Assembly (NCBI GenBank): GCA_017744735.1
Contig: JAGIAR010000001.1
Location: 186,001 to 250,000 of the forward strand
Direction of reading: 5' to 3'
Source: Novosphingobium sp.
GTDB taxonomy: Bacteria > Pseudomonadota > Alphaproteobacteria > Sphingomonadales > Sphingomonadaceae
DNA length: 64,000 nt
Shown here: one piece after another, positions 1 to 64,000 of the stretch
Position numbering within the stretch: position 1 is the stretch's first letter
Layout: each line of letters opens with the position of its first letter
Made by a program: the position numbers and the translations under genes
The notes under the pieces: generated by a model
Databases searched by the model: none
What the model saw: only the letters and a program-made list of their open reading frames with translations
What the model was told of the DNA's origin: nothing

Positions 1-190
1 TGGAAGCGCGCAGTTCCTGTTCGATCACCTCGTCGAAGGTCTCGCCCGAATGCAGCGCGGCGTCCCACCACACGGTGAGCCCTTCCTGCGCGAAGGCTTC
101 GGCGAACCGCCGGGCCATGCCTTCGTCCTCGCGCGCATAGGAAATGAAGACGTCCGGTCCGTGCAACTGCGGGTCCACCCTTACCATCAT
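1..190 (-). CDS. TIR-domain protein, N-terminal fragment (cut by the window edge)
   Basis: This gene reads leftwards out of the window, and about 63 codons are visible from an ATGATG start at 190. The translation contains DVFISYAREDEG followed by an amphipathic helix and LTVWWDAALHSGE, the typical first beta strand, helix and BB-loop region of bacterial TIR_2 domains. TIR domains act in protein-protein signalling or as NAD-cleaving enzymes. The catalytic glutamate region and any C-terminal effector part (TPR or cyclase modules are common in this family) lie outside the window, so the function cannot be decided. The ribosome-binding site is weak. It is oriented like the PP2C gene to its right, 163 bases away, so the two may belong to one signalling locus. 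The family call is firm; the role is unknown. Confidence 0.75.
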   Translation of the reverse strand, partial: MMVRVDPQLHGPDVFISYAREDEGMARRFAEAFAQEGLTVWWDAALHSGETFDEVIEQELRAS

Positions 191-353
191 GGGATCTGCT
201 TGCTCGTTCCGCACATCGCCGCCCCCCGATCCCGCAGGTGACGGCTGTGCGACCAGACATCGTTGAAGCGGGCGCGACTCATCGGAGCGCCGCGCGCCGG
301 TTGGCTAGGAAAAATATCGCACACCCATCTATTCGCAAGCGCAAAACAAATCC

Positions 354-1067
354 TTACTGAACCCGCACGATCACGAAGGACACGTTGTCCGGCGCCCCGC
401 GCTCGAGCACCTTAGCCAGCAGCGCGTCCGCCGCATCCTCGATCGGCTTCGAATAGAGCGCCGCAAGAATCTCGATCTGGCTGACCAGCCGGGTCAGCCC
501 ATCGCTGCCGAGCACGAAGATGTCGCCGTGGAACGCGACCCCGCCGACCGTATCGACCTTGAGTTCCTCCGCGGCGCCGACCGCCCGGGTGATGACGTTG
601 GCGTTGGGATGGCTCTCGGCATCTTCGGGCTCGAGCATCTTGGCCGCGATCAGATCCTGCACCAGGCTGTGATCGCGGGTGATCTGCACGATCCCGCCGT
701 CGCGGATGCGATAGGCGCGGCTGTCGCCGGCCCAGAAGCAGCGGTATTGGCCGTCGCCGATCGACAGGCCGACCACGGTGCTGCCGATGGTCTTGTGCTC
801 GATGCCCTCATGGCCGAGATCGATCAGTTCCTGGTTCACGCGGGTGAGCGCCTTGACCGCCAGCCCGGCCTGCTGTTCGGGATGCTGGCCGTCCGGCAGC
901 TCGGACAGCGCTTCGACCACCTTGGCGCTGGCGACTTCGCCCGCCTCGTGCCCGCCCATGCCGTCGGCCACAGCCCACAGTGCCTTGTCCGGAAGACCGA
1001 GCACGGAGTCCTCGTTGAGCTTGCGCTTGAGCCCCACATGGGTCCGGATCGCGCAGTCGAAACCCAT
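354..1067 (-). CDS. PP2C-family serine/threonine protein phosphatase
   Basis: A 237-residue cytosolic phosphatase of the bacterial Stp1/PppA type, which removes phosphate from Ser/Thr residues using two metal ions. The metal-binding motifs are in order: R-x(n)-NED at residues 18-20, DGMGGHEAG at 35-43, GDSRAYR in the middle, GSDGLTRLV, and the C-terminal DNVSFVIVRV. No membrane segment or signal peptide is seen, and the length is normal for a bare PP2C domain. It is divergent from the Ser/Thr kinase gene that starts 100 bases away, so the two probably form an antagonistic kinase-phosphatase pair, as in the PpkA/PppA systems of type VI secretion. No secretion genes are visible here, so the target pathway is open. 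Confidence 0.93.
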   Translation of the reverse strand: MGFDCAIRTHVGLKRKLNEDSVLGLPDKALWAVADGMGGHEAGEVASAKVVEALSELPDGQHPEQQAGLAVKALTRVNQELIDLGHEGIEHKTIGSTVVGLSIGDGQYRCFWAGDSRAYRIRDGGIVQITRDHSLVQDLIAAKMLEPEDAESHPNANVITRAVGAAEELKVDTVGGVAFHGDIFVLGSDGLTRLVSQIEILAALYSKPIEDAADALLAKVLERGAPDNVSFVIVRVQ

Positions 1068-1167
1068 TACGTTTTCCTTACTCGAGACTGACCTAAACGC
1101 TGGATATTTCCAATGGATCGTGCCAGTTCGCTCGCACGGGAATTACCTACAACACGGAACGTCGGGA

Positions 1168-3459
1168 ATGAGCAAGGCTTATAGCAACAAGGCGCTTCCG
1201 CCGGGTACCATCCTGCGCGAATGGCGTCTCGAAAGCGTGCTGGGGGTTGGCGGCTTCGGGATCGTCTACAAGGGCCGTGGAATCTATTTCGACGAGCTCG
1301 TTGCGATCAAGGAATATTTCCCGAGTTCGATTTCCGAGCGCGACGAAGATGCCACCGTCGTGCCGATCGATTCCGACGCGGAAGAAGTCCACGCCCTGGG
1401 CCTCAAGAAGTTCGTCGAGGAAGCCAAGCTCCTGTGGAACCTCTCCACCCCGAGCCGCCATCCGAACATCGTCAGCGTGCGCTCGCTGTTCGAAATCCAC
1501 GGCACCGCCTACATGGTGATGGATTTCGAAGACGGCATGTCGCTCTCAAAGCTGATCAAGAGCGGCCACAAGTTCACCGAGCAGGAACTGGGCGGGCTGA
1601 TCCGCCCGATCGCCGAGGGGCTCGAACGCGCGCACCGCGTGGGCGTGCTCCACCGCGACATCAAGCCGCCGAACATCCTGGTCAACGACGACGGGCGCTC
1701 GGTGCTGATCGATTTCGGTTCGGCCCGGTTCGAAAGCGGGGAAGCGACCAGCACCAAGGTCACCTTCCACACCCCGCCATACGCGGCGATCGAACAATAT
1801 GTGAAGACCTACGACCAGGGTCCGTGGACCGACATCTACGCGCTCGGCGTGGTGCTCTACGAGTGCATCACCGGCGAAAAGCCGCCCGAAGTCCTCGAGC
1901 GGATGCACGCGGGCCTCGGCACGCCGCTGGCCGACGGCGAATGGCCCGGTTTCAGCAAGCCGTTCCTCGCCGCGGTGGATGCGGCGATGACGATCAAGCC
2001 GGCCGACCGCCCGCAGTCGATCTCCAAATGGCTCGAGCTGTTCGACAAGGCCGATGTGCCGGTCGCGGCACCGGCGCCGGAGGAGGTCGACGACGAGGCG
2101 ACCCGGATCGCCGATTTCAAGACCAATGCCGAGGACTTCGTGCCGGTCGCCCCGCCCCCGCCCGGCGTCGAGAAGCACGAGAAGGTCGAGACCGCGGTTC
2201 CGAACGATCCCAAGGAAGCGGAATTCAAGCGCGCGGGCGAGGACACCAGCACCGCCAAGAAGGCGGCCAGCGTGCCCGAAGCAGCGGCCGCGGCGGCCGC
2301 CGCCAAGCCCGCGAAAGCCGCGAAGCCCGAAAAGGCGCCCAAGCCGGCCGCCGCTCCGGGAACACCCGGGGCGAAGAAGTCCAACGCACCGCTGATCGGC
2401 GGCGCGGCGGTTGCGCTGATCGTTCTTGCCGGCGGCGGCTGGTATTTCATGCACGGTTCGGGCGCCAAGCCCGACCAGGCGATGCTCTCCGAACCGAACC
2501 CGGCGGCAGCTGGCGCCGTTCCGCCGGTCCAGCAGGTCGATATCGCCGAGGCCGGCGGGGTTGCCGCGGCGGTCACCGCCCTCGCCACCGATGCGCAGAA
2601 TGCCGGCGCCCCGGCCGGAGCGATCAAGGCCCTGACCGATGCCGGCCCGGCGCTGACCAAGCTCGAGGCCGAGAAGAAGGCGGCCGGCGGCGATGCCGTA
2701 AAAGCCAAGGCCAAGGACGACGAGATGGGCCAGATCGCCCGCGCGGCGAGTGCCAAGTTCGCCGGCGCGCTGGTGAGCGAAGCCGACGCCCGCGGCCGCA
2801 AGCTCACCGGCGCGCTGGCCTGGGCCAATCCGCGCAACCCGGGCGCCTCTGCCGGCAAGTCGGCCGCGCAGCAGAATGCCGCACGGGCGATCCGCACCGC
2901 GCTTTCGGCGTTGCGCAGCGCCGCCACGAGCGCCGGCACCGCAACCGACACCGCCCAGTCGTTGACCTTCGCCCGCCAGGCCCTGGCCCAGCGCGCGAGC
3001 TACAACGCGCTGGTCGCACGCGCCGGCACGATAAAGGACAGTGCCGCGGCAGCGGTCGGTGAAACCGCGGTTACCCCCGATTCCGGCGTCACCGCCGGTC
3101 CGGCGGCTGCCCCGACCCAGGCCGAGAAGGCTGCCCCGCAGGCCGAAGCCCCGCGCGCCGGCAGCGGGGAGCCGGCGACGGACAGCCAGAAGCGCAGCCT
3201 CAAGTCGGTGGTCGACAGCGCGAAGGAAGTCTCCAAGCAGGTGATCGCGCTGGGCAGCCGCGGGTCGGGCTCGAACGCAGCCGTGCTGCAGAACAACGCC
3301 AACAACGCGCGCAAATATAACGACTATCTCGATACGCTGTCGAATTCGATGCGCGGATCGCGGACCAAGGCCGAGGCCGATGACCTGATCGCCAACGCCA
3401 ACCGCACCCGCGCCTTCCTGAACCAGATGCTGGCGGAATCGAAGGCGGCGCTGAAGTAA
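1168..3459 (+). CDS. Membrane-anchored serine/threonine protein kinase
   Basis: A 763-residue Hanks-type kinase. The glycine loop GVGGFGIVYKG is at 26-36, the ATP-binding lysine is K48 in VAIKEYFP, the catalytic loop HRDIKPPNIL starts at 162 and DFG is at 182-184, so the active site is complete. After the kinase domain comes a linker rich in Ala, Lys and Pro, then one membrane helix at about 409-430. An Ala-rich, probably periplasmic C-terminal region of about 330 residues has no domain I recognise. The ATG at 1168 was chosen because the kinase fold begins about 20 residues later; in-frame upstream ATGs lie inside the antisense of the phosphatase gene. It is divergent from the PP2C gene, which is its likely counter-enzyme. 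The extracytoplasmic part probably senses a signal. Confidence 0.93.
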   Translation: MSKAYSNKALPPGTILREWRLESVLGVGGFGIVYKGRGIYFDELVAIKEYFPSSISERDEDATVVPIDSDAEEVHALGLKKFVEEAKLLWNLSTPSRHPNIVSVRSLFEIHGTAYMVMDFEDGMSLSKLIKSGHKFTEQELGGLIRPIAEGLERAHRVGVLHRDIKPPNILVNDDGRSVLIDFGSARFESGEATSTKVTFHTPPYAAIEQYVKTYDQGPWTDIYALGVVLYECITGEKPPEVLERMHAGLGTPLADGEWPGFSKPFLAAVDAAMTIKPADRPQSISKWLELFDKADVPVAAPAPEEVDDEATRIADFKTNAEDFVPVAPPPPGVEKHEKVETAVPNDPKEAEFKRAGEDTSTAKKAASVPEAAAAAAAAKPAKAAKPEKAPKPAAAPGTPGAKKSNAPLIGGAAVALIVLAGGGWYFMHGSGAKPDQAMLSEPNPAAAGAVPPVQQVDIAEAGGVAAAVTALATDAQNAGAPAGAIKALTDAGPALTKLEAEKKAAGGDAVKAKAKDDEMGQIARAASAKFAGALVSEADARGRKLTGALAWANPRNPGASAGKSAAQQNAARAIRTALSALRSAATSAGTATDTAQSLTFARQALAQRASYNALVARAGTIKDSAAAAVGETAVTPDSGVTAGPAAAPTQAEKAAPQAEAPRAGSGEPATDSQKRSLKSVVDSAKEVSKQVIALGSRGSGSNAAVLQNNANNARKYNDYLDTLSNSMRGSRTKAEADDLIANANRTRAFLNQMLAESKAALK

Positions 3460-3463
3460 GTCT

Positions 3464-3489
3464 ATCCTCTCCCCGCAAGGGGAGAGGAT
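3464..3489. terminator. Hairpin between convergent genes
   Basis: A perfect 11-base-pair inverted repeat (ATCCTCTCCCC and its complement) closes on a GCAA tetraloop. It sits between the stop codons of the convergent kinase gene (3459) and the duplicated SnoaL-like gene (3496). No clear T-run follows on either side, so it may terminate weakly in both directions or only protect the 3' ends. Confidence 0.55.
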
Positions 3490-3495
3490 TACGGA

Positions 3496-5283
3496 TCAGT
3501 CGTGCGGTTTCATCCCGTAGGGCAGTTCGGAGGTCCAGGCCTGGACCTGCTGCACCTTGCCGCCGACGAAATGGAACAGCTCGGTCACCTGCAGCGTGCG
3601 CGGATAGGTCTTGTCCACGTCGGTCGCCGCCGGGAAATCCTCGAAGGTGCGATAGACCACCAGGCCCCGCTCCTCGTCCACCGCGAGCACTTCGCGGTCG
3701 CGGATCCGTTCGACCGATTTCAGCGCGGGGTTGCCGAAGGCCGGCGCGCAGGCGCCGACATCGAGCCCGTTGACCAGCCAGTGGCAATCCGCCCCGATGC
3801 CGCCGGGGGCGCTGGAGGCGTGGTCGTTCATCGCCTTGTAGAAGGCTTCGGCGCCGGCGATCATCGCCTTGCGCGTGGTCCGCTGGCCCGCCGGCAGCAC
3901 GTCGAAGCTGGGGGCGCTCGCCGGCTCGACATAGGGCTGGCCGTATTCCTTGCGCCGGATCAGCGCCTCGATCCCGCCTACGCGGTCGCCCGCGGCGTTG
4001 ATCGTGAAGCTCGCCCAGGCCGGCTGGCCATGTTCCTCGATCCGCCCGATCCACACCGCCTTGCCGGTCGAGGCATCGGCGACCACCAGCGGGTGTTGAT
4101 CGACCGCGGTCACGGTCGCCCAGATGCCCTCGCCCACGCGGATGCCGACGCTGTTCTCGGCATAGCCGACCGCGCTTGCCCAGGGCACCGACTTCCAGGT
4201 GTTGTTCACCATGCCGGTAGCGACCTCGTGGGCCATCGTGCCCAGGCATACCGTGTCGCAGGCCTTGGGATCGACCTTGTACTTCGGCGGCTGCGAGCCC
4301 GGACCCCAGAACGGATTGTGCATGAAATAGGGGACGTAGGTGAACACTGCCTCGATCTTCTGGACCTGCGCATCCTTGATCCGGAACGCCTCGAGCAGGG
4401 TGATCGAGTTCGGCCATTTGAGCGCGGTCTTCATCTCGCGCCCGTCGGTCAGCTTGTAGTGGTCGAACTCGTTGGCGTGATCGAAGAACCCACTCGCCAC
4501 CGCGACCCCGCGTTCGGTATCGATGATCGAGAAGTGGCGGCGGACCCGCTTGTTGATCCGGTAGATCCCGAGCTTGAACTGGTTCTCGCAGCCCGAAGCG
4601 ATCGCGGCTGCATTGCCGCCTGCACCCGCCGGGGGAGGCGCGGTGGTGCTGATCCCGTTCTCGAGCCGCGAACAATCGTCGGCGAAATGGGTGTTCACCT
4701 GCCCGTCGTTGAGCTCGACCGTGTCGAAATAGCCGTCGGCGATCGCCAGCATCCGCTCGCGCGGGCGGCGCTGGTCTTCGGGCAGGATCGCGTTGAACTC
4801 GGGATCGTGGACCATCTTGGTCACATCGCCGAACGGCGCGGGCAGCGCGGTCTTGCGGTGAACCACGCTCTCGATCTCGTCGATCCGGCCGTCCTTCACA
4901 TGGATGCGCACCGCATAGATCGCCGGCTTTCCGTTCTCGCGCACCGAGCCGAACCAGGCGGCGTTGCCGGTGACCGGGTCGGCGGCCTCCAGCCCGGTCG
5001 CATCGACCGCGGTGACCGTGCGCCACAGCCCCTCGCCGAGCTTGAGATCGACGTTGTTCTCGGTGAAGTGCACATGATCGGCCAGCTTGAGCTTCGCCGG
5101 ATCGCGCTCGGCCAGCGCCTTCATGTGCTCTTCGAGTGCCTGGATCAGGCACGGGCGCTCGCACGAGGTGTCGCGCACCGCGCTTGTCTCGCCCGCGGCC
5201 TGGGCGAAGGCCGGGGCGGCCGAAACGAAAGCCGCGGAAGCCGCCAGGGCTGCCAGCATGGTCCGGTGGAAACGCATCCTCAT
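3496..5283 (-). CDS. Exported protein of unknown function with an internal duplication (SnoaL/NTF2-like context)
   Basis: A 595-residue protein with a Sec signal peptide ending near APAFAQ, so it is predicted to be periplasmic. The sequence contains two related halves. The first has NNVDLKLGEGLWRTVTAVD followed by a beta-rich stretch ending in VVHRKTA; the second, about 300 residues later, has NSVGIRVGEGIWATVTAVD and ends in ALIRRKEYG. Both halves carry a region rich in small alpha-plus-beta elements of the kind seen in SnoaL/NTF2 folds, but I see no certain catalytic residues. The start at 5283 is preceded by GAGGGAGAG; the ATG six bases further in is an alternative. It lies 106 bases downstream of a PQQ alcohol dehydrogenase on the same strand, with a hairpin between them, and is probably co-expressed with it. 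Function unknown. Confidence 0.8.
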   Translation of the reverse strand: MRMRFHRTMLAALAASAAFVSAAPAFAQAAGETSAVRDTSCERPCLIQALEEHMKALAERDPAKLKLADHVHFTENNVDLKLGEGLWRTVTAVDATGLEAADPVTGNAAWFGSVRENGKPAIYAVRIHVKDGRIDEIESVVHRKTALPAPFGDVTKMVHDPEFNAILPEDQRRPRERMLAIADGYFDTVELNDGQVNTHFADDCSRLENGISTTAPPPAGAGGNAAAIASGCENQFKLGIYRINKRVRRHFSIIDTERGVAVASGFFDHANEFDHYKLTDGREMKTALKWPNSITLLEAFRIKDAQVQKIEAVFTYVPYFMHNPFWGPGSQPPKYKVDPKACDTVCLGTMAHEVATGMVNNTWKSVPWASAVGYAENSVGIRVGEGIWATVTAVDQHPLVVADASTGKAVWIGRIEEHGQPAWASFTINAAGDRVGGIEALIRRKEYGQPYVEPASAPSFDVLPAGQRTTRKAMIAGAEAFYKAMNDHASSAPGGIGADCHWLVNGLDVGACAPAFGNPALKSVERIRDREVLAVDEERGLVVYRTFEDFPAATDVDKTYPRTLQVTELFHFVGGKVQQVQAWTSELPYGMKPHD

Positions 5284-5315
5284 TCTCTCCCTCATCCGCA
5301 ACATGCCCACCCCCT

Positions 5316-5343
5316 GCACCCCTCCCGCAAGCGGGAGGGGTGC
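5316..5343. repeat. Perfect 13-bp hairpin between dehydrogenase and downstream gene
   Basis: GCACCCCTCCCGC, two bases, then its exact complement. It lies between the stop of the PQQ dehydrogenase (5390) and the start of the next gene on the same strand (5283). It could lower read-through or stabilise the upstream mRNA. CCCTCCCGC-type hairpins are a common dispersed form in GC-rich genomes. Confidence 0.6.
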
Positions 5344-5389
5344 GAGACTTGGCCGCGTCAGCGGTCTAGTCGCAGCGGGGTGGGTCCGC

Positions 5390-7537
5390 TTATTTCCCCT
5401 TCGCCGAAGCGTCGGCGTAATCTTCGTTCGCCCGCGCGATCAGATACTGGTGGATCGCCTCGACGTCCTCGGGCTTGAGCACGTCGGCGAAGCCGACCAT
5501 GCCCTTCTCGCGATAGATGCCCTTGAGCACGATGTCGTTGAAGGCATCGTGGGTCTCCTTGGTCATCCAGCGCAGATCCTTGACCCCGCCGATCGCGTCC
5601 TCGCCGTGGCAGCGCACGCAGGTCTGCTGGTAGAGCTCGCGCCCGCGGCTGACGACCGATTCCGGCGCACGCAGCGGCGGCGGCGCAGGCAAGGCCGATG
5701 GCGGCGGCAGCGGCGGCAGGGCTACTCCCTTCGCGTCGAGCTTGAACACCATCAGCTTGGCGGTGCCGGTGCGGAACGGGCCGTTCTTGGTGAGGTTGTA
5801 GACCGGCGAACCGCCCCAGCCGGCGTTGATCGCGATATATTGCTCGCCGTCGATCGTGTAGGTGATCGGCCCGGCGACCGGCGCCTGGTCGATGTTCATC
5901 TCCCACAGTTTGGCCCCGGTATCGGCGCGATAGATCGCCAGCGTCTTGTTGATCGTGCCCTGGATCAGAAGGTTTCCGGCAGTCGACAGCACCCCGCCCG
6001 ATCCCGGCATGCCGTAGTCGACCCGCCACTTCTCGGTCTGGGTCTTCGGATCCCATGCGAGCAGGTAGCCCTTCTCGGCCGCGACCGCCTCGGCCTGCAG
6101 TTTCGCCCGCAGCTCGGGCTCGTTGCCGTAGGCCTGGCCGGTGTTGTTCGCACCCTTGCGGTAGACGTATTTGCCGTCCTCCGCCCGGGCATAGACCGAG
6201 CCCTGCTCCTGTGCCGAGAAGTACATCAGCCCGGTGAGCGGCGAATAGCTCATCGGATGCCAGGTGTGCCCCGCCATCCAGCTCGGCGACATCAGATGCG
6301 GCGTGGTGGTGTTGTGCGCGGTCGGGAGCACGATCGGGCGGCCGTTGGCGTCGATCCCGCTGGCCCAGGTGTTGACCGAGACATAGCTCTTGCCGCTGAT
6401 CAACTCGCCGGTGACCCGGTCGATCACGTAGAAGAAGCCGTTCTTCGGCGCCTGCATCGCGACCTTGCGCAATTTTCCGTCGATCACGATGTCGGCCAGC
6501 ACGATCGGCTGGGTGCAGGTGAAGTCCCAATCCTCTTCGGGCACCATCTGGTAGTGCCACTTGTACTGGCCGGTCTTGGCGTCGACCGCGACCATCGAGC
6601 AGAGGAAGAGGTTGTCGCCCTTGTCCTGGCTGCGGAAGTGCCACATGTGCGGCGATCCGTTGCCGGTGCCGATATAGACCGTGTCGAGGTCCGGATCGTA
6701 GGCGAAGCTGTCCCACGCATTGCCGCCGCCGCCAGCCGCGACGTCCCAGAAATTGCCGGTCCAGGTCGGCTGGGCGATTGTCATCGCGCTGTCCGAGGCT
6801 TCGCCGTCGGGGCCCTTCGCCGGATCGGTGGGCACGATGTAGAACTTCCACACCTTCTTGCCGGTCTCCGCATCCCACGCGGTGACGAAGCCGCGCGAGC
6901 CGTAATCCGCGCCGCCGTTGCCGATCACGACCTTGCCGTCATAGACCCGCGGCGCGCCGGTGATCGAATATTCGTGGCCCGGCGGGAAGGTCTGGGCGGT
7001 CCAGATCTCGTGCCCGTCCTTGGCGTCGATCGCGATCAGCCGCCCGTCGAGCGCGCCGATGTAGATCTTGCCCTTCCACGCCGCGATGCCGCGCGCGGAG
7101 GGGCCGCAGCAGGCCAGCCGCGCCCATTCGGGGCCGACCTTAGGATCGTATTTCCACAGCACCTTGCCGGTCTTGCCGTCATAGGCGGTCACGACGTCGT
7201 AGATGCTCTCGTTGTAGAGCACGCCGTCGATTTCCAGCGGGCTCGCCTGCACGCCGCGGTAGGTCTCGAGATCGGCGTACCACGCCAGGCCCAGGCGCTG
7301 GACGTTCTTGTCGTTGATCAGGGTCAGCGGCGAAAAGCGCTGCTCGTCCCAGGTGCGGCTGTAGCTCTGCCAGTCGCCGACGCTGGCCGGCGCATCGGCA
7401 TGGCGCATCGTCTCGCCGGTAACCTCCGCCGGCCCCGCGCTCGCCGCGACGCAACTGGCGAACAGACTCAGCGATGCAAGCGCGGCGATCAGGCGCGAGG
7501 CGCCCCTGGTGAAAGTCCTGAACATCCTCGATCCCAT
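5390..7537 (-). CDS. PQQ-dependent alcohol dehydrogenase with C-terminal cytochrome c (quinohaemoprotein, type II)
   Basis: A 715-residue exported enzyme that oxidises an alcohol in the periplasm and passes electrons from PQQ to a fused c-type haem. It has an N-terminal signal segment (about 1-35; LFASC could be a weak lipobox) and eight-bladed propeller repeats such as WDPKTQTEKWRVDYG. The vicinal disulfide of PQQ enzymes is ACCGP near residue 143, and the metal and PQQ region includes DGEASD and GTGNGSP. The catalytic aspartate is in EEDWDFTCT, and the haem motif CVRCH is near 640. The residue two after the catalytic aspartate is Thr, not Asp, so the lanthanide signature is absent and calcium is expected. 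It shares layout and many motifs with the dehydrogenase at 10972. It leads a leftward operon divergent from the SMP-30-like gene. Substrate unknown. Confidence 0.93.
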   Translation of the reverse strand: MGSRMFRTFTRGASRLIAALASLSLFASCVAASAGPAEVTGETMRHADAPASVGDWQSYSRTWDEQRFSPLTLINDKNVQRLGLAWYADLETYRGVQASPLEIDGVLYNESIYDVVTAYDGKTGKVLWKYDPKVGPEWARLACCGPSARGIAAWKGKIYIGALDGRLIAIDAKDGHEIWTAQTFPPGHEYSITGAPRVYDGKVVIGNGGADYGSRGFVTAWDAETGKKVWKFYIVPTDPAKGPDGEASDSAMTIAQPTWTGNFWDVAAGGGGNAWDSFAYDPDLDTVYIGTGNGSPHMWHFRSQDKGDNLFLCSMVAVDAKTGQYKWHYQMVPEEDWDFTCTQPIVLADIVIDGKLRKVAMQAPKNGFFYVIDRVTGELISGKSYVSVNTWASGIDANGRPIVLPTAHNTTTPHLMSPSWMAGHTWHPMSYSPLTGLMYFSAQEQGSVYARAEDGKYVYRKGANNTGQAYGNEPELRAKLQAEAVAAEKGYLLAWDPKTQTEKWRVDYGMPGSGGVLSTAGNLLIQGTINKTLAIYRADTGAKLWEMNIDQAPVAGPITYTIDGEQYIAINAGWGGSPVYNLTKNGPFRTGTAKLMVFKLDAKGVALPPLPPPSALPAPPPLRAPESVVSRGRELYQQTCVRCHGEDAIGGVKDLRWMTKETHDAFNDIVLKGIYREKGMVGFADVLKPEDVEAIHQYLIARANEDYADASAKGK

Positions 7538-7801
7538 CTTGTCCGCCCGGCCGGGGGCTTGCGTGGTTTGCCATGTCTCGCGCGAAAGGGAAGCCTCGAT
7601 CCGGCGATGCAGCGCCATGGTACCGGGCCAGGCTTCCGCCGCAAAGGGTCCGGCTGGTCCGATGTGGAACAAAGACTTGACCCAGTTGCGCATCGGCCGC
7701 CCCAGCCGGATGCGCGCCGGCATTTGCCCCTTCCCTCGGGCGGCTCGGCGTATATGGTGCCGCCAAACCGCCCGAATGGGCGAGGAGAGAGGAACACGAT
7801 T

Positions 7802-8743
7802 ATGCGACGCGGCGCGATCATCGCGGCCCTTGTGCTGAGCGGCTGCATTACGGCGGGCGCGCCGGCCCAGGCCGACATTCCGATCGACGGTGCGCGGGTC
7901 TTTCCCGAAAGCCTCACCATGGACAGCGCCGGAAATCTCTACAACAGCAGCTCCCTTGGCACGATCTACCGCACCGTTCCGGGCGGTACCAAGGCCGAGC
8001 CGTGGATCGTGCCCAATGCCGAGAACGGGCTGACCTCGCTGTTCGGCGTGCTGGCGGACGAGCGCCACGGCGTGCTGTGGGCCTGCAACAATCCGGGCTT
8101 CGGCGGCCCGCCGGCGCCGGGCGCGGTGTCGAGCGTCAAGGCCTTCGATCTCAAGACCGGCGCCTACAAGGCCAGCTATGCATTCCCCGCAGGCAAGCCG
8201 GCCGCCTGCAACGACATCGCGGTGGCGAAGGACGGCGCGGTGTGGGCGAACGACACCTCTGCCGGGCGGTTGTTCTATCTCCCCGAGGGCGGCAATGCGC
8301 TGGTGCTGTTTGCCGAGGGCCCCGAACTGGTCGGGGTGGACGGCACCGCCTTCGCCGAAGACGGCACGCTCTATATCAACAACGTGCGCAAGAACCTGTT
8401 TCAGCGGGTCGATCGCAAGCCCGACGGATCCTATGCCGGGCTGACCGACCTGAAACTGAACGACACGCTCAACGGGCCGGACGGCTTGCGCCCGCTGGGC
8501 GGCAACCGCTTCCTCCAGGCCGAAGGACCCGGCGGGCGGATCGCGCTGATCGAGGTGCATGGCGACAGCGCCACCGTGACTCCGGTCAAGACCGGGCTTG
8601 AGTCCTCGCCCTCGATCGCGTGGATCGGCCGGACCGGCTACGCCACCGAAGGCAAGATCGCCTATTTGTTCGACCCGGCGCTGAAGGACAAGGATCCCGG
8701 CACCTTCTACATCCGCAGCTTCCCGCTGCCGGACGGGCTGTGA
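7802..8743 (+). CDS. SMP-30/gluconolactonase-like beta-propeller lipoprotein
   Basis: A 313-residue protein with a textbook lipobox, LVLSGC at residues 10-15, so it is predicted to be an outer- or inner-membrane-anchored periplasmic lipoprotein. The rest reads as a six-bladed propeller of the SMP-30/LRE type with repeated blade motifs (DSAGNLYNSS, AKDGAVWAND, AEDGTLYINN). Such proteins are often lactonases, but the metal ligands cannot be assigned with confidence. The start has a strong ribosome-binding site (GGAGAGAGGA). It is the first gene of a rightward operon; its stop overlaps the GTG start of the next gene by four bases. Hydrolysis of a lactone made by the nearby PQQ dehydrogenases is a reasonable but untested idea. 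Confidence 0.82.
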   Translation: MRRGAIIAALVLSGCITAGAPAQADIPIDGARVFPESLTMDSAGNLYNSSSLGTIYRTVPGGTKAEPWIVPNAENGLTSLFGVLADERHGVLWACNNPGFGGPPAPGAVSSVKAFDLKTGAYKASYAFPAGKPAACNDIAVAKDGAVWANDTSAGRLFYLPEGGNALVLFAEGPELVGVDGTAFAEDGTLYINNVRKNLFQRVDRKPDGSYAGLTDLKLNDTLNGPDGLRPLGGNRFLQAEGPGGRIALIEVHGDSATVTPVKTGLESSPSIAWIGRTGYATEGKIAYLFDPALKDKDPGTFYIRSFPLPDGL

Positions 8744-9450
8744 GGCTCCCGGCGATCCTCGCCGCGGCAGCGCTGCTCGCAGCGCCGCTGCCGGCACTCG
8801 CCCAGACCAGCGCGATGGACCGCGAAATCGACGCACTGACCCTCAGGGTGCAGAAGCTGGAGGGCGCGCGGGCGGTGAAGAAGCTGCAGCGGGCCTTCGG
8901 CTATTACGTCGACCGGGGCCTGTGGGGCGATGCGGCCGACCTGTTCGCCGATAACGGCACGATCGAAGTCGGGATCGACGGGGTCTACCAGGGCAAGGAC
9001 CGCATCCGCGAATATCTCAAGCGTCTCCACGGCGGGCAGGAAGGGCTGATCTACGGCCAGCTCAACGAATGGGTCACGCTGCAGCCGGCGATCTCGGTCT
9101 CGCCCGACGGCAGGACCGCCACCGCGCGCTGGCGCGACCTCGGCATGCTCGGCCAGTACAAGAAGCACGCCGAATGGCGCGACGGGATCTACGAGAACAC
9201 CTATGCCAAGGGCGCGGACGGGATCTGGCGGATCCAGTCGCTGCATCTCTACGTGAACTTCGTCGCGCCTTACGAGAAGGGCTGGGCGCGGCTGAAGCCG
9301 GGCGAAGGGCTGGTGCAGAGCCAGGCTTCGAAGGACTACCCGGCAGACCGGCCGCCAAGCGCGACCTACGCCCCCTTCCCCGCCGTCGAAATCCCGCCGT
9401 TCCAGGCTCCCAACCCCGCCACCGGCAAGCCCGTGCAGGGAGGCAAGTGA
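8740..9450 (+). CDS. Exported SnoaL-like protein, paralogue 1 (active-site histidine replaced)
   Basis: A 236-residue protein starting at a GTG that overlaps the previous stop codon (GTGA), so translation is coupled. The signal peptide ends at about PALAQ. The mature part begins with a short coiled helix and then FGYYVDRGLWGDAADLF, the conserved Tyr/Asp helix of SnoaL/scytalone-dehydratase-like folds. It aligns through its length with the next two genes, including the tail IPPFQAPNPATGKPV. Where the two sister proteins have a histidine in NHMQ, this copy has Trp (LNEWVTLQ). If that histidine is catalytic, as in scytalone dehydratase or BaiE, this copy may bind rather than turn over its ligand, or partner a sister protein. 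Confidence 0.85.
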   Translation: MRLPAILAAAALLAAPLPALAQTSAMDREIDALTLRVQKLEGARAVKKLQRAFGYYVDRGLWGDAADLFADNGTIEVGIDGVYQGKDRIREYLKRLHGGQEGLIYGQLNEWVTLQPAISVSPDGRTATARWRDLGMLGQYKKHAEWRDGIYENTYAKGADGIWRIQSLHLYVNFVAPYEKGWARLKPGEGLVQSQASKDYPADRPPSATYAPFPAVEIPPFQAPNPATGKPVQGGK

Positions 9451-10169
9451 TGCGCAAGACCCTGCTCTCGCTCTGCGCGGCCGCGCTCGCCCTCACCGCG
9501 GCCCCGGCCTTCGCGCAGGAAACCCCCGAGGCCCGCCTCGCCGCCTACAAGCATCGGGTCGAACTGCTCGAAGACCAGGATGCGGTCGAGAACCTCCAGG
9601 CCGATTACGGCTATTATTTCGACAAGGGCCTGTGGAACGACGTCGCCGACCTGTTCACCGCGAAGGGCAGCTTCGAATACGGCCAGCGCGGCGTCTACAT
9701 CGGACGCGAGCGGATCCGCCACGCGCTGCTGCTGTTCGGGCCGCAGGGCCTCGCCCCGGCGCATCTCAACAACCACATGCAGCTCCAGGCGGTGATCGTG
9801 GTCGCCCCCGACGGCAAGAGTGCGACCGCGCGCTGGCAGGGCATGGTGATGCTGGGCGAGCCCGGCCATAACGGCATCTGGGGCGTCGGCATCTACGAGA
9901 ACACCTACGCCAAGGAAGCCGGCGTGTGGAAGATCGCCAGCCTGCATTTCTACCCGGTGGCGCTGACCGATTACGATCAGGGCTTCATGAAGTCAGCGCT
10001 GCCGATGGAGGGGGTGAGCGCGCTCTACCCGCCCGACAAGCCGCCGACGGAGGTCTACCGGACCTTCCCGTCGAACTACATCCCGCCCTTCAGCTTCGTC
10101 CACCCGGTGACCGGCAAGTCGCTGAAGGATTTGCCGCAACCCAAGGACGACGTGGTCGGGAGGGAATGA
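9450..10169 (+). CDS. Exported SnoaL-like protein, paralogue 2
   Basis: A 239-residue exported protein (signal peptide to about PAFAQ) whose ATG overlaps the preceding stop by one base (TGATG). It carries YGYYFDKGLWNDVADLF and the histidine motif LNNHMQLQ, the Tyr, Asp and His arrangement used by dehydratases and isomerases of the SnoaL/NTF2 superfamily. It also carries the family tail IPPFSFVHPVTGKSL. It is the middle of three tandem paralogues that clearly arose by duplication. Exported SnoaL-like enzymes are less common than cytoplasmic ones. Position in an operon with a PQQ dehydrogenase suggests action on a periplasmic alcohol or carbonyl compound. Confidence 0.87.
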   Translation: MRKTLLSLCAAALALTAAPAFAQETPEARLAAYKHRVELLEDQDAVENLQADYGYYFDKGLWNDVADLFTAKGSFEYGQRGVYIGRERIRHALLLFGPQGLAPAHLNNHMQLQAVIVVAPDGKSATARWQGMVMLGEPGHNGIWGVGIYENTYAKEAGVWKIASLHFYPVALTDYDQGFMKSALPMEGVSALYPPDKPPTEVYRTFPSNYIPPFSFVHPVTGKSLKDLPQPKDDVVGRE

Positions 10170-10171
10170 GC

Positions 10172-10966
10172 ATGAACCGGATCCTGTTCGCAGCGGCGCT
10201 GCTGGCTTCCGCCCTTCCCGCCCCCGCCTTCGCGCAAGACGCGCAGGCGGTGAACGCCAAGCTCGACGCGCTCGATGCCCGCATCACCCGGCTGGAGGAC
10301 CTCAACCAGATCGAGCGGCTTCAGCGGACCTACGGCTATTTCGTCGATAAGGGTCAGTGGACCCAGCTGTCCGAGCTGTTCACCGACGATGCGACGCTCG
10401 AGATCGGCGGCAAGGGCCTGTTCCTCGGCAAGAAGCGCGTGCTCGAATACATGCAGACCGCCTTCGGGCCCGACGGCGCGAAGATCGGCCTGCTCGCGAA
10501 CCACATGCAGTTCCAGACCCTCCCCGACGTCTCGGCCGACGGCAAGACCGGCTGGATCCGCAGCCGCGCCTTCGTGATGTCGAACGGCGGCTGGGGCCTG
10601 CCGCTCTACGAGAACGAGTACCGGAAAGGCGCCGACGGCAAGTGGCGGATCAGCCGCCTGTCGGGCCCGTTCACGATGTACACCAATTGGGACGGCTGGG
10701 GTAAGAACGCGCTCAACAACACCTGGCCGGACAAGTTCGATCCGCCGCCGGACCTGCCGCCCTCCACGGTCTACCTGACCTATCCGGCCTATTACATCGC
10801 GCCGTTCCACTATCCGAACCCGGTCACCGGCAAGCCGTTCAGGAGCGATACCGGCCCGGTCGGAGCCTATGCCGCGCCGCCGGGGACGCCGGAACAGCAG
10901 GCCTCGCTCAAGGTCGGACAACTGGCCGACGGCACCCAGCCGATCGCCGACACGCCCAAGGATTGA
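10172..10966 (+). CDS. Exported SnoaL-like protein, paralogue 3
   Basis: A 264-residue exported protein (signal peptide to about PAFAQ). It has YGYFVDKGQWTQLSELF, NHMQFQ and the tail IAPFHYPNPVTGKPF, and so keeps the Tyr, Asp and His of the putative active site. It ends with about 35 extra residues compared with its sisters. Two starts are possible: ATG at 10166, which overlaps the previous stop as ATGA, and ATG at 10172. The second was chosen because the GGGAGGG ribosome-binding site lies only one base before the first but about seven before the second. The stop is five bases before the start of the second PQQ dehydrogenase. Confidence 0.85.
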   Translation: MNRILFAAALLASALPAPAFAQDAQAVNAKLDALDARITRLEDLNQIERLQRTYGYFVDKGQWTQLSELFTDDATLEIGGKGLFLGKKRVLEYMQTAFGPDGAKIGLLANHMQFQTLPDVSADGKTGWIRSRAFVMSNGGWGLPLYENEYRKGADGKWRISRLSGPFTMYTNWDGWGKNALNNTWPDKFDPPPDLPPSTVYLTYPAYYIAPFHYPNPVTGKPFRSDTGPVGAYAAPPGTPEQQASLKVGQLADGTQPIADTPKD

Positions 10967-10971
10967 ATTCG

Positions 10972-13056
10972 ATGAAGCTTCGCCAACTCGCCGCCGCCGT
11001 GATGCTGCTCGGTGCCTGCCTTGCGGGCGCCGCCTGGGCCGCCGGCAAGGTCGATCCGCTGGCCTCCCCGCTTCCGGGGGCGTGGACCAGCGACGGGCGC
11101 GACTACAGCGCGCAGCGCTACAGCCCGCTGACCCAGATCACCGCCGCGAACGTCGGCAAGCTGGGGCTCGCGTGGTACGACGACCTCGGCACGATGCGCG
11201 GGATCGAGGCGACCCCGCTCTACGCCGACGGGGTGCTCTACAACACGCTCGCGTGGAACATCACCAGCGCCTACGACGCGAAGACCGGCAAGAAATTGTG
11301 GACCTACGATCCCCAGGTGCCGCGCGAATACGGCCGCTATGCCTGCTGCGAGCCGGTTGCCCGCGGGCTCGCCATGTCGGGCAACAAGATCATCATCGGC
11401 ACGCTCGACGGGCGGCTGATCGCGCTCGACAGGAAGACCGGCAAACCGCTCTGGACCACCGAGACCTTCCCCGAAGAAACCAAGGATAAATACGCCTATT
11501 CGATCACCGGCGCTCCGCGGGTGTTCGGCGACATGGTGGTGGTCGGCCAGTCGGGCGGGGACCTCGGCGTGCGCGGCTTCGTCGCCGCGTGGGACGTGAA
11601 CACCGGCAAGAAGCGCTGGAAGTTCTTCCTCACCCCCAATCCCGAGGGCAAGCTCGACGGCGAGGCCTCGGACCCGATCATGGACATGATCCGCAAGACC
11701 TGGTCCGACGAGGGCATGTGGAAGACGCTGGGCGGCGGCGCGAACCCGTGGGATTCGATCGCCTACGATCCGGTCAACAAGCTCGTGTTCGTCGGCACCG
11801 GCAATTCCAGCCCGCATTCGCAGTTCTACCGCAGCCCGGGCGGCGGCGACAATCTGTTCGTCTGCTCGATCGTCGCGCTGCACGCGGACGACGGGTCCTA
11901 TGCCTGGCACTACCAGCTCGTCCCCGGAGAGGAATGGGACTACACCTGCACCTCCTCGATGATCCAGGCCGACCTGACGATCGACGGCAAGCAGCGCCAG
12001 GTGCTGATGCAGGCGCCCAAGGACGGCTTCTTCTATGTCCTCGACCGCAAGACCGGGAAGCTGATCAGCGCCAAGCCGCATGTGAAGACCAACTGGAATC
12101 TCGGTTTCGACGCGAACGGCCGCCCGAACGTCAATCCGGCGGTGCGCTACGATACCGATCCGGTGCTGGTCTATCCGGGCCCCGGCGGCGCGCATAACTG
12201 GTTCCCGATGGCGTTCAGCCCGAAGACCGGGCTGGCCTATTTCCCGTCCTACCAGTCGGGCTTCGTTTACGCCCGGCAGGAAGGCTGGACCCCGCAGCCG
12301 TTCCGTTCGAACAGCGGCTGGGGCGGCTATTCGGGCGATGCGCTGAAGAAGCGGATCGAATTGCAGAAGCAGGCCGACGCCGACGAGAAGGCGTGGCTGA
12401 CCGCGTGGGATCCGGTGAAGCAGCAGGTCGCCTGGCAGGTGCCCCTGCCGCGCCACGGCAACGGCGGGGCGATGGTAACCGCGTCGAACCTGGTGTTCGA
12501 AGGCACGACCAAGCAGACCTATGCCGCCTTCGACGCGCGAACCGGCAAGGTCCTGTGGGAATTCCCGACCCAGAGCGCCCCGGTTGCGGGCGGGATCACC
12601 TACATGCTCGACGGCGTGCAATATGTCGCGGTCAACGCCGGCTGGGGCGGCGGTGCGGCGCAGGTCGAGCGCGGCGCCGGCACCGAACTGCCGCGCGCCA
12701 ACGCCCGGCTGCTGGTGTTCAAGCTCGGCGGCACGAAGCAGCTTCCGCCGCTCGCCAAGACCGACCCGATCCCCCAGCCCCCGCCGCTGCGCGGCACCGA
12801 GGCGCAGATCCAGAAGGGCGCCCAGCTGTTCGCCGACACCTGCGCCCAGTGCCACGGGCGGCTCGCGGTCGGCGGGGTCAAGGATCTGCGCCATCTGACG
12901 CCGGAGACCCACGCCAAGTTCAACGACATCGTGCTCGGCGGGATCTACAAGGACAAGGGCATGGCGAGCTTCGCCGACATCCTCAAGCCCGAGGACGCCG
13001 AGGCGATCCACGACTACCTGATCGCCCGCGCGAACGAGGACTGGGGCGGGAAGTAG
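10972..13056 (+). CDS. PQQ-dependent alcohol dehydrogenase with C-terminal cytochrome c (second copy)
   Basis: A 694-residue quinohaemoprotein. The N terminus has a signal segment with a possible lipobox (LLGAC), so it may be lipid-anchored. The vicinal cysteines are C125-C126 in YACCEP, the metal region includes DGEASD and GTGNSSP, the catalytic aspartate is in EEWDYTCT (D-x-T, so calcium type), and the haem motif CAQCH is at 624-628. The C-terminal cytochrome is nearly the same as in the copy at 5390 (GGVKDLR, YLIARANED), so the two are paralogues. It ends an operon whose genes overlap or nearly touch. A TTG nine bases upstream is in frame, but ATG at 10972 gives the better signal peptide. 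Two copies with different substrate pockets may act on successive alcohols. Confidence 0.93.
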   Translation: MKLRQLAAAVMLLGACLAGAAWAAGKVDPLASPLPGAWTSDGRDYSAQRYSPLTQITAANVGKLGLAWYDDLGTMRGIEATPLYADGVLYNTLAWNITSAYDAKTGKKLWTYDPQVPREYGRYACCEPVARGLAMSGNKIIIGTLDGRLIALDRKTGKPLWTTETFPEETKDKYAYSITGAPRVFGDMVVVGQSGGDLGVRGFVAAWDVNTGKKRWKFFLTPNPEGKLDGEASDPIMDMIRKTWSDEGMWKTLGGGANPWDSIAYDPVNKLVFVGTGNSSPHSQFYRSPGGGDNLFVCSIVALHADDGSYAWHYQLVPGEEWDYTCTSSMIQADLTIDGKQRQVLMQAPKDGFFYVLDRKTGKLISAKPHVKTNWNLGFDANGRPNVNPAVRYDTDPVLVYPGPGGAHNWFPMAFSPKTGLAYFPSYQSGFVYARQEGWTPQPFRSNSGWGGYSGDALKKRIELQKQADADEKAWLTAWDPVKQQVAWQVPLPRHGNGGAMVTASNLVFEGTTKQTYAAFDARTGKVLWEFPTQSAPVAGGITYMLDGVQYVAVNAGWGGGAAQVERGAGTELPRANARLLVFKLGGTKQLPPLAKTDPIPQPPPLRGTEAQIQKGAQLFADTCAQCHGRLAVGGVKDLRHLTPETHAKFNDIVLGGIYKDKGMASFADILKPEDAEAIHDYLIARANEDWGGK

Positions 13057-13070
13057 CGCCGCCCCAGTCC
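13038..13070 (+). terminator. Hairpin spanning the stop codon of the second PQQ dehydrogenase
   Basis: GGACTGGGGCGG and its exact complement CCGCCCCAGTCC form a 12-base-pair stem whose nine-base loop contains the TAG stop codon. The REP sequence begins directly after the right arm, at 13071. There is no T-run, so it may act by protecting the mRNA end rather than as a classical terminator. Confidence 0.55.
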
Positions 13071-13090
13071 AATTCGGTGACAGTTTACTT
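13071..13090 (+). repeat. REP sequence 1
   Basis: AATTCGGTGACAGTTTACTT, the 20-base core shared by the REP copies around the RAYT gene. It is in forward orientation, 37 bases upstream of the RAYT start. Confidence 0.85.
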
Positions 13091-13127
13091 AATTGACGGT
13101 TGGGCCAGCGCGGGTTAGCTCCCGCGG

Positions 13128-13820
13128 ATGGCCCGCCTCGCCCGCATCGTGATCCCCGGGGTCGCGCACCACGTCACCCAGCGCGGCAACCGCAGGCAGC
13201 CGGTGTTCTTCTCCGACGATGACCGCACGCGCTATCTCGGTCTGCTCAAGGGCGGCTGCGCAAAGGCCGACGTGCGCTGCCTCGCGTGGTGCCTGATGGA
13301 CAACCACGTTCACCTGGTGCTGGTACCGACCGATGCGGACGGACTGCGCAAGGCGCTGGCCGACGCCCACCGGCGCTACACGCTGGCAATCAACCTGCGC
13401 GAGGGCTGGAGCGGTCATCTGTTCCAGGAGCGCTTTGCGAGCTATCCGATGGACGACGCGCATCTGATGGCGGCGGTGCGCTATGTCGAGCGCAACCCGG
13501 TCGCGGCCGGGCTTGTGCGTGAGGCGGCGGACTGGCGCTGGTCGAGCGCGGCGAGCCATATCGCCGGCAGGCGGGTCGCCGGCGATCCGCTCACCGATGT
13601 CGCGGCGCTCGGCGCGCATGTCGGCAACTGGCGCGCGCTGCTGCAATACGGGCTCGAAGCAGGCGATGTGGGCGCGGAAGGCGAAGCGGTTGCCGAGGCG
13701 ATCGAGAAGCGGCTGAGCACCGGGCGGCCGTTTGCGGAAGCGGAATGGATCGCGGCGGTGGAGAAATCCAGCGGCCGGTCGCTGGCCTTGGGCAGGCGAG
13801 GTCCGAAGCCGCGAGGGTAA
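13128..13820 (+). CDS. REP-associated tyrosine transposase (RAYT, IS200-like Y1 family)
   Basis: A 230-residue HUH-type single-strand DNA transposase. The metal-binding HUH motif is H60-V-H62 in MDNHVHLVLVP, and the nucleophilic tyrosine is Y84 in HRRYTLAIN. Other family marks are HHVTQRGN near the start and VERNPVAAGLV later. RAYTs are domesticated relatives of IS200 transposases that handle REP sequences rather than moving as full insertion sequences. Here the gene is flanked on both sides by copies of the same REP core, one upstream and three downstream, with two more at 18.8 kb, which fits a working RAYT-REP pair. The ATG at 13128 follows the upstream REP. The active site looks intact. 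Confidence 0.92.
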   Translation: MARLARIVIPGVAHHVTQRGNRRQPVFFSDDDRTRYLGLLKGGCAKADVRCLAWCLMDNHVHLVLVPTDADGLRKALADAHRRYTLAINLREGWSGHLFQERFASYPMDDAHLMAAVRYVERNPVAAGLVREAADWRWSSAASHIAGRRVAGDPLTDVAALGAHVGNWRALLQYGLEAGDVGAEGEAVAEAIEKRLSTGRPFAEAEWIAAVEKSSGRSLALGRRGPKPRG

Positions 13821-13825
13821 ACGCC

Positions 13826-13911
13826 AATTCGGTGACAGTTTACTTTTTACGGGCCAGCGGACGTTCCTCGCGCAGTGGCTTTGGCCGTAAAAAGTAAACT
13901 GTCCCCGAATT
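13826..13911. repeat. REP pair 2/3 in inverted orientation (BIME-like)
   Basis: Forward REP at 13826-13845 and inverted REP at 13892-13911. The match extends beyond the core through TTTTACGG and GCCA, so the two arms of about 30 bases could fold into one long hairpin with a loop of about 26 bases. The right copy differs by one base in the core (GGGGACAG for GGTGACAG). It lies directly after the RAYT stop codon. Confidence 0.85.
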
Positions 13912-13930
13912 GCTTGGCGAAACCTCTAAT

Positions 13931-13949
13931 TAGTAAACTGTCACCGAAT
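13931..13949 (-). repeat. REP sequence 4 (inverted)
   Basis: TAGTAAACTGTCACCGAAT, the complement of the REP core. Its last base touches the stop codon of the PiT gene (13949-13951), so this copy forms the 3' end of that gene's transcript. Confidence 0.8.
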
Positions 13950-14950
13950 CAGAACAGCCTGGTCAGCAGGTAGAAGCCGGCGCCCACCAGCCCGCTTGCC
14001 GGAATGGTGATGAACCAGGCGACGATCACCCGGCTGGCGACGCTCCAGCGCACCGCGCTGGCGCGGCGGGCGGCGCCGGTGCCGACCACCGCGCCGGTGA
14101 TCGCATGGGTGGTCGAGATCGGGATGCCCATCGCGCTTGCGCCGAACACCACGATCGAGCTGGCGGTCGAGGCGCAGAAGCCCGAGTGGTGGTTGAGCTT
14201 GGTCAGGCCGGTGCCCATCGTCTTGATGATCTTCCACCCGCCCGAGACGGTGCCGAGCGAGATCGCCGCGTAGCAGCCGAGCACGACCCATTCGGGCACG
14301 TAGAAGGTCTTGCCGAGATGGCCGGTGGAATAGAGCAGCACCGCGATCACGCCCATGGTCTTCTGCGCGTCGTTGCCGCCGTGGCTGATCGAATAGGCGG
14401 CGGAAGATATCAGATGCAGGCCCTTGAAATTCTTGTCCGCGGTGCGCGGCGCGGCGCCCCTGAACATCCAGCTCGTCGCGAGCATCAGGATCATCGCGAT
14501 GCCGAAGCCGATGATCGGCGAAAGGAAGATCGCGAGCACCGTCTTGTTGGTGCCGTCGAACTCGACCACCCCGAAGCCCGCGTGCGCCATGCCGGCGCCG
14601 AGCAAGCCGCCGATCAGCGCGTGGCTGGACGAGGACGGGATGCCCTTGATCCAGGTCACCACGTTCCAGAACATCGCGCCCACCAGCGCGCCGAACACCA
14701 CCGCCGGGGTCACCGCATCCTTGTCGATGATCCCCTTGCCCACGGTCTCGGCAACGTGCAGGCCGACGATCCAATAGGCGAGGAAGTTGCCGATCGCGGC
14801 GAAGATCACCGCGTGGAGCGGGTTGAGCAGCTTGGTCGAGACGACCGTCGCGATCGCGTTGGCGGCGTCGTGCAACCCGTTGAGGAAGTCGAACGCCAGC
14901 GCCATCACGACGAGCGCGACCAGCAGCGGAAATGCCAGGGTGTGTTCCAT
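13949..14950 (-). CDS. pit: Inorganic phosphate transporter, PiT family
   Basis: A 333-residue inner-membrane carrier for low-affinity uptake of phosphate (as a metal-phosphate complex, driven by protons or sodium). The two inverted signature repeats are visible: FDFLNGLHDAANAIAT near residue 20 and SISHGGNDAQKTMGV in the second half, along with GIPSSSSHALIGG and GIPISTTHAITGAVVG. About ten membrane helices are expected. Its ATG overlaps the stop codon of the upstream Nudix-DUF47 gene by one base (TAATG), so the two are translated together. DUF47/PhoU-like proteins commonly control PiT carriers. The stop codon touches an inverted REP sequence. Confidence 0.95.
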   Translation of the reverse strand: MEHTLAFPLLVALVVMALAFDFLNGLHDAANAIATVVSTKLLNPLHAVIFAAIGNFLAYWIVGLHVAETVGKGIIDKDAVTPAVVFGALVGAMFWNVVTWIKGIPSSSSHALIGGLLGAGMAHAGFGVVEFDGTNKTVLAIFLSPIIGFGIAMILMLATSWMFRGAAPRTADKNFKGLHLISSAAYSISHGGNDAQKTMGVIAVLLYSTGHLGKTFYVPEWVVLGCYAAISLGTVSGGWKIIKTMGTGLTKLNHHSGFCASTASSIVVFGASAMGIPISTTHAITGAVVGTGAARRASAVRWSVASRVIVAWFITIPASGLVGAGFYLLTRLF

Positions 14951-16101
14951 TACGAGTGGTCGATCACCAGGCCGTCGATCTCGTTCGCGACATCCTCGAA
15001 GCGGTCGACCACGCGCTCGAGCCGCTTGAACATCTCCTGCCGGACGAAGAACTGCAGCGGATCCTTCTTGCCGATCTGCTTGTAGATCCGCTTGAGGCCG
15101 GCGGCGTGGATCTCGTCCGCATGGCCTTCGATCCGCACGATCCGCTCGGTTAGCTCGTGCAGGCGGTGGCCGTTCTCGGCGATCCGGCGCAGCAGCGGGA
15201 TCGCTTCGGCGGTGAGGCGCGCGGCATCGACGATGCTTGCCGCCATGTCGCGCATTTCGGGCTCGAATTCGTTGACCTCGTAGAGCTCGGCGGCGCCGGC
15301 GGTCTGGTACATCTCGTCGATCGCATCGTCCATCGAGGCGATCAGGCTGGTGATCGCGCCGCGATCGAACGGGGTGAGGAAGGTGCGGCGTACGGTCTGC
15401 AGGACTTCGCGGGTGATCGCGTCGGCATCGTGCTCGCGTTCCTGCAGCTCGCGGATGTGGTCCGCCTTGCCCGGCCCGCCCTGGAGCAGCCGCGCCAGCG
15501 AATCCGCGCCGGCGACCAGCGTCGTCGCATGGGCTTCGAACATCTCGAAGAAATTGCCCTGTTGCGGCAGCAGCCGCTGAAACCACCCGAACATCATGCT
15601 TATCCCTGTTTTTGCGCCGACAGCCCCGAACACGCGCCGCCCTGCGACCAACATGTTACGGGTTTGTGTCGCCGCGATGAATTCGCTCGGCCCGAAGCTG
15701 TGCATCAGATCGCGCAGGTCTGGCTCGTCGACCGCCTCGGCCGCCTCGGCGAGGGTGAACCAGCGCCGTTCGCGCTCGTTCTGCTCCTTCCAGCTCGGCA
15801 ATTCCTCGGTCACGGCGAAGGGGAACACATCCACGTCCGTCCACACCGCCGCGCCCGACGGCTGCCGCTTGCGATAGCGGAACGAGCCGAGCGGCGTCGG
15901 GCAGGTCGCGCCCAGCACGCCGGCCTCTTCCTCGGCTTCCTTCGCCGCGCTTGCGTGGGGGGTGAGCTTGCTTTCGGGGCGCCCCTTCGGGATCACCCAG
16001 CGCCCGGTGCCGCGCGAGCTCACCAGCAGGATCTGGATCGGCGCGTCGATCGCCGGGCCCTCGGTGCGATAGGGCAGAACTGCAATTTGCCGCATCGCCA
16101 T
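14950..16101 (-). CDS. Fusion of a Nudix hydrolase with a DUF47/PhoU-like phosphate-transport regulator
   Basis: A 383-residue reading frame with two parts. Residues 1 to about 150 form a Nudix hydrolase; the Nudix box at 40-62 keeps EAEEEAGV, but the usual first glutamate is Leu (L46), as in some diphosphoinositol-type relatives. Residues 169-383 match a complete DUF47 protein of about 215 residues, which normally stands alone and controls the PiT carrier encoded next. A second start is possible at M169 (15597), with AGGGA a suitable distance upstream, so both a fusion and a free DUF47 protein could be made. The stop codon overlaps the pit start. The fusion suggests a link between polyphosphate or nucleotide-phosphate hydrolysis and phosphate uptake. 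Confidence 0.85.
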   Translation of the reverse strand: MAMRQIAVLPYRTEGPAIDAPIQILLVSSRGTGRWVIPKGRPESKLTPHASAAKEAEEEAGVLGATCPTPLGSFRYRKRQPSGAAVWTDVDVFPFAVTEELPSWKEQNERERRWFTLAEAAEAVDEPDLRDLMHSFGPSEFIAATQTRNMLVAGRRVFGAVGAKTGISMMFGWFQRLLPQQGNFFEMFEAHATTLVAGADSLARLLQGGPGKADHIRELQEREHDADAITREVLQTVRRTFLTPFDRGAITSLIASMDDAIDEMYQTAGAAELYEVNEFEPEMRDMAASIVDAARLTAEAIPLLRRIAENGHRLHELTERIVRIEGHADEIHAAGLKRIYKQIGKKDPLQFFVRQEMFKRLERVVDRFEDVANEIDGLVIDHS

Positions 16102-16209
16102 CGGCTTGAATCCCCTCTCGGTCGCACAAGCCGTTCGGCTAGGGAAATGACGGGACTATGACAAACCCGCCGTGGTTCCTATTCGCATCTTTCCGGCCGT
16201 GCGGAAAGC

Positions 16210-16848
16210 TCACCCTTCGAGCAGCGCGAGCGGATTGGGCTGCGGCTCGGCGATCTTGCGCAGCGTGTTCCGGTCGCGATGCTGGAACAGGCCCTGCTGC
16301 CCCTTCACCGCCAGCATCGTATCGGACACATAGCTCCAGCTGCCGTCGGGATTGAAGGTGATCTCCAACCGGTAGGAATCGGTGCGGAAGGCATGTTCGA
16401 GGAAATCGGTGGAGCAGATGCCGTAGGCGGTGTCGCCGCGGGTGGCCGAGACCACCAGCCGGTCCGCATCGGGCTCCGCCTGCCCCCTGGCGAGCGCGAT
16501 CTGGCCGCGCGGGATCGCGAGGGTCTGCATCACCAGCCCGGTCGCCGGCTCCCACAGCCAGTAGCCGACCTGGTCGTGAAAGGTGATCTGCTCTTCGGGC
16601 GTGTTGATATGGACATGGTAGCGCAGGCCGTAGAGCAGCTGCGGCCCGTTCGCCTGCGGATCGATCGGCTCCATCACGATCCGTTCGAGATAGTCGCGCG
16701 TCTCGGGGCCTTCGGCCTTCGGATTGACGTCGACCCCGCGCAGTCCCTCCCAGGTTCCGGCGAGCCGGCGCAGCGGGCCGAGATTGTTCAATCCGTGCGG
16801 ATCGACGTCTTCGGGTTCGGTAAAAATGTCGTCGGGAAATTCGGCCAT
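16210..16848 (-). CDS. Nitrobindin/FABP-like haem-binding beta-barrel protein (THAP4-type)
   Basis: A 212-residue cytosolic protein with the fatty-acid-binding-protein-like barrel used by nitrobindins. The GTWEG motif at 31-35 starts the barrel, and later strands include TFHDQVGYWLWEPATGLVMQ and ITFNPDGSWSYVSDTML. Some members bind haem and react with nitric oxide or peroxynitrite; the proximal histidine cannot be fixed with certainty, although FQHRDRNTL near the end is a candidate. The start at 16848 has a good ribosome-binding site (GAGGGGC). It stands alone, divergent from a tannase-family gene. Confidence 0.75.
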   Translation of the reverse strand: MAEFPDDIFTEPEDVDPHGLNNLGPLRRLAGTWEGLRGVDVNPKAEGPETRDYLERIVMEPIDPQANGPQLLYGLRYHVHINTPEEQITFHDQVGYWLWEPATGLVMQTLAIPRGQIALARGQAEPDADRLVVSATRGDTAYGICSTDFLEHAFRTDSYRLEITFNPDGSWSYVSDTMLAVKGQQGLFQHRDRNTLRKIAEPQPNPLALLEG

Positions 16849-17170
16849 GTGCCCCTCGCGGTCGATGGCCGACCTAAACCCCGAAACCCGCTGGGCGCAA
16901 CCGGCAAATAGGCCCGCCCCCGGCCTTTCCGAGCACCGGGGGCGGGCAACCGCCGGGCCGGGGGAGAAGGCCCGGCCCGCGGCGGTATCGCAGCCGCCCT
17001 GGCAAACGGCCCGATATATCGTGTTGGTAATGACTCGCATTAGCATATTTAGAGACGGTTTTCCCTCGCGTCAAGCAAGGGCCCGGCGGCTCTCAGGCAA
17101 GGCCGGTGGACAGGCTCCGCCAGCCCGGTTATTCCTGCGCAAACAACCGGAATTCAGGGGGAGAGAGACG
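16849..17170. other. Divergent intergenic region
   Basis: This 322-base gap separates the nitrobindin-like gene from the first tannase-family gene. It holds GC-rich sequence near the left gene and a shorter AT-richer patch around 17010-17060 that includes a Fur-like site. No small gene or RNA was recognised. Confidence 0.6.
17029..17044. promoter_or_regulatory. Possible Fur-type site
   Basis: AATGACTCGCATTAGC. The core AATGACTCGCAT is also present, inverted, upstream of tonB (52471-52493), and resembles sites upstream of the siderophore receptor and the PepSY gene. Here it lies about 130 bases before the tannase-family gene, so iron control of that gene is possible but less expected. Confidence 0.35.
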
Positions 17171-18775
17171 ATGGGCGGATTGCGGAAACCTTGGCGCGTG
17201 GCCCTTGGCGGAGCCGCTTCCGGGGCATTGCTCGCTTTCGCGGCGCCCGCCGCGGCCGCCGGCTGCGGCGATCTTGCCAAGCTCGATCTCGGCCAGGGCA
17301 AGGTCACTTCGGCCACGGTGATCGCCCCCGGCAGCTTCGAGCAGCCGGCCGCCGGGTTCGGCCCGCCGCCCGGGGTCGCAAACGCGGTCTACAAGAACCT
17401 GCCCGCCTTCTGCCGGGTGCAGGCGACCCTCACTCCCACCCCGGATTCGGACATCAAGGTCGAGGTCTGGCTTCCCGAGAAGGGCTGGAACGGCAAGTTC
17501 GTGGGCATCGGCAACGGGATCTGGGCCGGCCAGCTCAGCTATTCGCAACTCGCCGATCCGCTGTCCAAGGGCTATGCGGTCGCCACCACCGACACCGGGC
17601 ACACCGGCAGCGGGCTGACCGCCGAATGGGCGGTCGGCCATCCGGAAAAGCTGGTCGATTTCGGCCATCGCGCGGTGCATCTGATGACCGTGACCGGCAA
17701 GGCGGCGGTCAAGGCGCGCTACGGCAAGGCGCCCAAGCTGTCGTTCTGGAACGCCTGCTCCACCGGCGGGCGGCAGGGGCTGATGGAAGCCTATCGCTAT
17801 CCCGACGATTACGATGCGATCTCGGCGATGGCCCCGGCCAATCCGATGACCGCGCTGATGACCCAGAGCATGTGGCAGAACTGGGTGACCAAGCGCGAGC
17901 CGGGCGCGGCGCTGACCCCGCCGATCCTGGGCCTGGTCCATGCGGCGGTGATCCGGCAGTGCGACAAGCTCGACGGGCTGGAGGACGGCCTGGTGTCGCG
18001 CCCCGATGCCTGCGGCTTCGATCCCGGAACGCTGCTGTGCAAGCCCGGCACGACCGAAAGCTGTCTGACCCAGCCGCAGGTCAACGCGATGCGCGCGGTT
18101 TATGACGGCGTGCGCGCGAACAATGGCGACTGGCTGCTGCCGGGCTGGCCGGTGGGCAGCGAGATGCAGCTCGCGGCCCTGGTGAGCGGACCGCGCCCGT
18201 TCCCGGTCGCCTACGACTATTTCAACCTGCTCACCTACGGCGGCCGGCAGGGCTGGGACTGGAAGTCGATGGACTACGCGGTCGCCCTCGCCGACGCGCG
18301 GCAATACGGTGCCGGCATCCTCGATGTGCCGTCCGACGGGCTCGGCCCGTTCTTCGCGCGCGGCGGCAAGCTGCTGATGAGCCACGGCTGGACCGACGGG
18401 CTGATCCCGGCGAACAATTCGCTGGCGTTCTATCGCGGGCTTTACGGCGCGCTGCCGGCAGGCGCGGCGCAAAACCAGCTCCGCCTGTTCATGGTCCCGG
18501 GCATGGATCACTGCTCGGGCGGCGACGGCGCAACCGATTTCGATACGCTCGGTGCGATCGACGCCTGGGCGACCACCGGCCTCGCCCCCAACCGCATCGT
18601 CGCGACGCGTCCGACCACCCCGCCCCCGGGCATGCCGGGCGCCCCGCCCGCGGCGCCGCGCGAGCCGCTGTCGCGTCCGCTGTGCCCCTATCCCGAGGTG
18701 CCCGAATACAAGGGCTCGGGCGACCCGTCGATGGAGACCAGCTTCACCTGCGCGCTGCCGAAGGACGCAAGCTGA
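17171..18775 (+). CDS. Tannase/feruloyl esterase family protein, exported (copy A)
   Basis: A 534-residue exported esterase that would split ester bonds of phenolic acids (gallate, ferulate or similar). A signal peptide covers about 1-30. The catalytic triad is visible as S197 (CSTGGRQG), D409 (HGWTDGLIP) and H447 (GMDHCSGG). The cysteines next to the Ser and His (C196 and C448) form the disulfide that is typical of this family. A C-terminal Pro-rich stretch precedes RPLCPYPEVPEYKGSG. The start has GGGGAGAGAG as ribosome-binding site. It is convergent with the MFS gene and belongs to the same locus as copy B and a TonB-dependent receptor, pointing to use of plant polyphenol esters. The exact substrate cannot be read from sequence. 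Confidence 0.92.
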   Translation: MGGLRKPWRVALGGAASGALLAFAAPAAAAGCGDLAKLDLGQGKVTSATVIAPGSFEQPAAGFGPPPGVANAVYKNLPAFCRVQATLTPTPDSDIKVEVWLPEKGWNGKFVGIGNGIWAGQLSYSQLADPLSKGYAVATTDTGHTGSGLTAEWAVGHPEKLVDFGHRAVHLMTVTGKAAVKARYGKAPKLSFWNACSTGGRQGLMEAYRYPDDYDAISAMAPANPMTALMTQSMWQNWVTKREPGAALTPPILGLVHAAVIRQCDKLDGLEDGLVSRPDACGFDPGTLLCKPGTTESCLTQPQVNAMRAVYDGVRANNGDWLLPGWPVGSEMQLAALVSGPRPFPVAYDYFNLLTYGGRQGWDWKSMDYAVALADARQYGAGILDVPSDGLGPFFARGGKLLMSHGWTDGLIPANNSLAFYRGLYGALPAGAAQNQLRLFMVPGMDHCSGGDGATDFDTLGAIDAWATTGLAPNRIVATRPTTPPPGMPGAPPAAPREPLSRPLCPYPEVPEYKGSGDPSMETSFTCALPKDAS

Positions 18776-18785
18776 CGAGCGGATC

Positions 18786-18864
18786 AATTCGGCGGCAGCT
18801 TACGCATTTCAGGTTGCGCGAAGCACGCGGCGGCGCATCCTAATTGGTAAACTGTCACCGAATT
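18786..18864. repeat. REP pair 5/6 (one degenerate), 5 kb from the RAYT gene
   Basis: A degenerate forward copy AATTCGGCGGCAGCTTACGC at 18786-18805 and an inverted good copy GGTAAACTGTCACCGAATT at 18846-18864. The order, forward then inverted, is the same as the pair downstream of the RAYT gene. It lies between the convergent tannase-family and MFS genes. Confidence 0.75.
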
Positions 18865-18873
18865 ACCCCAGTC

Positions 18874-18907
18874 AGGGTTCCCCCTCCCACGGCGGGAGGG
18901 GAACCCT
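18874..18907. terminator. Bidirectional hairpin between convergent genes
   Basis: AGGGTTCCCC(C)TCCC pairs with GGGAGGGGAACCCT across a five-base loop. It lies between the tannase-family gene ending at 18775 and the MFS gene ending at 18914. No long T-run follows, so efficiency is uncertain. Confidence 0.55.
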
Positions 18908-18913
18908 GCTCCG

Positions 18914-20161
18914 TCAATCGAACGCGGTGGTCAGTTCCGGCGCCGCCACCTCGCCCACGATGCGCGGTGCGGTTTCCTTCAGGAACAGCGCGGTCACGCC
19001 GCCCAGCACCGCCACGGCGGCGAGGAACCAGCACGGCGCCGCAAGCCCGTAGGCATCCGACAGCCGCCCGGCGAGCGACGGGCCGAACACTCCGCCAAGG
19101 ATCTCGCCCACCCCCATCACGATCCCCATCGCGGTCGCGACCTGGCGCGGGCTGACCGATTCGCTCGGCACGGTGGCCATGAACATCGGGAATATCCCGT
19201 TGAACAGCCAGCCGACGAAGAACAGCACGCCCATCACCCAGGCCGAGCCGGTGTAATAGATCGCCGCCAGCGGCAGGACGACGCCGACGAACGGCATCGC
19301 CACCATCACCGGCTTGCGCCCGATGAAGTCCGACAGGGCGGTGACGGCGAAGCTCGCGAGGAAGGACGAGACCCCGAGGACCGCCATCAGATTGGCCGCG
19401 GTCTGCTTGTCGATCCCGCGATACTGGGTCAGCACCAGCGGCATGAACGACCAGGTGATCACCAGATAGGACACCAGCAGAACCGCCATCACCGCGCAGG
19501 CGACGACGTTGCGGTTGCCGAGCGTCTCGACCAGCGGCAGCCGCTCGCCCGCCACCCGCTGCGGCGCCTTCGGGATCGATCGTTCGACCACGAACAGCAT
19601 CACCAGCAGCGCGCAGATCAGCCCCGGCACCGCCGCGAGGAAGAAGGCGTGGCGCCAGCCCCAGGCCAGTGCGACCGGCACCAGCACCAGCGGCGCGACG
19701 GTCGATCCCAGCAGGCTGGAGCCGACGTTCTGAGTCACCCCCATCGCCAGCGCGCGCCATTTGGGGCTGACTTCGGCCGCGACCATCGCGTGGCTGATCG
19801 GCATGACCCCGCCTTCGGAAAGGCCCATCAGCAGGCGCGCGGCGAACAGCGTGAGGAAGGTCGAGGCGAGCCCCGAAACCACCGAGCAGACCGAGAAGAT
19901 CAGCCCGGCGGTGACGATGATGATCTTGCGCCGGGCGATCTTGTCGGACAGCCAGCCGACGAAGATCGCCGCCACCGCCCAGGTGAACGACAGGCCCGCG
20001 CCGAGCAGGCCGACCTCGGTGTAGCTCAGCCCCAGCTCGGGCTGGATGAACGGCATCAGGAAGTTGATCGCGTTGCGATCGAAGAACAACACCCCGAAAT
20101 TGACGCACAAGATCGCGACCAGCACGATCTGGTATCGGGCACTCGAACGGCCTGCCTGCAT
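18914..20161 (-). CDS. MFS transporter, anion:cation symporter (ACS)-like
   Basis: A 415-residue inner-membrane carrier with about 12 helices. The motif FFDRNAINFLMP in the first helix and GWLSDKIARRK in the loop between helices 2 and 3 fit the ACS branch, which takes up organic anions including aromatic acids. The start has GGGGGAGAG upstream. It lies 36 bases after tannase-family copy B on the same strand, which itself follows a TonB-dependent receptor, so the three are probably one operon: outer-membrane entry, ester cleavage and inner-membrane uptake. A gallate- or hydroxycinnamate-like substrate is inferred from context only. Confidence 0.88.
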   Translation of the reverse strand: MQAGRSSARYQIVLVAILCVNFGVLFFDRNAINFLMPFIQPELGLSYTEVGLLGAGLSFTWAVAAIFVGWLSDKIARRKIIIVTAGLIFSVCSVVSGLASTFLTLFAARLLMGLSEGGVMPISHAMVAAEVSPKWRALAMGVTQNVGSSLLGSTVAPLVLVPVALAWGWRHAFFLAAVPGLICALLVMLFVVERSIPKAPQRVAGERLPLVETLGNRNVVACAVMAVLLVSYLVITWSFMPLVLTQYRGIDKQTAANLMAVLGVSSFLASFAVTALSDFIGRKPVMVAMPFVGVVLPLAAIYYTGSAWVMGVLFFVGWLFNGIFPMFMATVPSESVSPRQVATAMGIVMGVGEILGGVFGPSLAGRLSDAYGLAAPCWFLAAVAVLGGVTALFLKETAPRIVGEVAAPELTTAFD

Positions 20162-20196
20162 TATGCTCTCCCCCTTCGCCGTGCCCTTTGCGGGTC

Positions 20197-21783
20197 TCAG
20201 GCCGGGGGCCTGCAGGCGAAGCTTGCGGCCTTGCTAGCATCTCCGCCGAGATATTGCGCGTGGTTTGGATAGGGGCACAGCGGGCGCGTTTCGTCGGGCT
20301 TCGCGCTGCGATGCGCGGTCACGGCTTCGGGTGCCTGGCCCTTCTCCACCCAGTCGACCAGCGGCCCGAGCAGGTCGAACTGGTCGAAGCTGTTGCCGCC
20401 GCCGCAGTGGAGCATTCCGGGGACCATGTAGAACCGGCTGGCGTCGGTGAAGGCTGCGCCGTTGGTCTGCGCGGCGCGCTGGTAATAATCCCAGGTCGCG
20501 AAAGCGGAGAACCAGAAGTCCGACACGCCGTGGTAGAACAGGATCTTGCCGCCATGGTCGAGATAGGTGTTGAGGTTGGTCCAGTAGGGGGTGTCGGTCA
20601 GCCGCCCGGCCGCATCCCAGCGCAGCGCGTGCGCGCGCGCGTCGAGGTCGATGCTGGTCGCGGTGCTCGGCGGGCCGAACGGGCCGGGGCCGCCGGTCGG
20701 CAGGTAACCCATCGGCTTCGCCGCGATCCCGGTGTCGAACGGCACCGGCGCATAGATCGGGTAGCCCGCCTTGTCGAACGGCCCGGCGAAGCCCTTCTCC
20801 AGCGCCGCGACCTGGCCCGCGCCGAGGCAATTGTCTTTCTGCCCCTTCTTGCAGAGCAGCTTGCGGGGCTTGAAGTCGCACTGGGCGACGTTCTCGATCA
20901 TCCCGTCCTTGAGCCCGTCGAGCGTGTCGCATTGCGCCAGCACGCCGTCGACGATCGTCTTGCGCTGGGCGTCGGTCAGCACCAGGCTCAGGATCGGCTT
21001 GCCCGCCTTGTCCTTCGGCGCGGCGGCGTTGAACAGGGTCTGGGTATATTCGACCCCGAGGTTCGAATCCCCCGCACGCATCGCCGGGGCGCCGATCACG
21101 ATCCCGTCGAACAGCTCGGGATAGCGCTGCGACGCGAGCATCCCCTCGCGCCCGCCGGTCGAGCAGCCGGTCATGTAGCTGTGCGCGGCGGGCTGGCCGT
21201 AATAGGCGCGGGTGATCGCCTTGCCGAGCAGCGCCACCGTCTTGACCGAGGTCTCGGCGAAATCGAGCGCCGCGCGCTGATCGGCCATGAAGCTCTGGTC
21301 GAACACCGCGCCCTGGTGGCCGCTGTCGCTGCTGATCACCGCGAAGCCGCGCGCCAGCGCCGGGCGGTTGTCCGAGGCGACCGGGCCGATCGGCGGATTG
21401 ACCGTGCCGTTCAGCCCGCCCCCGCCCTGCAGCAGGAAGCGCCCGCTCCACCGATCGGGCAGCGCGATCGCGAAATGGATCCCGTAGGGCTTGCCGTCCT
21501 TGCCCTTGCGCTCGCCGATCGTGCCCTCGACCCGACAATGGGCCGGAAGCGGCGGCTGCGCGCCGAAACCGCCGGGGCCGCCGGCCTTGGCCGCCGAGGC
21601 ATCGACATGGGCCGCGGCGGTGATCCGCACATCGTCGCCGAAGGCGGCCTGCGCCATCGCCGCGCATTGCCCGGCGCTGCCGTTCGCTCCGTTCCCCTGC
21701 GGTATCGCCGGCGCGGCAAAACCGAATGCGAGGGCCGAGCCCGCAAGAAAAAGCGCATGACTGCGCGCCAGCCGAAAGCCCAT
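20197..21783 (-). CDS. Tannase/feruloyl esterase family protein, exported (copy B)
   Basis: A 528-residue exported esterase with a signal peptide up to about AAPA. The triad is S208 (GCSTGGREG), D422 (HGVSDFWFS) and H459 (GMLHCGGG), with the companion cysteines C207 and C460. It is clearly a diverged relative of copy A. The start at 21783 has a very good ribosome-binding site, CGGGAGGATCGA; an upstream in-frame ATG at 21846 would spoil the signal peptide. It lies between the TonB-dependent receptor (157 bases upstream) and the MFS carrier (36 bases downstream). It probably cleaves esters brought in by the receptor. Confidence 0.92.
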   Translation of the reverse strand: MGFRLARSHALFLAGSALAFGFAAPAIPQGNGANGSAGQCAAMAQAAFGDDVRITAAAHVDASAAKAGGPGGFGAQPPLPAHCRVEGTIGERKGKDGKPYGIHFAIALPDRWSGRFLLQGGGGLNGTVNPPIGPVASDNRPALARGFAVISSDSGHQGAVFDQSFMADQRAALDFAETSVKTVALLGKAITRAYYGQPAAHSYMTGCSTGGREGMLASQRYPELFDGIVIGAPAMRAGDSNLGVEYTQTLFNAAAPKDKAGKPILSLVLTDAQRKTIVDGVLAQCDTLDGLKDGMIENVAQCDFKPRKLLCKKGQKDNCLGAGQVAALEKGFAGPFDKAGYPIYAPVPFDTGIAAKPMGYLPTGGPGPFGPPSTATSIDLDARAHALRWDAAGRLTDTPYWTNLNTYLDHGGKILFYHGVSDFWFSAFATWDYYQRAAQTNGAAFTDASRFYMVPGMLHCGGGNSFDQFDLLGPLVDWVEKGQAPEAVTAHRSAKPDETRPLCPYPNHAQYLGGDASKAASFACRPPA

Positions 21784-21939
21784 TCGATCCTCCCGAAATG
21801 CCCGTTTTTCGGCAGCGACTGTTTCACGACAATGCTGCAGGTGCAAGCGGCCAAGCGCGCGTCCGGTCTCGCCTTCTTTCCCCGCAGGAGAGCAGGAAGA
21901 GAATCCCTCGGGCGAGACCGGGCGCCGCTAGGGCCTCCA

Positions 21940-24912
21940 TCAGAAGCTGGTCGACACCTGCAGCGTGAAAGTGCGGCCATAGGGGTTCGAATAGGACGAA
22001 TTGAACGCGCCTTGCGAGGTGATCATCAGCGGCGGATCCCTGTCGAACAGGTTCTGGACGGTGACTCCCAGCCGGTATCCCTTGAGGAAGCTTCCCAGCT
22101 GCTCGCCCGAATAGCCGAGCGTCAGGTCGAAGGTCGTCCAGGAGTCCACCTTCTGCGGCGGGACCACCGAATTATCGAGCGGATCGACCGCCTGATAGTT
22201 GGTGTACGAGCCGGTATAGTTGCCGAATAGCGTGGCGTTGAAGCCTCTCCAGAACATGCCGATCGATGCTCGCCCGCGCCACTCCACCGGCTGGTCCTGA
22301 TGGTTTTTCACGTCGACGAACGGCCCGCCCGCAACCACTTGCTGGGTGTTGTTCAGCACCGTGTTGACCGCCAGGTTGAAGTTCACCGAGCCGTCCGTGA
22401 TCGGCACCGTATAGTTGACCGCAGCGTCGATGCCGTCCTGCCTGGTGGCCGCCAGGTTGGTTTCGCGGCCGTCCAGGATCACGTTGACCAGGCAGGGGTT
22501 GGTGATCCCGCCGCCATAAAGGATGGGGCGGTCGAGGAACGCCTGCAGCGCCGGGTCCAGGGTACAAGTGTTCGGACCCGTCACATTGGTGTTGTTCACC
22601 GGGATGATAAACTTCCCGTAGCCTCCGAAGTCGGGCGCACCGCCGCCCAGCCAGGCGGTAATCACGTCGGGCCCGAGTATCCGGTCCTTGTAGGAGATAT
22701 TGTAGTAGGTGGCCGAGAACCGCAGGTTGCGGACCGGCGTGAAATCGCCGCCCAGCGACCAGTTCGTGGCCCGCTCGGGGCCGATGTCGGGATTGGCCAG
22801 GACGAACATCGCGGCATTGACGGAGCAGGTGGCGGGATTGCTCGGATCGAAGCAACTGGCGCTGGGCACGGTGCCGGGCCAGCTGTTGGGGAAGCCGCTG
22901 ATAACGAACCCGGCGGAAACCGCAGCCGGGTTCACGTCGGGCAGCCCCGGTGCGCGGAACGACGTGCCCCACGAACCGCGCAGGGTGAGCATATCGTTCA
23001 CTACCCAGGTCACGCCGACCTTCGGATTGGTGGTGGAGCCGACATCCGAATAGTTGTCGTACCGCACCGCTCCATCGACGGTCAGTTCCTGGATCAGCGG
23101 GACGTTCATGGCCGGTCCGACGATCGGCACGTAGAGCTCGCCGAACACCGAGTCGATCTCGCGCCGCCCGATGCTGCGATCCTTGTCGGTATCGAGCGCG
23201 AACACATTCAATGGGCCGCGGTTCGCGCCGTTGATGTTCCAGTTGGCGATCTTGGCGATTTCGCCGCCGAATGCCGACCGGACCGTTCCGCCGGGGAGGT
23301 CGAACAGCGGGCCGTCGAACTTGAGCACCCAGTCGTCGAAGGTGTTGAAGCCTTCCTGGATATTGTCGCCTTCGATCATGGCCAGATCGGCCGGGCTGAT
23401 CTGTGCGGTGCTGAACGGATTGATCTTGCCGGTGTCGATCAAATACTGAACCGCGGTGGGGTCGATGTTATTGCCGAAATTGCAGACATTGCAGGAATCG
23501 TCATATCCGTGGGTGAAATAGCCCTCGCCCTTCCAGCCCCCGGGCAGGGTCAGGTCGATGCCGCCGGTGACGTTGTAGTCTTTGACCAGATTATCCCAGT
23601 TCTGCAGGCCGGTGCTGCCCGAAATGTTGTAGCCGACGCTGATCGGAGAGCCCGGAGCGACGCCCGGAATGCCGGAGATATAGGCGGGATTGGGCTTGGT
23701 GAAATCGGGCTGCATCGTCACCGGGTTGATGAAGTAGGCCGGCACGGTGACGTTTAGCAGCGAACCCGTCGCGACCCCGCCGCCCATCTGGCGGGAGAAG
23801 GTGTGGCGGTGGCTGTAGCTTCCTTCGGCGAACAGGCTGAGCCAGTCGGTAACTTCCTGGTTGAAGAACGCCGAAACGTGATGCCGTTCGAGCTTGCCGG
23901 TATAGTCGGTATAATACGAAGTATCGATCAGATTCGGATCGTTCAGCCGCAGGTCGGCGAGGGTCAGCCCCACACCCGTCGCACTGTCGGGCAGGCCATA
24001 ATAGATCGTCGAGCCGGCGCGCGGAATGGCCGTGTTCGGAGGCGCAGGCGCAAACGGCGGGGGCGATACGAAGATATTGCCAGGACTGCCGGCGGAATTT
24101 GTGGCGCCGTTGATCCGCAGATCGGGTCCGCCCACGGACCGCAAATCCTGCCTGGTCCACGGGCTGTTGCTCGCCAGCCACGGATTGCGATGGGTATATT
24201 CATAGGAGACGATAATGTTGCCCGGGCGGCCATCGAGGTTCCAGTGGGTGCCCGCAGTGACGCCCGGCGTATATTCCCAACCTCCCGAATTGTTGCTGAC
24301 GCGAACCGAAGCTTCGATTCCCTCGAAATCCTTGCGAAGCACGTAGTTGACCACGCCGGCGACGGCATCCGAACCATAGATGGCCGAGGCCCCGTCGGCG
24401 ATCACCTCGATCCGCTCGATCGCCGCAAGCGGCACTTGGTTCGCTTCGGTGAAATTGGAGGCAGCGCCGGTCGCGACCACCCGGTGGCCATCCACCAGAG
24501 TCAAGGTGGCTGCGGAACCCAGCCCGCGCAGGTTGATCGCATTGCCCTGCTGGGAGTTGGCGCCGCTCGCCTGGGTACCGCCTTCGTGATAGGCGTCGAT
24601 GTTCCGAACCTGCGGCAGCGTCCGCACGACATCGGCCGCGGTGGTCATGCCGGTGGCCTGGATCTGCTCGCGGTCGAGCGTCACCGCCTCGCTGCCGACC
24701 GGCTTCACGCCCGAGATGTTGGTTCCGGTGCTGCCGACCACCACGATCTCGTTGACGTCGGTGCTCGCATCGTCGCTCGCCGCCTTGCCGTCGGGCACCG
24801 TGGTGTCCTTGCCGTCGTCCTGCGCCAGCGCCGGGGCGGCCTGCAGCAGCCCGATTGCCAGCGCCAGCGCCCCCGCGCCGCCCGCAAGCCGCGAATTGAA
24901 TAGCTTCCTCAC
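21940..24912 (-). CDS. TonB-dependent outer-membrane receptor
   Basis: A 990-residue receptor made from a GTG start (24912) with GGGAGA seven bases upstream. A signal peptide ends near APALAQ, followed by a short Asp-rich linker and a TonB box-like DVNEIVVVGS. The plug domain contains TTAADVVRTLPQVRN and NLRGLGSAATLTLVDGHRVV, and the barrel ends with the typical aromatic C terminus, RTFTLQVSTSF. The size and plug resemble the large sphingomonad receptors for carbohydrates and aromatic oligomers rather than siderophore receptors. It leads the tannase-MFS genes on the same strand, and a 12-base palindrome like LacI-family operators lies about 280 bases upstream. It probably imports a plant phenolic ester or a linked sugar. 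Confidence 0.93.
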   Translation of the reverse strand: MRKLFNSRLAGGAGALALAIGLLQAAPALAQDDGKDTTVPDGKAASDDASTDVNEIVVVGSTGTNISGVKPVGSEAVTLDREQIQATGMTTAADVVRTLPQVRNIDAYHEGGTQASGANSQQGNAINLRGLGSAATLTLVDGHRVVATGAASNFTEANQVPLAAIERIEVIADGASAIYGSDAVAGVVNYVLRKDFEGIEASVRVSNNSGGWEYTPGVTAGTHWNLDGRPGNIIVSYEYTHRNPWLASNSPWTRQDLRSVGGPDLRINGATNSAGSPGNIFVSPPPFAPAPPNTAIPRAGSTIYYGLPDSATGVGLTLADLRLNDPNLIDTSYYTDYTGKLERHHVSAFFNQEVTDWLSLFAEGSYSHRHTFSRQMGGGVATGSLLNVTVPAYFINPVTMQPDFTKPNPAYISGIPGVAPGSPISVGYNISGSTGLQNWDNLVKDYNVTGGIDLTLPGGWKGEGYFTHGYDDSCNVCNFGNNIDPTAVQYLIDTGKINPFSTAQISPADLAMIEGDNIQEGFNTFDDWVLKFDGPLFDLPGGTVRSAFGGEIAKIANWNINGANRGPLNVFALDTDKDRSIGRREIDSVFGELYVPIVGPAMNVPLIQELTVDGAVRYDNYSDVGSTTNPKVGVTWVVNDMLTLRGSWGTSFRAPGLPDVNPAAVSAGFVISGFPNSWPGTVPSASCFDPSNPATCSVNAAMFVLANPDIGPERATNWSLGGDFTPVRNLRFSATYYNISYKDRILGPDVITAWLGGGAPDFGGYGKFIIPVNNTNVTGPNTCTLDPALQAFLDRPILYGGGITNPCLVNVILDGRETNLAATRQDGIDAAVNYTVPITDGSVNFNLAVNTVLNNTQQVVAGGPFVDVKNHQDQPVEWRGRASIGMFWRGFNATLFGNYTGSYTNYQAVDPLDNSVVPPQKVDSWTTFDLTLGYSGEQLGSFLKGYRLGVTVQNLFDRDPPLMITSQGAFNSSYSNPYGRTFTLQVSTSF

Positions 24913-25482
24913 TCACATTCTCCCTGTTTTTGGCGCACCGCCTTCGGGCGATGTCGCGAACCCTCGAACCGCTGCCCGGAGAAAGAGGGGTGCACGCCGC
25001 CTTCGCCGTTCCACCGGTGCGGAACAGCACGAGCCGACGCTCGGACGGACGAAAACGGGCGCCCTTCCCCCTTTCCCGAGTCCGGACTTTTCAGGTCCCG
25101 GCTCTTCGGCATCGGGTTCTGGCGAGGCCCGCAGGGGTAAAAAAGTCGCCTATTTTACAATCCGCACCCCGCAGCCTGTGCGAGAGACAACGTTGTCCAT
25201 CCGGAGCGACGGGATCGGGTTCGCAAACTCGAACAAGAACAAGACAAAGAGCCACCGCCCCGCCCCGCACCGCACCGCACCGCACTCGGCGGGTCGGCGG
25301 GTCGGCGGAGGCGTGGAGGCGTCAACCGGGGGACATACGCCGCGCCGCCGGGCGCCTACGGCCAGCCCGCGAATGGCGCCCTGCGCTTCGCCGACCGGCC
25401 CCGCCGCAATTGCGGAGCCGGGCGCTAACCCCCTTTTCAACTTTATGTGCTTTGCTGCGCGGGTGGAAACGGGAGTTCGCCG
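24913..25482. other. Divergent intergenic region with palindrome and short tandem repeats
   Basis: This gap of 570 bases lies between the TonB-dependent receptor and parB-like gene. It holds a 12-base palindrome (25186-25197), four copies of CCGCA at 25265-25284 and about three copies of TCGGCGGG at 25286-25309. I see no convincing small gene or RNA; the open frames here have no recognisable protein features. Confidence 0.6.
25186..25197. promoter_or_regulatory. LacI-family-like operator palindrome
   Basis: GACAACGTTGTC is a perfect palindrome with the central CG typical of LacI-family operators; related TGACAACGTTGTCA-type sites precede TonB-receptor operons in alphaproteobacteria. It lies about 280 bases upstream of the receptor start. 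No lacI-type gene is in the window. Confidence 0.4.
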
Positions 25483-26508
25483 ATGTCCGGCCTGGTACGT
25501 GAGGTCCTGAATACGCTGCGGCCCGGCGCCGCACGCAGCGAGGCGCTTGCGCGCGAAAGCGAGGCGCTGGCGCGGCTCGACGAACGGCTCGGCGGGCTCG
25601 CGCCGGCCCAGGGCACCGCGCGCTGCGCGCGAACCATCCGGCCCGACGACTGCGTCGCCTGGCCCGGCAATCTCACCGACCGCAGCGGGCCGACCGCCGA
25701 TGCCTGCCGCGCCTTGATCGATTCGATCGCCGAGGAAGGCGGCAATCTGGTTCCGGTGGTGGTCCGCCCGCTGCCCGCGGGATCCGACCACCCGTTCGAA
25801 CTGCTGGTGGGCAATCGCCGCCGCTTCGCGGTCGACTGGCTCAACCGCAACGGCCGGCCCGAGATCCGGCTCAACGCCCTGGTGGTCGATCTCGACGACG
25901 AGGAAGCCTTCCGTCTCGCCGACATCGAGAACCGCGAGCGCGAAGACATCGCCGAGCTCGACCGGGCGCGCAGCTATCGCCGCGCACTGGGCGAACTCTA
26001 CGCCGGCGTGCAGTCGCGCATGGCCGAAGCGCTGCGCCTTTCGAACAGCCAGCTCAGCCGGCTGCTCGCGCTCGCCGAGCTGCCGGACGAGCTCGTCTCG
26101 GCCTTCGCGAGCGAGGACGAATTGCGTGTGCGCCATTCGGAAATTCTTACCCCGCTGCTGCGGCGGCCCGAGGCCGCGGCAATGATCGCCGAGGCCCGGC
26201 GGATCGGCGCCGAGCAGGAGCAGCTCTGCGCGGCGAGCGATAAGCTGATCCCGGCTGCGGCGGTCCTGGCGCGTTTGCGCGAGGCCGGGGCCGAGGATTC
26301 CGCTAACCCGGTGCAGCATTCGGCGAACAGTCCGGGCGCGGCGGAGCTCGGCACGATCGAGGCCTTCCCGGGCGGGATCGCGGTGGAACTGGTGGTGCCC
26401 GAATTCGCCGACATCGACGAAGTCCTCGGACGCCTGAAGCAGGCGCTGATCGAGTGCCGCCGCGAGGCCCGCAGCGCCGAGGACGAGGACCGCTACACGC
26501 TGCGCTGA
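25483..26508 (+). CDS. Orphan ParB-like protein (ParB/RepB/Spo0J family)
   Basis: A 341-residue protein with the ParB CTP-binding fold: GGNLVPVVVRP, then the arginine motif VGNRRRFAVDW (GNRR in place of the usual GERR), then ENRERED. A helix-turn-helix follows around SRMAEALRLSNSQLSRLLAL. The C-terminal part is acidic and could form the dimerisation region. The order of motifs matches plasmid-type ParB or RepB proteins. No parA lies on either side, and I found no full parS site in the window. The start at 25483 has GGGAG seven bases upstream; an earlier in-frame ATG at 25447 lacks one. It may be a leftover of a mobile replicon or a ParB-like regulator. Confidence 0.85.
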   Translation: MSGLVREVLNTLRPGAARSEALARESEALARLDERLGGLAPAQGTARCARTIRPDDCVAWPGNLTDRSGPTADACRALIDSIAEEGGNLVPVVVRPLPAGSDHPFELLVGNRRRFAVDWLNRNGRPEIRLNALVVDLDDEEAFRLADIENREREDIAELDRARSYRRALGELYAGVQSRMAEALRLSNSQLSRLLALAELPDELVSAFASEDELRVRHSEILTPLLRRPEAAAMIAEARRIGAEQEQLCAASDKLIPAAAVLARLREAGAEDSANPVQHSANSPGAAELGTIEAFPGGIAVELVVPEFADIDEVLGRLKQALIECRREARSAEDEDRYTLR

Positions 26509-26892
26509 GCGGCGCGCCTCATTTCACCGGATTGTCGCCAACCAGCCGCGCGGAAGGTCCTTCGCCCCGCCGCAATCCGGCCGCGCGCAAGCCCGGCGGG
26601 CCGCCCGCGGGACAACTGCCGCCGAACCGGCCCTAACCCGCATTCCCTGTCGCAAACCCGGTTTTGCGTATCGCCGGGCGAGCGAAACCGGCCGGTTTCC
26701 GCGGTTTCAATTCGCACGCACCCCGGGTTTCCGGGTTTTGCGTATGCTGGAGCCGGCGTTGCGTGGCGCCGTTCCGGCCCTTTCCCGACCCCATCGCGAT
26801 CGCGGCGATTGCGGCTCCGTCTCGACGCGACCGGAGCCACCCACGGGACGTAGCATGAGCTCAACTCAGGTTCGTTTGAGGAGTAAGCAGTC
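26509..26892. other. Intergenic region upstream of the collagen-like lipoprotein gene
   Basis: A 384-base gap without a recognisable gene. It contains two direct copies of GGTTTTGCGTAT, at 26660-26671 and 26734-26745, spaced 74 bases start to start, which is about seven helical turns. The first is part of an imperfect palindrome, CGCAAACCCGGTTTTGCG. These may bind a regulator of the downstream gene. Confidence 0.45.
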
Positions 26893-28668
26893 ATGTTGCG
26901 TAACCGTTCAAATCGTTCAGCAAGGCACTTCTTCCTGTGTGCGACCGCTGCCACGGCCCTGGCCCTGGCAGGCTGCGCAGACGGGACAAAACTTCATCTC
27001 GGAGGCGGCGGCGGGGGCGCACCGACTCCGACCCCGTCGGGCACGCCCACACCTACCCCCTCGGGCACCCCGACCCCCACTCCCTCGGGCACGCCCACTC
27101 CCACTCCCTCGGGCCCGAGCGGGCCGAGCGGACCTTCGGGTCCGAGCGGTCCCTCGGGTCCTTCCGGTCCTGGCGGTCCCTCCGGTCCCGGCGGCCCCAG
27201 CGGTCCTTCGGGTCCCGGCGGTCCTTCAGGCCCAGGCGGTCCTTCGGGCCCCGGCGGACCGACCGGACCCACCGGCCCGACTGGCCCCACCGGCCCGACC
27301 GGCCCGACTGGCCCGACTGGCCCGACCGGACCCACCGGACCCACCGGGCCGAGCGGCGGCGGCACCGACGGCACGCCGAACGGCCCCTCGTCGTACAACG
27401 GCCCGCTGGCGGATCTTTCGGTAGGCGGCAACGATGTGCTCGGCCCGAGCGGGGCGAACACGGTGATCGACGTCAACGTGCAAGGCGACCAGGCATCGGA
27501 GACCCCGCTGGCGGTCGATGTGCTCGCCCAGGACGGGACCGTGGTCAACGTGGTGCTTCCGACCACCAATACCGAGACCCAGGACGCGCTTGCCCCGGTG
27601 AGCAATCTCGTGGGCTCGATCGCCGGCGATCCGGCGGGCGACCTGGTCGACCATCTGACCGATACGCTTACGCCGACGGTGACCACCGTCTCGGTCGTCG
27701 CGGACCAGGTGATCCAGCCGGTCACCGGCATCGTCAACGGCACGCTCGGCCCGGTCACCGGATCGGACGGACTGCTCGCGCCGGTGACCGATACGGTCGG
27801 CAGCCTGGTCGACAATGTGGTCGGCGGGTTGCCCGGCGGCACTCCGGGCGACGCCGGGACCTTCGACGGTCCGCTGCTCGGCGTCACCGGCGGCAACCAG
27901 GCGATCACCGGCGCCAGCACGGCCGACACGATCGCGGGGGTCAACCTGCTGTCGGACGGCAATCTGTCGACCGGCGCGCTGATCACCGCGGATGTGCTGG
28001 CCGACGGCAATGTGCTCGACGTCTCGGTCCCGACCACTACGGCCGGCGTCCAGGCGGGCCTTGCCCCGGTCGGCGGGCTGGTCGGCGCGACGCTCGGCGA
28101 ACAGGCCGGAGCGGCGGTCACCCAGCTGACCGACGGCGTGGCCCCGGTGGTCGCCCCGGTCACCGCGGCGGTCGACAGCGTGGCCTCGCCGGTGCTCGAC
28201 ACGCTCAACGGCACGGCCGGCGGCGTGATCGGCGGCGCGACCGGCGGGGATGGCGGCTCGCTGCTGGCTCCGGTTACCGACACGGTCGGCGCGGTCCTCG
28301 GCGGCGGCGGCAGCTCGGGCGACGTGCTCGCCCCGGTGACCGACACCGTCGGCAGCGTCCTCGGCGGCGGGGGCGGCACGGGCGACCTGCTGGCTCCGGT
28401 CACCGATACGGTCGGCGCGGTAACCGGCGGCGGCACGGGCGATCTCCTGGCGCCCGTGACCGACACCGTCGGCGCCGTCACCGGCGGCGGCACGGGCGAC
28501 CTTCTGGCTCCCGTCACCGACACAGTCGGCGCAGTGACCGGCGGCGGAGATACCGGCGGCGTCCTCGCCCCGGTCACCTCCACAGTGAATAACCTGCTCG
28601 GTGGATCCTCCAACACTCCGGCCCCTCCCGCTGGCGGATTGTTGGGTGGTCTCCTGAACGGCACCTAG
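26893..28668 (+). CDS. Collagen-like repeat lipoprotein with duplicated C-terminal domains
   Basis: A 591-residue protein with a clear lipobox (LALAGC, cysteine 28), so it is anchored in a membrane and probably exposed. In order it has a Gly run; four copies of an eight-residue TPTPTPSG unit (about 44-74); 27 uninterrupted collagen-type Gly-Pro-X triplets with X being Ser, Gly or Thr (27112-27354); and two related domains of about 140 residues (from about 166 and 323). A C-terminal array of six LAPVTDTVG-type units with Gly-rich linkers follows. Pro is always in the first variable position and never in the second. The ribosome-binding site GAGGAG is good and a strong terminator follows. Surface attachment or biofilm is a likely role, inferred from architecture. 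Confidence 0.85.
27112..27354 (+). repeat. Collagen-type GPX repeat tract (27 triplets)
   Basis: Twenty-seven nine-base units encode Gly-Pro-(Ser/Gly/Thr) without a break: six GPS, a mixed block of ten GPS and GPG, ten GPT and one GPS. The ten GPT units use only a few codons and are nearly identical, so this part is prone to slippage or recombination and its length may vary between strains. Confidence 0.9.
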
Positions 28669-28675
28669 CAGGTTC

Positions 28676-28726
28676 GGTGCGGCCCGGTTCCCCACCATAA
28701 GCCGGGCCGCACCGCTTTTTCTTCTT
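28676..28726 (+). terminator. Rho-independent terminator of the collagen-like gene
   Basis: GGTGCGGCCCGG (28676-28687) pairs perfectly with CCGGGCCGCACC (28702-28713), and GCTTTTTCTTCTTC follows. It starts seven bases after the stop codon. This is the clearest intrinsic terminator in the window. Confidence 0.9.
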
Positions 28727-28735
28727 CGCGACTAT

Positions 28736-28771
28736 CCGGTGTCCGAATTCTTGCCGGTGTCTGAATTCTTG
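28736..28771 (+). repeat. Tandem 18-bp repeat directly upstream of the EAL gene
   Basis: Two adjacent copies of CCGGTGTCYGAATTCTTG, differing at one base, end 14 bases before the ATG of the EAL-domain gene. The position, between the terminator and the ribosome-binding site, suggests a protein-binding site or a 5' leader element. Confidence 0.6.
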
Positions 28772-28785
28772 AAGGATCGAGTGCC

Positions 28786-30117
28786 ATGAGCGGGACCACG
28801 GTTGAAGCAGGCGACTTCCTCCTGATCGTGCGGCTGGCCAATGCCACCGCGATCGAGCGGGCCTACGGCGCCGAAGCGCGCAAGGCCGCGCTGGCCCACA
28901 TCGAGACCGGGGCGACCCGGCTGCTCGAATTCTTCCGCATCTTCCGCAAGAGCGCCGACGAGATCGCGCTGGTCGGCCCCAAGGGGCTGCTGACCGGCGA
29001 CCTTATCCGCCGCGTCGTCGATTCGCTCTGCCTCCGCCTTGGCACGAAGCCGTTCGAATTCGCCGGCGAGCGCATCCTGCTGGCGGTCGACGCCGGCTAC
29101 AGCCTGCCCGCGCTCCGCCCCGCCCGCACGGTCGGCCCCGAGATGGAGGCCCGGGCGCGCCAGGGGATCGCCCGCTCCAACCTCAGGGCGCTCGGCCCGA
29201 CGCCGTCGGGCGCGGGCAATTGCGCGCGCTACCGCGACGACATGCGCGCGGCGACCGACCTGCTCGCGGTGATCGCGCGCGGCCAGGGGCTGTTCACCTG
29301 GCGCCCGGTCCACCGCGCCGAAGCCGACGGCGCGATCCTGCATTACGAGGCGGTGCTCAAGCTGCTCGACGGGCGCGGCGGCACGATCGACGGCCGGCCC
29401 GGCCGCGCGGCGCTGCAGCGGCTCGGCCTGTCCTATCTCCACGACCGCCAGCTGGTCTGCCACGTGCTCGACGAGCTCGAGGCCGATCCGAACGCCAACC
29501 TGTCGCTCGAAATCGCCGCGACCAGCCTGTCGTTCGACCTGGTCGGCGCGGGGATCGCCTGGGCCGACGTGATGCTGCGCCTGCGCCAGCAGCCCGATCT
29601 CGCCCGCCGCCTGATCGTCGAGATCGGCGAGCCGACGCCCGACCGGTTGATCCCGGCGGCCAAGGCGTTCACCGCCAGCCTGCGGGCGGCGGGAGCGAGG
29701 ATCGCGATCGGCGGGTTCGGCTCCGACTTTTCCTCGGTCCGCCAGATGCTCGCCTTCCAGCCCGACATCATCAAGCTGCCGGCCGCCTTCGTCCGCGGGA
29801 GCGACGCCGGAGGCGCGCAGAGCGTCGGACTGCGCCACATCGTCGCGCTCGCCCGCACGCTGGCCGACACGGTGGTGGTCGACGGGGTAGAGAGCCGCGA
29901 CGACCTGCTGCGCGCGCGCCGCGAAGGCGCCGACTGGGTGGTCGGCGGACCGTTGCGCGCGCTGCCCTGCGAAGCCCATCCCGAGCTCTGCCCGGCCTAT
30001 GTGCCCTACACCAGGGATTCGGAAATCCTGCGCTTCCTGCACAACGGCACCGGCCCCTTCGTCCCCGCCCCCGAGGAAGCGCCGGGCGCTCCCTCGCGGC
30101 AAAAACATTACGGCTGA
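28786..30117 (+). CDS. Degenerate EAL-domain protein (probably not an active c-di-GMP phosphodiesterase)
   Basis: A 443-residue soluble protein. The N-terminal 150 residues resemble a remnant GGDEF-like fold, and a C-terminal EAL domain spans about 155-415. The EAL signature is changed to EAV at 188-190, the DDFG motif is GGFG (IAIGGFGSDFSSVRQM), and the ExGVE motif is DGVES. Several metal ligands are therefore missing, and the protein probably binds c-di-GMP or a partner rather than cutting the nucleotide. The final 25 residues are Pro-rich. The ribosome-binding site is AAGGA, just after a tandem 18-base repeat. The following response regulator and histidine kinase on the same strand suggest a shared signalling task. 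Confidence 0.85.
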   Translation: MSGTTVEAGDFLLIVRLANATAIERAYGAEARKAALAHIETGATRLLEFFRIFRKSADEIALVGPKGLLTGDLIRRVVDSLCLRLGTKPFEFAGERILLAVDAGYSLPALRPARTVGPEMEARARQGIARSNLRALGPTPSGAGNCARYRDDMRAATDLLAVIARGQGLFTWRPVHRAEADGAILHYEAVLKLLDGRGGTIDGRPGRAALQRLGLSYLHDRQLVCHVLDELEADPNANLSLEIAATSLSFDLVGAGIAWADVMLRLRQQPDLARRLIVEIGEPTPDRLIPAAKAFTASLRAAGARIAIGGFGSDFSSVRQMLAFQPDIIKLPAAFVRGSDAGGAQSVGLRHIVALARTLADTVVVDGVESRDDLLRARREGADWVVGGPLRALPCEAHPELCPAYVPYTRDSEILRFLHNGTGPFVPAPEEAPGAPSRQKHYG

Positions 30118-30244
30118 CGAAAAATAGGTTGGTATGCGTGGTAACGCGGGTTCCCATAACTCCCGCAGACCCGTAGAAGAACAAAAAACAATGCCATTCG
30201 AGGGAGCACTTTCGGGCCGCAAACCGATAGTGAAAGGAGGCGGG

Positions 30245-30277
30245 ATGCCGCCGGAGTACCGTGTCCTTACTTATTGA
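30245..30277 (+). CDS. Possible 10-codon leader peptide overlapping the response-regulator start
   Basis: ATG at 30245 is preceded by AAAGGAGG, the strongest ribosome-binding site in this area, and encodes MPPEYRVLTY before a TGA. The frame overlaps the first 17 bases of the response-regulator gene, which begins at a GTG. Translation of the short frame may feed ribosomes to the GTG by coupling. It could also be chance; no homologue can be checked here. Confidence 0.35.
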   Translation: MPPEYRVLTY

Positions 30278-30674
30278 CCGGATCTGCGCCGCGGATCGCG
30301 GCAAGACGAATGTTCTCGTGGTCGACGATGTTTTGCCGATCCTCGAGGAGATGCTTACGCTGTTGGAATTGACCGATATCCCGGCCGTCGCCGCGTCTTC
30401 GCTCGACGAGGCCGTGCTGGCGCTCGAGGAATGCCAGAATATCTCCGTCGTCGTCTGCGACGTCTACCTCGGCAAGGAATCCGGGCTCGACCTGATCGAA
30501 CGCGCCAGGGCCGTCACCGGCCGCGAGCTCGACTATGTCTTCGTCACCGGCGATCCGATGGGGGTGGAGCATTTCCCCGACGGGATGAAGCCGGCGATCG
30601 TCACCAAGCCGGTCAGGCCGCGCGAATTGATCGACCTGCTCAAGCGGCTGCTGGAAAACAGGCGACAGGAATGA
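30261..30674 (+). CDS. Single-domain response regulator (CheY-like receiver)
   Basis: A 137-residue receiver domain with no output domain. The acidic pocket is D22-D23 (LVVDDVLP), the phosphate-accepting aspartate is D67 (VVVCDVYLG), the conserved Thr is T96 (FVTGDP) and the Lys is K116 (TKPVRP), so it should be phosphorylatable. It begins at GTG 30261 with GGAG six bases upstream; no ATG in this frame is suitable. It precedes a histidine kinase by 87 bases on the same strand and probably takes phosphate from it. The output would be through protein contact, perhaps with the EAL-like protein upstream. Confidence 0.92.
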   Translation: MSLLIDRICAADRGKTNVLVVDDVLPILEEMLTLLELTDIPAVAASSLDEAVLALEECQNISVVVCDVYLGKESGLDLIERARAVTGRELDYVFVTGDPMGVEHFPDGMKPAIVTKPVRPRELIDLLKRLLENRRQE

Positions 30675-30761
30675 GACCGATGGGCGGAGTCCGGTCAATT
30701 CAGGTTACGGAAGGCTCCCGCCCGAGCCGCTACGCACGGAAATCGTAAATGGGGGGGTCCA

Positions 30762-31913
30762 GTGGGTAAGGCGATTTCGAATTCATCACCATTTCCGTTC
30801 CTGGCGGCAGACGTCCAGGAACATCTCGGACTGATCGTGCTGCGGGACGTGGCCTACGATGCGGCCAGCGGCAAACTCACCGCGAAGCGGCTCGAAGCGG
30901 AAGGCGCACACGCCGAAATACTGCTGGACATCCATCCCGACGACCGGGCCAAGCTGGCCGGCGCGGCCGGGCAGGATCGGGTGAAGACCGAACTGCGGAT
31001 GGCCGGCGGGCAGCAGGGGAATGCCGGTCTGGTCCTGCAGGGGTGCCGCGGCGGCACCGCCTGGGCCCACGGGGCGATGATCGACCTGCCGTCGCCGTCC
31101 TTCGCGCTGGAGAAACTGGCCACCCGTTCGCGCCTGGCCGAGCTGGGCAAGCAATGCGCCGCCGTCGCGCACGAAATCCGGCAGCCGCTATCGACCATCG
31201 CGATGGCAAGCGAGAGCCTGCGCCTGCTGATGACGCAGCACGGCGGCCTGCCGGAGCAGGCGCTGGCCGCGCTTGAGCATATCCAGGAAGAGGTCGAGCG
31301 CGCCCGCACGATCGTCGACCAGACGCTGGACTACGCCGCGGGCCGCAGCGCCAGCCCCGGCCGCTCGGCCCGGCCCGACGAAACGGCCGCACCCGCGGCC
31401 GACCTGGGCCGCGCGGCGGACCACGCCGTCCGGTTGCTGACCTACCAGATCGACAAGGCGGAGATCGATCTGCGCGAACGCTCGCTCTCCGGGCCGCTGG
31501 CGGTCGCCATGCCGCAGATCGAACTGGAGCAGATCCTGCTCAACATCCTGCGCAATTCGATCGAAAGCATCGATGCCCGCAGGCAGGCGGGTTGGACCGG
31601 CAAGGGCAAGATCGGGCTGGCGGTGGATGCGGACGAGCGCCAGCTCCGCCTGACGGTGTCCGACAACGGCACCGGCCCGGGCTGGAGCCAGCCGGCCAGC
31701 GGGTTCCAGCCCTTCGTGACCACCAAGGGCGAAGACGGCAACGGGCTTGGCCTGTATGTTTGCGAGCAGCTTCTGGCGAAGGCCGGCGGGCACCTCAGCC
31801 TGCATCCCGGAGAGGGCGAAGGCGCGAGAGTCGAGATCGTGGTGCCCCGACGGGACGCATGCGGGCCGGCGGATCCTCAGGCGTCTTCGCGTTCGAACCG
31901 GAAACTGAACTGA
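30762..31913 (+). CDS. Soluble sensor histidine kinase (HisKA/HATPase)
   Basis: A 383-residue cytosolic kinase. Residues 20-110 look like a PAS-type sensor, the phosphate-accepting histidine is H137 in VAHEIRQPLST, and the ATP-binding domain has the N box (NILRNSIESID), DNGTGPG and GNGLGLYV. All catalytic boxes are present. No membrane segments are seen, so the signal is intracellular. It begins at a GTG with a G-rich sequence upstream. The gene ends inside the 3' end of the convergent kinase-like gene, overlapping it by 37 bases. It is probably the partner of the receiver at 30261. Confidence 0.9.
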   Translation: MGKAISNSSPFPFLAADVQEHLGLIVLRDVAYDAASGKLTAKRLEAEGAHAEILLDIHPDDRAKLAGAAGQDRVKTELRMAGGQQGNAGLVLQGCRGGTAWAHGAMIDLPSPSFALEKLATRSRLAELGKQCAAVAHEIRQPLSTIAMASESLRLLMTQHGGLPEQALAALEHIQEEVERARTIVDQTLDYAAGRSASPGRSARPDETAAPAADLGRAADHAVRLLTYQIDKAEIDLRERSLSGPLAVAMPQIELEQILLNILRNSIESIDARRQAGWTGKGKIGLAVDADERQLRLTVSDNGTGPGWSQPASGFQPFVTTKGEDGNGLGLYVCEQLLAKAGGHLSLHPGEGEGARVEIVVPRRDACGPADPQASSRSNRKLN

Positions 31914-33073
31914 ACCAGTTCCCTGCGCGGTGCGAAACAGCGAAAATCGCCGCCGGCTTCCTGTGCGACCTGGGCGACCAGCCAGAGCGTGGCATTGTCG
32001 AGCGGCTTGCAGGCGATCGGCTGGCCCTGTTCGTCCGCGCAATGGACCTCGACCTGCACCTTGGCCGGCTCGGCCCGCGCGTGCATCACGATCCGCCCCT
32101 TGAAGCGCTCGCCTTCCGGCGAGCCATATGCGGCAAGCGAGCTGAGCAAGGCCGCCACCGCCATCATCTCGACCCGCCCGTGGTGGCTGGTCAGGGGCAG
32201 GTCCAGTCCGCTGCCCTCCAATTCGACGTCGATGCCGTGATAGCGCACGTTCGAACGCGTCGCGGCGACCGCGCGCTTCAGCGCGTTGCGCACCGACAGA
32301 TCGGCTTCCTGTTGCAGGGTGTTGCGGCCGAACCAGCGGAACAGGCTCAGGATCGACGCGGCATTCTCCGTATGGGTAGCGATCCGCGCCACCCGGTCGA
32401 GCAATTGCTTGCGGGTGGTCTCGTCGGTGTCGATATGCTCGACGATATAGGCAAGATTGCCGTTGGCCATCGAGATCACGTTCAGCGGCTGTGACAGATC
32501 GTGCAGCATGCCGCTGGTGATGCGCCCCAGCAGCAGGTCGCGGGTAACGGCCTCCAGCCCATAGTCGCCCCAGGCCAGGATCCGCGCATCGACCATCGCC
32601 AGATGGCGGGTCAGCCCCGCGCCCAGCAGGGCGCCGCACAGGCATCCGGCGAAGAGCAGGAAATCGGCCGGCACTCCCGTCTCTACTGCCAGGCCCGCGA
32701 TGCTGGCCGCGCCCAGTACCAGGCATACCGCCCAGGTCGCAGGCGCGATCCGCAACAGCGACGAGGCGGCGCGGAGCGGCATCGCGGCAGCGATCAGCAG
32801 CGTCGCGATCAGCCCCCAATATCCGTTCGCGGTCTCCTCGGGCGGGACCGCGATCAGCGCGCCGCCCATGCCGGCGGCGATCAGTACGGCCAGCAGGCGC
32901 TTGTGCAGCACGCACAGCGCCCCGGCGCCCACCGCGCCCAGAATGCCCGCAAACGACGCCTTGCTGGCGGCAAGTCCAAGCACAAGGGTGCCGATGGCGA
33001 TGGCGACCGGATAAAGCGAAGCATCTCCCGCGCGGCTCTTGCGCGATCCCCTGTCGATCCCGGTGACGCTCAT
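31877..33073 (-). CDS. Membrane histidine-kinase-like protein with degenerate ATP-binding domain
   Basis: A 398-residue protein with about six membrane helices in residues 20-155. A HisKA-type helix follows with the potential phosphate-accepting H191 (GMLHDLSQPLNVI). The region where the ATPase should be (about 270-398) lacks a clear N box and the DxGxG box; only DEQGQP is seen near the expected place. It may therefore act as a phosphotransfer or sensor partner rather than a self-phosphorylating kinase. ATG 33073 is the likely start, although a GTG at 33091 is in frame. It converges on, and overlaps by 37 bases, the soluble histidine kinase, which has a similar HxxxQPL helix. Confidence 0.8.
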   Translation of the reverse strand: MSVTGIDRGSRKSRAGDASLYPVAIAIGTLVLGLAASKASFAGILGAVGAGALCVLHKRLLAVLIAAGMGGALIAVPPEETANGYWGLIATLLIAAAMPLRAASSLLRIAPATWAVCLVLGAASIAGLAVETGVPADFLLFAGCLCGALLGAGLTRHLAMVDARILAWGDYGLEAVTRDLLLGRITSGMLHDLSQPLNVISMANGNLAYIVEHIDTDETTRKQLLDRVARIATHTENAASILSLFRWFGRNTLQQEADLSVRNALKRAVAATRSNVRYHGIDVELEGSGLDLPLTSHHGRVEMMAVAALLSSLAAYGSPEGERFKGRIVMHARAEPAKVQVEVHCADEQGQPIACKPLDNATLWLVAQVAQEAGGDFRCFAPRRELVQFSFRFEREDA

Positions 33074-33626
33074 CGGTTCACTTCGTCCCACGCCGTCCGG
33101 CTTTGCGGCGGCGGAGCACCATAGTTCGGATTTGCAAGGATATCACCAAAACCGTTCGATCCGATCTTGAATACAGTTCTAGCCGCCGCAGGTTCCTTTT
33201 GCGCGCGGTTTTGCATCCGAATCCGTATGCGTCCCCACGCAAAGGCGCCAACACGATACGCAAACAGAGCCCGAATGGCGGCAAATATGCGCCAAAGCCG
33301 CAATGCAACCGTTCCGGCAGCATCGGCCGATCGTGAAAAACAACCGCAGCGAACATGATTTTTGCCACGAACCGGCAATCAGGATCAATTTCCGGCGCAG
33401 TCCGGCCCGAAGCTATCGGTCGGAGAGCTTCCAAATCTCGCCAAATACTTAACGCATCGGTATTTTTTCCAAATAATCGAATTCGCTCCGGTCGTTGTTC
33501 GACGTACGCAAAATCGAACTTCCGGTTATCTCTTCATCCGCAATGCGGGTGATTGCGAAGGCTGCGTGCCCCGAAAACGCCCGGCGATTTGCGATTGGGG
33601 TTTTTGCTGCTCGAAAGGGGAAGAGC
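33074..33626. other. Long AT-richer intergenic region upstream of the pilus operon
   Basis: This 553-base region, between the membrane kinase-like gene and cpaB, is less GC-rich than its surroundings and carries no recognisable gene. It should hold the promoters of both flanking genes. A hairpin followed by five T residues lies near its right end (33569-33605). Confidence 0.65.
33569..33605 (+). promoter_or_regulatory. Attenuator-like hairpin in front of cpaB
   Basis: CCCC (33569-33572) and CGC (33578-33580) can pair with GCG (33591-33593) and GGGG (33597-33600), and TTTTT follows at once. It ends about ten bases before the cpaB ribosome-binding site. The stem has an internal loop and is modest, so the call is tentative. 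Confidence 0.3.
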
Positions 33627-34538
33627 ATGCGCCGCGACAGAAAGGCCAGATTGATCATGCTTGCCGGCTTCGCCGCCGCGAGCGTGTTCGTCTTTCTGGG
33701 CGTGCGCGCCCTGTCCGGCTCCGGATCGGACATCTCCGCCAATGCGCAGACCGTGCCCGTATCGCTCGCCCAGCCGCAGGCGCTGCTGGCGGCGACCACT
33801 CGCCCGGTCCGGATCGGCGAGACCTTCACCGCCGACATGTTCCGCAGCGCCACCGCAAACCCGGCCGAGCATCCGGGGGTCGCCAGCACGCTCGAGGTGC
33901 TGGGCAAGGTGGCTGCACGCGACATCGGCGCCAACACTCTGATCTCGCGCGACGCATTGACGCCCGAGACCCGGCTCGCGATCCGGGTGCCGGTCGGCAT
34001 GCGCGCGATCAGCATCGACACCACCGACGAGATCGCGGTCGCAGGCCTGATCCGCCCGGGCGACCATGTCGACGTGCAAGTGGTCTATCCCGGGCAGGAT
34101 GCGCTGAGCGGCGGCCGGCAGGACGGGCGCAGCCGCGCTTCCACCCTGCTGCAGATGGTCGAGGTGCTGGCGGTCGGCGCGGTGGTGGTGGGCGAGCAGA
34201 CCGGCTCGGGCCCGCTCGCCTCGACCCCGGCGCCCGCCCGGACGGTGACGCTGGCGTTGTCGCCCGACCAGGTTACGACGCTGTCGCTGGCGAAGAACAC
34301 CGGCGCGCTGTATCTTTCGCTGCGCAATCCCGACGACAAGGATTTCGCCGACGGACTGTGGGCGGAAGCGCCCTCCGCCTCCGCTGCGGCCGCCCCGATC
34401 GCCTATTCCGCCCCCGCCCCGCGCCGCTATCGCGCCGCGCCGCGCGCCACCGCTTCGGCCAAACCCGCCGAACGGCCGATCGAACTGGTCGTGGGCGGAC
34501 GCAAGAGCACGCTCTATCCTGAAGGAGCCGCCAAGTGA
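33627..34538 (+). CDS. cpaB: Flp pilus assembly protein CpaB/RcpC
   Basis: A 303-residue periplasmic protein anchored by one N-terminal helix (about 9-28). It has the SAF-like domain typical of CpaB (VRIGETFTADMF, AARDIGANTLISRDAL), then RLAIRVPVGMRAISIDTTDEIAVAGLIRPGDHVDV split across two strands, then a long Ala- and Pro-rich tail. It helps form or stabilise the outer-membrane secretin channel of Tad pili. The start has AAAGGGGAAGAGC upstream. It is the first gene of a compact operon in which nearly all genes overlap. Confidence 0.94.
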   Translation: MRRDRKARLIMLAGFAAASVFVFLGVRALSGSGSDISANAQTVPVSLAQPQALLAATTRPVRIGETFTADMFRSATANPAEHPGVASTLEVLGKVAARDIGANTLISRDALTPETRLAIRVPVGMRAISIDTTDEIAVAGLIRPGDHVDVQVVYPGQDALSGGRQDGRSRASTLLQMVEVLAVGAVVVGEQTGSGPLASTPAPARTVTLALSPDQVTTLSLAKNTGALYLSLRNPDDKDFADGLWAEAPSASAAAAPIAYSAPAPRRYRAAPRATASAKPAERPIELVVGGRKSTLYPEGAAK

Positions 34539-35872
34539 CCCGTTCGGCCACCCTGCGCGCCCTCGCGCTTCCGATCGCTCTGTCGGCAATTGCCCTTCCA
34601 TCGTCGAACCTGTCCGCGCAGGCCGACGACGCAACCGGCATGCTGGACCGGGATCCCATCCAGAGGGCCCGGGCAGACGGGCGCGAAGAACGCATCCAGG
34701 ATCGGGAAATGCTTTCGAAGACCGCGCTCCCGGGCCAGTTCTCGGCCGGCGAGACGCTGCAGATCGGCGGCAAGCGCACCTTCTCGTTCGACCAGTCGAT
34801 CGGCCGGATCGACATCGACCGCGAGGGGATCGTCAAGGTCACCTCGCCCACCGCGCGCTCGATCAGCCTGGTCGGGCTGGTGCAGGGAAACGTCACCGTA
34901 ACCGTGTTCGGCCGCGACGGCGGGCTGCTGGGAGAAACGCGCTTCAGCGTGCTGCCCGAAACCCCCTATCAGTCGGTGGTCTCGAACTTTCCGCTGGCCG
35001 GGCAGAAGGTGGTCGCGGTCGATCTCCAGTTCGCGGCGGTTTCGACCTCCACGCTCAAGGCGCTGGGGTTCAACTTTTCGAAGCTGTCGGGCGACATTCA
35101 GGGAGCGATTGTCGCACCGAGCAGCCTGGCCGGCTATACCAACAGTTCGAGCGGGCTCACGGTCGATGCGAAGGCACCCATCGCCAGCGCCTTCAACCTG
35201 TTCCTGTCGGGTCCCAAGCGCGGCATCGGCGCGGTGCTCAGCACGCTTTCCAGCAATGGGCTCTCGAGCGTCCTCGCCCAGCCGACACTGCTCGCCCGCT
35301 CGGGCGAAAAGGCGACATTTCTCGCCGGGGGCGAATTCCCGGTTCCGGTGCCGCAGGCCAGCGCCAATGGCGGCAATTCGCTGGGGATCGCCTACAAGGA
35401 ATACGGCGTTCGCCTGTCGGTCACGCCCTATGTCCTGTCCAAGGATCACATCGTGCTCAATCTGGCCCCCGAGGTCAGCGAGCTCGACTACGCCAGCGGC
35501 GTCCAGCTTCAGGGCTACATCGTCCCCGGCATCCGCCGCCGCTCCGCGGAAACCACGGTCGAGCTGGGCAGCGGCCAGAGCTTCGTGATCGCCGGCCTCA
35601 ACTACGACACCAGTTCGGTGACCAAGGACAAGGTGCCGCTGCTCGGCGACATCCCGGTGCTCGGCGCGCTGTTCAAGCGCCAGCAAACCACCAAGGAGAA
35701 GCAGGAATTGATCATCGTCGCCACGCCGCGCCTGGTCGATCCGCTGGCGCCCGACCAGGTGCCGCCGCTCCCCGGCGCCGCAGGCCTGCCCGATCCGACC
35801 TATGGCCAGATGATCGTCGGCAACGACGGCGTCGAGGATGCCGTGGCGAAGTTCGGGGTGGAGCGCCGCTGA
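34535..35872 (+). CDS. cpaC: Flp pilus secretin CpaC/RcpA
   Basis: A 445-residue outer-membrane secretin, the pore through which the Flp pilus leaves the cell. A signal peptide covers about 1-29. An N-terminal domain with the BON-like pilus-secretin fold contains SIGRIDIDREGIVKVTSP, and the secretin core has VLAQPTLLARSGEKATFLAG and the terminal motif VPLLGDIPVLGALF. It starts at a GTG that overlaps the cpaB stop (GTGA), with AAGGAG seven bases before. The stop overlaps the ATG of cpaE by one base. Confidence 0.95.
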   Translation: MTRSATLRALALPIALSAIALPSSNLSAQADDATGMLDRDPIQRARADGREERIQDREMLSKTALPGQFSAGETLQIGGKRTFSFDQSIGRIDIDREGIVKVTSPTARSISLVGLVQGNVTVTVFGRDGGLLGETRFSVLPETPYQSVVSNFPLAGQKVVAVDLQFAAVSTSTLKALGFNFSKLSGDIQGAIVAPSSLAGYTNSSSGLTVDAKAPIASAFNLFLSGPKRGIGAVLSTLSSNGLSSVLAQPTLLARSGEKATFLAGGEFPVPVPQASANGGNSLGIAYKEYGVRLSVTPYVLSKDHIVLNLAPEVSELDYASGVQLQGYIVPGIRRRSAETTVELGSGQSFVIAGLNYDTSSVTKDKVPLLGDIPVLGALFKRQQTTKEKQELIIVATPRLVDPLAPDQVPPLPGAAGLPDPTYGQMIVGNDGVEDAVAKFGVERR

Positions 35873-37041
35873 TGTCGCGGGTCCTGCTCCTGTCCGTCGA
35901 CAGCGCCCTGGCCGACCGGATCGCCGATGCGATGGGCGAGCACGTCGCGGTCGAACTGCTCCAGTCGCTCGAGGATCCGCGCGCCGAAAAGCCGGGGATC
36001 GTGGTGCTCGACCACGCCGCGCTTTCGGCCGACCGCTCGCTCTCCGCCTCGGTCGCGGCCACGGTCGAACAGGCGCAGGGCAAGACGATCGTGCTCGCGA
36101 CCGACGATCTCGCGACCGAGCCGGTGCTCCAGGCGATGCGCGCGGGCGCCTCCGACATCCTGCCGCGCAATGCCGAGGGCAAGGAGATCGCGGCGATCCT
36201 CTCGCGGCTGATCAACAATGCGGTGGTCGCGCAGGGGCTGCCCGCGCGGCTGACGCTGGTGCTGGGGGCCGACCGCGAGGCGGCGGCGATCGCGGCGACC
36301 GACATGGCGCTGGCGATCAGCCGCCACCGTCAGCCGGCGCTTCTGATCGATTGCGCGCTGCCGAACAGCGCGGCCGAGACCTACCTCGACCTCAAGGTCA
36401 ATTACGGGATCGCTTCGGCGGTGGCCGACATCGAGCGGCTCGACGCGAGCCTGCTGGCCGATGCGCTGGCGCGGCACGAGGCCACCGGCCTCTCGCTGCT
36501 GACGCTCGACGGCGGGACCGGCAGCGAGCCGGCCGGGATCGCGCCCAACGACATCGTCGGGCTGATCCGCCTGCTGCGCGCCTGCTACGGCGACGTGGTG
36601 CTGTGCGCCGGCAGCCTGCGCCATGCGGGGCTGCTGCGCGAGATGGCGCTGCAGGCGCATACGATCGAGGTGGTCTGCCGCCAGTCGATCCGCGAGCTCG
36701 ATTCCTGCCGCCGCCTGCTCGACAACCTCGACGCCGATGCGGCCGCACTCGCGCGGATGCGGCTGCTGGTGTGGGATCACGATCCCTCGATCCTGCTCGA
36801 CGGGCAGCGCATGGCCGATGTGCTCGGGGTCCGGAGCGTGCTCGCGATCGGGGCCGACCGGGCCCAGCTCGCCAATGCCTTCAACGCCGGGCGGCCGCTG
36901 CTCGCCGATCGCGACGGGGGGGCCTATGCGCGGGCGATCCTGCGCGCCTGCAACCTCCAGGTCGAGCAGAAGGCCGGGCAGGATGCCTTCGCGGTGATCC
37001 GCCGCGCGCTGACCCGCACCAGCCACGAGCGCGCCGCATGA
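35872..37041 (+). CDS. cpaE: CpaE/TadZ-like pilus localisation protein lacking the Walker A motif
   Basis: A 389-residue cytosolic protein of the CpaE/TadZ family, which places the pilus machine at its site in the cell. The N-terminal 110 residues resemble a receiver domain; the remainder is MinD/ParA-like. The nucleotide-binding loop expected near residue 130 reads LVLGADREAAAIAATD, without the glycines and lysine of a Walker A motif, so ATP binding is probably lost. The dependable contextual evidence is its place between cpaC and cpaF, with one- and four-base overlaps on either side. Confidence 0.85.
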   Translation: MSRVLLLSVDSALADRIADAMGEHVAVELLQSLEDPRAEKPGIVVLDHAALSADRSLSASVAATVEQAQGKTIVLATDDLATEPVLQAMRAGASDILPRNAEGKEIAAILSRLINNAVVAQGLPARLTLVLGADREAAAIAATDMALAISRHRQPALLIDCALPNSAAETYLDLKVNYGIASAVADIERLDASLLADALARHEATGLSLLTLDGGTGSEPAGIAPNDIVGLIRLLRACYGDVVLCAGSLRHAGLLREMALQAHTIEVVCRQSIRELDSCRRLLDNLDADAAALARMRLLVWDHDPSILLDGQRMADVLGVRSVLAIGADRAQLANAFNAGRPLLADRDGGAYARAILRACNLQVEQKAGQDAFAVIRRALTRTSHERAA

Positions 37042-38405
37042 GCCTGCTGACCGACGATACGCGCCCGCGCGACGAGGCTCCGCAGACGCCGGTCACCCAG
37101 CCGTCGGCGCAAAGAATGAGCGACAGCTACCAGGCGGTAAAAGCGCTTATTTGCCAGCAGGTTATCGAACGTCTTGAAGCCCGCGACGAAACCGCCGACG
37201 CGCTCGATACGCGCGAACTTCGCAAAGAAATCGAGCGCGTCATCAACAGCCGCGACCGCCGCGGCCAGGTCCCGCTCAACAGCGCCGAACGGCTGCTGCT
37301 GGTCGAGGACGTCGAGGACGAGGTGGTCGGACTCGGCCCGCTCGCCCCGCTGCTGCGCGATCCGACGATCGACGACATCATCGTCAACGGCACCAACGCG
37401 ATCTTCGCCGAACGCCGCGGCCTGCTCGAGCGGGTCGAGACCCGCTTCCGCGACGAAACCCACCTGATGAACATCATCCAGCGGATCGTCGGACCGATCG
37501 GCCGCCGGGTGGACGAGGCCACGCCCTTCGTCGATGCGCGCCTGCCCGACGGATCGCGCATCAACATCGTGATCCCGCCGATCGCTCTGGACGGCCCGAT
37601 GCTGTCGATCCGCAAGTTCCGGTTGCGCCCGCTGGCGATGGACGAATGCGTGATCAACGGCCTGCTGACCGAGCAGATGGCCGATTATCTGCGCGCCGCG
37701 GTACGGTCGCGACTCAACGTGCTGATCTGCGGCGGAACCGGGGCGGGCAAGTCGACCCTGCTCAACATGCTGTCGGGCTACATCCAGAACCACGAACGAC
37801 TGGTCACGATCGAGGACGCGGCGGAGTTGCAGCTGCGGCAGGAGCACGTGGTCCGGCTCGAGACCCGTCCGGCCAACGTCGAAGGCAACCGCGAGGTCAA
37901 CGCACGCGACCTGATGCGCAACGCGCTGCGCATGCGGCCCGACCGCATCATCCTGGGCGAAGCGCGCGGGATCGAGGCGGTCGAGCTGCTGCAGGCGATG
38001 TCGACCGGCCACGACGGCTCGATGGCGACGATCCACGGCAATTCCCCGCGCGATGCGCTATCCCGGCTCGAGATGCTGCTCGGCTTCGCAGGCATGCAGT
38101 ACGATCCGCGGGTGATGCGGCGCTTCATCGCCAGCAGCGTCCACGTGATCGTCAATATCCAGCGGATGATCAACGGCGCGCGGCGGATCACCGCAATCGC
38201 CGAGGTGGCCGGGATCGAGAGCGATACCTATTCCCTGAACGAGCTCTTCCGCTTCTCCGAACAACCGCCGATGTCGGGCGAAGGACGGTTCGAGGCGCTC
38301 TCGCCGCGGCCGTTCCACGAGGCCCGGCTGCAGGGCTACACATGGGGCCAGACTGCGCGCGAAGCCGCCCAGCCGACGCAGCTCAAGGCAGGCAGGAAAT
38401 GGTGA
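37038..38405 (+). CDS. cpaF: Flp pilus assembly ATPase CpaF/TadA
   Basis: A 455-residue secretion ATPase that powers pilus extension and, in Tad systems, also retraction. It has a helical N-terminal domain, Walker [10 protein letters not shown] at 232-240, an Asp box ([11 protein letters not shown]), a Walker B-like RIILGEAR with E308, and a His box ([17 protein letters not shown]). All motor motifs are intact. The start is ATG 37038, overlapping the cpaE stop; the first 30 residues are a Pro-rich, poorly conserved leader, and an internal ATG at residue 27 is an alternative start. Confidence 0.96.
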
Positions 38406-39301
38406 AGTCGCTCGCCTACCTGCTGTTCGCGACGCTGATCTGCGGCGGGGTTGCCTATTACCTGTTCGCCGAGACCGCCCGCGCACGCGCGGTGCTCGAC
38501 CGGCGGCTGGCGCATTATTCGGCCGCTCTGAGCACGCCTGCGAAGCAATCCGCTCCGGTTTCTGTCCCCGAGATGCTCGCCCCGCTGTTCGCGCAGGCTC
38601 AGGTCGAGTTCACCCGCAAGCAGTTGCAGCTCGCGGCGGGTGCAGCCGCCGCCCTGGTGCTGCTGGCGCTGCTGGTGCAGGGCCCGGCGCTGGCGCTGGC
38701 GGTGCTGGTCGGCCTGCCGATGGCGGCGCTGAGCTGGCTGCGCGGACGGGCGCGCAAGCATACCGACGCGCTGGTGGAGGCGCTGCCCTACTATATCGAC
38801 GGCGTCCGCCAGCTGCAGAGCGTCGGTAACTCGCTGTCGCAATCGCTCGAGCGCGCACTGCCCGATGCGCCGCCGGTGGTGCGCAGCTATTTCGGCCAGG
38901 CGATCCGCCGGATGGAAATGGGCGCTCCGGCCGGCGAAACCCTCCACCAGCTCGCAAGCCGGCTGCAGATCGCCGAAGTCTCGATGCTGGCGGCCGCGGT
39001 CAAGACCAATCTGCGCTTCGGCGGCTCGGTTTCGACCGTGCTGACCAACCTCGCCCACATCCTGCGCGAACGGGTGCGGGTGAAGCGCGAGCTGGCCGCC
39101 GCGACCTCGGAATCGAAGGTCAGTGCGAAGGTGCTGATCGCCATGCCGCTGCTGTGCATGGGCATGCTGTTCCTGATCAACCCGGCCTATATCGACTTCT
39201 TCGCGCACGACCACCGCGGCCATAGGCTGATGCTGGTGGCGGTCTCGCTGCAGGTTACCGGCATCCTCGTAATCCGTCGCCTGATGAGGCTCGAGTTCTG
39301 A
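38399..39301 (+). CDS. tadB: Flp pilus inner-membrane platform protein TadB
   Basis: A 300-residue GspF-type membrane protein. Helices are at about 5-23, 80-115 and two near the C terminus. The T2SF domain contains VEALPYYIDGVRQLQSVGNSLSQ split over two helices, and ETLHQLASRLQIAEVSMLAAAVKTN. It forms, with TadC, the platform on which CpaF acts. Its start overlaps the end of cpaF by seven bases (AAATGG), so translation is coupled. Confidence 0.93.
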   Translation: MVKSLAYLLFATLICGGVAYYLFAETARARAVLDRRLAHYSAALSTPAKQSAPVSVPEMLAPLFAQAQVEFTRKQLQLAAGAAAALVLLALLVQGPALALAVLVGLPMAALSWLRGRARKHTDALVEALPYYIDGVRQLQSVGNSLSQSLERALPDAPPVVRSYFGQAIRRMEMGAPAGETLHQLASRLQIAEVSMLAAAVKTNLRFGGSVSTVLTNLAHILRERVRVKRELAAATSESKVSAKVLIAMPLLCMGMLFLINPAYIDFFAHDHRGHRLMLVAVSLQVTGILVIRRLMRLEF

Positions 39302-40188
39302 TGGGCGCGCTGCTTCCCTTCGCGCTGTTCGGCTTCGCGCTGGCGAGCGTCGCATTCGGCGCCGGCGGACTGCGCCTGATGATGGACAACCGGCGGCTCG
39401 ACCTCCGCCTGGCTGCCGTCGTCGGCCAGGCGCCTGACGCGGCGGGCTTTCGTCTGCCCGGCATCGGCCTGGCCGAAGGGCGCGACCGCGCCGAGATCGA
39501 GCGGCAGCTGCGCAACGCCGGCCTCTACGAACCCGGCGCGGTGGAGCAATTCGTGTGGATCCGGCTCGCAGTAACGCTCGTTGCGGCGCTGGGGTCGCTC
39601 GCCCTCACCTTCCTGTTCAGCTTCAATATCGCGATCAAGATACTGATCGTGTTTAGCATTACCGGGTTGAGCTATATCGGCGCCAAGCTCGCGCTGCAGC
39701 TGCGCGCGGGCAAGCGCGAACGCCGGCTGACCGCGGAATTCCCGTTCCTGCTCGATCTGATCCTGATGATGCTCGAAAGCGGCATCTCGCTCGACCAATG
39801 CTTCCGCACGATCGCGAGCGAGGAGCAGGTCGCGGTGCCCGAACACTCACAGCTGATCGGCACGCTGGTGGCCGATCTCGACCGCGGACTAGACTACCAG
39901 GCCGCCTTCGACCGCTGGGCCAGCCGGGTCGGGCTGATGGGCGCGCGCGAACTCGCCTCGCTGTTCCGCCAGTCGCTGTTCAAGGGGATGGAACTGGTTC
40001 CGGCACTGCGCGAATTCATCACCGAATTCTCGCAGCGCCGGGTCGCCCGCGCGCGCGAAAGCATCGGCAAGATCACCGTGCGGATGGTGGTGCTGATGCT
40101 CGTCTTCTTCATGCCGGCGCTGCTGATCGTGCTCGCGGGTCCGCCGGTCGCCGCCATTCTCGACACGCTCGTGGGAGCCAAGCCATGA
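39301..40188 (+). CDS. tadC: Flp pilus inner-membrane platform protein TadC
   Basis: A 295-residue partner of TadB with the same T2SF fold: FPFLLDLILMMLESGISLDQ in the first half of the domain, ASLFRQSLFKGMELVPALRE in the second, and helices at about 2-24, 88-130 and 262-288. Its ATG overlaps the tadB stop by one base (TGATG). Confidence 0.93.
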   Translation: MGALLPFALFGFALASVAFGAGGLRLMMDNRRLDLRLAAVVGQAPDAAGFRLPGIGLAEGRDRAEIERQLRNAGLYEPGAVEQFVWIRLAVTLVAALGSLALTFLFSFNIAIKILIVFSITGLSYIGAKLALQLRAGKRERRLTAEFPFLLDLILMMLESGISLDQCFRTIASEEQVAVPEHSQLIGTLVADLDRGLDYQAAFDRWASRVGLMGARELASLFRQSLFKGMELVPALREFITEFSQRRVARARESIGKITVRMVVLMLVFFMPALLIVLAGPPVAAILDTLVGAKP

Positions 40189-40889
40189 ACCGCCCCAAGC
40201 CCCGCCTCGCCATTTCGGTTGCGCTCGCCCTCGGGCTCGCGCTGGCTGCGGCGCCAGCCCTGGCGGCCCACGGCCCTGCACGCACGCAGGCGCAGTCTTC
40301 CACCCGCGATCTCTATCTGACGCTGATCCGCCAGGCCCGCACCGACGGCCATGTGCGCGCGGCGCTGGCCTTCCTCGACGATTTCGACCGTCAATATCCG
40401 GGCGATGCCGACGCGGCGATCCTGCGCATCAACTGCCTGCTCGATCTCGACCAACTCGACGCGGCCGAACAGGCGGTAACCAGGCTTCCGCAACGCAAAG
40501 CCGACGGCCCGACGCACGCCGTCCGGGGGCATGTTCTGGCCGCGGTCGGGGACTGGGACGGAGCGATCGCCGAATATTCGGCCGCGCTGCAAACCATTCC
40601 GAGCGATGGCCAGACCAACAACGCGCTCGGCTATGCGCAATTGCGCGCGGGCCATGGCGATGCTGCGATCGAAACGCTCAGGCGCGCGCGCGAACTCGCC
40701 CCGGCCGACCCGGTGATCCGCAACAATCTGCTGCTCGCCCTCGCCGTCTCCGGGCGCAAGGAGGAAGCCGACACCCTCCTCGCCCGGAGCGGCACCCCGG
40801 CCTTTGCCGCAGACCTGCGCAAGCAGGTGTCCGACGAGGCCGCGCGCCTCGCGAAGGTCGACGCAGCACACCAAGAAGGGCGGCCGTGA
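40185..40889 (+). CDS. tadD: Exported TPR protein, TadD-like
   Basis: A 234-residue protein with a signal peptide (to about PALAA) followed by TPR units, for example DGAIAEYSAALQTIPSDGQ and DAAIETLRRARELAPADPV. TadD proteins are TPR lipoproteins needed for secretin assembly; this one shows no lipobox, so it would be a soluble periplasmic form. The start overlaps the tadC stop by four bases (ATGA) and the stop overlaps the next start. Position in the operon supports the TadD role. Confidence 0.8.
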   Translation: MNRPKPRLAISVALALGLALAAAPALAAHGPARTQAQSSTRDLYLTLIRQARTDGHVRAALAFLDDFDRQYPGDADAAILRINCLLDLDQLDAAEQAVTRLPQRKADGPTHAVRGHVLAAVGDWDGAIAEYSAALQTIPSDGQTNNALGYAQLRAGHGDAAIETLRRARELAPADPVIRNNLLLALAVSGRKEEADTLLARSGTPAFAADLRKQVSDEAARLAKVDAAHQEGRP

Positions 40890-42754
40890 TCCCCCGCGGC
40901 CGAACCCTCTCCCGCGCAAGGCGGATGCAATGCCGGAACCCGCTCCGTGCACTGCGCCGCCTTGCGCGGGACGAACGCGCGGCGATGGCGCCTGCGATCG
41001 CGGGTTTCGCCGTGGTTATGGTCGCCTCTGCCGGCATGGCGCTCGATGTCGGGCTGCATTACGTCGACAACCGGCAGCTTCACGCCGCAACCGAGGCTGC
41101 GGCACTCGCCGCCGCGATGAGCCCGTCGCAGGCGCAGGCGCGCGCGACCAACTACCTGGTTCACAACGGTTATGAGGCCTCGGTGCTCAAGTCGGTGCAG
41201 GTCGGGCGCTATTGCGCGGATTCCTCGCTCAGTGCCGAACAGCGCTTCGACACCACCTATACCCGCTGCCCGGGCAACCTCACGTCCACCGCGGTGCGGA
41301 TCACGACCCAGAAGGCCAGCCGGCGCTACCTCTCGAAGATCCTCGGCGGGGTTGCGATCCCCGACATCAGTTCCACCGCCACCGCCGCGCGGATCGACGA
41401 GGCGGGGATTGCGATCACCTCCGGCCTGCTGAACGTCAGCAATTCGCTGGTCCTGTCGGTCAACAACCTGCTCGGCACGTTGCTGGGCGTCCAGCTCAAC
41501 CTGACCGCGGCCGACATCCAGGCGCTGATGGGGGGCAATGTCGACGCAGGCCTGTTCTTCGACAAGCTTGCAGTCCGGGCGAACAAGCCGGCGGGCACGA
41601 CCTACAACACCCTGGTTCAGGGCTCTTACGGGATCAAGGACATCGCGCTGGCCGCGGCCGACGCCACCAGCAACGCGACCACCAAGGCCGCGCTGACCAC
41701 CTTCGGCAATGCGGTCAGCAACAGCTACACCGTGCCGCTGAAGGACCTGTTCGGGCTGGGCGTGTGGAAGAACATGCCGGTCGGCGAGGCGGACCGCCAG
41801 CCGGGCCTGCGCGCCGGGCTGAACGCCTATCAATTGCTCACCTATGCGGTGCAGGCCGGACCCGGCACGATCGACGCCAGCCACCTGGTGAACCTGGTGC
41901 TGCCCGCCAACCCTTCGCAGGCCGCCAAGATCACCGCGATCTCCAACGGCACCGTCGACCGGCCGCGCTTCTCGTTCGGCCCCGCGGGCGAAACCAGCGT
42001 CGGCACGTCGGCCCTGCGGCTGCAGGTCCTCCTGTCGGACATCACGGTCGACGTGCCGCTGATCCTCAGCACCAAGGTCAACGTGCCGGTGCTGGTAGAC
42101 GTTGCCGCGGCGCAGGCGCAGATCAAGGCCAACGGGATCGATTGCGCGAGCACCGCCGAACAGCGCGCGAACACCAGGGTCACGGTTGCCGCGAGCTCGG
42201 GGCTGGTCAATGCCTATATCGGCAACGCCCCGGCCAGCGCGATGACCAAGCCGATGCCGACGCTCACCGCGGCCGACATCACCTCGACCCAATTGATCAA
42301 CACCACCGCACTGGTCGGCCTGTTGCAGATCACCGCCAGCGGACGGGTCATCGGGCAGCCGGTGACCGGACAAAGCCGGGATCTCGTGTTCGGTCCGGGC
42401 GGCAACGGCACGATCGGCAGCCCGACCTCGCTCGGCACCGCTGCGACGGTCGGCAACGGGTCGCAGGTCGGCAACACCCTGAGCGGGCTGACCGGCAGCC
42501 TGACCAGCAGCCTCGATGTCAACGTCACGCTGCTCAAGGCCTGCATCTGGCCGCTGTGCACCACCGATCCTAACGCGGTCAAAAACTCCGTGCTGGGCGC
42601 CTTGGTGACCTCGATCACCACCCCTGTGAGCCAGCTGGCCGGCACCGCCGTCGATCCGCTGCTCGACAATGTGCTCGCCGCACTCGGCGTGCAGCTCGGA
42701 TACGCAACCGTTTGGGCCACAGGCGCGCGCTGCGGGGTTCCCGTGCTCGTCTAG
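40886..42754 (+). CDS. tadG: TadG-like pilus-associated protein
   Basis: A 622-residue protein starting at a GTG that overlaps the preceding stop. It has the Tad-family N terminus: a basic segment with DERAAMAPAIAGFAVV and one long helix, then a large exported region. The C-terminal part contains many LLG, SVNNLLGTLLG and NSVLGALVTS repeats and several cysteines. TadG is a cell-surface protein that anchors or caps the pilus. It carries no von Willebrand motif that I can see, unlike longer TadG proteins. Confidence 0.82.
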   Translation: MIPRGRTLSRARRMQCRNPLRALRRLARDERAAMAPAIAGFAVVMVASAGMALDVGLHYVDNRQLHAATEAAALAAAMSPSQAQARATNYLVHNGYEASVLKSVQVGRYCADSSLSAEQRFDTTYTRCPGNLTSTAVRITTQKASRRYLSKILGGVAIPDISSTATAARIDEAGIAITSGLLNVSNSLVLSVNNLLGTLLGVQLNLTAADIQALMGGNVDAGLFFDKLAVRANKPAGTTYNTLVQGSYGIKDIALAAADATSNATTKAALTTFGNAVSNSYTVPLKDLFGLGVWKNMPVGEADRQPGLRAGLNAYQLLTYAVQAGPGTIDASHLVNLVLPANPSQAAKITAISNGTVDRPRFSFGPAGETSVGTSALRLQVLLSDITVDVPLILSTKVNVPVLVDVAAAQAQIKANGIDCASTAEQRANTRVTVAASSGLVNAYIGNAPASAMTKPMPTLTAADITSTQLINTTALVGLLQITASGRVIGQPVTGQSRDLVFGPGGNGTIGSPTSLGTAATVGNGSQVGNTLSGLTGSLTSSLDVNVTLLKACIWPLCTTDPNAVKNSVLGALVTSITTPVSQLAGTAVDPLLDNVLAALGVQLGYATVWATGARCGVPVLV

Positions 42755-42829
42755 GCTTTCGTGAAAAGGGGCCGGCAATCCCTCCGCCCGGTCCCTGAAA
42801 TCTTCGTGGGAGGAAGAAGGAGAATACCA

Positions 42830-43006
42830 ATGGTCTATGAAACTCTGAAACTCGTCCGCAGCATCCTTCGGGATCAGAAGGGCCTGACTGCCGTCGAATA
42901 CGCCGTTCTCGGCGGAATCATCGTTGCAGCCATCGGCGTTGCCGCGGGTTCCTTCCAGGGTAACCTCTCGAGCGCATTCAACTCGATGTTCAGCACCGTC
43001 AGCTGA
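42830..43006 (+). CDS. flp: Flp-type major pilin
   Basis: A 58-residue prepilin. The leader ends at G18 and the mature protein would start LTAVEYAVLGG, with the required Glu at position +5 (E23), followed by a single hydrophobic helix and a short Ser-rich tail. It is the building unit of the Flp pilus and is cut by a prepilin peptidase that is not in the window. The ribosome-binding site AAGGAG is very good, as expected for an abundant protein. A GGGGCCGG/CCGGTCCC hairpin lies in the 75 bases upstream. Here the pilin lies after tadG, not at the head of the operon as in Caulobacter. Confidence 0.96.
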   Translation: MVYETLKLVRSILRDQKGLTAVEYAVLGGIIVAAIGVAAGSFQGNLSSAFNSMFSTVS

Positions 43007-43021
43007 AGGCGGGCAAGACAC

Positions 43022-43453
43022 ATGGCTTTGAAAAACCTGTGTCGCTTGTCCCGTGACAAGACGGGCTTGGCAGCGCTGGAGTTTGCCGTGCTGGCTCCAG
43101 CGCTGCTGATGCTCGTATTTTCAGTAATTGTTTACTCTATTTATTTTACAGCTCTTTATGGCGTCAGACAGGCTTCGTCCGAGGGTGCCAGAGCGGCTCT
43201 GGCCGGTTTGTCCTCCACGGAACGCAGCACGCTGGCGACGGCAAGGGCGCAGACAGTGGCAGAGAGTTTCCGTTCGATCGTGGGCCAGGGCCATTCGTTC
43301 GTGGTCACGACGCAGAGCGAAAGCAGCGACGTTTTCGCGGTTACCGTGTCCTACGACATGAGCGGCAGCCCGATCATGCGATACGCGGGATTTCTGCCCC
43401 TGCCGTCGACCACCGTGTCGGCGACCACGCGGGTTACGAACGGGAGCTATTGA
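43022..43453 (+). CDS. tadE: TadE-like pseudopilin
   Basis: A 143-residue protein with the TadE prepilin-like leader: DKTGLAALEFAVLAPALL, with cleavage expected after G15, one hydrophobic helix, then an exported domain of about 100 residues. TadE and TadF form a minor pilin pair needed for pilus assembly; only one is visible here. It lies 15 bases after the pilin gene and has a weak ribosome-binding site. Confidence 0.88.
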   Translation: MALKNLCRLSRDKTGLAALEFAVLAPALLMLVFSVIVYSIYFTALYGVRQASSEGARAALAGLSSTERSTLATARAQTVAESFRSIVGQGHSFVVTTQSESSDVFAVTVSYDMSGSPIMRYAGFLPLPSTTVSATTRVTNGSY

Positions 43454-43546
43454 ACGCGGGACAGGGTTCGGATCGAGAACGGCGCAAGCGGTAGCATGCC
43501 GGAACGGACCCGCAGCAACGCAAGGTGGGGAAAGGTTGTTGAGACG

Positions 43547-44578
43547 ATGAGCGTGATGACGAACCAATGGCGCGGCCGGCTCGATCCGCTGTATCGCCCA
43601 GATATGCCCCGCCGCGCGCCCGAACCGCTGGCGAGCCCGATCGGTAAGGCGATCGAGCCGGTGCTGCTGGTCGACGACGATGCCGACTGGTGCCACGAAT
43701 GCGCCTTCACCCTGCAGATGCTCGGCTATGAACCGATCATCGCGCTCGATCCCGAGCGCGCGCTGGAAGTGTTCCTCAACCAGGACGTGTCGATCGCGAT
43801 CGTCGATTACAACATGCCCGGGCAGGACGGGATCACGCTGATCCAGGAACTTACCCGCAATGCCGAAGCGCTCGGCCGCAAGCTGCATTTCATCATGGCC
43901 ACCGGCTATGCAACCAAGGATCTTGCGGTCGATGCGATGCGCGCCTCAGCAGTCGACTTCCTCGAGAAGCCGATCCGCCAGGTCGATCTGCAGATCGCGC
44001 TGCAACGGATCGATGCGCTACGCGACGAGCCGGTCGCGCGCGACGACCTGATCGACAAGATGGCGACGCTCAGCGACGAGCTTCACCGCCTTTCGCGGCT
44101 GATCCACGAGCCCCAGGGGCCCGCTGCCCCGGCAGCCCCGCCGCCGGTCGCGCAGGGGCCGTTTTCAGCCTCGCCCTCCGGGCCCTCGGCTCCGCAGGAA
44201 GCGGTCGAGCCCCCGGTCCCGCAAGAAGACATGACCGCCTTCATCCGCGACCAGCTCAAGAAGGAAGCCCGCAAGCGCGAGATCGGCCAGGGCGAATTGT
44301 TCGGCGATCCGGCATGGGAAATGCTGCTCGACCTGCTGCTGGCCAAGATCGAGGACCGCCAGGTCTCGGTCTCGAGCGCGTGTATCGCCTCGGGTGCGCC
44401 GATGAGCACCGCGCTGCGCCTGGTGCGCCGGCTGGTGAGCGAAGGCGTGCTGTTCCGCGTGCCAGACGAGCACGACCGGCGGCGCAATTTCCTGGTGATC
44501 AATCCGAAATTCGAAGAACCGCTGATCGCGCATCTCTCCGAGCAGGTCCGCGCGGACGGGAAGAAGGCGGCCGGCTGA
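43547..44578 (+). CDS. Response regulator with putative C-terminal winged-helix (MarR-like) domain
   Basis: A 343-residue protein (from ATG 43547; ATGs at 43496 and 43556 are also in frame). The receiver domain has VLLVDDDADW, the phosphate-accepting Asp in IVDYNMPGQDG, and LEKPIR with the conserved Lys. A Pro- and Ala-rich linker follows, then a domain of about 120 residues. The part QVSVSSACIASGAPMSTALR and LVRRLVSEGVLFRVPDEHDRRRNF has the recognition helix and wing of MarR-type regulators. This is an unusual pairing. It directly follows the pilus operon and may control it. Confidence 0.85.
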   Translation: MSVMTNQWRGRLDPLYRPDMPRRAPEPLASPIGKAIEPVLLVDDDADWCHECAFTLQMLGYEPIIALDPERALEVFLNQDVSIAIVDYNMPGQDGITLIQELTRNAEALGRKLHFIMATGYATKDLAVDAMRASAVDFLEKPIRQVDLQIALQRIDALRDEPVARDDLIDKMATLSDELHRLSRLIHEPQGPAAPAAPPPVAQGPFSASPSGPSAPQEAVEPPVPQEDMTAFIRDQLKKEARKREIGQGELFGDPAWEMLLDLLLAKIEDRQVSVSSACIASGAPMSTALRLVRRLVSEGVLFRVPDEHDRRRNFLVINPKFEEPLIAHLSEQVRADGKKAAG

Positions 44579-44599
44579 TCCGCGCCCGCGCTCAGCGCC

Positions 44600-45160
44600 T
44601 CAGCGCCAGTTCGGCCCTTCCACCCAGGTCACCAGGCTGCGCCGCGTGCCGCTGAGCACCGGATTGACCCGGTGCTGCAGGAACGATGGAAACACCAGCA
44701 GGCTGCCGCGCGGGGTGAAGCGCTCTCCGGGATTTTCGATCCCGAAGAATTCGAAATCGCCGCCCGAATAATCGTCCGGCTCGGAAAGCTGGATCACCAC
44801 CGACAGCTTGCGCGCATAGGGGCGCGGCGATTCCAGCCAGACGTCCTGGTGCCAGTCATAATGGCCGTTGTTGCTCGCCTGGTATTCGGTGAACTGGATC
44901 TCGAATGGGGCGACGATCTCGACCCCGAAATTGTTGCGGTTGGACTGCTGCACGAAATGCATGATCCGCCCGACCACGTCGGTTTCGCGGGCGGCGTCGA
45001 GCCAGCGGATGGTCGACGAACGATAGCCATGATCCTCGCGCTGGCTGTCGTGGAAGCCGACGGTCGCGTCGTTCGCGGGGTAGCGGGCGGCACGCCGGGC
45101 GATCGTGTCGCATTCCGCCTTGCCCAGCGCAGCGCTCCACACCTCCCACACGTTCTTCAT
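44600..45160 (-). CDS. 2-oxoglutarate/Fe(II)-dependent oxygenase (PKHD-type)
   Basis: A 186-residue cytosolic oxygenase with a double-stranded beta-helix fold. The iron ligands are H104 and D106 (HYDWHQD) and H163 (FLQHRVNPV), and the 2-oxoglutarate-binding Arg is in GTRRSLVTW. Such enzymes hydroxylate protein side chains or small molecules. It starts only two bases after the stop of the TpsB gene (TGACCATG), so the two are translationally linked, which suggests that it modifies the TpsA cargo or a related surface molecule before export. It is related in family to the oxygenase at 55767 but shorter. Confidence 0.9.
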   Translation of the reverse strand: MKNVWEVWSAALGKAECDTIARRAARYPANDATVGFHDSQREDHGYRSSTIRWLDAARETDVVGRIMHFVQQSNRNNFGVEIVAPFEIQFTEYQASNNGHYDWHQDVWLESPRPYARKLSVVIQLSEPDDYSGGDFEFFGIENPGERFTPRGSLLVFPSFLQHRVNPVLSGTRRSLVTWVEGPNWR

Positions 45161-45162
45161 GG

Positions 45163-46863
45163 TCACAGCACCTTGCTGATGCTGAACAGGAAGCGCGTGT
45201 CGTTCTGCAGGTTCGGCAGCGGCGACTTGACCGGAAAGGCCAGTTGCGCGCTCCCGACCCAACCCTTGGCGGGGCTGATCCGCACGCCGAACCCCGCCGA
45301 GGCGAGCGAGTAGCTGCGTTCCGGGATCAGATACGCCGGCCGCGCGAGGCTGCGCCCGATGCCGCCGTCGGCGAACCCGAACAGGCTGACGCCGAGCGAG
45401 GATGCGGCGGGGCCGAACGCCTTGCAGGACAATTCGATATTGCCGCTCAGCGCGCTCTCGGCAGTGACCACGCCCTGGTTGAAGGCCGCACCGCCGCCCG
45501 GCCCGCCCATCGAGAAGCGCTCGGTCGTGGGCAGCAGGTCGTTGCTGTACTGGCCCAGGATCCCGCCGCGCAGCGTCACCCGCTCGCCGAACTTCTGGAC
45601 CGCGGCAAGCTGGAGATTGGCCTTGCGGAACCCGGCCTCGGAGTAGCCGACGAAGGGCTCCGCGCCGAGCCCGTCGATGCCCTGGGTGAGGGTGAGCGAG
45701 GCCGCATAGCCGCCCTTCTTCCCCACCGAAGACCACGCCCCGCTGAACCGCAGGGCGCGGGTCTTGAAACCGCCGAACTGGGTGTCGAGGAAGTAGTTGT
45801 CGCTGTTGGTGCCGTCGAGCCCGACACTGAGCGTGAGATTGCGCTTGTACGAGCGGATCAGCGGATGCGACAGGGTGATGCCGGCCAGTTTGGCGGTGCC
45901 GCGGATATTGTTCTGCGTCAGCGTGCGGACATAGGCACCGTTGAAGCTCAGCCGGGTGCCGTTTGCTCCGATCGGGGTGCTGTGGACCGCCGAGTAGTAT
46001 TGATAGCGGTCCGGATGAAGCGGCAGATAGGCCGAGATGCGCGTGCTGTCGCCTTCGCGGAGCAGTCCGTTGACCGCAACCCCCACCTGGGTCTGCACCC
46101 CCGAGATCACATTGGTGACCCCGCGGTTGTTGACGTTGAGCGACAGCTCGATCTGGTTGCGCTTGACGTCGAGGTCGAGCACCAACTCGCCCGGCACGCC
46201 GGTGCGCTTGATCTGCGCATCGACCGTCTGCCCCGGAATGTCGCGCAACAACGAGAGGGTGCGTTCGATCGTGCTGCGATGGGCGGGGGTCTCGTCGAGC
46301 AGGTGCTGCACCGTTTTGCGGATCAGCCGGGTCGGCATGCTGGGCGTTTCCTTCGCCAGCGTGTAACGCACGATCCTGCCTTCGAGCACGCGCAGGGTCA
46401 GCTCGCCGCCGGTGGGCGCCTGCGCCGGAATCGACACGCCGTAGAAGGCGATATCGCTCGCGGCGTAGGCCGCGCTGACCGCGTTGGCGATCTTCTGCAG
46501 GTTCTCGCGGGTCAGCGGCTGGCCGATGTAAGGAGCGGTCGCCGCATTCAGCGTTTCGGCGGGAAGGGTTGAGCCTTCGTAGCGCACCCTGGCGAGCCGA
46601 ACATTTTCAGCCCCGCCGGCGCCTGGGGCGACTTCGACCGAGCCCTGGGGGGCCTCGGCGCCCGCTGGGGGCAGTGAGACCTGGGGTGCGCGCCGGTCGA
46701 CGCGGTCGCGGTCGATCGTGGTCTGCTCGTTCACGCCGGTTTCGGTTTGCCCGAGGGCAGCCTGTGCGGAAAGCGCCAGCGCCGGCACACACAGCAGCGC
46801 GATCGCGCGGCCGCTCGCGGCATATCCGATGGCGTTTCGGCCGGTGTCGATCTTCGTGCCCAT
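45163..46863 (-). CDS. TpsB transporter of two-partner secretion (ShlB/FhaC/HecB family)
   Basis: A 566-residue outer-membrane protein that exports a large TpsA partner. A signal peptide (to about AALGQ) is followed by a Pro-rich linker, a POTRA domain (VRYEGSTLPAETL, LTRENLQKIANAVSAAY, LRVLEGRI), a second POTRA, and a 16-strand barrel ending in RFLFSISKVL. The start 46863 has AGGAGC upstream. No haemagglutinin- or haemolysin-like TpsA gene is next to it. The gene downstream is a 2OG oxygenase, and upstream is a separate LysR gene. Confidence 0.93.
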   Translation of the reverse strand: MGTKIDTGRNAIGYAASGRAIALLCVPALALSAQAALGQTETGVNEQTTIDRDRVDRRAPQVSLPPAGAEAPQGSVEVAPGAGGAENVRLARVRYEGSTLPAETLNAATAPYIGQPLTRENLQKIANAVSAAYAASDIAFYGVSIPAQAPTGGELTLRVLEGRIVRYTLAKETPSMPTRLIRKTVQHLLDETPAHRSTIERTLSLLRDIPGQTVDAQIKRTGVPGELVLDLDVKRNQIELSLNVNNRGVTNVISGVQTQVGVAVNGLLREGDSTRISAYLPLHPDRYQYYSAVHSTPIGANGTRLSFNGAYVRTLTQNNIRGTAKLAGITLSHPLIRSYKRNLTLSVGLDGTNSDNYFLDTQFGGFKTRALRFSGAWSSVGKKGGYAASLTLTQGIDGLGAEPFVGYSEAGFRKANLQLAAVQKFGERVTLRGGILGQYSNDLLPTTERFSMGGPGGGAAFNQGVVTAESALSGNIELSCKAFGPAASSLGVSLFGFADGGIGRSLARPAYLIPERSYSLASAGFGVRISPAKGWVGSAQLAFPVKSPLPNLQNDTRFLFSISKVL

Positions 46864-47189
46864 CGTGCTCCTGCGATGCGGCGGCAATTCCTGCCGGACT
46901 GGACACAAATTTTACCCCGAACCGGCCCCGATACACGCCGAACAACAGCCGAACCGACTGCAAGTCTCTCCAAAGAAGAGAGTTTAAGTGATTGTAAATG
47001 TTAAATTGAAATCTCTTCCCAAGCCATTTCGGCGGACTGGAAGGGAGCACGACGCGCCTTTCCCGCGGCAATACGAGGACTGCGGCGCGCGGCGGGGGTT
47101 TGCCCCAAGGCGATGCGGCCGAAGCGGAAGTTAACCCGATCCAGCCGGATTGGCTCAATCCCCCGGGGCGCCGCCGCAGCGGTTCGTCG
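46864..47189. other. Intergenic region upstream of the TpsB gene
   Basis: A 326-base gap, with an AT-rich patch at about 46960-47020 that probably contains the TpsB promoter. I see no gene or RNA in it. Confidence 0.55.
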
Positions 47190-48128
47190 TCACGTCGCGC
47201 CGAGGCAGCCGAGCGCGACCTCGCGCAGCCAGCGCAGCCCCTCGTCGCCGGCCAGCCGGCTGTGCCAGAGCATCGCCATTTCGACCCGGTGAGGGCTTGC
47301 GGGGGTTTCGACGATCGCGATCCGGCGTTCCCGCATGCCTTTCTCCGCCAGCCGGCGCGGAACCAGGGCAACCAGATCGGTGATCGCGACGGTTTCGATC
47401 GCGGTGATCGCATCGGGCAACCGCGGCGACCCGTCGCGCAGACCGGACGCACCTTCTTCCTCGGCACCGGGAGTGACCACCAGCCGCTCCAGCCCGCCTT
47501 CCCAGCTATAGGCGCCGTGACCGGGGAACGGCTGCCCGACAACCACCTCCAGCCGACGCTCCGCAGGCAGACGGGCCAGCGCTTCCGGGCTTTCCCGTAG
47601 CGGATTGTCCTGCGCGGCGATCCACACGACCTCCTCGGGGAACAGCACGCGATGGTGGAGCCGGGGCGGCACCTTGCCGAACGCGCCGAAGGCAAGGTCG
47701 GTCCGTCCGTCGTCGAGCGAGGCAAGCAGGTCCGGCCCCGGACTGACGATCTCCAGCACCACGTTCGGCGCGAGTTCGCGCGCACGCGCGATTAGCGCAG
47801 GGACCAGCAGGGCACAGAAATAGCCCCCGGCGCTGACCCGGAAACGCCGCCGGGCAATTGCCGGATCGAATGGCGACGGCGCCAGCGCGACCTGTAATTG
47901 GGCCAAGCCTTCACGGATTCCCGGCGCGATTTCCAAGGCGCGCGCAGTCGGCTGGAGCCCGGCCGGATGGCGGACGAACAGCGGATCGCCGAAAGCCACC
48001 CGCAATCGCCCCAGTGCATGGCTGATCGCCGACTGGGTCAGATTGAGCCGTTCCGCCGTGCGGGTGACGCTCCGCAATTCAAAGATCGCATCGAACACGC
48101 GAAGCAGATTGAGATCGATGCTCGACAT
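47190..48128 (-). CDS. LysR-family transcriptional regulator
   Basis: A 312-residue regulator with an N-terminal winged helix (SSIDLNLLRVFDAIFELRSV, TRTAERLNLTQSAISHALGRLR) and a periplasmic-binding-protein-like effector domain. The start ATG 48128 fits the usual LysR N terminus; ATG 48134 and an upstream TTG are alternatives. It is divergent from the efflux operon beginning at 48272 and most likely controls it in response to a small-molecule effector. The 143-base gap holds AT-rich sequence and the palindrome ATGCAT at about 48136. Confidence 0.93.
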   Translation of the reverse strand: MSSIDLNLLRVFDAIFELRSVTRTAERLNLTQSAISHALGRLRVAFGDPLFVRHPAGLQPTARALEIAPGIREGLAQLQVALAPSPFDPAIARRRFRVSAGGYFCALLVPALIARARELAPNVVLEIVSPGPDLLASLDDGRTDLAFGAFGKVPPRLHHRVLFPEEVVWIAAQDNPLRESPEALARLPAERRLEVVVGQPFPGHGAYSWEGGLERLVVTPGAEEEGASGLRDGSPRLPDAITAIETVAITDLVALVPRRLAEKGMRERRIAIVETPASPHRVEMAMLWHSRLAGDEGLRWLREVALGCLGAT

Positions 48129-48271
48129 GAACATTATGCATATCGGAGCGTCCAAACATTCACTAGGTTATTTTTTGCAACGAATTAGATCGGCCCACGG
48201 TGCAGGAGGGATCCCTCCCCTTCCCCCCTTCTCTCCTGCACCGTCTTTCCAACCCGCAAGGAACACCGACT

Positions 48272-49399
48272 GTGGCCGAGCCGTCGCAAGAACCCGCTAT
48301 CGCCGCCCCAGCCCTTCCGCAGAACGAACCAACGCTGAAGCGCAGGCTGCGCGCGCCGCTGATGATCGCGGCCCCGGCGCTGATCCTGATCGCGGCACTG
48401 GCGTTCTACCTCCACGGCGGGCGCTACGAATCGACCGACAACGCCTATGTTCAAGCCGGCATGGTGCAGATTTCGCCCAGCGTGAGCGGCCATGTGGTCA
48501 AGGTGCTGGTGAGCGAGAACCAGACCGTCCATACTGGCGATATCCTGTTCCTGATCGAGCCCGGCCCCTACCGTAGCCGGGTCGCAGCATCGAACGCCGC
48601 GCTGGACAATGCCCGCACCCAGATCGCCGCCCGCCGCGCGGATCTCGGCGCCGCCAGGGGCCGTGAGGCTGCCGCGCGTGCCCAGCTCGACTACGCCCAG
48701 CGCGAGGCTGCGCGGCAGAAACAGCTGCTGGCCGAGGGGATCAGCTCGCAGGACGATTACGACAAGGCGGTGCTGGCCGTCCGCACCGCCAGCGAGTCCA
48801 TCCGCAGCGCCGCCAAGGAAAGTTCGAGCATCGCGGCCGAACTTTCCGGCAGCGCGGACACTGCCACCGACACGCAGCCAGCCGTCCGCCAGGCGGCGGC
48901 GGTGCTCAACGATGCGCAGCGCGATCTCGGCTACACCGTGGTCCGCGCGCCGCAGGACGGAATCGTGACCAAGGTCAGCCAGTTGCAGGTGGGCGACTAC
49001 GTCAGCGCCGGGAAGCCCGTCTTCACCCTGGTCGGCAAGCATCTGTGGATCGAAGCGAACTTCAAGGAAGACCAGCTACGCTACATGCGCCTCGGCCAGC
49101 CGGTGACGGTCGAGGTCGCGGCCTTCCCGGGCACCGGCCTCCGGGGCCATGTCGCGAGCTTCAGCCCGGGCACGGGCAATGCCTTCGCGCTGCTGCCGCC
49201 GGAGAACGCGACCGGCAACTGGGTCAAGGTGGTCCAGCGCCTGCCGGTGGAGATCGAGCTCGACAATCCGCCCGCCGACCTGCTGCTCCACGCGGGGCTC
49301 AGCGCCGATGTGACGGTCGATACCGGCCACCAGCGACACCTGTTCGGCCCCGACACGCCGCCGGCGCAGCCGAAGGGTACCAGCGGAACCGCCCAGTGA
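48272..49399 (+). CDS. HlyD/EmrA-type efflux periplasmic adaptor
   Basis: A 375-residue adaptor anchored by one helix (about 29-47). It has the split lipoyl domain (TDNAYVQAGMVQISPSVSGH before and APQDGIVTKV after the hairpin), a coiled-coil hairpin rich in Ala, Arg and Gln, and a beta-barrel part. GTG 48272 was chosen because AAGGA precedes it at nine bases; a frame opening at GTG 48200 would add a Pro-rich stretch. It links the inner-membrane EmrB-like pump and the NodT-like outer-membrane channel encoded next. Confidence 0.92.
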   Translation: MAEPSQEPAIAAPALPQNEPTLKRRLRAPLMIAAPALILIAALAFYLHGGRYESTDNAYVQAGMVQISPSVSGHVVKVLVSENQTVHTGDILFLIEPGPYRSRVAASNAALDNARTQIAARRADLGAARGREAAARAQLDYAQREAARQKQLLAEGISSQDDYDKAVLAVRTASESIRSAAKESSSIAAELSGSADTATDTQPAVRQAAAVLNDAQRDLGYTVVRAPQDGIVTKVSQLQVGDYVSAGKPVFTLVGKHLWIEANFKEDQLRYMRLGQPVTVEVAAFPGTGLRGHVASFSPGTGNAFALLPPENATGNWVKVVQRLPVEIELDNPPADLLLHAGLSADVTVDTGHQRHLFGPDTPPAQPKGTSGTAQ

Positions 49400-50931
49400 C
49401 CGCGGGGCATTATCCCGACCCCACTACGCGGCGCTTCATCACCTTCTCGGTGATGGCGGCCACGATCATGAATGCGCTCGACAGCACGATCGCCAATGTC
49501 GCGCTGCCGCATATCCAGGGCAGCGTCTCCGCCTCGCAGGAGGAGATCACCTGGGTGCTCACTTCCTACATCGTCTCGGCGGCGATCTTTACCCCGCTGA
49601 CCGGCTGGATGGCGGGGCGCTTCGGGCGCAAGCGGCTGATGCTGGTCTCGGTGGTCGGCTTCACGATCGCCTCGGGCCTGTGCGGCCTTGCGACCTCGTT
49701 GACCGAACTGGTGCTGTTCCGGGTGCTTCAGGGCGTGTTCGGCGCCGCGCTTGTGCCGATGAGCCAGGCGATCCTGCTCGACATCAACCCGCCCGAGCGT
49801 CACGGCCCGGCGATGGCGATCTGGGGCATGGGCGCAGTGCTCGGCCCGATCGTCGGCCCGGCGCTGGGCGGTTGGCTGACCGACAATCTCGACTGGCGCT
49901 GGGTGTTCTACATCAACCTGCCGATCGGGATCGTGACCTTCTTCGGGATCTCCGCCTTTCTCTCCGAGACCCGTGACGAGAACCCGCCGCGACTCGACTT
50001 CCTCGGCTTCGCGCTGCTCTCGCTCGGCATCGGATCGCTGCAGGTGATGCTCGACCGCGGGCAGCAGCAGGACTGGTTCAACTCGCTCGAGATCTGGATC
50101 GAGGCGATCGCCTGCGGCACCTTCTTCTACCTGTTCATCGTTCACCTCCTGACCACCAGCAAGCAGCCCTTCATCGACCTGCGCCTGTTCGCCGACCGCA
50201 ATTTCGTGCTCGGCACCTCGTTCGGCTTCTTCCTTGGCGTGTTCCTGTTCTCGGTGCTGGCCCTGCTGCCGCCCATGCTGGAGGGGCTGCTGGGCTATCC
50301 GGTGGTGCTGACCGGGCTGGTCACCGCGCCGCGCGGGCTCGGCTCGATGGTTTCGATGATCGTGGTCGGCCAGCTCATCAAGCGCTTCGACGTGCGCGTG
50401 CTGACCCTGATCGGACTGACCTTCAGCGCGCTGTCGATGTATCTGATGTCGAGCTTCTCGCTCTATATGGACAGCACGCTGGTGATGGTTTCGGGCTTCG
50501 TCCAGGGTCTTGGCACCGGGTTGATCTTCATCCCGCTCTCGACCCTCGCCTTCACCACCCTCGACACCAAGCTGCGCAACGACGGTGCGGCAATGTTTAC
50601 CCTAATCCGCAACATGGGCTCGGCCATCGGGATTTCGGTGCTGCAGGCGATGACCATCCGCAATGCCAGCACGGTCCATTCGCGGCTGGTCGAGAACCTG
50701 CGGCCGGACAATCCGCTGTTCCAGCAGGCCAAGCCGGACTTCCAGTGGACCTCGCCCGCCCAGGTCGCCGCGCTCAACGCCGAGGTCACCCGCCAGGCAG
50801 GAATGGTATCCTACATCGACGCCTTCTGGCTGCTGTTCGTCGCCACCTGCGCGATCGTGCCGCTGATTCTGCTGATGCGGCCGGCAAAGAAGGCACCAAC
50901 CGACGACGACCTCGGTCTGCATATCGAGTGA
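49396..50931 (+). CDS. DHA2-family MFS drug exporter (EmrB-like)
   Basis: A 511-residue inner-membrane pump with about 14 helices. DHA2 marks are LDSTIANVALPHIQGS in helix 1, GWMAGRFGRKR in the loop, and GPALGGWLTDNLDWRWVFY. It exports hydrophobic drugs or phenolic compounds with proton exchange. Its GTG start overlaps the adaptor stop by four bases. It is part of a three-gene tripartite system controlled by a divergent LysR gene. Confidence 0.95.
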   Translation: MTAGHYPDPTTRRFITFSVMAATIMNALDSTIANVALPHIQGSVSASQEEITWVLTSYIVSAAIFTPLTGWMAGRFGRKRLMLVSVVGFTIASGLCGLATSLTELVLFRVLQGVFGAALVPMSQAILLDINPPERHGPAMAIWGMGAVLGPIVGPALGGWLTDNLDWRWVFYINLPIGIVTFFGISAFLSETRDENPPRLDFLGFALLSLGIGSLQVMLDRGQQQDWFNSLEIWIEAIACGTFFYLFIVHLLTTSKQPFIDLRLFADRNFVLGTSFGFFLGVFLFSVLALLPPMLEGLLGYPVVLTGLVTAPRGLGSMVSMIVVGQLIKRFDVRVLTLIGLTFSALSMYLMSSFSLYMDSTLVMVSGFVQGLGTGLIFIPLSTLAFTTLDTKLRNDGAAMFTLIRNMGSAIGISVLQAMTIRNASTVHSRLVENLRPDNPLFQQAKPDFQWTSPAQVAALNAEVTRQAGMVSYIDAFWLLFVATCAIVPLILLMRPAKKAPTDDDLGLHIE

Positions 50932-50932
50932 C

Positions 50933-52405
50933 ATGATGAAACGAGCCCCCGCCCCTACCGTCCTGGCCCTTTCCGCCCTGCTGCTGGCCGGCTGCGCCGC
51001 TGTCGGCCCGAATTTCGAGCGCCCGGCGCCGCCGGCGGACACGGCCTATGTGGCCACCCCGGAACCGGCCGGCGCCCCCGCCCCTGCGCTTGGGGAAGGT
51101 CCGTCGCTGCGCTGGTGGGAGGCCTTCGGCTCGGCCAAGCTCGATGCGCTGGTCGACCGCGCGATTGCCGGCAACCAGTCGCTCGCCGCCAGCAACGCCA
51201 CTCTCGAACGCGCCCGGGAACATCTCGCCGCGGTCGCGGGCGGGCGCCTGCCGCAGGTCGATGCAAGCGCCAACGCCTCGCGCCAGGAAGTGAACCTTGC
51301 CAGCTTCGGTTTCGATCCCTCGTCGTTCGGGATCACCGGCGGCAACCCGATCTTCAACCTCTATTCGGTCGGCGGGGGAGTTTCCTATGACCTCGACCTG
51401 TTCGGCGGCAAGAAGCGCGAGCAGGAACGGGCAGCGGCCCAGGCCGAAGCGCAGTTGCACGAGACCGAGGCCGCGCATCTCACCATCGCCGGAAGGGTGG
51501 TGAACCAGGCGCTGACGATCGCCGCGATCCGCGCGCGGATCGACACCGCGAACGACGTCATCGCCGATGCGGGGCGCTATCTCGACCTGACCCGGGCGCG
51601 CCAGCGCGCCGGCAAGGGCAATTCGGTCGACGTGCTGCAGGCACAGAGCCGCCTTGCCGCGGGCCAGGCAACCCTGCCGCCGCTGCAACAGCAGCTTGCC
51701 GAAGCGCGCAACATGCTGGCGATCCTGTTGGGAGTCGCGCCGACCGAGCTCGGCGCGACCGATTTCGCGATGGGCGATTTCACACTTCCCGCCGATGTGC
51801 CGGTCACCCTGCCGTCGGCGCTCGTGCACAAGCGGCCCGACATATTGCAGGCGGAGGCAGACCTGCACGCCGCCACGGCCGGCGTTGGCGTCGCGACCGC
51901 CAAACTCTATCCCGACATTACGCTGGGCGCTTCGCTTACCCAGTCGTCGCCAGGGATCGGCTCGATTCTCGACGAGGGCTTCCGCGCGTTCGATATCTTC
52001 GCCGGGGTGACCGCGCCGATCTTCCACGGCGGGACGCTCAAGGCAGAAAAGCGCGCGGCCGAAGCCGACACGCGCGCCGCCGCGGCGACGTATCGCCAGA
52101 CCGTGATCGAAGCCTTCGGCCAGGTCGCCAATCTGCTCGGCGCGCTCGATACCGACGCGCGCGGCGTAGCCGCGCAGCAGGATGCGGCCTCGACTGCCCA
52201 GCGCTCGCGCGACTTGTCGCAGCGCGCCTACGAAGTCGGCAGCGGCACGGTGCTGCAGGTGCTCGACGCCGACCAGGCTCTCCAGCAGGCTCGCGCGACG
52301 CTGGTCGATGCCCGTGCCCGCCAGCTTCTCAATGTCGCGCGGCTTTATGTCGCAACTGCCGGGGGCTGGACGGGGCCGGCCCAAGTGGCCAACGCCGCCG
52401 ATTGA
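50933..52405 (+). CDS. Outer-membrane efflux lipoprotein (NodT/RND-type outer-membrane channel)
   Basis: A 490-residue TolC-like channel with a lipobox at LLLAGC (cysteine 21), then AVGPNFERPAPP, the N-terminal sign of NodT-family proteins. Two long helical hairpins follow with SLRWWEAFGSAKLDALV and RPDILQAEADLHAATAGVG, the usual sequence at the start of the second half. It starts one base after the EmrB-like stop. It completes the tripartite pump. Confidence 0.94.
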   Translation: MMKRAPAPTVLALSALLLAGCAAVGPNFERPAPPADTAYVATPEPAGAPAPALGEGPSLRWWEAFGSAKLDALVDRAIAGNQSLAASNATLERAREHLAAVAGGRLPQVDASANASRQEVNLASFGFDPSSFGITGGNPIFNLYSVGGGVSYDLDLFGGKKREQERAAAQAEAQLHETEAAHLTIAGRVVNQALTIAAIRARIDTANDVIADAGRYLDLTRARQRAGKGNSVDVLQAQSRLAAGQATLPPLQQQLAEARNMLAILLGVAPTELGATDFAMGDFTLPADVPVTLPSALVHKRPDILQAEADLHAATAGVGVATAKLYPDITLGASLTQSSPGIGSILDEGFRAFDIFAGVTAPIFHGGTLKAEKRAAEADTRAAAATYRQTVIEAFGQVANLLGALDTDARGVAAQQDAASTAQRSRDLSQRAYEVGSGTVLQVLDADQALQQARATLVDARARQLLNVARLYVATAGGWTGPAQVANAAD

Positions 52406-52470
52406 GAGCGTTCCAGCGAACGAACGCCATTTTTCCGGCTTTTGCCCTTGTCAATCGCTAACGCGAGTGC

Positions 52471-52493
52471 TTATGCGAGTCATTCTCATTTAA
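52471..52493. promoter_or_regulatory. Fur-like site upstream of tonB
   Basis: TTATGCGAGTCATTCTCATT and three more bases. It resembles the Fur consensus and contains ATGCGAGTCATT, the complement of AATGACTCGCAT at 17029. It ends about 17 bases before the tonB start, so binding would block transcription. Confidence 0.6.
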
Positions 52494-52510
52494 GGTGAGG
52501 CTGATCCGCA

Positions 52511-53233
52511 ATGACCGTGCACGCGCAGGTTCCGCTCGAAGACCGGGTTTCGTTCCCGGGTGGAGACGCGTGGACGGCTGGTGGCGGTTTCCGGAGTTCG
52601 CGCGGGAACAATGCGGTCTCGCTGGCCCTTGCGATCCTGCTTACGGGCGGGATGGTCTCGACGCTGCTCGCGCTCAACATAGTCGGCAGCAAGCATGTCG
52701 AGACCCGCGTGACGACGGTCACGCTGGAAGACAAGCTCGAGGATCAGCCCAAGAAGCCCGAAGAACCGGCGAAGCCGGAACAGGCGTCGCTGGTTACGCC
52801 ACAGATTGCCCCCCCGCAGCCCATCGCGGAGATACCCGCACCGCCGATCGTGCTCTCGGAAGCCCCCGTCGCCCGTCCGGCGGTCGAACATCCCGAAATC
52901 GCCCTGTCTCCGCCCGCCCCGCCCGCTGCACCCAAGGCCGGGCCGCCGCTTGAGGCCAGTGACCTTTCGGGCAACCTCATCTCGGCCAAGCCGCCGAGCT
53001 ACCCCGCCGAGTGCCGCCGCAATCGCGAGCAGGGCACGGTAGTGCTGGCGGTCGTCGTGGCGCCCGACGGGACTGTGCAAGAAATCTCCGTATCCCGCAG
53101 CAGCGGCTTCGACCGGCTGGACAAGGCCGCGCTCAATGCGGTGCGGAAGTGGCGCTGGACTCCGTTCAAGCGCGACGGGAACCCCGTGTCGGTGCGCGGA
53201 CTGGTCCCGATTCCTTTCGTCCTGCGCGGCTGA
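52511..53233 (+). CDS. tonB: TonB energy-transducing protein
   Basis: A 240-residue protein with an N-terminal membrane helix (about 36-58), a Pro-rich periplasmic spacer (about 78-140) and the C-terminal TonB domain (SYPAECRRNREQGTVVLAVV, then KWRWTPFKRDG). It passes energy from the inner-membrane ExbB-ExbD motor to TonB-dependent receptors. No exbB or exbD lies in the window. It precedes a siderophore receptor by about 170 bases and has a Fur-like site in its promoter. It is probably the iron-specific TonB of the strain. Confidence 0.94.
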   Translation: MTVHAQVPLEDRVSFPGGDAWTAGGGFRSSRGNNAVSLALAILLTGGMVSTLLALNIVGSKHVETRVTTVTLEDKLEDQPKKPEEPAKPEQASLVTPQIAPPQPIAEIPAPPIVLSEAPVARPAVEHPEIALSPPAPPAAPKAGPPLEASDLSGNLISAKPPSYPAECRRNREQGTVVLAVVVAPDGTVQEISVSRSSGFDRLDKAALNAVRKWRWTPFKRDGNPVSVRGLVPIPFVLRG

Positions 53234-53314
53234 ACAAGCCTTTCCCGTTTCGAACCGACCGCCGCGCCAGGGAGCGAGGCCTTTCGCCCCGCAGATCCCG
53301 TGCGTGTGCATATT

Positions 53315-53363
53315 TGATAATGCGAGTCTTTCGCAATTGACGATGATAATGATTCGCAATAAG
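53315..53363. promoter_or_regulatory. Two Fur-like sites upstream of the siderophore receptor
   Basis: TGATAATGCGAGTCTTTCGC (53315-53334) and GATGATAATGATTCGCAATA (53342-53361). The second is close to the classical Fur box (GATAATGAT...). They lie 40-85 bases before the receptor ATG. Confidence 0.6.
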
Positions 53364-53399
53364 GCGCTGGCGACATCAACGAGAACAGGGATCAAATTC

Positions 53400-55694
53400 A
53401 TGACACAGTCGGTTGCACGCGCCTCCCGGAAGCACGCGTTCCTTGCGCTGAGCTGCTTCGGCGCGGTGTTCGCACCCCAGGCGGCGAGCGCTCAGACCGC
53501 CCCGGCGGACGACGAGCCCAAGGTGCTGGGCGGCGTCACCGTGACCGAGACCGTGATCGACGACAGCATCAAGGTCGACCAGGTCGCCTCGCCCAAGTTC
53601 ACCCAGAAGCTGCAGGACACGCCGCAAACGATTCAGGTGATCGACAAGCAGGTGTTCAACGAGCAGGGAGCGACCACGCTTACCGAAGCACTGCGCAACA
53701 GCCCCGGCGTTGGCACCTTCTACGCCGGCGAGAACGGCAGCACTTCCACCGGCGACGCGATCCGCATGCGCGGCTTCGACACTTCGAGCAGCATCTTCGT
53801 CGATGGCATCCGCGATCTCGGCACCATCTCGCGCGACATCTTCAACACCGAGCAGGTCGAAATCACCAAGGGCCCGGCCGGGACCGACAACGGCCGCAGC
53901 GCGCCGACCGGCGCGATCAACATGGTTTCCAAGCGCGCCTCACTCGAATCCGCCCTCTCCGGCACGGTCTCGGTGGGCGTGGACGGGCAGAAGCGCGCCA
54001 CTGCCGACATCGACCAGACGATCGGAGCGGTCCCCAATTCGGCCTTCCGCCTCAACGCGGTCTGGCAGGACAGCGACGTGCCGGGACGCGACCGGGTCAA
54101 GAACCAGCGCGTCGGCCTCGCCTCGTCCTTCGGCGCCGGCATCGGCACCGACACGCGCGCCTATCTCAACCTGCTTTACGTCAACCAGAACAACGTGCCC
54201 GACGGCTTCGTCCCGGTGATCGGCCTGGACAGCTGGACGCCCTATCCGGGCCAGGAGGCGCTGATCGGGCACCCGGTCGATTCCTCCAACTTTTACGGCA
54301 CCCGCGCCGATCACGACGACGTCGAGGCCGGCATGGCGACGCTGATCCTCGAGCACGATTTCTCGGATGGCCTGAAGCTGAGCAATATCGCCCGCTGGGG
54401 CCAGACCAAGCAGAACTACCTGCTCACCTCCTTCATGAGCACGGCCGCCAACGTGACCTATACCGACGTCGACGATCTTTCGACCTACATGCTCGCCCGC
54501 AGCAACCCGACCGTGCGGGATTCGCGCAATCGCATCCTGACGGACCAGCTTAACCTGCGCGCAGACTTCGCAACCGGGGGCATCGAGCACAACCTGAGCA
54601 TCGGCGCGGAATTCGCCAGCGAAAAACAGGTGATTTACGGAACCACCACCTCGGGCAGCCGCCCCGCAGCCAACCTCTACGATCCCGACTGGGAGGATCG
54701 GGGAACGCTGAGCATCGTGCGCAACGGGGCGGGTGCCTGGGGCAAGACCGACACGCTTTCGTTTTACGCCTTCGACACCGCCAAGTTCTTCGAGGAAAAG
54801 CTGCTGATCACCGGCGGCATCCGGCTGGACCGTTACAAGACCGACTATTTCGCCGATGCGGTCTGCGGGGGCACCGGACGCGGCGCGGTGGACTGTGGCT
54901 CCAACCCGACCGGCACCATCGTGACGACCACCGATCTGTCGGACAAGGACACGCTGTTCAACTGGAAGCTGGGCGCGGTGGTGAAGCCGGTCGAGACCCT
55001 GAGCCTGTATGCGGACTACGCCCTGTCGCAGCAGCCGCCGGGCGGAGACAACTTTGCCCTGAGCAGCTCTGCAACCAGCGCGGCCAACCCCAACCTCAAG
55101 CCGCAAAAAGCCAAGACGATCGAGGCCGGCATCAAGTGGAGCGCGCTTGGGGAGCGGCTTGCGATCAACGCCGCGGTGTTCCGGACGAAGGTGCTGAACG
55201 AGATCAATTCGGCCGACATTTCGGACATCCAGAGCGGCTCGAAGCGCGTGCAGGGCATCGAGATTTCGGTTGTGGGTAACATCACCGACGCGTGGGCGGT
55301 CTCGGCCGGCTATACCCACCAGAAGACCAAGGTCCTCAACGGCGCGGTCGTCACTGCCGACGGCAGCTACAACCTGACCTACTCGCCCGACGATTCCTTC
55401 ACCTCGTGGACCACCTACACGCTGCCCTTCGGCCTCGAACTGGGTGGCGGCGTGCGCTACGTGAGTGGGCTGCATCGCGGCACCGACGGTGCAGTGGGCA
55501 CGCCCAAGGACACCGACGGCTATGTCGTCGCCGACGCGATCGTGTCCTACGCGCTGACCGACAATATCAAACTGCGGATCAACGCCTACAATCTGTTCGA
55601 CAATGACTATATCGCGGCGATCAACAAAAGCGGATACCGCTACACGCCCGGAACCCCGCGCACTTTCCTGTTCAGCGCGGACTTCAATTTCTGA
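53400..55694 (+). CDS. TonB-dependent siderophore receptor (catecholate type)
   Basis: A 764-residue outer-membrane receptor. A signal peptide (to about AASAQ) is followed by a plug with KLQDTPQTIQVIDKQVFNEQ, TLTEALRNSPGVGTFYAGEN and a DAIRMRGFDTSSSIFVDGIR motif, then the barrel ending in RTFLFSADFNF. This plug is typical of Fiu/CirA-like receptors for catecholate siderophores. The start 53400 has AGGGA upstream; in-frame ATGs at 53344 would lengthen the signal peptide. It is followed by a PiuC-type oxygenase, the common partner of Fiu-like (PiuA) receptors. Confidence 0.94.
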   Translation: MTQSVARASRKHAFLALSCFGAVFAPQAASAQTAPADDEPKVLGGVTVTETVIDDSIKVDQVASPKFTQKLQDTPQTIQVIDKQVFNEQGATTLTEALRNSPGVGTFYAGENGSTSTGDAIRMRGFDTSSSIFVDGIRDLGTISRDIFNTEQVEITKGPAGTDNGRSAPTGAINMVSKRASLESALSGTVSVGVDGQKRATADIDQTIGAVPNSAFRLNAVWQDSDVPGRDRVKNQRVGLASSFGAGIGTDTRAYLNLLYVNQNNVPDGFVPVIGLDSWTPYPGQEALIGHPVDSSNFYGTRADHDDVEAGMATLILEHDFSDGLKLSNIARWGQTKQNYLLTSFMSTAANVTYTDVDDLSTYMLARSNPTVRDSRNRILTDQLNLRADFATGGIEHNLSIGAEFASEKQVIYGTTTSGSRPAANLYDPDWEDRGTLSIVRNGAGAWGKTDTLSFYAFDTAKFFEEKLLITGGIRLDRYKTDYFADAVCGGTGRGAVDCGSNPTGTIVTTTDLSDKDTLFNWKLGAVVKPVETLSLYADYALSQQPPGGDNFALSSSATSAANPNLKPQKAKTIEAGIKWSALGERLAINAAVFRTKVLNEINSADISDIQSGSKRVQGIEISVVGNITDAWAVSAGYTHQKTKVLNGAVVTADGSYNLTYSPDDSFTSWTTYTLPFGLELGGGVRYVSGLHRGTDGAVGTPKDTDGYVVADAIVSYALTDNIKLRINAYNLFDNDYIAAINKSGYRYTPGTPRTFLFSADFNF

Positions 55695-55715
55695 GCAGGA
55701 TCGACCACAATCCAC

Positions 55716-55740
55716 GGGGCGGGAGCCGGTCTCCCGCCCC
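55716..55740 (+). terminator. Hairpin after the siderophore receptor
   Basis: GGGGCGGGAG pairs with CTCCCGCCCC over a five-base loop, followed by ATTCGTTCC. It could end or weaken transcription before the oxygenase gene that starts 27 bases later; T content is modest. Confidence 0.5.
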
Positions 55741-55766
55741 ATTCGTTCCAGTTGCCGGACCCTGCG

Positions 55767-56444
55767 ATGCTGCTGCACATTCCCGAGATTCTCACCGCTG
55801 AGGAAGTCGCGGAATTCCGCCGCAGGCTGGAGTCAGCGGACTGGACCGACGGGCGCGAGACGGTTGGCCCGCAGGGCGCCCAGGTGAAGCGCAACCAGCA
55901 ACTGCCCGACGCTTCCCCGGCGAAGGCCGAACTGGGGAATGCAGTGCTCGCAGCCCTGAACCGCAGCCCGCTGTTCTTCGCCGCCGCGCTGCCGCGCAAG
56001 ATCCTGCCGCCGCGCTTCAACCGCTATGCCGGGGGTGGCGAATACGGCTTCCATATCGACGGGTCGGTCATGTCCCTCTCCGAGAGCGAGCAGATGCGCT
56101 CGGACATCTCCTGCACCCTGTTCCTCAACAATCCGGATGAATACGACGGCGGCCGGCTGGTGATCCGCGACACCTACGGCGAGCACTCCGTGGCCCTGCC
56201 CGCAGGCGATGCGGTGATCTATCCTTCGAGCAGCCTGCACCGGGTCGAGCCGGTCACCCGCGGCGAGCGGCTGGCCTCGTTCTTCTGGATCCAGAGCCTG
56301 GTGCGCAGCGACAGCCAGCGGCAGATGCTGTTCCAGATGGACACTTCGATCCAGACACTAACCGCAGAGGATGCCGACCGGGAAGCAGTGCTGCAACTGA
56401 CCGGGGTGTATCACAATTTGTTGCGGCTCTGGTCCGAGACCTGA
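55767..56444 (+). CDS. piuC: PiuC/YbiX-type Fe(II)/2-oxoglutarate oxygenase (PKHD-type)
   Basis: A 225-residue oxygenase. The iron ligands are H96 and D98 (GFHIDGSVM) and H158 (SLHRVEPV), with R168 (RGERLASFFWIQS) for 2-oxoglutarate. PiuC-type proteins lie next to catecholate siderophore receptors and are iron-regulated; their substrate is not settled. An alternative TTG start at 55752 is in frame, but the ATG is preferred. It is 73 bases after the receptor stop and converges with the flavodoxin-reductase gene six bases away. Confidence 0.93.
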   Translation: MLLHIPEILTAEEVAEFRRRLESADWTDGRETVGPQGAQVKRNQQLPDASPAKAELGNAVLAALNRSPLFFAAALPRKILPPRFNRYAGGGEYGFHIDGSVMSLSESEQMRSDISCTLFLNNPDEYDGGRLVIRDTYGEHSVALPAGDAVIYPSSSLHRVEPVTRGERLASFFWIQSLVRSDSQRQMLFQMDTSIQTLTAEDADREAVLQLTGVYHNLLRLWSET

Positions 56445-56450
56445 CGGCGC

Positions 56451-57794
56451 TCAATAGACGTCGCGGCAATACCGACCCTGATCCTGCAGGGCGTCGATCC
56501 GCTCGGCGCCCAGCGCGGCACGCAGCGCTTCGTCCACTGCTTCGCCCATCGCGACGCTGCCGCAGACCATCACCGCGGCGCCGGAATCCACCCATTCTGC
56601 GAGACTGCCGGTTTCGGCCGCCACCACATGCTGAACATGGCACAGGGCCGTGCCGGCGCGCGAGAATACGCGCTGCAGCCGTGCGAGATGGCCCGAGCGC
56701 AACCAGTCGTCGAGCTCTCCCGCGAAGGGCCGGTCCCGCAACGGATCGCGTTCGCCGAAGATCAGCCAGTTTCGCGTTCCCGCCGGGCGTGCCTTGAGGT
56801 GGCTACGCAGGGACGAGATCCCGGTCCCGTTGCCCACGAGGATCAGCGGAACACCGGCGGCGGGGGTATGGAACCGCGGATTGGAGCGCACACGCAGCGC
56901 AATCCGTTCGCCGAGCACTGCACCTTCGCACAGCCAACCGGAGCCTAGCCCGCGGTTCCCGCTAGGATCGACGAACAGGCGCACCACCAGTTCGATCGCC
57001 CCGTCCGCCGGGATCGTCGCAATCGAATAGTCCCGGTGGGGCAATGCCGCCTGCCCCTCCAGCGCCCGGTCCGCCGGGCCCGGATAAACCTCGGCGATAT
57101 CGCCCGCCGCCCACTCGGACGGTGCCGTCGCCGGCTCGATCCGCACTCGATACATTTGCCCGCCGGGGCTGCCGGGATTGAGCAGCTCGCGCTCCGCCAG
57201 CCGCCATTCGCCATAGCGCGGCGCCTCCCAGTCAGGCAGCGCAACCGCCGCGCCGAACAGCCGCAGGTTCTGCTGCCAGTGCCGCAGCGCGCCGGGATCG
57301 GCCTGGTCGACCTCGACCGGGTCGGCGGCATGGGTTGCCCCGGAATCGCGCAGCAGCCGGTCGAACGCCCGGCCGAACCCGCAGAAATTCCGATAGTGGC
57401 TGTCCCCCAGCGCGAGCAGCGCATAGCGCAGTCCATCCAGCCGGGGAGAGCCGGCGCGAAACTTGCGCAGGAAGCCGGCGGCGTCATCGGGGGCGTCGCC
57501 TTCCCCGGTCGTCGCGACGATAAACAGCGCCTCGCCCGTCCGGGCCAGCATCTCCGGCGTCAGATGCGCGAAGGAAGTCAAGGCGACCTGCCTGCCCGAA
57601 TCCCGCAATGCCTCGGCAGTCGCCTTGGCATAAGCGGCGGCAGTGCCGGTCTGGCTGGCGTGGGCTACCAGCACCGCACCCTCCGCTAGCGGCACTGCCC
57701 GGCGCACACGGTGGGCCCAGACGGTGGTCCCGACGAGAGCGAGCCACGCGCCGCTCGCGCCGGCTGCGATCAACAGGCGGATGGTCTCGGTCAC
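56451..57794 (-). CDS. Membrane-anchored flavodoxin-type NADPH oxidoreductase (sulfite-reductase flavoprotein/CPR-like)
   Basis: A 447-residue reductase. One N-terminal helix (about 5-27) is followed by an FMN-binding flavodoxin domain (ASQTGTAAAYA, TTGEGDAPDDA, LGDSHYRNFCGFG). A ferredoxin-reductase domain follows with RDYSIATIP for FAD and GNGTGISSLRSHL plus CGSVAMGEAVDEAL for NADPH. It would move electrons from NADPH to a membrane or periplasmic acceptor. Its GTG start overlaps the ApbE stop. In its operon with PepSY and ApbE it most likely feeds a ferric reductase. Confidence 0.9.
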   Translation of the reverse strand: MTETIRLLIAAGASGAWLALVGTTVWAHRVRRAVPLAEGAVLVAHASQTGTAAAYAKATAEALRDSGRQVALTSFAHLTPEMLARTGEALFIVATTGEGDAPDDAAGFLRKFRAGSPRLDGLRYALLALGDSHYRNFCGFGRAFDRLLRDSGATHAADPVEVDQADPGALRHWQQNLRLFGAAVALPDWEAPRYGEWRLAERELLNPGSPGGQMYRVRIEPATAPSEWAAGDIAEVYPGPADRALEGQAALPHRDYSIATIPADGAIELVVRLFVDPSGNRGLGSGWLCEGAVLGERIALRVRSNPRFHTPAAGVPLILVGNGTGISSLRSHLKARPAGTRNWLIFGERDPLRDRPFAGELDDWLRSGHLARLQRVFSRAGTALCHVQHVVAAETGSLAEWVDSGAAVMVCGSVAMGEAVDEALRAALGAERIDALQDQGRYCRDVY

Positions 57795-58792
57795 GCTTCG
57801 GCCATCGCCCGCGCCCGGCTGGACAGGCGGCGGACCCAGCGGTCGCCATCGCGCAGGACCAGGATGGCGGCGGCATCGGCGTCCTCGGCAAGCGCGATCC
57901 CCCGCTCTCCACCGAGCACGGTCATCGCCGTCGCGAGCGCATCGGCGATCATGCATTCGCGGTGCAGTACCGTTACCGACGGCAAGGCACTCTCGAGCGG
58001 CGTGCCGCTGCGCGGATCGATCGTATGCGCGAAGCGCTGCCCCCCAATCTCGACGAAACGGCGGTAATCGCCCGACGTCGCCACGGCCATCCCGGTGAGG
58101 CCGATCCGCACCGGCTCCAGCCTCGCGTCGGGCGGTGTCTCGATATCGACCCACCAAGGATAGCCGTCGGAGCGCAGGCCGCGGGCGACAAGCTCGCCGC
58201 CGACTTCGAGCAAAAAGGCGGAATACCCCGCGCGTTCCAGCGCGAGCGCGGCACGGTCCGCGCCGTGGCCTTTTGCAATGCCGGAGAAATCGAGCCGCAA
58301 CCCGCCCGGCTGGCGCGCGCGGCCAGCAGCGGCGTCGAACCTTATCCGGTCCCACCCCGAGCATGCGCGGGCGGCAGCCAGCGCTGCGGGGGCCGGGGGA
58401 AGCTGCCTGGAAACAAAGGGGCCAAAGCCCCACAGATCGACCACCGCGCCGAGCGTGGGATCGAACGCCCCTCCGGTTTTCGCGGCCAGCGCCAACCCTG
58501 CGCGCAGCACGTGGGCAAACCCCGGCGAGAGCGCATGCCAGGTACCGGGATCGGCACGGTTGAAGCGCGACAGCTCGGAATCCGGCTCCCACTGGCTCAT
58601 TTCGCCGACGACCGCGTCGAACGCGCCTTGCACCAGCCCGCGGACGGCTTTCGGGTCGACTGGGCCACCAAGCCGGAGGGACCAGCGCGTGCCCATGGTC
58701 GCGCCTTCCAGCACGGTCAGCTCGGGCACGGCCGGACCTGCCAGCCGCGCCGGCTCGACGTCCAGCGGAAGCAGGAGCAGGGCTTCGCTCAT
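57791..58792 (-). CDS. apbE: FAD:protein FMN transferase (ApbE family)
   Basis: A 333-residue protein of the ApbE family, which links FMN covalently to Thr residues of target proteins using FAD and magnesium. Family marks are MGTRWSLRL, MSQWEPDSELSRFN, LDFSGIAKGHGADRAA, TSGDYRRF and HTIDPRSGTPLESA. I see no signal peptide at the chosen start (58792); a longer in-frame version has no good ribosome-binding site. It overlaps the reductase gene by four bases and follows the DUF4198 gene by 28 bases. Confidence 0.92.
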   Translation of the reverse strand: MSEALLLLPLDVEPARLAGPAVPELTVLEGATMGTRWSLRLGGPVDPKAVRGLVQGAFDAVVGEMSQWEPDSELSRFNRADPGTWHALSPGFAHVLRAGLALAAKTGGAFDPTLGAVVDLWGFGPFVSRQLPPAPAALAAARACSGWDRIRFDAAAGRARQPGGLRLDFSGIAKGHGADRAALALERAGYSAFLLEVGGELVARGLRSDGYPWWVDIETPPDARLEPVRIGLTGMAVATSGDYRRFVEIGGQRFAHTIDPRSGTPLESALPSVTVLHRECMIADALATAMTVLGGERGIALAEDADAAAILVLRDGDRWVRRLSSRARAMAEA

Positions 58793-58820
58793 TCGGCCGG
58801 CTCGGCGGGTCCGCGCCGCG

Positions 58821-59759
58821 TCAGGGCGCGGAAACCTCAAGATTGGCGGTATATTGGAACCGGCGGCCGGTGATGCCCGGGCGCGGCGACGTATCGTCCT
58901 TGAAATCGGCGTGGACCCAATAGAGCCCCGGGCCGGTCCAGGCGATGGTCGCCTCGCCGTTGGCATCGGTGGTCGCGGTGATCGTGCCCTGATCGTTGCG
59001 GAACTTGCGGCCGTCGGGAATCGCCTCGACCTCGAGTCCGGCAGCCGGCTTGCCGTCCACCAGGAACCGGAACCGGCCCGGCTCGTCGCTAACCAGGTCG
59101 GCCGGCTGGGTGATCGGCTGCATTTCCAGTCCCTGGTCGCTGAGCTTGATCTCGGTCGGGCTGCCGAGCGTCACGAAGACTTCGTTACGCGAGCCGGCAA
59201 GGATCAGCTTGACGTCGGTTGCGCCTGCAGGCGGGCCGAAATCGGGTGTCGCCGGAACCATGATCGGCGCCGGGCCGTCGCCCTGCGGCCGCTCGTTCCC
59301 CCCGGGGCCGCCCCGGCCGCCTTCGCCGCCGCCCGGACGGTCTCCACCCGGCGTCCCCGCCGGACCTCCAGCTGCGCCGCCGGGCCGCGGTCCGCCGCGC
59401 CCGCCGACCCGGTACTCCTGCCCATCGAGCTTGTATGAGCCCATCACGGTGAGGCTCTGCGTCCCGACCCGCCACGTGCCCGGGCCGGTCAGATGCAGGT
59501 CGAAGGTGGTGCGATACTTGCCGCGCATGCCGTTCTCGAGCCGGGCCTCGCTGCCGTCGGGGGCATAGGCCTTGATCTGGTCGAGCGGCATTGCCGCGTG
59601 ATCCGGATTATAGACGTCGGTGGACGCGCCCGCGTCGAAGGTAACCCAGCCGTCCTCGCCGGCCACATTGGTGGCGGACGGCTTGATCCACGGATTGTGG
59701 GCGAACAGCGGCGAAGACGAGAACAGGGCCACGCCGGCCAGCAGGAACTTGCGCTTCAT
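58821..59759 (-). CDS. Exported DUF4198 protein with Gly/Pro-rich insert
   Basis: A 312-residue periplasmic protein with a signal peptide (to SPLFA) and the conserved DUF4198 start AHNPWIKPS. Between residues about 119 and 165 there is a low-complexity insert of Gly, Pro and Arg. The C-terminal half has a beta-sandwich reading LEVEAIPDGRKFRNDQGTIT and GEATIAWTGPGLYWVHADFK. DUF4198 proteins recur in iron-regulated PepSY/ApbE operons and resemble nickel/cobalt transport accessory proteins; the function is not established. Confidence 0.88.
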   Translation of the reverse strand: MKRKFLLAGVALFSSSPLFAHNPWIKPSATNVAGEDGWVTFDAGASTDVYNPDHAAMPLDQIKAYAPDGSEARLENGMRGKYRTTFDLHLTGPGTWRVGTQSLTVMGSYKLDGQEYRVGGRGGPRPGGAAGGPAGTPGGDRPGGGEGGRGGPGGNERPQGDGPAPIMVPATPDFGPPAGATDVKLILAGSRNEVFVTLGSPTEIKLSDQGLEMQPITQPADLVSDEPGRFRFLVDGKPAAGLEVEAIPDGRKFRNDQGTITATTDANGEATIAWTGPGLYWVHADFKDDTSPRPGITGRRFQYTANLEVSAP

Positions 59760-59773
59760 GCGATCTACTCCGA

Positions 59774-60280
59774 TCAGGGCTTGATGATGGCGCTGATCGC
59801 GCCGAGTTCGGTCTTGCCGGCGGCGGCCGCCTTGGCACCGCGCCCATTCCAGGCGAACGGCAGGCTTACGAGCTCGCGCCCGCCCTCTTCGCGCGCGGCC
59901 TCCACCACCAGCGTATAATTGCCCGGCTTCAGCGCGCCGAGGTCGAGCTTTACCCGCTGGACGCCGGGCGCCCGCGTCGCGCCGGTCAGCGCGTCGGCCG
60001 GCTTGGCGCTCTCGCGACCGCCCTTGCGCCACCAGCTGCGCAAGTCGCGGAGCCACTTGGTGCCGTGGTTCTCGCGGTTGTCGTAGTCGTACCACACGGC
60101 GAGGGTGCGGATCGCCGGCTGGCCCGCCTGCTCGAGCCAGATCGCCACGTAGGGCCGGTGATATTCGGCCACCTTCAGCTGGGGGACCGTCAGGGACAAT
60201 TCGGCGGTGCCGGCCATGGCAGGCGCCGAAACGCCGGCGGCGACGATGCCCGCGGTCAGGATACGATAGGAAATGCGCAT
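59774..60280 (-). CDS. Exported DUF2271 protein
   Basis: A 168-residue periplasmic protein with a signal peptide (to about APAMAG). The conserved DUF2271 parts are VAEYHRPYVAIWLEQ and LAVWYDYDNRENHGTKWLRD, then SWWRKGG. DUF2271 members are predicted to carry covalently bound flavin and to be targets of ApbE in the same operon; the sequence TGATRAPG resembles the flavinylation acceptor motif. Together with PepSY and the reductase it may form an electron path. The start has AGGTGAAA upstream. Confidence 0.88.
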   Translation of the reverse strand: MRISYRILTAGIVAAGVSAPAMAGTAELSLTVPQLKVAEYHRPYVAIWLEQAGQPAIRTLAVWYDYDNRENHGTKWLRDLRSWWRKGGRESAKPADALTGATRAPGVQRVKLDLGALKPGNYTLVVEAAREEGGRELVSLPFAWNGRGAKAAAAGKTELGAISAIIKP

Positions 60281-60285
60281 GGGTT

Positions 60286-60945
60286 TCACCTGTGAACGAA
60301 CAAGAGGGCGAGGAGGAAGGGGAGCAGAACGCCGAGCCCTACGACGGGCCAGGTCGATGGCCGCGTGCGCGCATGCAACTGGAGCAGGAACAGGCCGGTG
60401 ATCGAGAACACCAGGCAGGCGGCGGCGAAAATATCGATGAACCATCCCCACGCCGGCCCGGCATTGCGGCCCTTGTGAAGATCGTTGAGGTAGGAGATCC
60501 AGCCGTTGTCGACCGTCTCGAGCTTCGCCTCGCCGGTTTCGCGATCGACCGTCAGCGTTGCGTCGCCGCCGGGGCGCGGCATGGCGACGAACACATCGTA
60601 ATCCGACCATTCTCCGATCGAGCCATCCAGCGCGATGCCGAACTGACGCTCAAGCGCATGCCGGACGCCCGCCGGCAGGGGCTGCTTCGCCCCGTCCTGC
60701 ACCGGCCGGTGCAATTCCGCCAGCGACGGGGCGTCGAGCGTGAAGTGCGCCTCTCGCGTGATCGGCTGCGCGGCGATGTCGCCGGCGTGGTTGAGAGTTA
60801 TCCCGGTGATCGCGAACAGCAACATGCCGGCAAGGCACAGGCCGGAGCTGATCCAGTGCCAGCGATGCAACTGGCGCAGCCAGAAACTTCGCTTGCCGCC
60901 GGCCGCGAGCGAGGATTTAAGGGAATCACGAGCGATCTGGGACAC
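60286..60945 (-). CDS. PepSY-associated membrane protein (probable ferric-reductase component)
   Basis: A 219-residue protein starting at a GTG. It has one helix near the N terminus (WISSGLCLAGMLLFAITGIT), a periplasmic PepSY-like part and two helices at the C terminus. The histidines QLHRWHWISSG, HKGRNAG and nearby positions fit haem ligands of the PepSY TM family, which are transmembrane electron carriers. It is the first gene of the five-gene operon and has a Fur-like site 20-40 bases upstream. Confidence 0.88.
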   Translation of the reverse strand: MSQIARDSLKSSLAAGGKRSFWLRQLHRWHWISSGLCLAGMLLFAITGITLNHAGDIAAQPITREAHFTLDAPSLAELHRPVQDGAKQPLPAGVRHALERQFGIALDGSIGEWSDYDVFVAMPRPGGDATLTVDRETGEAKLETVDNGWISYLNDLHKGRNAGPAWGWFIDIFAAACLVFSITGLFLLQLHARTRPSTWPVVGLGVLLPFLLALLFVHR

Positions 60946-60967
60946 CTGCCCCCGCTATCGCTATCGC

Positions 60968-60984
60968 TAATCACTCGCAACAAG
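60968..60984. promoter_or_regulatory. Fur-like site upstream of the PepSY operon
   Basis: TAATCACTCGCAACAAG; on the other strand it reads GCGAGTGATTAG, close to GCGAGTCATT at tonB. It lies about 25 bases before the GTG start of the PepSY gene. Confidence 0.45.
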
Positions 60985-61131
60985 TTTCCGGGCGGGCGGG
61001 CGATCTTTTTTGTATTGATTTGTCGCAGTGAACGAACCTCGCGACGAGGCCGAGGGGGGGGCTGACGGGACGGAAACGCCGAGGCGTTGCCCGATAATCC
61101 CGATTGGCGAGCGCGCGCCGGACGCCAGGCC

Positions 61132-62445
61132 TCACCGGGCCTTATGCTGCCGGAAGTAGAGCAGGATCGCGAGCGTCAGCACGGCGAGGCACAGAATCGT
61201 CGTGAACACCCCCCCGGCCCCCGCTCGGTCCAGCAGGATTACGCCGATGAAAGCGCTCACGATCCCTCCAACCCGCCCCACCGCATCGGCAAGACCGATG
61301 CCGGTGGCCCTCATGGCGGTCGGGTAGATCTCGGCGGACAGCGTGTAGAGCGTGGTGACGACTCCGGCGACCCCGACGCCCGCCGCCGGAAGCAGCAGTA
61401 GCACCAGCCAGCCCATCGATGCGTCGATCCTGAGGAAGGTCAGTGCCGCGATCGCAGCGACCGCACCCAGCGCGAAGACGCAGGCGGTGGTGCGCGCTCC
61501 GACAAGGGTCATGCACCAGCCAGCGACCAGCGTCCCGGCCATGCTCCCCAAGGTCCAGTAGAACAGCGTGCGGCTGGCGAAGCCGACGTCGAAGCCGATC
61601 GAGGAGAACACCACCGGCGTCCAGTTGAGTACGATCGACCCGAGCACGTACATCACGAAGAACAGCAGCCACAGGAACAGCGAATCTACCAGCCGTTCGC
61701 GCAGCAGGGTGCCGACCTGCCCGCGCGCGGGCTTCCCCGGATCGACCGCGGCTGCGGGCTCGTCATGCGTCAGGCCGAGCCGTGCGAGAATCCTGCCATG
61801 CGCCTCCGCCCGCTGGGGGAAACGGGCGAGATATTTGGGCGATTCCGGGACCAGGAGAGCAAGCGCGAGGACCAGCGGGATGCAGGCGAGACCGCCGATC
61901 GCAAATATAGGCTGCCAGCCGTATCGGGGTGCGACATAGCCGGCGAGCAGCGAGCAGAGATTGAGACCCAGCGGCGTGACCAGCATGGTCAGGCTGACCA
62001 TCAGCCCCTTGCGGTGATCGGGAGAAAGCTCGGTCGCCAGCGCGATGCCCGAAGAGAAATAGCCGCCCAGCCCCAGCCCGATCGCGAACATCAGCGGATA
62101 GAGCTCGGCCGGCGCACGAGCGAAGGCGGTCAGCAGCATCGCTCCGCCCTGGAGCACGGTGCAGCAGATGATCGGCAGCTTGCGTCCCTTCGCATCCGCC
62201 AGGAACCCGCCGAGAACGCTGCCGAGCGCCGTGCCGACCGAGATCAGCGCAAGCGGAAGAGCGAGGGCGTTGGCGGGGATGGCCCAAGCCGCGAGAACTG
62301 CGGGCGCAACCACCGGCAATGCCTGGAGGCAGTAGCCGCTGTAGAGAAACAGCAACAGCAACGCGACGCAGGCCCGGAACCAGTAGCCCCGGGCGGATGG
62401 GTTCGCGCGGATTGCCGCCGTGGCGGCATTGTCGACCTCGGCCAT
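61132..62445 (-). CDS. MFS transporter, aromatic acid:H+ symporter-like, with substituted DGYD motif
   Basis: A 437-residue inner-membrane carrier with 12 predicted helices. The loop motif GGFLADAKGRK and the overall layout fit the AAHS branch (PcaK-like), which takes up 4-hydroxybenzoate and related acids. In that branch helix 1 carries DGxD, whose aspartates are needed for transport in PcaK; here the place reads YSGYCLQALP, with Ser and Cys instead. Either the substrate is different or the mechanism has changed. The start has GGGGAGGG upstream. It lies 106 bases downstream of a TonB-dependent receptor on the same strand, separated by a terminator-like hairpin. Confidence 0.87.
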   Translation of the reverse strand: MAEVDNAATAAIRANPSARGYWFRACVALLLLFLYSGYCLQALPVVAPAVLAAWAIPANALALPLALISVGTALGSVLGGFLADAKGRKLPIICCTVLQGGAMLLTAFARAPAELYPLMFAIGLGLGGYFSSGIALATELSPDHRKGLMVSLTMLVTPLGLNLCSLLAGYVAPRYGWQPIFAIGGLACIPLVLALALLVPESPKYLARFPQRAEAHGRILARLGLTHDEPAAAVDPGKPARGQVGTLLRERLVDSLFLWLLFFVMYVLGSIVLNWTPVVFSSIGFDVGFASRTLFYWTLGSMAGTLVAGWCMTLVGARTTACVFALGAVAAIAALTFLRIDASMGWLVLLLLPAAGVGVAGVVTTLYTLSAEIYPTAMRATGIGLADAVGRVGGIVSAFIGVILLDRAGAGGVFTTILCLAVLTLAILLYFRQHKAR

Positions 62446-62484
62446 CGGCCCTCCCCGAAATTCGGCCGCCTGTCGTGACGGCCT

Positions 62485-62529
62485 GAAAGAGAAAGCGGCG
62501 CCGGGGACGGAGTGGGTCACCCGGCGCCG
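62485..62529 (-). terminator. Probable terminator of the TonB-receptor gene
   Basis: On the minus strand CGGCGCCGGG pairs with CCCGGCGCCG (62496-62505 with 62520-62529), followed by CTTTCTCTTTC. It starts 22 bases after the receptor stop and precedes the MFS gene, so the MFS gene would depend on read-through or its own promoter. Confidence 0.65.
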
Positions 62530-62550
62530 AGGTGCGGAGGGAGACCTCCG

Positions 62551-64000
62551 TCAGAACGCCTTGCGGACCACGAGCGAGAATTCGCGTGGCGCGCCGGGGA
62601 AGCTTTCGATCAGGCCGCTGGTGCCGGTGAGATCGAAGTTGTTGAGGAAGTAGTACTTGTTGAACAAATTATCGACGTGGAGCGCCACGGTCAGGTCGCG
62701 CTTCTCGTTCGCCCAGGTCAGCGAACCGCTGGCCACCGTGTAGCCGTCGATCCGGTTGGTCGGAGCATTGGCCGCGTTGGTGTAGATATGGCTCTGGTAC
62801 GAGACGTCGATCCGCGGGGTCAGCGTGCTGTTGCCCAGCCCGATCTCGTATTGCGCGCCGACCGACCATTTCCATGCGGGTGCGAAAGGCGGAACGATAT
62901 CGGGCGCAAGGAAGGTCGCCGGGTTGATGTAGTCGAACTTGAAGTCGAGATAGCTGAGTGAGGAATTGAACTGCAGCCCATCTACCGGCTCGCCCGAGAA
63001 TTCGGCTTCGAAGCCCTTCATCGTGGCATTGCCGGCGTTCACGATCAGGCTGCCGAAGGCCACCCCGTATTCCGAGACGTCGAGCCGGGTCAGCTGGACG
63101 CCCGAATATTTGTCGTAGAAGCCGGTCAGGTTGAAGCGCAGGCGGTTGTCGAAGAAGTCGCTCTTGAGGCCGACTTCGTAATTCTTGAGCTTTTCCGGGC
63201 CGAACGGCAGCACTAGCGCCGCCGCTGCCGGGAACGGGTTGATACCGCCGCCCTTGAAGCCGGTCGCGAAGGTTGCATAGGTCAGCAGGTGGTCGGACCA
63301 GCGGTAATCGAGGCTGGCGCGGTAATCGACCACCGAGTCGGTCGCCGGCGGGCTCGTACCCTCGATCGCCGGATCGTTGACCGTGCCGTCCATGTTGAAG
63401 TGATGGAAGGTGTAGGTCTTCCGCTCATGGGTATAGCGGATGCCGGCGGTCAGGGTCAGCTTGTCGGTGAGCTTGGCGATCGCGGTAGCGAAAGCGGCCG
63501 CGCTGGTGGCACGGACATCGTCCTTGCCGTAATACTGCAGGAAATAGGGGCGGATATCGAAGAACGAATAATAGAAGGTATCCTGCCACGAGTAGAATCC
63601 GCCCAGGGTAATCTGAACCTTGTCCAGATCCGCGTTCAGCCGCCCTTCCTGGCTGAAGAACTTGTGGTTGAGCGAGGTCGCTTCGTAGGACAGGCGCGCG
63701 GGCGACTGGTCGTCGTCCACCGCGAACGAGGTATCGTATTCGCGATAGGCCGTGATCGAGGTCAGCGTCACCTCGTCGTTGAAGTGGTAGTTCGCTTTGC
63801 CGGAAATACTCCAGCCTTCATAATAGGTCCGCGGATCGATCGAATCCGCGATCGCCGGATAGCCGTCACGCCCGGCGCCTTGCGAATAGGTCGCGTAGTT
63901 GCAGTACTTGCCGCAAACGAAACGGGAATCGAACGGCACGCCGGGAACCGGGTTGGTCTCGGGATTGTCGTAATCGGCATAGGTTACCACCCCGCCGGGG
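62551..64000 (-). CDS. TonB-dependent receptor, C-terminal part (cut by the window edge)
   Basis: About 483 codons of the barrel are visible; the signal peptide, the plug and part of the barrel lie beyond the right edge. Barrel strands such as LTLTAGIRYTHERKTYTF, LLTYATFATGFKGGGINPF and NYEVGLKSDFFDNRLRFN are typical of the IroN/FyuA-like sphingomonad receptors, and the gene ends with EFSLVVRKAF. It precedes the MFS carrier at 61132. The substrate cannot be assigned without the plug. Confidence 0.92.
   Translation of the reverse strand, partial: PGGVVTYADYDNPETNPVPGVPFDSRFVCGKYCNYATYSQGAGRDGYPAIADSIDPRTYYEGWSISGKANYHFNDEVTLTSITAYREYDTSFAVDDDQSPARLSYEATSLNHKFFSQEGRLNADLDKVQITLGGFYSWQDTFYYSFFDIRPYFLQYYGKDDVRATSAAAFATAIAKLTDKLTLTAGIRYTHERKTYTFHHFNMDGTVNDPAIEGTSPPATDSVVDYRASLDYRWSDHLLTYATFATGFKGGGINPFPAAAALVLPFGPEKLKNYEVGLKSDFFDNRLRFNLTGFYDKYSGVQLTRLDVSEYGVAFGSLIVNAGNATMKGFEAEFSGEPVDGLQFNSSLSYLDFKFDYINPATFLAPDIVPPFAPAWKWSVGAQYEIGLGNSTLTPRIDVSYQSHIYTNAANAPTNRIDGYTVASGSLTWANEKRDLTVALHVDNLFNKYYFLNNFDLTGTSGLIESFPGAPREFSLVVRKAF

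Follow-up and report, generated by a model that had tools for sequence, protein, structure and literature searches.

Positions 3496 to 13056 of the window, the whole 64,000-nucleotide stretch of Novosphingobium DNA that was analysed, hold two operons that read outward from each other. The leftward operon encodes a duplicated protein, P1, and dehydrogenase A, and the rightward operon encodes an SMP-30-like lipoprotein, the SnoaL proteins s1, s2, and s3, and dehydrogenase B. The original prediction described this divergent arrangement of seven genes, and all seven are found where it placed them. Its description of the five rightward genes as overlapping or nearly touching also agrees with the gene junctions, which are -4, -1, -4 or +2, and +5 bp. 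The features are as follows.

3496–5277, minus strand: P1, exported 593-residue duplicated protein with two repeats of about 290 residues; no Pfam match
5390–7537, minus strand: dehydrogenase A, exported PQQ-cytochrome c dehydrogenase, start ATG at 7537 or 7525; TIGR03075, 539.8 bits
7538–7801, no strand: divergent intergenic region
7802–8743, plus strand: SMP-30-like protein, exported, lipobox LSGC; score above cut-off for SSL_N, weak for SGL
8740–9450, plus strand: s1, exported SnoaL_4 protein, GTG start, LdpA-related; PF13577, 85 bits
9450–10169, plus strand: s2, exported SnoaL_4 protein, LdpA-related; PF13577, 100 bits
10166–10966, plus strand: s3, exported SnoaL_4 protein; PF13577, 73 bits
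10972–13056, plus strand: dehydrogenase B, exported PQQ-cytochrome c dehydrogenase; TIGR03075, 531 bits; 1kv9, E=2e-187
17228–18775, plus strand: tannase/feruloyl esterase, probably linked to the locus; PF07519, 308 bits

Dehydrogenases A and B had been predicted to be PQQ-cytochrome c dehydrogenases, which is borne out by TIGR03075 scores of 540 and 531 bits (cut-off, 480 bits), by cytochrome domains over cut-off, and by the haem motifs CVRCH and CAQCH. Like the type II quinohaemoprotein alcohol dehydrogenases (PDB ID 1KV9, 1YIQ, and 1KB0), they combine a PQQ propeller with a C-terminal cytochrome c carrying CxxCH and conserve the vicinal Cys-Cys and the catalytic Asp (CC and GDN columns). 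However, they differ from these enzymes in an extra Cys pair, in a Glu to Asp change at the metal ligand, in an Ala, Ser, or Thr instead of Asn after the CC motif, and in having no Trp at the SPW site. Dehydrogenase A has the clade-specific pair C313/C341, with D211 at the metal-ligand position and the catalytic D308 retained, and the corresponding residues of dehydrogenase B are C298/C326, D197, and D293. The metal-ligand Glu of the motif GGAE(Y/F)G is absent from all 56 tree rows of A and B, each having Asp. Clade A is monophyletic, and A and B together form a clade of their own, marked by the additional Cys pair and the altered metal ligand. An Asp at the metal-ligand site is also seen in some distant relatives of A and B.

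P1 does not yield any Pfam or NCBIfam match. The predicted internal duplication is confirmed, as the two halves align with an E value of 5e-32 and 28% identity over a protein of 593 residues counted from the ATG at 5277. The AlphaFold2 structure (pLDDT 86.6) gives NTF2/ketosteroid isomerase-like matches with Foldseek/VIA-align, the best being domain 4 with a Z score of 13.5, and domains 1 and 3 and domains 2 and 4 are homologous pairs, so that P1 is modelled as four predicted NTF2-like domains. The original count of four SnoaL-related proteins thus holds for three by sequence (PF13577) and for the fourth, P1, by fold only. Full-length P1 orthologues are 57 to 68% identical and adjoin gene A.

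The SMP-30-like protein was recognised correctly in the original prediction, with the SSL_N model passing its cut-off and SGL giving a weak score (21.5 versus 26.3 bits). Its AlphaFold2 structure (pLDDT 92.4) is a six-bladed propeller, and the residues E36, N137, and D227 and the pair C95/C136 are invariant in 17 orthologues. A PDB sequence search with the protein gave nothing, and the fold search with its model singled out no lactonase, the RPA3624 lactonase (Z score 27.6, 20% identity) being tied with other propellers. The protein shares the predicted six-bladed propeller and the E/N/D residues at the expected motifs with SMP-30/gluconolactonase and strictosidine synthase-like propellers (2P4O, RPA3624, and Drp35), but it differs from them in its very low sequence similarity, in being a lipoprotein, and in its fusion, seen in four genomes, with a domain of the P1 type. 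The fold and the three conserved putative metal residues are what would point to a lactonase activity.

The proteins s1, s2, and s3 all pass the Pfam cut-off of 24 bits for SnoaL_4, and the closest solved structure to the SnoaL proteins is LdpA. LdpA is a cofactor-free enzyme of lignin-dimer catabolism, which dehydrates its substrate to a quinone methide with loss of formaldehyde. Its structure has been solved (8ABV; PMC11476836), and s1 and s2 match the related entry 8abt with E values of 5e-21 and 1e-28. The trio resembles the LdpA/PcfL gamma-formaldehyde lyases (8ABT to 8ABW) in the SnoaL_4/NTF2 fold, the conserved Tyr-x-x-x-Asp helix, and the His/Asp dyad of s2 and s3. Both are carried by the same organisms, and in the model strain Sphingobium SYK-6 they share a gene region. 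The dyad is His109 and Asp58 in s2, with an NNH/NTH motif in the orthologues, and His113 and Asp61 in s3, with an NHM motif in orthologues that are 73 to 86% identical. In s1 the catalytic His is replaced by Trp (W111), and the motif GQLNEWVTL is found in 40 of the 45 s1 orthologues scanned and not in the other five. The His at the LLLDH position, which changes to Gln between 8abt and 8abu, is kept in s2 and s3 and absent from s1. In contrast to LdpA, which has no signal peptide, all three proteins are exported; they are also three different subunits of one operon, one of them lacking the catalytic His, and are tied to PQQ dehydrogenases. In the tree they form their own clades outside the LdpA clade, s1 being nearest to it. 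LdpA-type chemistry may apply to the trio by homology at about 30 to 45% identity.

Six exported proteins of about 700 residues contain three SnoaL domains in a single chain. Domain 1 matches best with s1 and lacks the dyad, domain 2 matches best with s2 (both in 6/6), and domain 3 keeps the His, its best match not being s3. Such chains, with domains ordered s1-like, s2-like, and a third, suggest that s1, s2, and s3 might form a hetero-trimer.

The original prediction would have been refuted by a lack of conserved gene order in related genomes, but s1-s2-s3 is kept in 38 of 41 separate loci, with B following in 31 and A beside the cluster in 16. The loci come from Erythrobacteraceae, from Sphingobium, and from a small number of other MAGs. 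The export signals predicted for every product are present and kept in the orthologues; by a rule-based test they are found in 25/26 for P1, 19/22 for A, 22/29 for SMP, 40/42 for s1, 38/43 for s2, 45/48 for s3, and 37/39 for B, against a background of 95/300 random neighbours. The P1-family and SMP genes are fused in SYK-6, L085, L096, and L105, and in other relatives (G004/G005 and L106 to L108) the intergenic place between the operons holds a TonB receptor and AraC-type regulators (AraC by Pfam). The conserved order and export signals, the fusion, and the TonB receptor and AraC genes joining the operons strongly support a coherent extracytoplasmic oxidation locus. This part of the predicted periplasmic pathway stands, whereas its individual steps of oxidation, dehydration or isomerisation, and lactone opening remain conjecture. 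The set had been called undescribed, and our searches of open-licence PMC papers likewise found no account of the locus or of SLG_121xx to SLG_123xx.

Of the PQQ synthesis genes, pqqE had no match over cut-off in any of 7 genomes and pqqC had none in 10 genomes or in 120 of the order, whereas the same pqqC search was positive in 26/142 Alphaproteobacteria. We therefore rejected PQQ made by the host as the source of the cofactor. A clear orthologue of the E. coli PqqU was not found in this genome (the best match being partial, with 51 bits), and SYK-6 has a weak full-length match with 28% identity.

In SYK-6, where the locus tags of the lignin genes were taken from PMC12997858, the module lies at 1.3276-1.3387 Mb, followed by the lig genes at 1.361-1.370 Mb, a NOV2-type lignostilbene dioxygenase at 1.370 Mb, and ldpA at 1.378 Mb. 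In this one genome checked, some 23 kb lie between the module and the lig operon and about 45 kb between the module and ldpA; a spacing of 23-46 kb rather than a shared operon counts against the lignin reading. SYK-6 has 62 SnoaL/NTF2 homologues (PMC12997858), and the Novosphingobium genome studied here has 50 SnoaL/NTF2 matches, 7 LigB, and 5 RPE65. The LdpA/LsdA pathway of SYK-6 and Novosphingobium F199, in which a lyase is followed by a lignostilbene dioxygenase, brings the same protein families together, but the proteins described here are exported, and neither a PQQ enzyme nor a step in the periplasm is mentioned for LdpA/PcfL in the published descriptions (PMC12997858, PMC11323797).

We give about even chances to the seven genes being one extracytoplasmic catabolic module for plant-derived aromatics of the lignin-type phenylpropanoid kind. 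The periplasmic module itself is well supported; the substrate, the reaction order, the trimer, and the roles of P1 and SMP are what we infer. The substrate would enter the periplasm via a TonB receptor, whose gene is in the locus in relatives and elsewhere here. A and B, loaded with imported PQQ, would act on alcohol or aldehyde groups, and the electrons from this oxidation would travel through their c-type haem to the respiratory chain. The oxidised product would then reach the LdpA-type cofactor-free lyase or dehydratase of s1, s2, and s3, probably a hetero-trimer with the dyad in s2 and s3 and a structural or regulatory s1. P1 and the putatively metal-binding SMP lipoprotein might process the product, for example by isomerisation or lactone hydrolysis, before import by an MFS carrier and a cytosolic finish by aldehyde dehydrogenase, BKACE, or lignostilbene dioxygenase-type enzymes. 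More tentatively, the module could be an undescribed periplasmic branch for lignin oligomers, in which quinohaemoproteins with a new active site and scavenged PQQ feed the s1-s2-s3 (or triple-domain) lyase and dimers are split before the cytoplasm.

It is rather doubtful that the substrates of the module are plant polyphenols of other kinds (flavonoids, gallate esters, or stilbenoids) or uronate-linked phenolics instead of lignin dimers. In L079, L081, L088, and L097 the s1-s2-s3-B cluster has a tannase gene nearby that is 63 to 68% identical to the one in the window, which fits this reading as well as the main one. The BKACE beside the SYK-6 module, with an 85% identical gene in L096, scores 466.6 against a cut-off of 430 bits with the model for 3,5-dioxohexanoate, a compound that could be a piece of a phloroglucinol-type ring. 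However, BKACE models transfer poorly, and the SYK-6 context is lignin catabolism. The module adjoins hexuronate or unrelated genes in several genomes (L044, L109, and L111), which counts against the lignin reading, but the uronate neighbours (L044/L109) occur in a single lineage, perhaps by chance.

We consider it unlikely that the dehydrogenases mainly harvest energy from or detoxify mixed alcohols, with the SnoaL proteins, P1, and SMP being non-catalytic binding or chaperone proteins. The lost His of s1, the lack of a known catalytic motif in P1, and the SGL score of SMP would fit such a role, whereas His and Asp are kept in nearly all s2 and s3 orthologues, and P1 and SMP orthologues have invariant acidic and Asn residues. 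That the genes are unrelated neighbours, together by chance or through shared regulation only, is highly improbable. In G013, G019, G002, and G003 the two operons are not linked, and in G002 and G003 SMP-B is present with the SnoaL trio absent at that place, which counts against a single module. However, A, P1, and SMP are re-joined in G013, and the order conserved over many genera, the translational overlap, and the gene fusion argue against unrelated neighbours; chance proximity was rejected on the ground of this conservation, seen across 41 separate loci.

New here are the exported LdpA relatives, the SYK-6 lignin context, the distinct dehydrogenase clade, and the missing PQQ synthesis genes. 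No export is described for the published sphingomonad pathways that handle lignin dimers of this type (LdpA, PcfL, and lignostilbene dioxygenases). A conserved exported counterpart close to the best-studied lignin genes would account for some of the large and so far unexplained SnoaL/NTF2 expansion. The proposed catabolic module would offer biotechnology NAD-free oxidation steps that are coupled to respiration, and it would make its hosts clearly dependent on PQQ from other microbes.

The nearest relative of the dehydrogenases outside clades A and B adjoins genes for an exported SnoaL protein and a Tat-type RPE65/lignostilbene dioxygenase. At the paralogous locus C11, a SnoaL protein, a quinohaemoprotein, and an RPE65 enzyme are encoded together.

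The seven genes of the original prediction are all real and lie at the coordinates it gave.

3496-5277, leftward: P1, a duplicated 593-residue protein
5390-7537, leftward: dehydrogenase A
7802-8743, rightward: SMP-30-like lipoprotein (SMP)
8740-9450, rightward: s1 (GTG start)
9450-10169, rightward: s2
10166-10966, rightward: s3
10972-13056, rightward: dehydrogenase B

The rightward genes from SMP to B overlap or are separated by gaps of at most 5 bp. Pfam and NCBIfam identify A and B as members of the PQQ methanol/ethanol dehydrogenase group that also carry a cytochrome c domain; they assign s1, s2, and s3 to SnoaL_4, and SMP shows an SSL_N match above the cut-off together with a weak SGL match. 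P1 matched no family in these databases; its two halves are an internal duplication (E=5e-32) and its predicted structure is built of NTF2-like domains, so that the earlier count of four SnoaL-related proteins is correct at the fold level. A REP-type transposase-like gene lies immediately 3' of B (13128-13820), and divergent genes for a PP2C-like phosphatase and a serine/threonine kinase adjoin P1 (354-3459).

The s3 alignment, run against named genomes, gave 39 loci, to which six views (the window and five related genomes) were added; four loci were duplicated, leaving 41 separate ones, with the relatives' genes called by a simple codon-usage caller. The order s1-s2-s3 is found in 38 of the 41, B follows in 31, and SMP precedes as well in 24. 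In 16 loci the cluster is flanked by dehydrogenase A, which is on the left and divergent, as in the window, in 12 and on the right in four. Two related genomes (G004 and G005) and loci L106-L108 carry genes for a TonB receptor and an AraC-type regulator between the two operons; in G013 the operons are separated, yet SMP, regulator, receptor, A, and P1 are grouped together. The P1-type domain and SMP form a single protein in Sphingobium SYK-6 and at loci L085, L096, and L105. Export signals are kept across each of the module's protein families in a rule-based test, which gave 32% positives among random neighbours. Taken from sequence, SMP, P1, A, B, and s1-s3 are very probably a working exported module. 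The loci occur in Erythrobacteraceae (Altererythrobacter, Croceibacterium, Alteraurantiacibacter, Aurantiacibacter), in Sphingobium (SYK-6 among them), and in a few MAGs whose labels read Gammaproteobacteria or Steroidobacteraceae; inside the family the distribution is patchy, with s3 in 15 of 200 genomes.

The window's genome holds a second copy of the module on contigs C6 and C15 (L054:3-416 and L063:1-2681), where s1 is divided between contig ends that share an exact overlap of 14 bp and is followed by s2 (73%), s3 (84%), and a further s3 (76%). The C6 side carries a P1 homologue together with two dehydrogenases of the A type and, beyond these, dihydroxyacetone-kinase-like genes and additional SnoaL genes.

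The closest solved structures to the SnoaL trio are 8abt, 8abu, and 8abv, the last named LdpA in PMC11476836. LdpA is a cofactor-free formaldehyde lyase of lignin-dimer catabolism. The 8abv sequence is 100% identical to the SYK-6 genome at 1,378,047, where the gene order agrees with that tabulated in PMC12997858 for SLG_12650 (ldpA). Within the aligned stretch, 8abt and 8abu differ at LLLDH, where a His-to-Gln change identifies the studied His. It is retained in s2 (NNH) and s3 (ANH); s1 has NEW at this position in 40 of 45 orthologues scanned, the motif not being found in the other five. Each of s1, s2, and s3 forms a clade of its own in the tree, with s1 closest to LdpA.

Exported proteins roughly 700 residues long that combine three SnoaL domains are encoded on contig C6, in G004, and in SYK-6, which has a pair immediately upstream of the module and one more elsewhere. 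In six of six, the best-scoring model is s1 for domain 1 and s2 for domain 2, and domain 3 is ambiguous; domain 1 is without Asp and His, and domain 3 retains His. This fusion-type evidence suggests that s1, s2, and s3 form one assembly, for which we infer a hetero-trimer with roughly an even chance of being right. Proteins of this type are located at L056:2091-6315 and L122:13004-18609, and paired copies lie near each other in the window's genome and SYK-6.

Dehydrogenases A (22 rows) and B (34 rows) are sister clades (SH-aLRT 99-100) that retain the catalytic Asp and CxxCH. All 56 sequences share an extra Cys pair (GDNLF[LV]C and WD[FYW]TC), a Glu-to-Asp change of the metal ligand, and Ala, Ser, or Thr for the Asn after the vicinal CC; the two extra cysteines do not occur together in any of the 26 further sequences used for comparison. 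Since the mature proteins contain six cysteines, namely the vicinal pair, the two that bind haem, and the extra pair, the last of these likely forms a third disulfide. The nearest outgroup is a quinohaemoprotein encoded between an exported SnoaL gene and an RPE65/lignostilbene-dioxygenase gene, whose product has a Tat-like start in the window's genome. There, on contig C11 (L057:7305-11564), the quinohaemoprotein of this row is 55-56% identical to B and the dioxygenase start is of twin-arginine type; similar sets occur in G001, G004, and G019 and at L097.

The search for pqqE gave no hit above the cut-off in seven genomes, and that for pqqC none in 10 genomes or in 120 members of the host's order; the identical pqqC search was positive in 26 of 142 alphaproteobacterial genomes. 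Given these results, the PQQ of A and B would have to be supplied from outside the cell, as reported for many Gram-negative bacteria (PMC12124388). A search for the importer with E. coli PqqU gave no clear orthologue in the window's genome (best partial match, 51 bits) and a weak full-length match of 28% in SYK-6. Despite the lack of pqqC hits in the 120 order genomes, PQQ dehydrogenases are frequent among the relatives searched.

The module would act by oxidation through A and B, LdpA-like elimination by s1-s2-s3, and processing by P1 and SMP; the order of reactions and the lactone step are guesses. On the sequence evidence, lignin-type aromatics are the somewhat favoured substrates. The distance to lignin genes was examined in one genome, SYK-6, where the module lies at 1.3276-1.3387 Mb, lig genes (LigB, LigK, and others) at 1.361-1.370 Mb, a NOV2-type lignostilbene dioxygenase at 1.370 Mb, and ldpA at 1.378 Mb. 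PMC12997858 gives SLG_12490-12860 for ligCBAJRKUI, lsdA, ldpB, ldpA, ldpC, ligM, ferD, ligW2, hpvZ, and lsdD. An aldehyde dehydrogenase and a BKACE by the SYK-6 module have relatives (67% and 81% identical) beside the C11 dioxygenase locus, and the same type of aldehyde dehydrogenase also adjoins A-P1 in G002 and G003. The window itself carries, at 17.2-24.9 kb, genes for two tannase/feruloyl esterases, an MFS carrier, and a TonB receptor. The first tannase recurs close to the cluster in four relatives, and the carrier is 55-57% identical to a pair encoded not far from the lig genes of SYK-6. Counts over the window's whole genome are 50 hits for SnoaL_4, 11 for PQQ dehydrogenases, seven LigB genes, and five RPE65 genes.

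A 309-residue protein with no Pfam match adjoins the SYK-6 module (L103:936-1865) and has a 61% identical copy on contig C6 (L055:16486-17382). Near s1-s2-s3-B at L081:13531-16216, and also at L079, L088, and L097, lies a two-gene molybdenum oxidoreductase, consisting of a 2Fe-2S subunit and a MoCo subunit with a Tat-like start, which is possibly a periplasmic aldehyde oxidiser.

Follow-up and report, generated by a model that had tools for sequence, protein, structure and literature searches.

The window, i.e., the 64,000-nucleotide stretch of Novosphingobium sp. DNA that was analysed as a whole, contains at 13071-13950 a gene for an HUH single-tyrosine transposase flanked by the two ends of its element, which are inverted copies of each other. 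Judged from its sequence, this unit is very probably a TIRYT element (TIRtron). It is preceded by a 697-aa ORF ending at 13056 and followed by an ORF on the - strand beyond 13950. The features are collected in Table 1. The original prediction had placed an intact gene amid repeats, which the uninterrupted ORF bears out. It overlooked, however, that a single element is bounded by the copies at 13071(+) and 13931(-) and that its 38-nt arms span 13072-13109 and 13912-13949.

Table 1. Features of the putative TIRYT element and of the second doublet (positions in the window).
Feature	Position	Strand	Description
Left TIR of element	13071..13109	+	Core 13071-13090 exact; 38-nt arm, 79% complementary to 13912-13949
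TIRYT gene, 230 aa, HUH/Y1 transposase	13128..13820	+	Intact ORF, PF01797; H60, H62 and Y119 kept
Inverted TIR doublet between stop codon and right TIR	13825..13912	.	28-nt arms; strong hairpin, z -8.8
Right TIR of element	13912..13950	-	Core 13931-13950, 2 mismatches; inverted arm
Second, decayed TIR doublet between convergent genes	18786..18864	.	Core matches; weak fold, z -1.8

The window protein matched PF01797 in the Pfam scan with an E value of 2.6e-9. Its score against the RAYT family of NCBIfam (NF047646) was 63 bits, which is below the curated cut-off of 80. The two histidine residues and the catalytic tyrosine (H60, H62 and Y119) were invariant in alignments of 18 and of 40 sequences. 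The motifs of the window protein are NHVH and YVERNP, and the alignment consensus of the latter is YVELNP/YVExNP. Most TIRYTs have been assigned to TnpA-Y1 subclass 2.1, which has NHVH and the Y-motif YIELNP (Quentin et al. 2018, PMC6006769). Likened by motifs and by the description given there, the window protein resembles subclass 2.1 in NHVH, Y-x-x-x-NP, a length of about 230 aa, a C-terminal extension and no REP nearby. As to the C-terminal helix-turn-helix attributed to subclass 2.1, two C-terminal helices (183-198 and 205-215) are predicted by the structure model (mean pLDDT 88), in a region where Pfam had no match. The closest solved structure, by sequence profile as well as by fold, was the REP-bound RAYT 4er8 (22% identity), and the fold search also matched 2xm3, 2vjv and other HUH/Y1 structures of IS200/IS605. 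Similar to IS200/IS605 in its HUH/Y1 fold, the window element has inverted, unfolded ends, whereas IS200/IS605 members are described in PMC6006769 as having subterminal hairpins and no TIRs. In a sample of the phylum, 140 of 398 genomes matched the alignment at E<=1e-20, not all of which need be TIRYTs.

The core AATTCGGTGACAGTTTACTT was found within 3 mismatches at 13071(+), 13826(+), 13892(-), 13931(-) and 18845(-); the expectation from 100 shuffles was 0. Six copies had been claimed for the window, and the sixth, at 18786(+), carries mismatches at 5 of its 20 positions. The source genome, a 3.53-Mb draft of 18 contigs that is 92.7% complete, contained 10 copies of the 16-nt core at <=2 mismatches and none of the reversed-pattern control, so the core is not limited to the window. 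Five copies lay outside the window: two that form an inverted pair, one whose partner is degenerate and two on their own. The own ends of the window element read GGTGACAG, which is one base off GGGGWSAS, while the copy at 13892 reads GGGGACAG; the consensus of the family is CGGGGACA.

The gene had originally been read as a canonical RAYT accompanied by true REP sequences in the form of BIMEs. The HUH/Y1 gene and the repeat are both real, they occur together as in RAYT/REP/REPIN systems, the nearest solved structure is a REP-bound RAYT and the inverted doublets form hairpins. However, GTAG or GT[AG]G, by which REPs are recognized when it stands at the foot of a palindrome, was absent from the core, single core copies folded no better than their shuffles (z +1.2 and +1.4) and no covarying stem was found inside a TIR. 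The 10 genomic copies are also few, given that REPs are put at usually >100 per genome in the account of PMC2817692. Because the repeat is without GTAG and its single copies do not fold, it is not a REP. It is the terminal inverted repeat (TIR) of the element. A canonical RAYT with REPs is very unlikely here; the REP/BIME label is likely a mislabel, and the element a TIRYT/TIRtron and not a REPtron, although the inverted pairs do match the BIME layout in a loose sense. A hairpin formed by a single TIR was also considered: AATT is often near both sides, but complementarity within an end (4.09) was no higher than that between the two ends of an element (4.17), and the candidate was rejected.

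Published TIRYTs are described in PMC3733652 as RAYT-like tyrosine transposase genes between long TIRs, and GGGGWSAS is common to the TIRs of some TIRYTs but not of all (Di Nocera et al. 2013). The window element shares with them the gene between TIRs at similar distances and TIRs that also occur in the genome as singles, dimers and groups, and its ends come within one base of the GGGGWSAS motif. It differs in the GGTGACAG variant present in most copies. Moreover, its relatives carry truncated arrays anchored at the element tip, for which no description was found in the relevant passages of PMC3733652. The feature in the window belongs to the known TIRYT kind, and the end arrays of its relatives are the part worth following.

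For comparison, 99 elements were assembled: the one in the window, 20 from a search of 298 genomes of the family and 78 of 80 named loci (L103 and L154 were dropped because they duplicate L047 and L050); shorter or weaker matches of the family were left out. TIR pairs were assessed for 98 of the 99, the flank of the other being too short. In 69 of these 98 homologues the left and right TIRs matched with a higher score than any of 98 shuffles, so a tyrosine transposase gene flanked by TIRs was found in most of them as well as in the window. The other 29/98 did not surpass the best shuffle, which counts against the TIRYT reading. In the flanks, AATTnCGGGGACAnTATACTTAATT usually lay some tens of bases upstream of the start codon, and in most cases the same motif followed in inverted orientation directly after the stop codon. 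When the left and right ends of 96 elements were compared, identity was 0.44-1.0 over the stretch that starts at position -8 and includes the core, and about 0.2-0.3 beyond this stretch.

The original prediction had also tied the gene to its repeat family, and the link between transposase gene and repeat holds. The source genome has a single Y1 transposase gene, and the window protein was found in 0/5 congeners. Among the 298 genomes, a homologue was present in 9 of the 22 core-positive but in only 34 of the 276 core-negative ones (Fisher p 0.0014; core within 1 mismatch, source genome and fragmentary protein matches included), i.e., core and homologue tend to occur together. The 43 protein-positive genomes had 36 core copies (9 in the source genome) and the other 255 had 18. 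Six genomes contained at least three copies, five of them with a homologue. Some core matches, at L015, L017 and L024, lie in coding DNA and seem to be fortuitous, and the only match in the five congeners, a single one in one genome (L017), is probably due to chance. TIR distance was correlated with protein distance at both ends (Mantel r 0.32, n=86, and r 0.33, n=70; p<=0.0005), a correlation in which shared ancestry and co-evolution are unseparated. For 31 of 64 elements, no right TIR matched the left TIR better than the element's own. What this analysis demonstrates is the architecture of the TIRs, the boundary of the element and a link of TIR sequence to protein lineage.

The two genes flanking the element (window 13056-13980) are far apart on the maps of the congeners G001-G003, and the element therefore lies at a breakpoint of gene order. 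No readable empty site of the whole element was found in the congeners, where the flanking genes are far apart.

Inverted pairs that fold into hairpins had been predicted at two places. The first stood: the arms of the doublet at 13825-13912 are 96% complementary and none of 200 shuffles equalled its fold. The second, at 18784-18866, is marginal, as 13/200 shuffles folded equally well. Its position between convergent genes was confirmed, with one ORF on the + strand ending at 18775 and another on the - strand spanning 18914-20161. The intergenic stretch holding this doublet is ~100 bp shorter in three congeners. Identity to the congeners is only about 71-77% in this region, too low for the boundary of an empty site of 18786-18864 to be located exactly. 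Two further genomic loci had inverted partners, C5 (z -6.5) and C12 (z -1.6), and the four doublets of the source genome span 78-86 nt. A common origin of the four loops was unconvincing, since even in the best of 12 comparisons 4 and 7 of 300 shuffles were equal. At the homologue loci L104, L151 and L167, full doublets with similar loops occurred at both gene flanks. On the simplest reading, the inverted TIR doublets are miniature derivatives, probably short passengers of the same system that have lost their interior and may be mobile.

In many relatives, the complete end is followed on its outer side by tandem copies of itself, arranged head to tail and truncated inward; the window element has no such array. 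In a scan for exact tandem duplications with units of 7-60 bp, the first set provided 166 usable ends, with 32 ends lacking an anchor. The density was 3.08/kb in the 165-bp tip zone vs 0.22/kb >400 bp away. Duplications were found at 52/166 ends, on the left (35/88) more often than on the right (17/78; Fisher p 0.018). Of the 56 duplications that had an anchor at <=16 bp, 53 had their outer start 7-10 bp before GRGACA; counted by locus, this was the case in 35 of 37. The 7-10 range was kept for the second set, for which 53 loci were entered, partial genes having been excluded beforehand; two loci identical to earlier ones were dropped, and the 51 used gave 68 usable ends, 34 being skipped. Here, the densities were 2.54/kb in the tip zone vs 0.09/kb, and 15 of 16 loci started within the range. 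The binomial p values for these starts (3e-19 and 1e-8) treat 16 positions as equally likely and the loci as independent of each other, although related elements are not independent. Left-right identity of the 96 elements drops to background just outside -8, which puts the start of the arrays on the boundary of the element itself or 1-2 bases beyond.

The inner ends of the array units varied from -3 to +25. A control with 833 GRGACA hexamers at a distance of >400 bp from the gene gave 22 duplications near them; most are dispersed TIR copies, which contaminate this control. Such dispersed copies can also carry stutters, as at L013, L029, L032 and L035. The end duplications at L161 (93 bp) and L152 (82 bp) are nearly exact, and the L161 unit takes in the first codons of the gene. 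The array at L019 (family genome G128) is a hybrid of two TIR families, in which a partial TIR of the GGGG type runs straight into a tip of the GGTG type.

As outlined in PMC8266576, HUH enzymes form a 5'-phosphotyrosine together with a 3'-OH, and the latter is able to prime synthesis or to attack the phosphotyrosine. The transposase may recognise the TIR (family form AATTnCGGGGACAnTATACTTAATT, window form AATTCGGTGACAGTTTACTT) and nick the inward-reading strand at the tip of the TIR or immediately outside, which would leave the 5'-phosphotyrosine on the tip and the 3'-OH on the flank. The 3'-OH of the flank could then be extended over a short random distance before the tip, still bound to the tyrosine, is ligated to the newly made 3' end, so that each cycle would add one tip-anchored, inward-truncated copy of the end. 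A tip nick followed by short extension and religation would therefore yield tip-anchored duplications of variable length, without microhomology and with equal polarity at either end. Tentatively, TIRYT enzymes might stutter in this way, and the end arrays could be a record of the HUH nick-extend-religate cycle in living cells.

Two other origins of the arrays were weighed. Ordinary replication slippage or recombination between repeats, without involvement of the transposase, is somewhat unlikely. The TIRs are short, partly repetitive and intergenic, and arrays once present can grow by slippage, but an outer start that is fixed in 35/37 and 15/16 loci, 74 duplications starting at a tip vs 11 ending at one and junction microhomology that equals chance speak against it. 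Repeated insertion of new elements into old TIRs with later loss of the remainder of the old element would fit the hybrid array of L019. It is improbable, however, in that it predicts a forward remainder of the old TIR beyond the right end, where most loci have no forward core, and arrays of many partial copies would require equally many losses.

If the end arrays are products of the transposase, sequence alone places the nick within about 3 nt and fixes its strand. A cleavage and strand-transfer assay has been published for related enzymes in PMC8266576, by which the cut site and strand polarity read from the arrays are testable. In the parts of PMC6006769, PMC3733652 and PMC8266576 that deal with such genes, their ends are described only by sequence. 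No description of tip-anchored end arrays was found at the level of titles and opening lines of abstracts, in a search covering mainly freely accessible literature, and a literature search with six TIR oligonucleotides gave no match. The nick-site dinucleotide of the E. coli enzyme is given as C|T in PMC8266576; none was seen over 62 ends in this study.

Finally, two features of individual TIRs were observed. In several homologues, for instance L117, L127, L149 and L172, a TTGACA-like -35 box was recognized by eye directly inside the left TIR. Because this box adjoins the TIR, a protein bound there could affect its own promoter. The TIRs of L048 and L120 are themselves palindromic (AAATAGGGACAGTCCCTATTT), unlike those of other homologues.
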